This document shows, one piece after another, positions 1 through 11,302 of a stretch of 11,302 nucleotides of DNA. Position numbers and translations under genes: made by a program. This DNA is from Capsulimonas sp. (GTDB lineage Bacteria; Armatimonadota; Armatimonadia; Armatimonadales; Capsulimonadaceae). The notes beneath the pieces are model-generated. The model saw only the letters and a list, made by a program, of their open reading frames with translations. It did no database searches and was not told the DNA's origin. Within the stretch, counting starts at the first letter, position 1. Every line of letters begins with the position of its first letter. The stretch covers positions 1-11,302 of the forward strand of contig JAOQAA010000220.1 in NCBI GenBank assembly GCA_025963815.1, written 5' to 3'.

Positions 1-54
1 TGCGCGAACTAAATGCTATTCTTCGATGGTCTTGACAATCGATCTCAGGTCTTT

Positions 55-74
55 AACCCGCAGAGGCGGGTTTT
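55..74 (+). terminator. Intrinsic terminator of an upstream off-window gene
   Basis: A 7-bp perfect stem, AACCCGC (55-61) paired with GCGGGTT (66-72), has a 4-nt loop (AGAG) and runs into TTTT (71-74). The T tract is short, so this is a modest terminator. It sits before the transketolase promoter and probably insulates it from a plus-strand gene ending left of the window. A TAA at 10-12 could be that gene's stop, but too little is present to say. Confidence 0.5.
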
Positions 75-132
75 GGCGCTCTTCTAGGCGCGGTTTCAAC
101 CGCCAGCCGATTAGAGCTTCCTAAACGCTTAT

Positions 133-156
133 CTCTATCTAATCGATTAGATAGAG
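133..156. promoter_or_regulatory. Perfect 24-bp palindrome, candidate operator upstream of the transketolase promoter
   Basis: Bases 133-156 form a perfect 12+12 inverted repeat without a spacer. The half-site begins CTCTATCTAATC and the centre is ATCGAT. The centre is 59.5 bp upstream of the predicted transketolase transcription start (about 204) and ends 11 bp before the -35 box. It has no T tract and no loop, so a protein-binding operator is more likely than a terminator. The position suits an activator contacting RNA polymerase from upstream. The protein is unknown. Confidence 0.55.
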
Positions 157-167
157 CGGCGTTACGA

Positions 168-197
168 TTGACTCTGTTGAAACTTTTCGACTATAAT
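168..197 (+). promoter_or_regulatory. Sigma-70-type promoter of the transketolase gene
   Basis: The -35 box TTGACT (168-173) and the perfect -10 box TATAAT (192-197) are separated by 18 bp. The predicted start is near 204, leaving a leader of about 50 nt. The leader holds a GC-rich 12-bp palindrome (226-237) just before the Shine-Dalgarno sequence. Because the promoter lies inside the longest possible reading frame (from TTG 168), that frame's first 29 codons cannot be the true N-terminus. Confidence 0.75.
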
Positions 198-254
198 GGC
201 TCGGAACTGGTAAAAATAGCAGGCGCGCCCGCGGGCGGCCATAAGGAGTGTTTT

Positions 255-2102
255 ATGACCGATCAGATACAGGATTGGAAAGAGCTAGCGGCGCAGCTTC
301 GCGTCGACAGCATCCGATGCACCACGGCGGCCGCCTCGGGCCACCCGACTTCGTCCATGTCCGCCGCGGACCTGCTGTCCGTGCTCTTAGCCAAGTATCT
401 GAAGTACGATTGGGATAACCCGAAGCATCCCAACAACGACCATTTGATTTTCAGCAAGGGCCATGCGTGCCCGCTGCTTTACGCCGCCTACAAGGCCGCC
501 GGCGCTGTTACCGACCAGGAATTGCTGACCCTGCGTCAATTGGGCAGCCGCCTGGAAGGCCACCCGAACCCGCACACGCTGCCGTGGGTGGATGTGGCGA
601 CGGGATCGCTGGGACAGGGACTGCCGATCGGTGTCGGCGTTGCGCTCGACGGTAAGTATGTCGATAAGCTTCCCTTCCGCGTCTGGGTGCTCCTGGGCGA
701 CAGCGAGATGGCCGAAGGTTCTGTGTGGGAGGCTTTCGATAAGGCGTCTTACTACAAGCTGAACAACTTGATCGCTATCATCGACGTCAACCGCCTCGGA
801 CAGCGCGGCGAGACGGACCTGGGCTGGAACACCGCCGCTTACGCCGCCCGCGCCACCGCGTTCGGCTGGCACGCCATTGTCCTGGATGGCCAGAGCGTGG
901 AAGAAGTCGATGCGGCCTACGCCGAAGCGCTGACCCAAACTGACAAGCCGACCGTTCTGATCGCCAAGACCAAGAAGGGCGCCGGCGTCTCGTTCCTCGC
1001 GGACCACGACGGCTGGCATGGCAAGGCGCTGAACGCCGATCAGGCCAAAGAAGCGATTGCGGAGCTGGGTGGCGAGCGCCACATCATCGTCAATGTCGCG
1101 AAGCCCGAAGATCTTCAGCCGGCGCCCGGAATTACCGAGCAGCCGCTAAAACTTCCCGTCTATGAGTTCGGAACCAAGGAAGCCACGCGCAAGGCGTACG
1201 GCGACGCTCTGGTCGCGATTGGCGCCGCCCGCGCGGATGTCGTCGTTCTGGACGGCGAGGTCTCCAACTCCACGCACGCCGATGAGTTCAAGAAGGCGTA
1301 TCCCGATCGCTTCTTCGAGATGTTCATCGCCGAGCAGCAGCTCGTTTCCGCCGCCGCCGGTTTCGGCGTCCGCAAGAAGAAGGCGTTCGCCTCCACCTTC
1401 GCGGCGTTCTTCACCCGCGCTTACGATCAGGTCCGCATGGGCGCGATCTCAAACTCGACGATCAAGCTCGTCGGCTCCCACGCCGGCGTCAGCATTGGCG
1501 AGGACGGCCCGTCGCAGATGGCCCTGGAAGACCTTGCGTCCTTCCGCGCCGTCTACGGAAGCACGGTCCTGTACCCGAGCGACGCCAACCAGACGGGCCA
1601 CCTGGTCGATCTACTCGCTGACCAGCCGGGCATCTCCTACATGCGCACCACGCGTGAGAAGACGAACATCATCTACGGTCCCGACGAGAAGTTCACCATC
1701 GGCGGCAGCAAGGTCGTCAAGCAGTCCGACAGCGACCAAGTGACCGTCGTCGGCGCCGGCATCACCCTGCACGAAGCCATCAAGGCGCACGACACGCTGG
1801 CTGCTGAAGGCATCAATATCCGCGTCATTGATCTCTACTCGGTCAAGCCCGTGGACAAAGAAGGCCTGATCGCCGCCGCAACCGCGACCGGCAACAAGGT
1901 CATCGTGGTCGAAGACCACTGGCCCGAAGGCGGCCTCGGCGACGCCGTCTTGGACGCCTTTGCGGATCTGGGCGACAAGTCCCCAGTCGTCATCAAGATG
2001 GCCGTCCGCATCATGCCCGGCTCCGGCAAACCGTTCGAACTCCTGAACGCCGCCGGTATCGACGCCGAGCACATCGTGAAGGCCGTCAAAGAGCTTCTCT
2101 AA
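255..2102 (+). CDS. tkt: Transketolase (short, animal-type)
   Basis: Thiamine diphosphate-dependent transketolase moves two-carbon ketol units between sugar phosphates in the non-oxidative pentose phosphate or Calvin-type pathway, in the cytosol. The 615-aa length matches the short family that includes mammalian TKT. Visible motifs, numbered from the chosen start, are SGHPTSS with H30, the diphosphate-binding GDSE (148-151) with N179, HGK with H255, the catalytic Glu of AEQQ (E360) starting the pyrimidine domain, SHAG (H409) and GEDGPSQM (D417). A C-terminal transketolase domain follows. The third residue of the usual GDG motif is Ser. The start at ATG 255 is chosen because AAGGAG (243-248) lies 6 nt upstream and because the promoter at 168-197 excludes the longer frame. 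The gene looks monocistronic, with a strong terminator 11 nt after the stop. The close relative 1-deoxyxylulose-5-phosphate synthase is unlikely given the length and motif set. Confidence 0.95.
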   Translation: MTDQIQDWKELAAQLRVDSIRCTTAAASGHPTSSMSAADLLSVLLAKYLKYDWDNPKHPNNDHLIFSKGHACPLLYAAYKAAGAVTDQELLTLRQLGSRLEGHPNPHTLPWVDVATGSLGQGLPIGVGVALDGKYVDKLPFRVWVLLGDSEMAEGSVWEAFDKASYYKLNNLIAIIDVNRLGQRGETDLGWNTAAYAARATAFGWHAIVLDGQSVEEVDAAYAEALTQTDKPTVLIAKTKKGAGVSFLADHDGWHGKALNADQAKEAIAELGGERHIIVNVAKPEDLQPAPGITEQPLKLPVYEFGTKEATRKAYGDALVAIGAARADVVVLDGEVSNSTHADEFKKAYPDRFFEMFIAEQQLVSAAAGFGVRKKKAFASTFAAFFTRAYDQVRMGAISNSTIKLVGSHAGVSIGEDGPSQMALEDLASFRAVYGSTVLYPSDANQTGHLVDLLADQPGISYMRTTREKTNIIYGPDEKFTIGGSKVVKQSDSDQVTVVGAGITLHEAIKAHDTLAAEGINIRVIDLYSVKPVDKEGLIAAATATGNKVIVVEDHWPEGGLGDAVLDAFADLGDKSPVVIKMAVRIMPGSGKPFELLNAAGIDAEHIVKAVKELL

Positions 2103-2113
2103 ATACGCTCTCG

Positions 2114-2149
2114 AAAAATCCCGCCGCGCACTCGCGCGGCGGGATTTTT
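2114..2149. terminator. Strong bidirectional intrinsic terminator after transketolase
   Basis: A perfect 16-bp stem (2114-2129 with 2134-2149) has loop ACTC, a GC-rich core and AAAAA/TTTTT flanks, so it can work on both strands. It closes the transketolase transcript. The next gene (2170) therefore needs its own promoter, and I could not find a convincing one in the 20 nt between them. Confidence 0.9.
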
Positions 2150-2169
2150 CCATATTTGATTCACACACC

Positions 2170-2715
2170 ATGCAAATCATCCGCTCCCCTCAATCCATCA
2201 TCGGCTACCACGGCTGCGACCTTGATGTCGCGGAACGCTTACTTCGCGGCGAGCCATTTCAAAAATCGACAAACGATTACGATTGGTTAGGCTCGGGGGT
2301 GTACTTCTGGGAATATGCGCCATATCGCGCCTGGGACTGGGCGCAGAAGCGATATGGCGAGCGCGCGGCAGTTCTCTATGCAAAGATCGCTCTGGGGGAG
2401 TGCTTGAACCTCTTAGACACCGACTATTTCGCCGACTTAAAATCCGTCCATAGCAAACTCGCTGAGGCGTTTGCTATTCAGGGTGTTCCTCTTCCGACAA
2501 ATAGTCGTGGCGCCAATCGCTTGGATCGTAGCGTGATCGACAAATTTTGCGAGTTTTACACGTTGAATGGTGGTTATTTTGACACTGTACGTTGCTGCTT
2601 TCCAGAAGGAGAATCCCTCTACGAAGGCTCAAAGATTTTAAGCCACACCCATACTCAAATCGCTGTGCGCAATGCGGGTTGTATTCGAGACTTAAAGCTG
2701 GTACACTTTGAATAA
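2170..2715 (+). CDS. Probable ADP-ribosyltransferase-fold protein, function unknown
   Basis: This is a 181-aa soluble protein with no signal peptide or membrane segment. The N-terminal half reads like the PARP/HYE-type ADP-ribosyltransferase fold: GYHG (H14) as the NAD-binding His motif, then DWLGSGVYFWE (39-48) with Y45 followed by an Ala/Trp-rich helix, as in YHG...GxGVY...A..WA families such as DUF3990-type proteins. Near the C-terminus HTQIAVRN (161-168) resembles the strand carrying the third catalytic residue; Gln163 would stand where Glu is usual. The fold is an inference from motif order and spacing, not from a database match. Start ATG 2170 has no evident Shine-Dalgarno. The downstream 79-aa gene begins 33 nt after the stop and may form a pair with it. 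Base composition from about 2230 is more AT-rich than the flanking housekeeping genes, consistent with an accessory gene. Alternatives are a stand-alone effector, a toxin of a toxin-antitoxin pair, or an RNA-processing enzyme of the same fold. Confidence 0.6.
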   Translation: MQIIRSPQSIIGYHGCDLDVAERLLRGEPFQKSTNDYDWLGSGVYFWEYAPYRAWDWAQKRYGERAAVLYAKIALGECLNLLDTDYFADLKSVHSKLAEAFAIQGVPLPTNSRGANRLDRSVIDKFCEFYTLNGGYFDTVRCCFPEGESLYEGSKILSHTHTQIAVRNAGCIRDLKLVHFE

Positions 2716-2748
2716 GATTATCTCTGGCTCTACTGGGGGAATAAAATT

Positions 2749-2988
2749 ATGGGATATCGAGGACGAATTGACGATCCTGGCGTGATGGAAGGCATTCTAG
2801 ATAGAATCCAGAATCTCACTCGGGAAGATTTGCTGGCAATGCTTGCCCGATATGACAACGAGAAGCCTGGCGACGTCATATTGCCCGGCGTGCCGCCACG
2901 CTCGATACATCAAGAAGTCTTGCTGGCTCCTGCTCCTCGCGCGTCCCGCGCGAAACGGCGGACGCCCAAGCATCAGAAAGCGGCGTAG
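2749..2988 (+). CDS. Small basic-tailed hypothetical protein
   Basis: This 79-aa protein is not recognised. Residues 10-40 look helical and charged (GVMEGILDRIQNLTREDLL), then a Pro/Gly-rich stretch follows. The last 20 residues are strongly basic (RASRAKRRTPKHQKAA), as in nucleic-acid-binding tails. Start ATG 2749 is supported by GGGGGA (2735-2740), 8 nt upstream. It lies 33 nt behind the probable ADP-ribosyltransferase-fold gene in the same direction, so co-transcription is likely. Size and position would fit an antitoxin or accessory partner, but no antitoxin domain is visible. A short hairpin with TTTT overlaps its stop codon (2977-2995). Confidence 0.55.
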   Translation: MGYRGRIDDPGVMEGILDRIQNLTREDLLAMLARYDNEKPGDVILPGVPPRSIHQEVLLAPAPRASRAKRRTPKHQKAA

Positions 2989-3017
2989 CCGTTTTGATTG
3001 ACCTATCGGTATCCTGA

Positions 3018-3040
3018 AGCCTCGCATTGTCTGCGAGGCT
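3018..3040 (+). terminator. Hairpin, probable terminator between small genes
   Basis: A 9-bp perfect stem, AGCCTCGCA (3018-3026) with TGCGAGGCT (3032-3040), has a 5-nt loop and is followed by GTCTTAATTTT, an interrupted T tract. It lies between the 79-aa gene and the next reading frame, so it probably ends the two-gene unit at 2170-2988. A weaker 4-bp GC hairpin followed by TTTT precedes it at 2981-2995. Confidence 0.5.
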
Positions 3041-3065
3041 GTCTTAATTTTGAATTGGATGAAAC

Positions 3066-3407
3066 ATGACCCCTGAAGAAGAAGCATTGGCGGCGCGGCT
3101 CGTCGCGGAGTATCAAGAGTATCACCGCAGCGAACGGGAGCGTGAGGAAGAGAAGGGAATGTACCTCCTCAAGCGCGGCCTGAAAGACGTCCTCGGTGTG
3201 GAGCCAGAGTTGACGACGGACAGCATCGTCTACATGGGCTGCAAGTTCGTCGCCTTTGGGGACGAAGGCGTCGCCATTGAATACATCTGTTCTGGCTGCG
3301 GCGCGGCGCACGTGAGGCCTGTCTATTCAAGCATGGATGTGGGAGAGTTTTTGATCCCGGAACAGCGGGCGCGGATCGAGAGTGACTGTCCGATGCCGAA
3401 GGATTAG
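3066..3407 (+). CDS. Hypothetical protein with one CxxC motif
   Basis: This 113-aa soluble protein is not recognised. Residues 1-40 are highly charged and probably helical (EEEALAARLVAEY, then a Glu/Arg-rich run). The rest looks like a compact alpha/beta domain. CSGCG (78-82) gives one CxxC, with further Cys at 59 and 109; this could be part of a zinc ribbon but the classic two-CxxC set is absent. Start ATG 3066 has only a weak Shine-Dalgarno-like GGATGA. It lies after a hairpin (3018-3040), so its transcription may be separate from the pair upstream. Codon use is ordinary for the window and supports real coding. Confidence 0.6.
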   Translation: MTPEEEALAARLVAEYQEYHRSEREREEEKGMYLLKRGLKDVLGVEPELTTDSIVYMGCKFVAFGDEGVAIEYICSGCGAAHVRPVYSSMDVGEFLIPEQRARIESDCPMPKD

Positions 3408-3454
3408 ATCTCGCGTAGATTTTAAGCCTTGTCTCCCAATAAAATTGCAGTTTG

Positions 3455-3490
3455 AAATACCGAGAGTTCCGAGTGGAATTCTCGGTATTT
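3455..3490. terminator. Long hairpin, probable bidirectional terminator
   Basis: AAATACCGAGA (3455-3465) pairs perfectly with TCTCGGTATTT (3480-3490). The stem continues through a G:T wobble into TTCC/GGAA with loop GAGT, giving a 16-bp stem overall with A-rich and T-rich flanks. It lies 47 nt after the 113-aa gene and just before the promoter-like motif of the next gene. Confidence 0.6.
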
Positions 3491-3491
3491 G

Positions 3492-3500
3492 TGCTATATT
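3492..3500 (+). promoter_or_regulatory. Possible extended -10 promoter of the secreted Ig-like protein
   Basis: TGCTATATT (3492-3500) is an extended -10 element (TGn followed by TATATT). No good -35 box lies at the right distance; that position falls inside the preceding hairpin. The predicted start is near 3507, leaving a leader of about 80 nt before ATG 3586. Confidence 0.35.
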
Positions 3501-3585
3501 GGTTATGTTATACAGCGATGGCGGAGTTGCTGCAGAACACTCCCCGTGATCGAATCTCATTGCGCAATATGAAAGGTTTGAGACA

Positions 3586-3936
3586 ATGACAGTTTCATGC
3601 AAAGTAGTAGCGTCCGCACTCTCGATTGCCGTTCTCTCCGTTCTCAGCACGACAACTCATTTCGCCCGCCCCGCCTATGCGCAGTTCGGCGCCGTCGACT
3701 ACATTAGCGGCACAACCTCGGCGTCACGCAATTCCATCGGCACGTTCAGTGCGGGGAGCATCCCGAATCAGAACATACCTTATACGTGGAGTTGTTTGGG
3801 CGGCACGATCATTTCGACGGGCGGCGCCAACAACAGCAGCATGACTTGGCGGGCTCCCAACACTGTGATGACATGCCGCATCTTCGTCCGTCAGACAGGC
3901 GTCGCGCCCGCCTCCGTGGCTGTACCGGTCAATTGA
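3586..3936 (+). CDS. Small secreted Ig-like domain protein
   Basis: This 116-aa protein has a Sec-type signal peptide: a lone Lys at residue 6, a hydrophobic core at about 7-21, and the cleavage motif AYA (30-32) before Gln33. The mature part is about 84 aa. It holds one beta-rich domain with TWSCLGGTI (67-75) and MTWRAPN (86-92), and Cys70 and Cys97 spaced as the disulfide pair of an Ig-like sandwich. The TW...GGTI...TWxAP pattern is typical of bacterial Ig/PKD-like repeats, normally found in long extracellular proteins; here a single copy stands alone. The start is supported by AAAGG (3572-3576), 9 nt before the ATG. The exact role is unknown: surface adhesion, binding of a partner, or a remnant of a larger protein are all possible. 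Confidence 0.65.
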   Translation: MTVSCKVVASALSIAVLSVLSTTTHFARPAYAQFGAVDYISGTTSASRNSIGTFSAGSIPNQNIPYTWSCLGGTIISTGGANNSSMTWRAPNTVMTCRIFVRQTGVAPASVAVPVN

Positions 3937-3967
3937 TTTTGTAACGGACATCGTTGGCAAATTTGAG

Positions 3968-4012
3968 AATCAAATCAGCGCTCCCGAATATTTCGGCGGC
4001 GCTGATTTGATT
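3968..4012. terminator. Bidirectional terminator between convergent genes
   Basis: A 14-bp perfect stem (3968-3981 with 3999-4012; core CAAATCAGCGC/GCGCTGATTTG) encloses an inner CCGAA/TTCGG hairpin. T-rich sequence follows on the plus strand (ATTTTGAGGTTTT), and the minus strand also reads into T-rich sequence. It sits between the end of the secreted-protein gene (3936) and the stop of the WYL regulator (4025), serving both. Confidence 0.8.
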
Positions 4013-4024
4013 TTGAGGTTTTCG

Positions 4025-5011
4025 TCAATTTTGCGCGTCGTAAATCCCCACCATCTTCCGCGCGGCGTCGGCGACGGCCACTCTTAATGGCGCGGGTTCC
4101 AGCACTTCGGCTTGGCCGCCGAAGGAGAGGACCCAGTAGAGGATTTCTTCGTAGCCGGACACGATGACGCGGAAGAGGACGGAGCCGTCGGATTGTTTGT
4201 CGATGTGCTGGGTGGGGTGCCACTGGCCGCCGAGGATCCAGGAGGCGGTGCTGGGGGCGAAGCGGACGACGACTTCGGTGGGTTCACCGCCGGCCTGGAG
4301 CTGCCAGCCTTTGGCGAGCCATTCCTGAAGATCGAAGTCGGCGGGGTAACGGAAGTGGAGCTTGTCTTCCACACGAAGCCATTTGATCCGGTCGAGACCA
4401 AAGGTGCGGATGCCCTGGCGCAAATGGCAGAATCCGACCATGTACCAGGCGCCGATCTTGAAGGTGAGGCCGTAGGGGTCGACACGACGTTTGGAGGGCT
4501 CGGAGCGGCTGCGGGAGAAGTAGGTAATGTCCACCGGGTTGTGGTGGATCATGGCGTTTTGCAAGTCTTGGTAGACGCTGGCGGAGAATTCACGCACGAC
4601 CGGCTGGCTGACGGCGACGCGGGCGTGGGCTCGGCGGATCTCGGCGGAGATCCTTTGAGGCAGGACCTGATCGATCTTCTTCAGGGCGGTCGCAAGGGCG
4701 TCGCGGTATCCTGCCCCCGCCTGTTCGGCGAAGGTGGAGCCGGCAATGCGCAGGGCGAGCGCTTCGGGCGGGGTGAAGGAGGTCGGCAGGAACTTCATCT
4801 CAGCGAGGCCGAACTTGCCGTTCTTGCGCTTGATCTGCCCCCATTGGCGCAGGATCGCGATGTCGCGCTCGATGGTGGCGCGCGAAACGCTGAACTTCGC
4901 CTCCAGGTCGGCGGCGTCCCATTTCCAGGGCTCGCTGTCGATCAGTTGGAGGATCTGAATGAGACGGGTGAATTGTTCTTCAAGTGTCATAAGTGATCGC
5001 TCAGCCGCCAT
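4025..5011 (-). CDS. WYL-domain transcriptional regulator (YafY/PafBC-like)
   Basis: This 328-aa protein is a ligand-responsive DNA-binding regulator. Residues about 10-72 form a DeoR-like winged helix, with recognition helix SVSRATIERDI (41-51). A linker region (75-145) follows. The WYL domain (about 155-225) carries the WYL-type motif WYM (189-191) and the conserved FGLDRI stretch (204-209). The C-terminal part (about 243-325) fits the WCX extension. WYL domains sense nucleic acids or small nucleotides and often control DNA-damage or defence genes. Start ATG 5011 is preferred over the internal ATG at 4990 because AAGGAC lies 8-9 nt upstream, overlapping the TAA stop of the preceding gene. 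It is the last gene of the rlmN operon (11-nt gap) and could regulate that operon or act elsewhere; the sequence does not say which. Confidence 0.9.
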   Translation of the reverse strand: MAAERSLMTLEEQFTRLIQILQLIDSEPWKWDAADLEAKFSVSRATIERDIAILRQWGQIKRKNGKFGLAEMKFLPTSFTPPEALALRIAGSTFAEQAGAGYRDALATALKKIDQVLPQRISAEIRRAHARVAVSQPVVREFSASVYQDLQNAMIHHNPVDITYFSRSRSEPSKRRVDPYGLTFKIGAWYMVGFCHLRQGIRTFGLDRIKWLRVEDKLHFRYPADFDLQEWLAKGWQLQAGGEPTEVVVRFAPSTASWILGGQWHPTQHIDKQSDGSVLFRVIVSGYEEILYWVLSFGGQAEVLEPAPLRVAVADAARKMVGIYDAQN

Positions 5012-5022
5012 GGGCGGCGTCC

Positions 5023-6816
5023 TTAAGTCCAGAAATAAGCATTGCCGTGCGGCGGCAGATCGAAGCGCAGTTTCGTCACTTCACCGTTGGGATCCCAGTC
5101 GACCATGTAGTCGTTCGTGACCAAGGGAGCGCTGAGGCGTTTCGACTCGCGCAGCAGGACGACGTCGGCGTCGGTTCCGGATTCGACGATCGTGATTTCG
5201 CCCTGCGCGATCATGCGCCGCAGTGCTTCGGGTTCGTCGATGGTGTAGGGCAGGGGAGCGTCGCCCATCAGCTGCACGGGGAAGTAGCCTTTGGCGCGCA
5301 GGGCGCGGCGCAGCTCTAAAATGGGTTTGAGGCGCGCGCGCGCATTGGTCATCGATTCCTGGTCGAACCATGCTGCGTTGCTTGCATCCACGACAGCGGC
5401 GCCGAGCGCCTTTTTTTGCAGCGGCGCAAGGTAAGTGCGGTCGCCTTCGGCAGCCAGCTCCAGAGCGCCCAGGAGACGGGCGTGCAGCGCGGCGTCCGTG
5501 GTTTCGGCGTGCGCCAGACTTTTGCGGACGCTTGCGACAATGGGAAGGTCGCCCCGATCAATGGCGGCGATGATTTCGCTGGCCGTGAGCGGGTATGGGA
5601 AAAAGCCGGGGAGCGGCAGAATGTCGTCGGCGCTGAGCGCTCCGGGCGCGGGATCGAGCGTGTCGGCGAGTGTCGGCGAAAGCTGTTTGCGGATGTGCTT
5701 TTGCAGACGCGCGTAGGCCTGACCGTTGAGTTTGCGTAGCCGCGCGAACGCCGCGCCCGCGTGCTTGACGGCCTCGCGGTCATCGGCGCGGATCGAAGCC
5801 ACAAAGGCGCGGGACACTTTCTCGGCTTCGGGAGTTTGGGGATCGATCAATAACAGCTTGACCATGGCGTCGGTGGCCGCGCGCAGATCGCCGCGTCCCA
5901 GGCTCGCCGTCACCAGCGCGCGTGCGGAGATCGAAGCAGCGCGCGTATCTCCAGACGCTTCCATCACCCGCGCGATGATATCGAGCGCCGTTAGATTGTG
6001 AGAGTCGGCGCGCAGGACATCGTTGGCGAGGCTGAGCGCCTGATCGTGCCGGTTCTTGTCGATGAGATGCCGCACGGCTTCTTCCCAAACGGCGTCGGAC
6101 GATGATGTCTGGCTGGTCTTTGCGTTGGCCGCGTGGCTTGCCGCGCTGCGTGTGTGTGGCGCGTGGCCTGAAAGAGACTTCAGCAGCTGAGCGCGCTCGG
6201 CGGTGAGACGCGCCGTCTGCCGCTCCAGACGCGCGATGCGCTGGGCGTGCTTGTCAGCCAGTAGCGCCTGTGCGTCCCGTTCGGCTTCGGCGGCTCGAAG
6301 AGCTAGGTTCGATTCGTATTCCCGCCGCTCCAGCTCCCGGACTTTTTCTTTCAGAGCCGCGATCTGCTCGCGCGCCTCTTCCCGGTCACGCTTGCGCTTT
6401 TGACGCTCTTGATGGAGCTGTTCTTCGTGGCGCTTAGCGTCTTCATCTGTTGCAGCGGTCTTCTCAGGCTTTGGGGACAGCGTGGAGGGACGAAGGGCGT
6501 CTTCGGCTTCGCTGAGATCGCGCAGCTTCTGCGCGAAGACGCCGTTGCGTGCGGCTTCTTCGGCGAGGCGCCGGCGAACGACTGGGTTGCCCAGACCTTG
6601 ATGGTTCATCCGGAAACCCGAGAACGCAGTGGTGCGGAGCAGTAAATAGTCTTTGTCTTGGAGAAGAGCGAGGACGGGAGGCGCTTTCAGTGCGGAGAGA
6701 AGTGTGATCGTCTCGTCAAAGGCGAGCGGCTCGGGATTGGGAGCGGCGGATTCTTCGGCCGGGGAGACGTCGGAAATCGTTTCCGGCTCCAAAGCGTTCC
6801 GATCTTCCGCCGCCAT
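5023..6816 (-). CDS. Coiled-coil / helical-repeat / C-terminal PIN-NYN ribonuclease-like protein
   Basis: This is a 597-aa soluble protein. Residues 1-30 are acidic and disordered. Residues 31-110 form an N-terminal helical domain. Residues 128-215 are a long Glu/Arg/Lys-rich coiled coil, then a Ser/Ala linker follows. Residues 240-380 look like TPR-type helical repeats. The C-terminal domain (about 465-585) resembles Zc3h12a-type NYN/PIN nucleases: AVVDASN (D477, N480), SGTDADVVLLR (D549, D551) and VTNDYMVD (N568, D569, D573) supply the expected acidic metal-binding cluster. An endoribonuclease activity is inferred, not shown. The upstream gene rlmN ends 3 nt before ATG 6816, and the WYL regulator starts 11 nt after the stop, so the three are almost certainly one transcript. 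A link with RNA modification or turnover, perhaps at the ribosome, is plausible from the context. The acidic set is complete, so the nuclease domain looks intact rather than degenerate. Confidence 0.7.
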   Translation of the reverse strand: MAAEDRNALEPETISDVSPAEESAAPNPEPLAFDETITLLSALKAPPVLALLQDKDYLLLRTTAFSGFRMNHQGLGNPVVRRRLAEEAARNGVFAQKLRDLSEAEDALRPSTLSPKPEKTAATDEDAKRHEEQLHQERQKRKRDREEAREQIAALKEKVRELERREYESNLALRAAEAERDAQALLADKHAQRIARLERQTARLTAERAQLLKSLSGHAPHTRSAASHAANAKTSQTSSSDAVWEEAVRHLIDKNRHDQALSLANDVLRADSHNLTALDIIARVMEASGDTRAASISARALVTASLGRGDLRAATDAMVKLLLIDPQTPEAEKVSRAFVASIRADDREAVKHAGAAFARLRKLNGQAYARLQKHIRKQLSPTLADTLDPAPGALSADDILPLPGFFPYPLTASEIIAAIDRGDLPIVASVRKSLAHAETTDAALHARLLGALELAAEGDRTYLAPLQKKALGAAVVDASNAAWFDQESMTNARARLKPILELRRALRAKGYFPVQLMGDAPLPYTIDEPEALRRMIAQGEITIVESGTDADVVLLRESKRLSAPLVTNDYMVDWDPNGEVTKLRFDLPPHGNAYFWT

Positions 6817-6819
6817 GAT

Positions 6820-7932
6820 TTAGACCGTCCCCGACAGCACCGGAAGCTCGCGCATTCCCGGCGTGCGCTTGACGGACTGCGTGACCAGCTGGCCGCAGGC
6901 CGCCGCGATCTGCTGTCCGCGCTCTTTGCGCTGCGTGACCGTAATTCCCGCCGCTTCCAATATTCGTCGGAAGGCCATAATACGATCCACTTCCGGCCGG
7001 CTGAACTGCTCGGTCACGGTCGTCGGATTGTAGGGGATCACATTAAGCGCCGCCGGCATACCCTTCATGAGCTGAGCCAATTCACGGGCGTCCTCGGGAC
7101 GATCGTTGACTTCCTTCAAAAGCACGTATTCGAACGTCAGGCGGCGGCTTGTATGATTGGCGTAAGCCTTGCAGCTCGACATCAATTTTGCGATGGGATA
7201 GTTCTTCGCAACCGGGACCAGACGCTGCCGCAGCGCGTCATTGGGCGCATGCAGGGAAACCGCCAGTGTGATCTGCAGGTCTTCCTGCGCCAGCTTATCG
7301 ATGTTGGGAACAATGCCGACTGTGGAAAGTGTGATATGCCGCATCGCCACGCCGCACTCGGAGTTCAGGATACGAATGGCTTTGAGCGTGTTGTCATAAT
7401 TGAGCAGCGGCTCGCCCATGCCCATCAGGACGATGTGGCTGATCCGTCGCGGCGATTCCGACTGGAGCATCAGGAACTGCGCGACGATCTCGCCGGCCGT
7501 CAGATTGCGTGTCAATCCCTGCGTTCCCGTCGCGCAGAACACGCAGCCCATAGCGCATCCGGCCTGGGTAGAAAGACAAACCGAAACCCGCTTGGTGTCG
7601 GGAAGCAGTACGCACTCGATGGGATAGTTGCCTTCGGTCAGCTTGGCCAGCAGCTTAACGGTGCCGTCGCGCGTATCTTCATGGCGCTCCAGCAGAGAAA
7701 TAGGTTTGCCGGGAAACGCCTCCTCGAGCTGCGTCCGCGCGGCCACCGGAAGGTTCGTCATCTCTTCGAATGATGCGCGAAATCCGCCGCGCTGATCCGG
7801 CATCATCCGCCGGTAAAGCCAGTCGGCGACCTGTCCGCCATGGAATTCCGGCAGCCCCGTCGCCTGCGCGACCGTGGTCCGAATCTCCTGCGCCGTCATC
7901 CCGATCAATGATTGTGAAACGTTGTCCTGCAT
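6820..7932 (-). CDS. rlmN: Dual-specificity 23S rRNA/tRNA adenine-C2 methyltransferase RlmN
   Basis: RlmN is a radical-SAM enzyme that methylates C2 of A2503 in 23S rRNA and A37 in some tRNAs, supporting translational fidelity. From the chosen start the protein is 370 aa, usual for the family. The radical-SAM cluster motif CAMGCVFC is at 126-133, preceded by VCLSTQAGC. GMGEPLLNYDN (171-181) is the conserved GEP motif. The conserved C-terminal Cys346 in AAACGQL is the mono-methylated mechanistic cysteine. The related Cfr has a different profile; RlmN is the better call. A longer frame runs back to 7989, but a strong promoter (7939-7968) lies within it and puts the transcription start at ATG 7932 itself. 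Another in-frame ATG at 7899 is possible but has a poor ribosome site. It is the first gene of a three-gene operon. Confidence 0.95.
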   Translation of the reverse strand: MQDNVSQSLIGMTAQEIRTTVAQATGLPEFHGGQVADWLYRRMMPDQRGGFRASFEEMTNLPVAARTQLEEAFPGKPISLLERHEDTRDGTVKLLAKLTEGNYPIECVLLPDTKRVSVCLSTQAGCAMGCVFCATGTQGLTRNLTAGEIVAQFLMLQSESPRRISHIVLMGMGEPLLNYDNTLKAIRILNSECGVAMRHITLSTVGIVPNIDKLAQEDLQITLAVSLHAPNDALRQRLVPVAKNYPIAKLMSSCKAYANHTSRRLTFEYVLLKEVNDRPEDARELAQLMKGMPAALNVIPYNPTTVTEQFSRPEVDRIMAFRRILEAAGITVTQRKERGQQIAAACGQLVTQSVKRTPGMRELPVLSGTV

Positions 7933-7938
7933 CACAAA

Positions 7939-7968
7939 AGTATACCCTTTTTGAAGGGAGGAAGTCAA
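7939..7968 (-). promoter_or_regulatory. rlmN promoter, leaderless
   Basis: On the minus strand, TTGACT (plus 7963-7968) and TATACT (plus 7939-7944) are separated by 18 bp. The expected +1 base is 7932, the A of the ATG, so the transcript would have no leader. The spacer contains a small dyad CCCTT-N4-AAGGG (7945-7958) that could bind a repressor. Confidence 0.7.
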
Positions 7969-7976
7969 CGAACGAC

Positions 7977-8003
7977 AGAACCCTGGCATGAAGCCCAGGT
8001 TCT
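7977..8003 (-). terminator. Weak hairpin after the MBL-like gene
   Basis: AGAA and CCTGG pair with CCAGG and TTCT around an 8-nt loop, with one bulged C. It lies just 14 nt after the stop of the minus-strand gene ending at 8017 and before the rlmN -35 box. No proper T tract follows on the minus strand, so termination may be leaky and some rlmN expression may come from read-through. Confidence 0.3.
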
Positions 8004-8016
8004 CATTGGTGGAGGC

Positions 8017-8895
8017 TTAGAGTTTGGCGCCCGTCACCTGCGGGGCGGTGACGCCGTTGGCGGTTACGGTGATGGCCCCCTGCATGTCCGTGCGCCAGAT
8101 GCCGGCGCCAGCGGCTTGCAGGCGGTGCAGGGTTCCTGGGTCAGGGGGCGCCTGGGGCGTGGAGGAGATCACGGCGGTGGCGGGGCCGGTGAGGCGCATG
8201 AACTCCAGGGAGGCGCAGTCGGCGCCGCCGTTGCCGGGGACCTGGAGGATGTCGCAGGCGAGGGTGTCGTTGGCGTCGGCCACCAGGTACGGCTCGGCGG
8301 CGGAGTTGCAGGAGCCGGCGAGAAGGATGGCGGTCTGACCGAACTCAAGGCGGCAGATGAGCGGGTCGAGTGAAGCGCGCGGGCTGCGCTGGGGCGGCCA
8401 AAGCACGGCCAGACGCATGGCGCTCTCGCCGATCGTCGTCTTTTCGTTGGAGTGAACGACTCGGTATGGAATCCGCCTGAGGCGCATGCGCTGGATCAGT
8501 TTTTGGCGGGTCGGATCGCCATCGTCCACGGCGCTGTTCCAAATGGATTTGATCGGAATTCGGGAGTCCAGCAAAGCGGTCGTGCCGCCGATCTCATCAA
8601 GGGACGGTGACGCCAGCACGAGGAGATCCACCTGGGTAATGTGCGCCTTTTTCAGTGTGCGCACAACTTCCGCTCCGGACGCGATACCGCCGTCGTTGAT
8701 CAGGATCGTGCGCTTGTCGGGTGTTCGGATCAGCGCGCAGCTTCCGCTGGAGAGTTCAAGAAAGGTGACGGTGATCGTCGGGCGCGGCGTCGGGCGCTGC
8801 TGCTTTCGGAACCACCAGGCAAGCAAAAAACTCATTATGGCAAGCAGAGTTAAGCCCACGATGGACGCGACTGCGGCGCGGCGTTGTGCGTTCAA
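8017..8895 (-). CDS. Membrane-anchored ComEC-type metallo-beta-lactamase-fold protein, metal site lost
   Basis: This is a 292-aa protein with an N-terminal membrane anchor (about 8-29, flanked by Arg residues). A domain of the ComEC/Rec2 C-terminal metallo-beta-lactamase family follows and is probably exported. Recognisable landmarks are the initial strand region (41-70), VLASPSLDEIGG (93-104), LLAGS (191-195), LQVPGNGG (217-224), AVISS (241-245) and the closing IWRTDMQGAITVT (266-278). Each metal-binding position is altered: the HxHxDH motif reads S96-x-S98-x-D100-E101, the LTGD Asp is Ser195, and the VPHHG histidines are Gly221-Asn222. It is therefore unlikely to be an active hydrolase. The start is TTG 8895 with a GAGG site 7 nt upstream. 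It shares a control region with the divergent ccm cluster. The membrane channel part of ComEC is absent, so this is not the DNA uptake protein itself. Confidence 0.75.
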   Translation of the reverse strand: MNAQRRAAVASIVGLTLLAIMSFLLAWWFRKQQRPTPRPTITVTFLELSSGSCALIRTPDKRTILINDGGIASGAEVVRTLKKAHITQVDLLVLASPSLDEIGGTTALLDSRIPIKSIWNSAVDDGDPTRQKLIQRMRLRRIPYRVVHSNEKTTIGESAMRLAVLWPPQRSPRASLDPLICRLEFGQTAILLAGSCNSAAEPYLVADANDTLACDILQVPGNGGADCASLEFMRLTGPATAVISSTPQAPPDPGTLHRLQAAGAGIWRTDMQGAITVTANGVTAPQVTGAKL

Positions 8896-8972
8896 AAGCG
8901 CGCCTCGAATGAGCGAACTGAAACGAACAGGACAGAAATAATCGAGACTGAGTATTGGCGAGGCATCATGAC

Positions 8973-9002
8973 ATTATATCCCGGTGCGCCAACTTCGAAC
9001 AA
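8973..9002 (-). promoter_or_regulatory. Promoter of the MBL-like gene
   Basis: On the minus strand, TTGTTC (plus 8997-9002) and a perfect TATAAT (plus 8973-8978) are 18 bp apart. The predicted start is at 8966, giving a leader of about 70 nt before TTG 8895. The -35 box is poor beyond TTG, which suits an activator-dependent promoter. Confidence 0.65.
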
Positions 9003-9018
9003 CCCCAGCGCGAAACAG

Positions 9019-9036
9019 TTGTGATGAATTTCACAA
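9019..9036. promoter_or_regulatory. CRP/FNR-family binding site in the divergent control region
   Basis: TTGTGATGAATTTCACAA is a dyad with perfect 6-bp arms and a 6-bp spacer. It contains TGTGA-N6-TCACA, the consensus core of E. coli CRP-type sites. Its centre, 9027.5, is 61.5 bp upstream of the predicted starts of both divergent promoters (8966 and 9089). This is the classic class I activation distance. The binding protein is inferred to be of the CRP/FNR family, but the sensed signal cannot be told from the site. Confidence 0.7.
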
Positions 9037-9052
9037 ACTTGCCAAAGCTTCA

Positions 9053-9082
9053 TTGCACGCGGCCTTTGGGTTAAGGTATAAT
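9053..9082 (+). promoter_or_regulatory. Promoter of the ccm cluster
   Basis: TTGCAC (9053-9058) and a perfect TATAAT (9077-9082) are separated by 18 bp. The predicted start is 9089, only 3 nt before the ccmA ATG at 9092, so the transcript is effectively leaderless. It mirrors the minus-strand promoter at 8973-9002 exactly about position 9027.5. Confidence 0.7.
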
Positions 9083-9091
9083 CGATGGGTT

Positions 9092-9703
9092 ATGTCGCGC
9101 CTGCATATTGAAGATCTTTCGATGTCATATCGTGGGCGGACCCTGTTTTCCGGGCTATCGCTCACCCTCGATCCTGGACAGCGCGTTGTCGTCAGCGGCT
9201 CGAACGGGACCGGGAAAAGTACGTTTTTGCGGATCGTCGCGGGATTGACGCGGTCCGACGCCGGCAAGGTCTCTTTTGCCTCGGTCGGCGCCGCCAGCCC
9301 GCCCCGTGAACATTTGGGATACGCCGGTCCGGACGTCAATCCTTACGAAGAGCTGACGGCCGTGGAAAACCTGGAGTTTATCGCACGGCTGCGTGGCTTA
9401 CCTATCGACGCCGACGCTCTGCTGGATCGCATGGGACTGACGGCTCGCGCCCGCCGGACGCCGGTGAAATCGTATTCGTCGGGAATGCGCCAGCGCGTTC
9501 GCCTCGCGTCGTCGCTTGTGGCGACTCCGCCGCTGCTGCTCTGGGATGAGCCGACGGCGATGCTGGACGAGCAGGGGCGACGGATCGTGGACGAAATTTT
9601 GGCGGCGCATCTCGAAGCCGGCGGGATGGCCTTGATTGCAACGAATGATTCCAATGAAATCGGACGCTGGGGCGGCCGGCGCGTCCACTTCGGCGACCGC
9701 TAG
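9092..9703 (+). CDS. ccmA: Heme exporter ATP-binding protein CcmA
   Basis: CcmA is the ATPase of the CcmAB(CD) transporter of system I cytochrome c maturation. It powers release of heme-loaded CcmE at the membrane. The protein is 203 aa, normal for CcmA. Walker A is GSNGTGKST (36-44), the CcmA-type region YEELTAVENLEF is at 85-96, the ABC signature is YSSGMRQRV (128-136) and Walker B is LLLWDEPT (148-155). The switch residue in ATND (183-186) is Asn where most ABC ATPases have His. The frame stays open upstream to 8984, but the promoter at 9053-9082 shows that ATG 9092 is the start. ccmB overlaps the end of the gene. The stretch YEELTAVENLEF and the ccmB/ccmC neighbours favour CcmA over a general ABC-2 exporter. 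Confidence 0.85.
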   Translation: MSRLHIEDLSMSYRGRTLFSGLSLTLDPGQRVVVSGSNGTGKSTFLRIVAGLTRSDAGKVSFASVGAASPPREHLGYAGPDVNPYEELTAVENLEFIARLRGLPIDADALLDRMGLTARARRTPVKSYSSGMRQRVRLASSLVATPPLLLWDEPTAMLDEQGRRIVDEILAAHLEAGGMALIATNDSNEIGRWGGRRVHFGDR

Positions 9704-10379
9704 CCGATGGCTCGATTGCGCGTCCGCCGTCTTCACGAAGGAACTGCGCGTGGAGCTGCGCACGCGCTATGCGCTCAGTGCGGTGGCGCTGTTCGCGGTG
9801 ATCACGGTGATTATGGTGTCCGCTGTGCTGGTCGGCGCATCCGTACGAGCGGATGTGAAGGCGGCTCTGGTCTGGATCATTTTGTTATTTGCGGCGCTTT
9901 CGGGCCTCTCGCGCGTTTTTGTCCGCGAAGAAGAGGCCGGCACGGCGGCGATCCTGCGTCTGACCGCGCCGCCGTCCTCGGTCTTCGCCGGAAAGCTGCT
10001 GTTCAATCTGGCGCTGATCGGCGTTGTGGAACTGGTGAGCGTTCCGCTGTTTTTGCTGCTGATGCCTGTGGAAAAGCTTCAGTTGTGGTTACTGCTGTCG
10101 ATTTTGACGGCTGGGGGTGCGGGGCTGGCGAGCGCCGCGACCTTTACGGCGGCGCTGATCGCGCACGCGGCGTCGGGGAAAAGCGCCCTTTACCCGATTA
10201 TCTCATTTCCGGTGCTGATGCCTCTGGCGCTGATCGCCGTGCAGGCGACAGTCGGCGCATTTGACGCCATCCCGATACATATTCTCCGCGCATGGAACGA
10301 TGTGGGGGTATTAGGCGCGTATGCAATCGTGATGACGACGGCGTCATTCCTGCTTTTTGAATATGTCTGGCATGAATAA
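9654..10379 (+). CDS. ccmB: Heme exporter membrane protein CcmB
   Basis: CcmB is the integral membrane permease partner of CcmA. About six membrane segments can be seen, with residues numbered from ATG 9654: 41-61, 70-87, 111-136, 144-169, 181-201 and 219-237. Before them comes the family's KELRVELR amphipathic stretch, and between segments 2 and 3 the RVFVREEEAGT motif matches the conserved loop of CcmB. The protein would be 241 aa, some 20 longer than usual, because the N-terminus carries an Ala/Ser/Gly-rich extension. The start is uncertain: ATG 9645 and TTG 9636 are alternatives, and no start lies further downstream before the conserved part. Any of them overlaps ccmA by 50 nt or more. 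No Shine-Dalgarno is evident, so translation is probably coupled to ccmA. Confidence 0.85.
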   Translation: MKSDAGAAGASTSATASRWLDCASAVFTKELRVELRTRYALSAVALFAVITVIMVSAVLVGASVRADVKAALVWIILLFAALSGLSRVFVREEEAGTAAILRLTAPPSSVFAGKLLFNLALIGVVELVSVPLFLLLMPVEKLQLWLLLSILTAGGAGLASAATFTAALIAHAASGKSALYPIISFPVLMPLALIAVQATVGAFDAIPIHILRAWNDVGVLGAYAIVMTTASFLLFEYVWHE

Positions 10380-11157
10380 AAGTGTGCAATCCAAAAATCG
10401 AGTGGTCGATTCTTCAACGGCGGCGATCCCGCCGATAAACTTTACACAGCTGCGATTCCCGAAGGTCTTGCTGCTGCTTTTGCTTTGCGCCACGACTGTC
10501 GCCGGATTCCTCTGGTTGCCGCCTGCGGTCGCATTCCGCAATCCGGGCTTGGCGCGTATTGTTGTCTTCCATGTTCCCTGTTCAATCGTCGCGAGTATCG
10601 CTTCCGGCGTCACTCTCTGGTACGCCATCTCTTATCTGATTACGCGCAGTTCCATGGACGATGTCAAATCGCGCGTTTCTGCGGAGCTTTCGCTGCTGTT
10701 CTGGGTGCTGACCACCGTGACCGGCGCAGTTTTCGCCAAGGCGCAGTGGGGGACTTACTGGAACTGGGATATCAAGCAGGGCGCGATCGTCTTGCTGCTC
10801 ATGATCTACGCGGCTTACTTCGCGCTGCGTTCGGCGATCATCGATGAGCGCAAGCAGGCGGCGATCGGCGCGGCGTACTCGATCTTCGCCACTATCTGCG
10901 TTCCCTTCCTCACCTATGTCCTGCCAAACTCCACGGAAGATACGCTGCATCCGAAGGGAACGATTACGACAAAAGAAGGATTGAGCCCCGAGTATCGTAT
11001 TGTACTGTGGGCAGGCGTGCTTGGACTAACGCTGGTTTACGTCTGGGTCTGGCGCCAGCATGTGGCGCTGGATGAAATTCGATTGAAGCTCGCGGCCAGG
11101 CGTTCCGCCAGGCGGGCCGCGCGGACATCGGGCTTTGTAGTAACGGAGACGGAATAA
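10372..11157 (+). CDS. ccmC: Heme-handling membrane protein CcmC
   Basis: CcmC binds heme on the outer face of the membrane through a tryptophan-rich loop and passes it to CcmE. From ATG 10372 the protein has 261 aa. The family's WGTYWNWD motif lies at 126-133. The two external heme-ligand histidines are H67 in FHVP and H193 in DTLHPKG. About six membrane segments are seen at 30-51, 61-91, 105-122, 137-155, 163-184 and 208-227, followed by a basic, Arg-rich C-terminal tail. The ATG overlaps the ccmB stop by 8 nt (ATGAATAA), suggesting translational coupling. ATG 10363 and TTG 10357 in the same frame are alternative starts. CcsA/CcmF share the WWD loop but are larger or differ in layout, and the ccmA-ccmB context settles the call. 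Confidence 0.9.
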   Translation: MNKSVQSKNRVVDSSTAAIPPINFTQLRFPKVLLLLLLCATTVAGFLWLPPAVAFRNPGLARIVVFHVPCSIVASIASGVTLWYAISYLITRSSMDDVKSRVSAELSLLFWVLTTVTGAVFAKAQWGTYWNWDIKQGAIVLLLMIYAAYFALRSAIIDERKQAAIGAAYSIFATICVPFLTYVLPNSTEDTLHPKGTITTKEGLSPEYRIVLWAGVLGLTLVYVWVWRQHVALDEIRLKLAARRSARRAARTSGFVVTETE

Positions 11158-11160
11158 TCA

Positions 11161-11302
11161 ATGGATACGAAGATGATCCCCTTGATGCTGGTGCCGCTGA
11201 TCGTCTGGATCAGTGTGTGGGGGTATCTCTGGGCAATGGACAACAAGATCAAGATGCTGGAGCGCCAGATGACGCTTCGCCACGATGATGAGGACGCAGG
11301 AT
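11161..11302 (+). CDS. ccmD: CcmD-like small membrane protein, cut by the window edge
   Basis: This frame starts at ATG 11161, 3 nt after the ccmC stop, with GGAG (11145-11148) 12 nt upstream. It is still open at the window end after 47 codons. It encodes a single membrane helix (about 5-25, LMLVPLIVWISVWGYLWAM) followed by a cytoplasmic helix DNKIKMLERQM. That is the layout of CcmD, the small protein that stabilises the CcmABC-CcmE complex. The sequence ends in GGAT, so a stop or the next start may fall immediately after the edge. The family is short and poorly conserved, so the call rests on layout and position. Confidence 0.75.
   Translation, partial: MDTKMIPLMLVPLIVWISVWGYLWAMDNKIKMLERQMTLRHDDEDAG

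Follow-up and report, generated by a model that had tools for sequence, protein, structure and literature searches.

A candidate Rex operator at a conserved distance upstream of the ccmABC promoter in the Capsulimonadaceae

The window, by which we mean the whole 11,302-nucleotide stretch of Capsulimonas sp. DNA analysed here (contig JAOQAA010000220.1), contains an 18-bp palindrome, TTGTGATGAATTTCACAA, at positions 9019 to 9036, between the divergent genes ccmA and pMBL, the latter encoding a pseudo-MBL protein. The palindrome, which was assigned to neither strand, contains the CRP-like core TGTGA-N6-TCACA and resembles a Rex operator, matching the Rex consensus TTGTGAANNNNTTCACAA at 13 of 14 positions. 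Our best explanation, held with slightly more belief than doubt, is that it serves the ccmABC promoter as an upstream operator, at about -61.5, for Rex, the NADH/NAD+ sensor. Rex is favoured because the sequence is a near-perfect operator, because similar boxes lie at nuoA, rex and one cydA in the family, and because the distance to the -10 and -35 elements of the ccm promoter has been kept.

The dyad proper, TGTGATGAATTTCACA, spans positions 9020 to 9035 with its centre at 9027.5, and its core reads TGTGA-TGAATT-TCACA. Two putative promoters face away from it. On the forward strand, the ccmA promoter has its -10 box, TATAAT, at 9077 to 9082 and its -35 box, TTGCAC, at 9053 to 9058; on the reverse strand, the pMBL promoter has TATAAT at 8973 to 8978 and TTGTTC at 8997 to 9002. 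The preliminary description had reported a pair of TATAAT boxes with 18-bp spacers and a centre shared with the dyad, and the window sequence confirmed all three: both spacers between the -35 and -10 boxes measure 18 bp, and the centre of the dyad lies exactly 52.0 bp from the centre of TATAAT on either side. Both -35 boxes are weak, each matching TTGACA at three of six positions, and a simple consensus scan of positions 8500 to 9600 listed no sigma-70-type promoter. From the position of the boxes, we infer transcription starts at 8966 and 9089. The edge of the operator at 9036 is 16 bp upstream of the ccm -35 box at 9053; the geometry is not that of a repressor site, with the operator over or after the promoter, but that of a class I site, with TGTGA-N6-TCACA near -61.5 of the predicted ccm start.

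On the forward strand, ccmA, encoding the heme exporter ATPase, occupies positions 9092 to 9703 (TIGR01189 above cut-off) and is followed by ccmB (9654 to 10379, start approximate; PF03379 above cut-off, TIGR01190 below its cut-off) and ccmC (10366 to 11157, start approximate; PF01578 above cut-off, TIGR01191 below its cut-off). The operon had been described as ccmABCD; ccmA, ccmB and ccmC are present, while ccmD was not seen in the one frame of the last 153 bases that was read. By alignment, the start codon of ccmA is the ATG at 9092, 9 nt after the -10 box, so a transcript starting at about 9089 would have next to no leader, and the ccmA mRNA thus appears nearly leaderless. Inspection by eye of the five genomes bearing the site, that of the window included, showed a start codon 5 to 9 nt after TATAAT.

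On the reverse strand, pMBL (8017 to 8895) encodes a protein with an N-terminal hydrophobic stretch that is related to the C-terminal MBL domain of ComEC, below the family cut-off. Its HxHxDH metal-ligand motif has been lost, the window reading ASPSLDEIGG versus HPHSDHIGG in locus L026. No relative of pMBL was found on viral contigs. Elsewhere in the window, a 181-residue frame at 2170 to 2715 had no Pfam match at E 0.01.

We then compared the locus across a family set of seven genomes, G000 to G006, where G000 is the genome of the window and is 69% complete. A dyad was found upstream of ccmA in five of them, representing three genera: TGTGATGAATTTCACA in G000 and G001, TGTGATATTTTTCACA in G002 and G006, and TGTGACGGTTTTCACG in G004. 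The core matched at 10 of 10 positions in the first four and at 9 of 10 in G004. Its offset to the ccm -10 box is 52 bp in G000 and G001, 53 in G002, and 51 in G004 and G006, with spacers of 17 bp accompanying the offset of 51 and spacers of 18 bp those of 52 and 53. A distance of 28 or 29 bp (taking the 18-bp spacer for G000) separates the dyad centre from the -35 box, which reads TTGCGC or TTGATT in the four site-bearing relatives. The interval between dyad and ccm promoter is 40 to 42 bp long and just 25-53% identical among the five genomes, and since the spacing has been kept despite this divergence, it looks to be under selection. The proposal of a regulator site near -61.5 of the ccm promoter is borne out to this extent, five family genomes out of seven having a spacing constant to ±1 bp. 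Among relatives that keep the gene order, no loss of the dyad was seen, the divergent loci of G001, G002, G004 and G006 all retaining it; in G003 and G005, where the box is absent from ccm, ccmA and pMBL were matched on separate contigs.

The simplest alternative, that no regulator is involved and a chance palindrome separates two constitutive promoters, draws some support from the weak -35 boxes, from the consensus scan that listed no promoter and from the two family members (G003 and G005) that lack the box. We regard it as highly improbable, given that box and spacing persist in five genomes of three genera while the intervening DNA has diverged and that 400 first-order Markov copies of the window yielded no comparable dyad. 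The window contains three copies of TATAAT or its complement ATTATA (at 192, 8973 and 9077), against 0.93 expected. The equality of the two offsets would arise by chance in an estimated 1 case in 61, assuming that a -10 box may lie anywhere from 20 to 80 bp from the dyad on each side.

The mirror symmetry of the two promoters, on which the preliminary description had laid weight, was not kept among relatives. The offset to the -10 box on the pMBL side is 52 bp in G000, 53 in G001 and 34 in G004, and G002 and G006 have no exact ATTATA within 150 bp. As these offsets vary, exact mirror symmetry is confined to one genome, of which it is an accident. The idea that pMBL is controlled equally with ccm is likewise not supported: the pMBL and ccmA matches are 586 bp apart in G002 and 595 bp apart in G006, and in G002 a further divergent reading frame was seen by eye between them. 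In the genus of the window, the dyad stands in nearly equal register to the ccm and pMBL promoters (52 and 52 bp, or 52 and 53 bp), and co-regulation of pMBL is plausible for this genus only, perhaps with G004.

To cover more distant relatives, the region upstream of ccmA was surveyed at 30 loci fetched out of 61 genomes. In the sister family, weaker boxes were found 50 to 52 bp from TATAAT in G011 and G014 (both 10/14) and in G008 (9/14), and a 12/14 box 60 bp from TATAAT in G017; the other six of the ten sister-family ccmA loci examined had no such box. Outside the order, a possible box was seen in one of 13 ccmA loci, that of G029 (11/14, 51 bp from GATAAT). G014 carries an additional Rex-like box, TTGTGCTTTCATTCACAA (12/14), farther from ccmA on the upstream side, at positions 12395 to 12412 of contig C53 (L046). 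A search of 15 genomes for the same layout, defined as an exact GTGA-N6-TCAC with TATAAT at a gap of 21 to 51, returned only the ccm locus at offsets of 51 to 53 (G000, G001, G002, G004, G006 and G014), along with four dyads at an offset of 55 (G003 C233, G006 C43 and C130, and G002 C46).

The core TGTGA-N6-TCACA is common to CRP-type and Rex-type operators. In the G000 assembly, it occurs four times, compared with a single occurrence of the reversed pattern; the corresponding counts are 9 and 0 in G001, 8 and 1 in G002, 8 and 2 in G003, 10 and 0 in G004, 4 and 0 in G005, and 10 and 1 in G006. We dropped this genome-wide enrichment as evidence for CRP, as the conserved members of the set turned out to be those of nuoA and rex, plus cydA in G001, and it was these conserved dyads that turned the reading to Rex. 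The neighbouring frames were named nuoA, cydA and rex by reading their sequences, and the names were then upheld by family searches.

Boxes matching the Rex consensus at 12 of 14 positions lie upstream of nuoA in all seven family genomes, including G000, where nuoA is the one classical Rex target that could be shown to be boxed. They recur in seven of the 11 sister-family genomes that have nuoA, in the form of TTGTGATAAACTTC-type boxes. A score of 12 was reached in 2 of 1260 single-base shuffles of the upstream regions. No box at 12/14 was found at nuoA in the four genomes of genus g8 (G009, G012, G013 and G016) or in G019 and G020, where one of four nuoA loci scores 11. Four of six family rex loci (G001, G002, G003 and G006) carry a 12/14 box and G004 a 10/14 box; one rex locus of G005 was examined, out of two rex matches there, and had none. 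At cydA, one of 11 loci is boxed (G001, 13/14), the G000 copy being cut at the start of its contig. As judged by eye, the nuoA boxes overlap the -10 element, and the rex boxes coincide with the start site or follow it closely. Boxes in these repressor positions lead us to conclude that a Rex regulon very probably exists in the family.

Several nuoA promoters across the family (L121, L119, L137, L143 and L167) combine TTGACA with a Rex box overlapping the -10. In G002, a nuoA-type box with the same right flank occurs near the ends of three contigs (L134 C68, L135 C92 and L137 C180), which probably reflects an assembly fork or a repeated upstream region.

The ccm site resembles these boxes closely, as TGTGATGAATTTCACAA differs from the rex box of G002 and G006, TGTGATGAAATTCACAA, by one base. 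Comparable operators are described elsewhere: Rex of Streptomyces avermitilis controls nuo, cyd and rex-hem via a TTGTGAANNNNTTCACAA-type consensus (PMC5355995), and the Staphylococcus aureus Rex consensus is given as TTGTGAAW4TTCACAA (PMC2883068). Rex matches were found once each in G001 to G004 and G006 and twice in G005, and solved Rex proteins are matched by the one from G001 (best E 5.4e-42). A search of the 69%-complete G000 turned up no rex gene, which tells somewhat against Rex as the binder.

The positions outside the core were then scored by a log-likelihood of Rex-type versus other dyads, with a model built from 12 unique sites and not cross-validated. The window site scored +2.40, within the range of the Rex training sites (0.88 to 3.22), and 2 of 39 other sites reached this value. 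The ccm sites of other genera weigh against Rex, with scores that are neutral or negative in G002 and G006 (+0.20), G004 (-0.42), G014 (-1.64) and G017 (-1.75); G008 and G011 scored +2.41 and +1.36, the ccm core being degenerate in both. Across 53 dyads, both Rex flanks were present in 11, one flank in 21 and none in 21. Further points against Rex come from the distribution and placement of the boxes: 10 of 11 cydA loci have none, the nuoA box persists without a ccm box in G003 and G005 (as does the rex box in G003), and -61.5 with a kept spacing is an activator position whereas the nuoA and rex boxes occupy repressor positions.

This last feature is the main attraction of a second explanation, in which TGTGA-N6-TCACA at -61.5 is bound by a protein like GlxR or the CRP of Mycobacterium tuberculosis that acts as a class I activator of ccmABC, with pMBL co-activated where it is in register. 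We consider this possible, and CRP as the binder less likely than Rex. The position suits a CRP/GlxR-like activator better than a repressor, and the spacing (51 to 53 bp to the -10, 28 to 29 bp to the -35), held across a diverged interval, is what contact with polymerase predicts; the 50 to 52 bp distance, with weaker boxes, recurs in three sister-family genomes (G008, G011 and G014). The perfect core in four genomes and the 9/10 core in G004 are equally in its favour.

A suitable protein is also encoded. The preliminary description had pointed to CRP/FNR-family proteins of the host, and each of the seven family genomes indeed encodes one, at 45-100% identity to the G001 protein, with best matches to the M. 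tuberculosis CRP structures and related chains. All seven share the recognition helix STRETTTL, including the R-E-T whose first two residues correspond to R180 and E181 of CRP, which we take to be the residues reading TGTGA; position 185 is L, not R. The G000 protein ends ten residues before that of G001. The counterparts of R82 and S83, presumably the cAMP-binding residues of E. coli CRP, were identified by eye as PY in G000, G001, G002, G004 and G006, SY in G005 and TY in G003. This replacement of pocket residues counts against a CRP-like binder and makes ordinary cAMP signalling by the protein doubtful. So does the sister family count against it, where CRP/FNR matches reach just 24-31% identity and some genomes nevertheless keep the ccm box. 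Autoregulation of the CRP-like gene was considered and rejected, no strong box being found upstream of it (best 8/10, G005), which is a further point against this protein as the binder. Finally, TTGTGATGAATTTCACAA itself is a near-perfect Rex operator resembling the rex, nuoA and cydA boxes of related genomes, and all five family ccm sites share with the Rex boxes a T immediately ahead of TCACA.

Dyads at a class II distance were examined for the same base. A search of 15 genomes gave six non-ccm dyads with an exact TATAAT at an offset of 31 to 34, all of them in G008 or G018. In five, TCACA is preceded by A or G, unlike the T of the family ccm sites, and the sixth resembles a Rex site. The five A/G-type dyads of these two genomes lie 32 to 34 bp from TATAAT. 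Judging from this pattern, the sister family may possess a CRP-type regulon of the class II kind.

The two proteins might also share the site, competing for the common core so that Rex would counteract activation at a class I promoter. The site matches the CRP core at 10 of 10 positions and the Rex consensus at 13 of 14, both proteins are encoded in G001 to G006, and these genomes contain dyads of both kinds, some flanked as in Rex sites and others as in CRP sites. Such sharing nonetheless needs two coincidences, and we think it unlikely.

Returning to Rex, a link to pMBL emerged from gene order. Of 12 sister-family genomes, 11 have a pMBL homologue that follows rex in the same orientation at a distance of up to about 1.5 kb (loci L006, L010-L013, L016 and L018 among them). 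The exception, G015, yielded no pMBL; its rex gene is close to the end of a contig. In G012, the rex-linked protein is the second-best pMBL match. The metal motif is missing in all seven rex-linked MBL proteins examined. In a tree of 30 pMBL proteins, the sister-family fork was supported at 100/99 and the family fork, which includes a long-branched row from G005, at 98/93; the other 17 rows fall beyond an 88/75 branch, and 13 of these 17 have the HxHxD motif. For G004, the tree includes the copy from the end of contig C184, the one adjacent to ccmA in that genome being a fragment on C70. The neighbourhood in the sister family connects pMBL with rex by evidence separate from the operator.

Rex is known as a repressor that sits on promoters; it binds at high NAD+ and leaves when NADH rises. 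At the ccm operator, Rex would likewise be expected to bind at high NAD+ and to leave as NADH rises. From -61.5, it would touch RNA polymerase at the ccm promoter and not block the -35 and -10 elements, and such contact could provide class-I-like help or act as contact inhibition, both of which fit. In the genus of the window, the same bound dimer may also touch the pMBL promoter facing the operator. A broader proposal, that Rex in Armatimonadota is a spacing-locked upstream regulator of cytochrome c maturation acting from -61.5 and tying heme export and the rex-associated pseudo-MBL protein to NADH/NAD+, is one we put forward tentatively and with considerable doubt. The published support that our search turned up for Rex as a direct activator is only suggestive; in Streptococcus mutans, direct activation has been proposed with an unclear binding site (PMC3441419). 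Our literature search, which stopped short of full texts, found neither a role of Rex in ccm control nor Rex in Armatimonadetes.

The arrangement combines features of two known systems. As in the Streptomyces Rex regulon (nuoA-N, cydABCD and rex-hem), the operator is of the TTGTGAANNNNTTCACAA type and nuoA, rex and, in G001, cydA are boxed in the family. The ccm box, in contrast, lies upstream of the -35 at about -61.5 and not on or downstream of the promoter, and neither ccm nor pMBL was found among the Rex targets in the available descriptions of that regulon. The class I CRP-dependent promoter, of which the E. coli lac promoter is the type, has in common with the ccm promoter a TGTGA-N6-TCACA at about -61.5, a kept spacing to -35 and -10, and a weak -35. 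It differs in that the outer flanks and the base before TCACA are Rex-like here, the candidate CRP protein is similar to M. tuberculosis CRP and GlxR with an altered cAMP pocket, and the ccmA mRNA appears nearly leaderless. Mutations in cya and cpdA alter ccm operon expression in Shewanella oneidensis, where cAMP-Crp affects the ccmF operon and not ccmA, as far as the available text describes (PMC4830989); the site reported here is at ccmA.

These comparisons illustrate that a Rex operator can pass as a CRP site if just the TGTGA-N6-TCACA core is read. For a phylum known here mostly from metagenome-assembled genomes, they outline a testable redox regulon comprising nuo, rex, ccm and, in one genome, cyd, and the association of rex with a ComEC-like domain that is catalytically dead provides a lead. 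If Rex does work from -61.5, the ccm promoter would offer a defined, spacing-locked site for testing direct activation by Rex.
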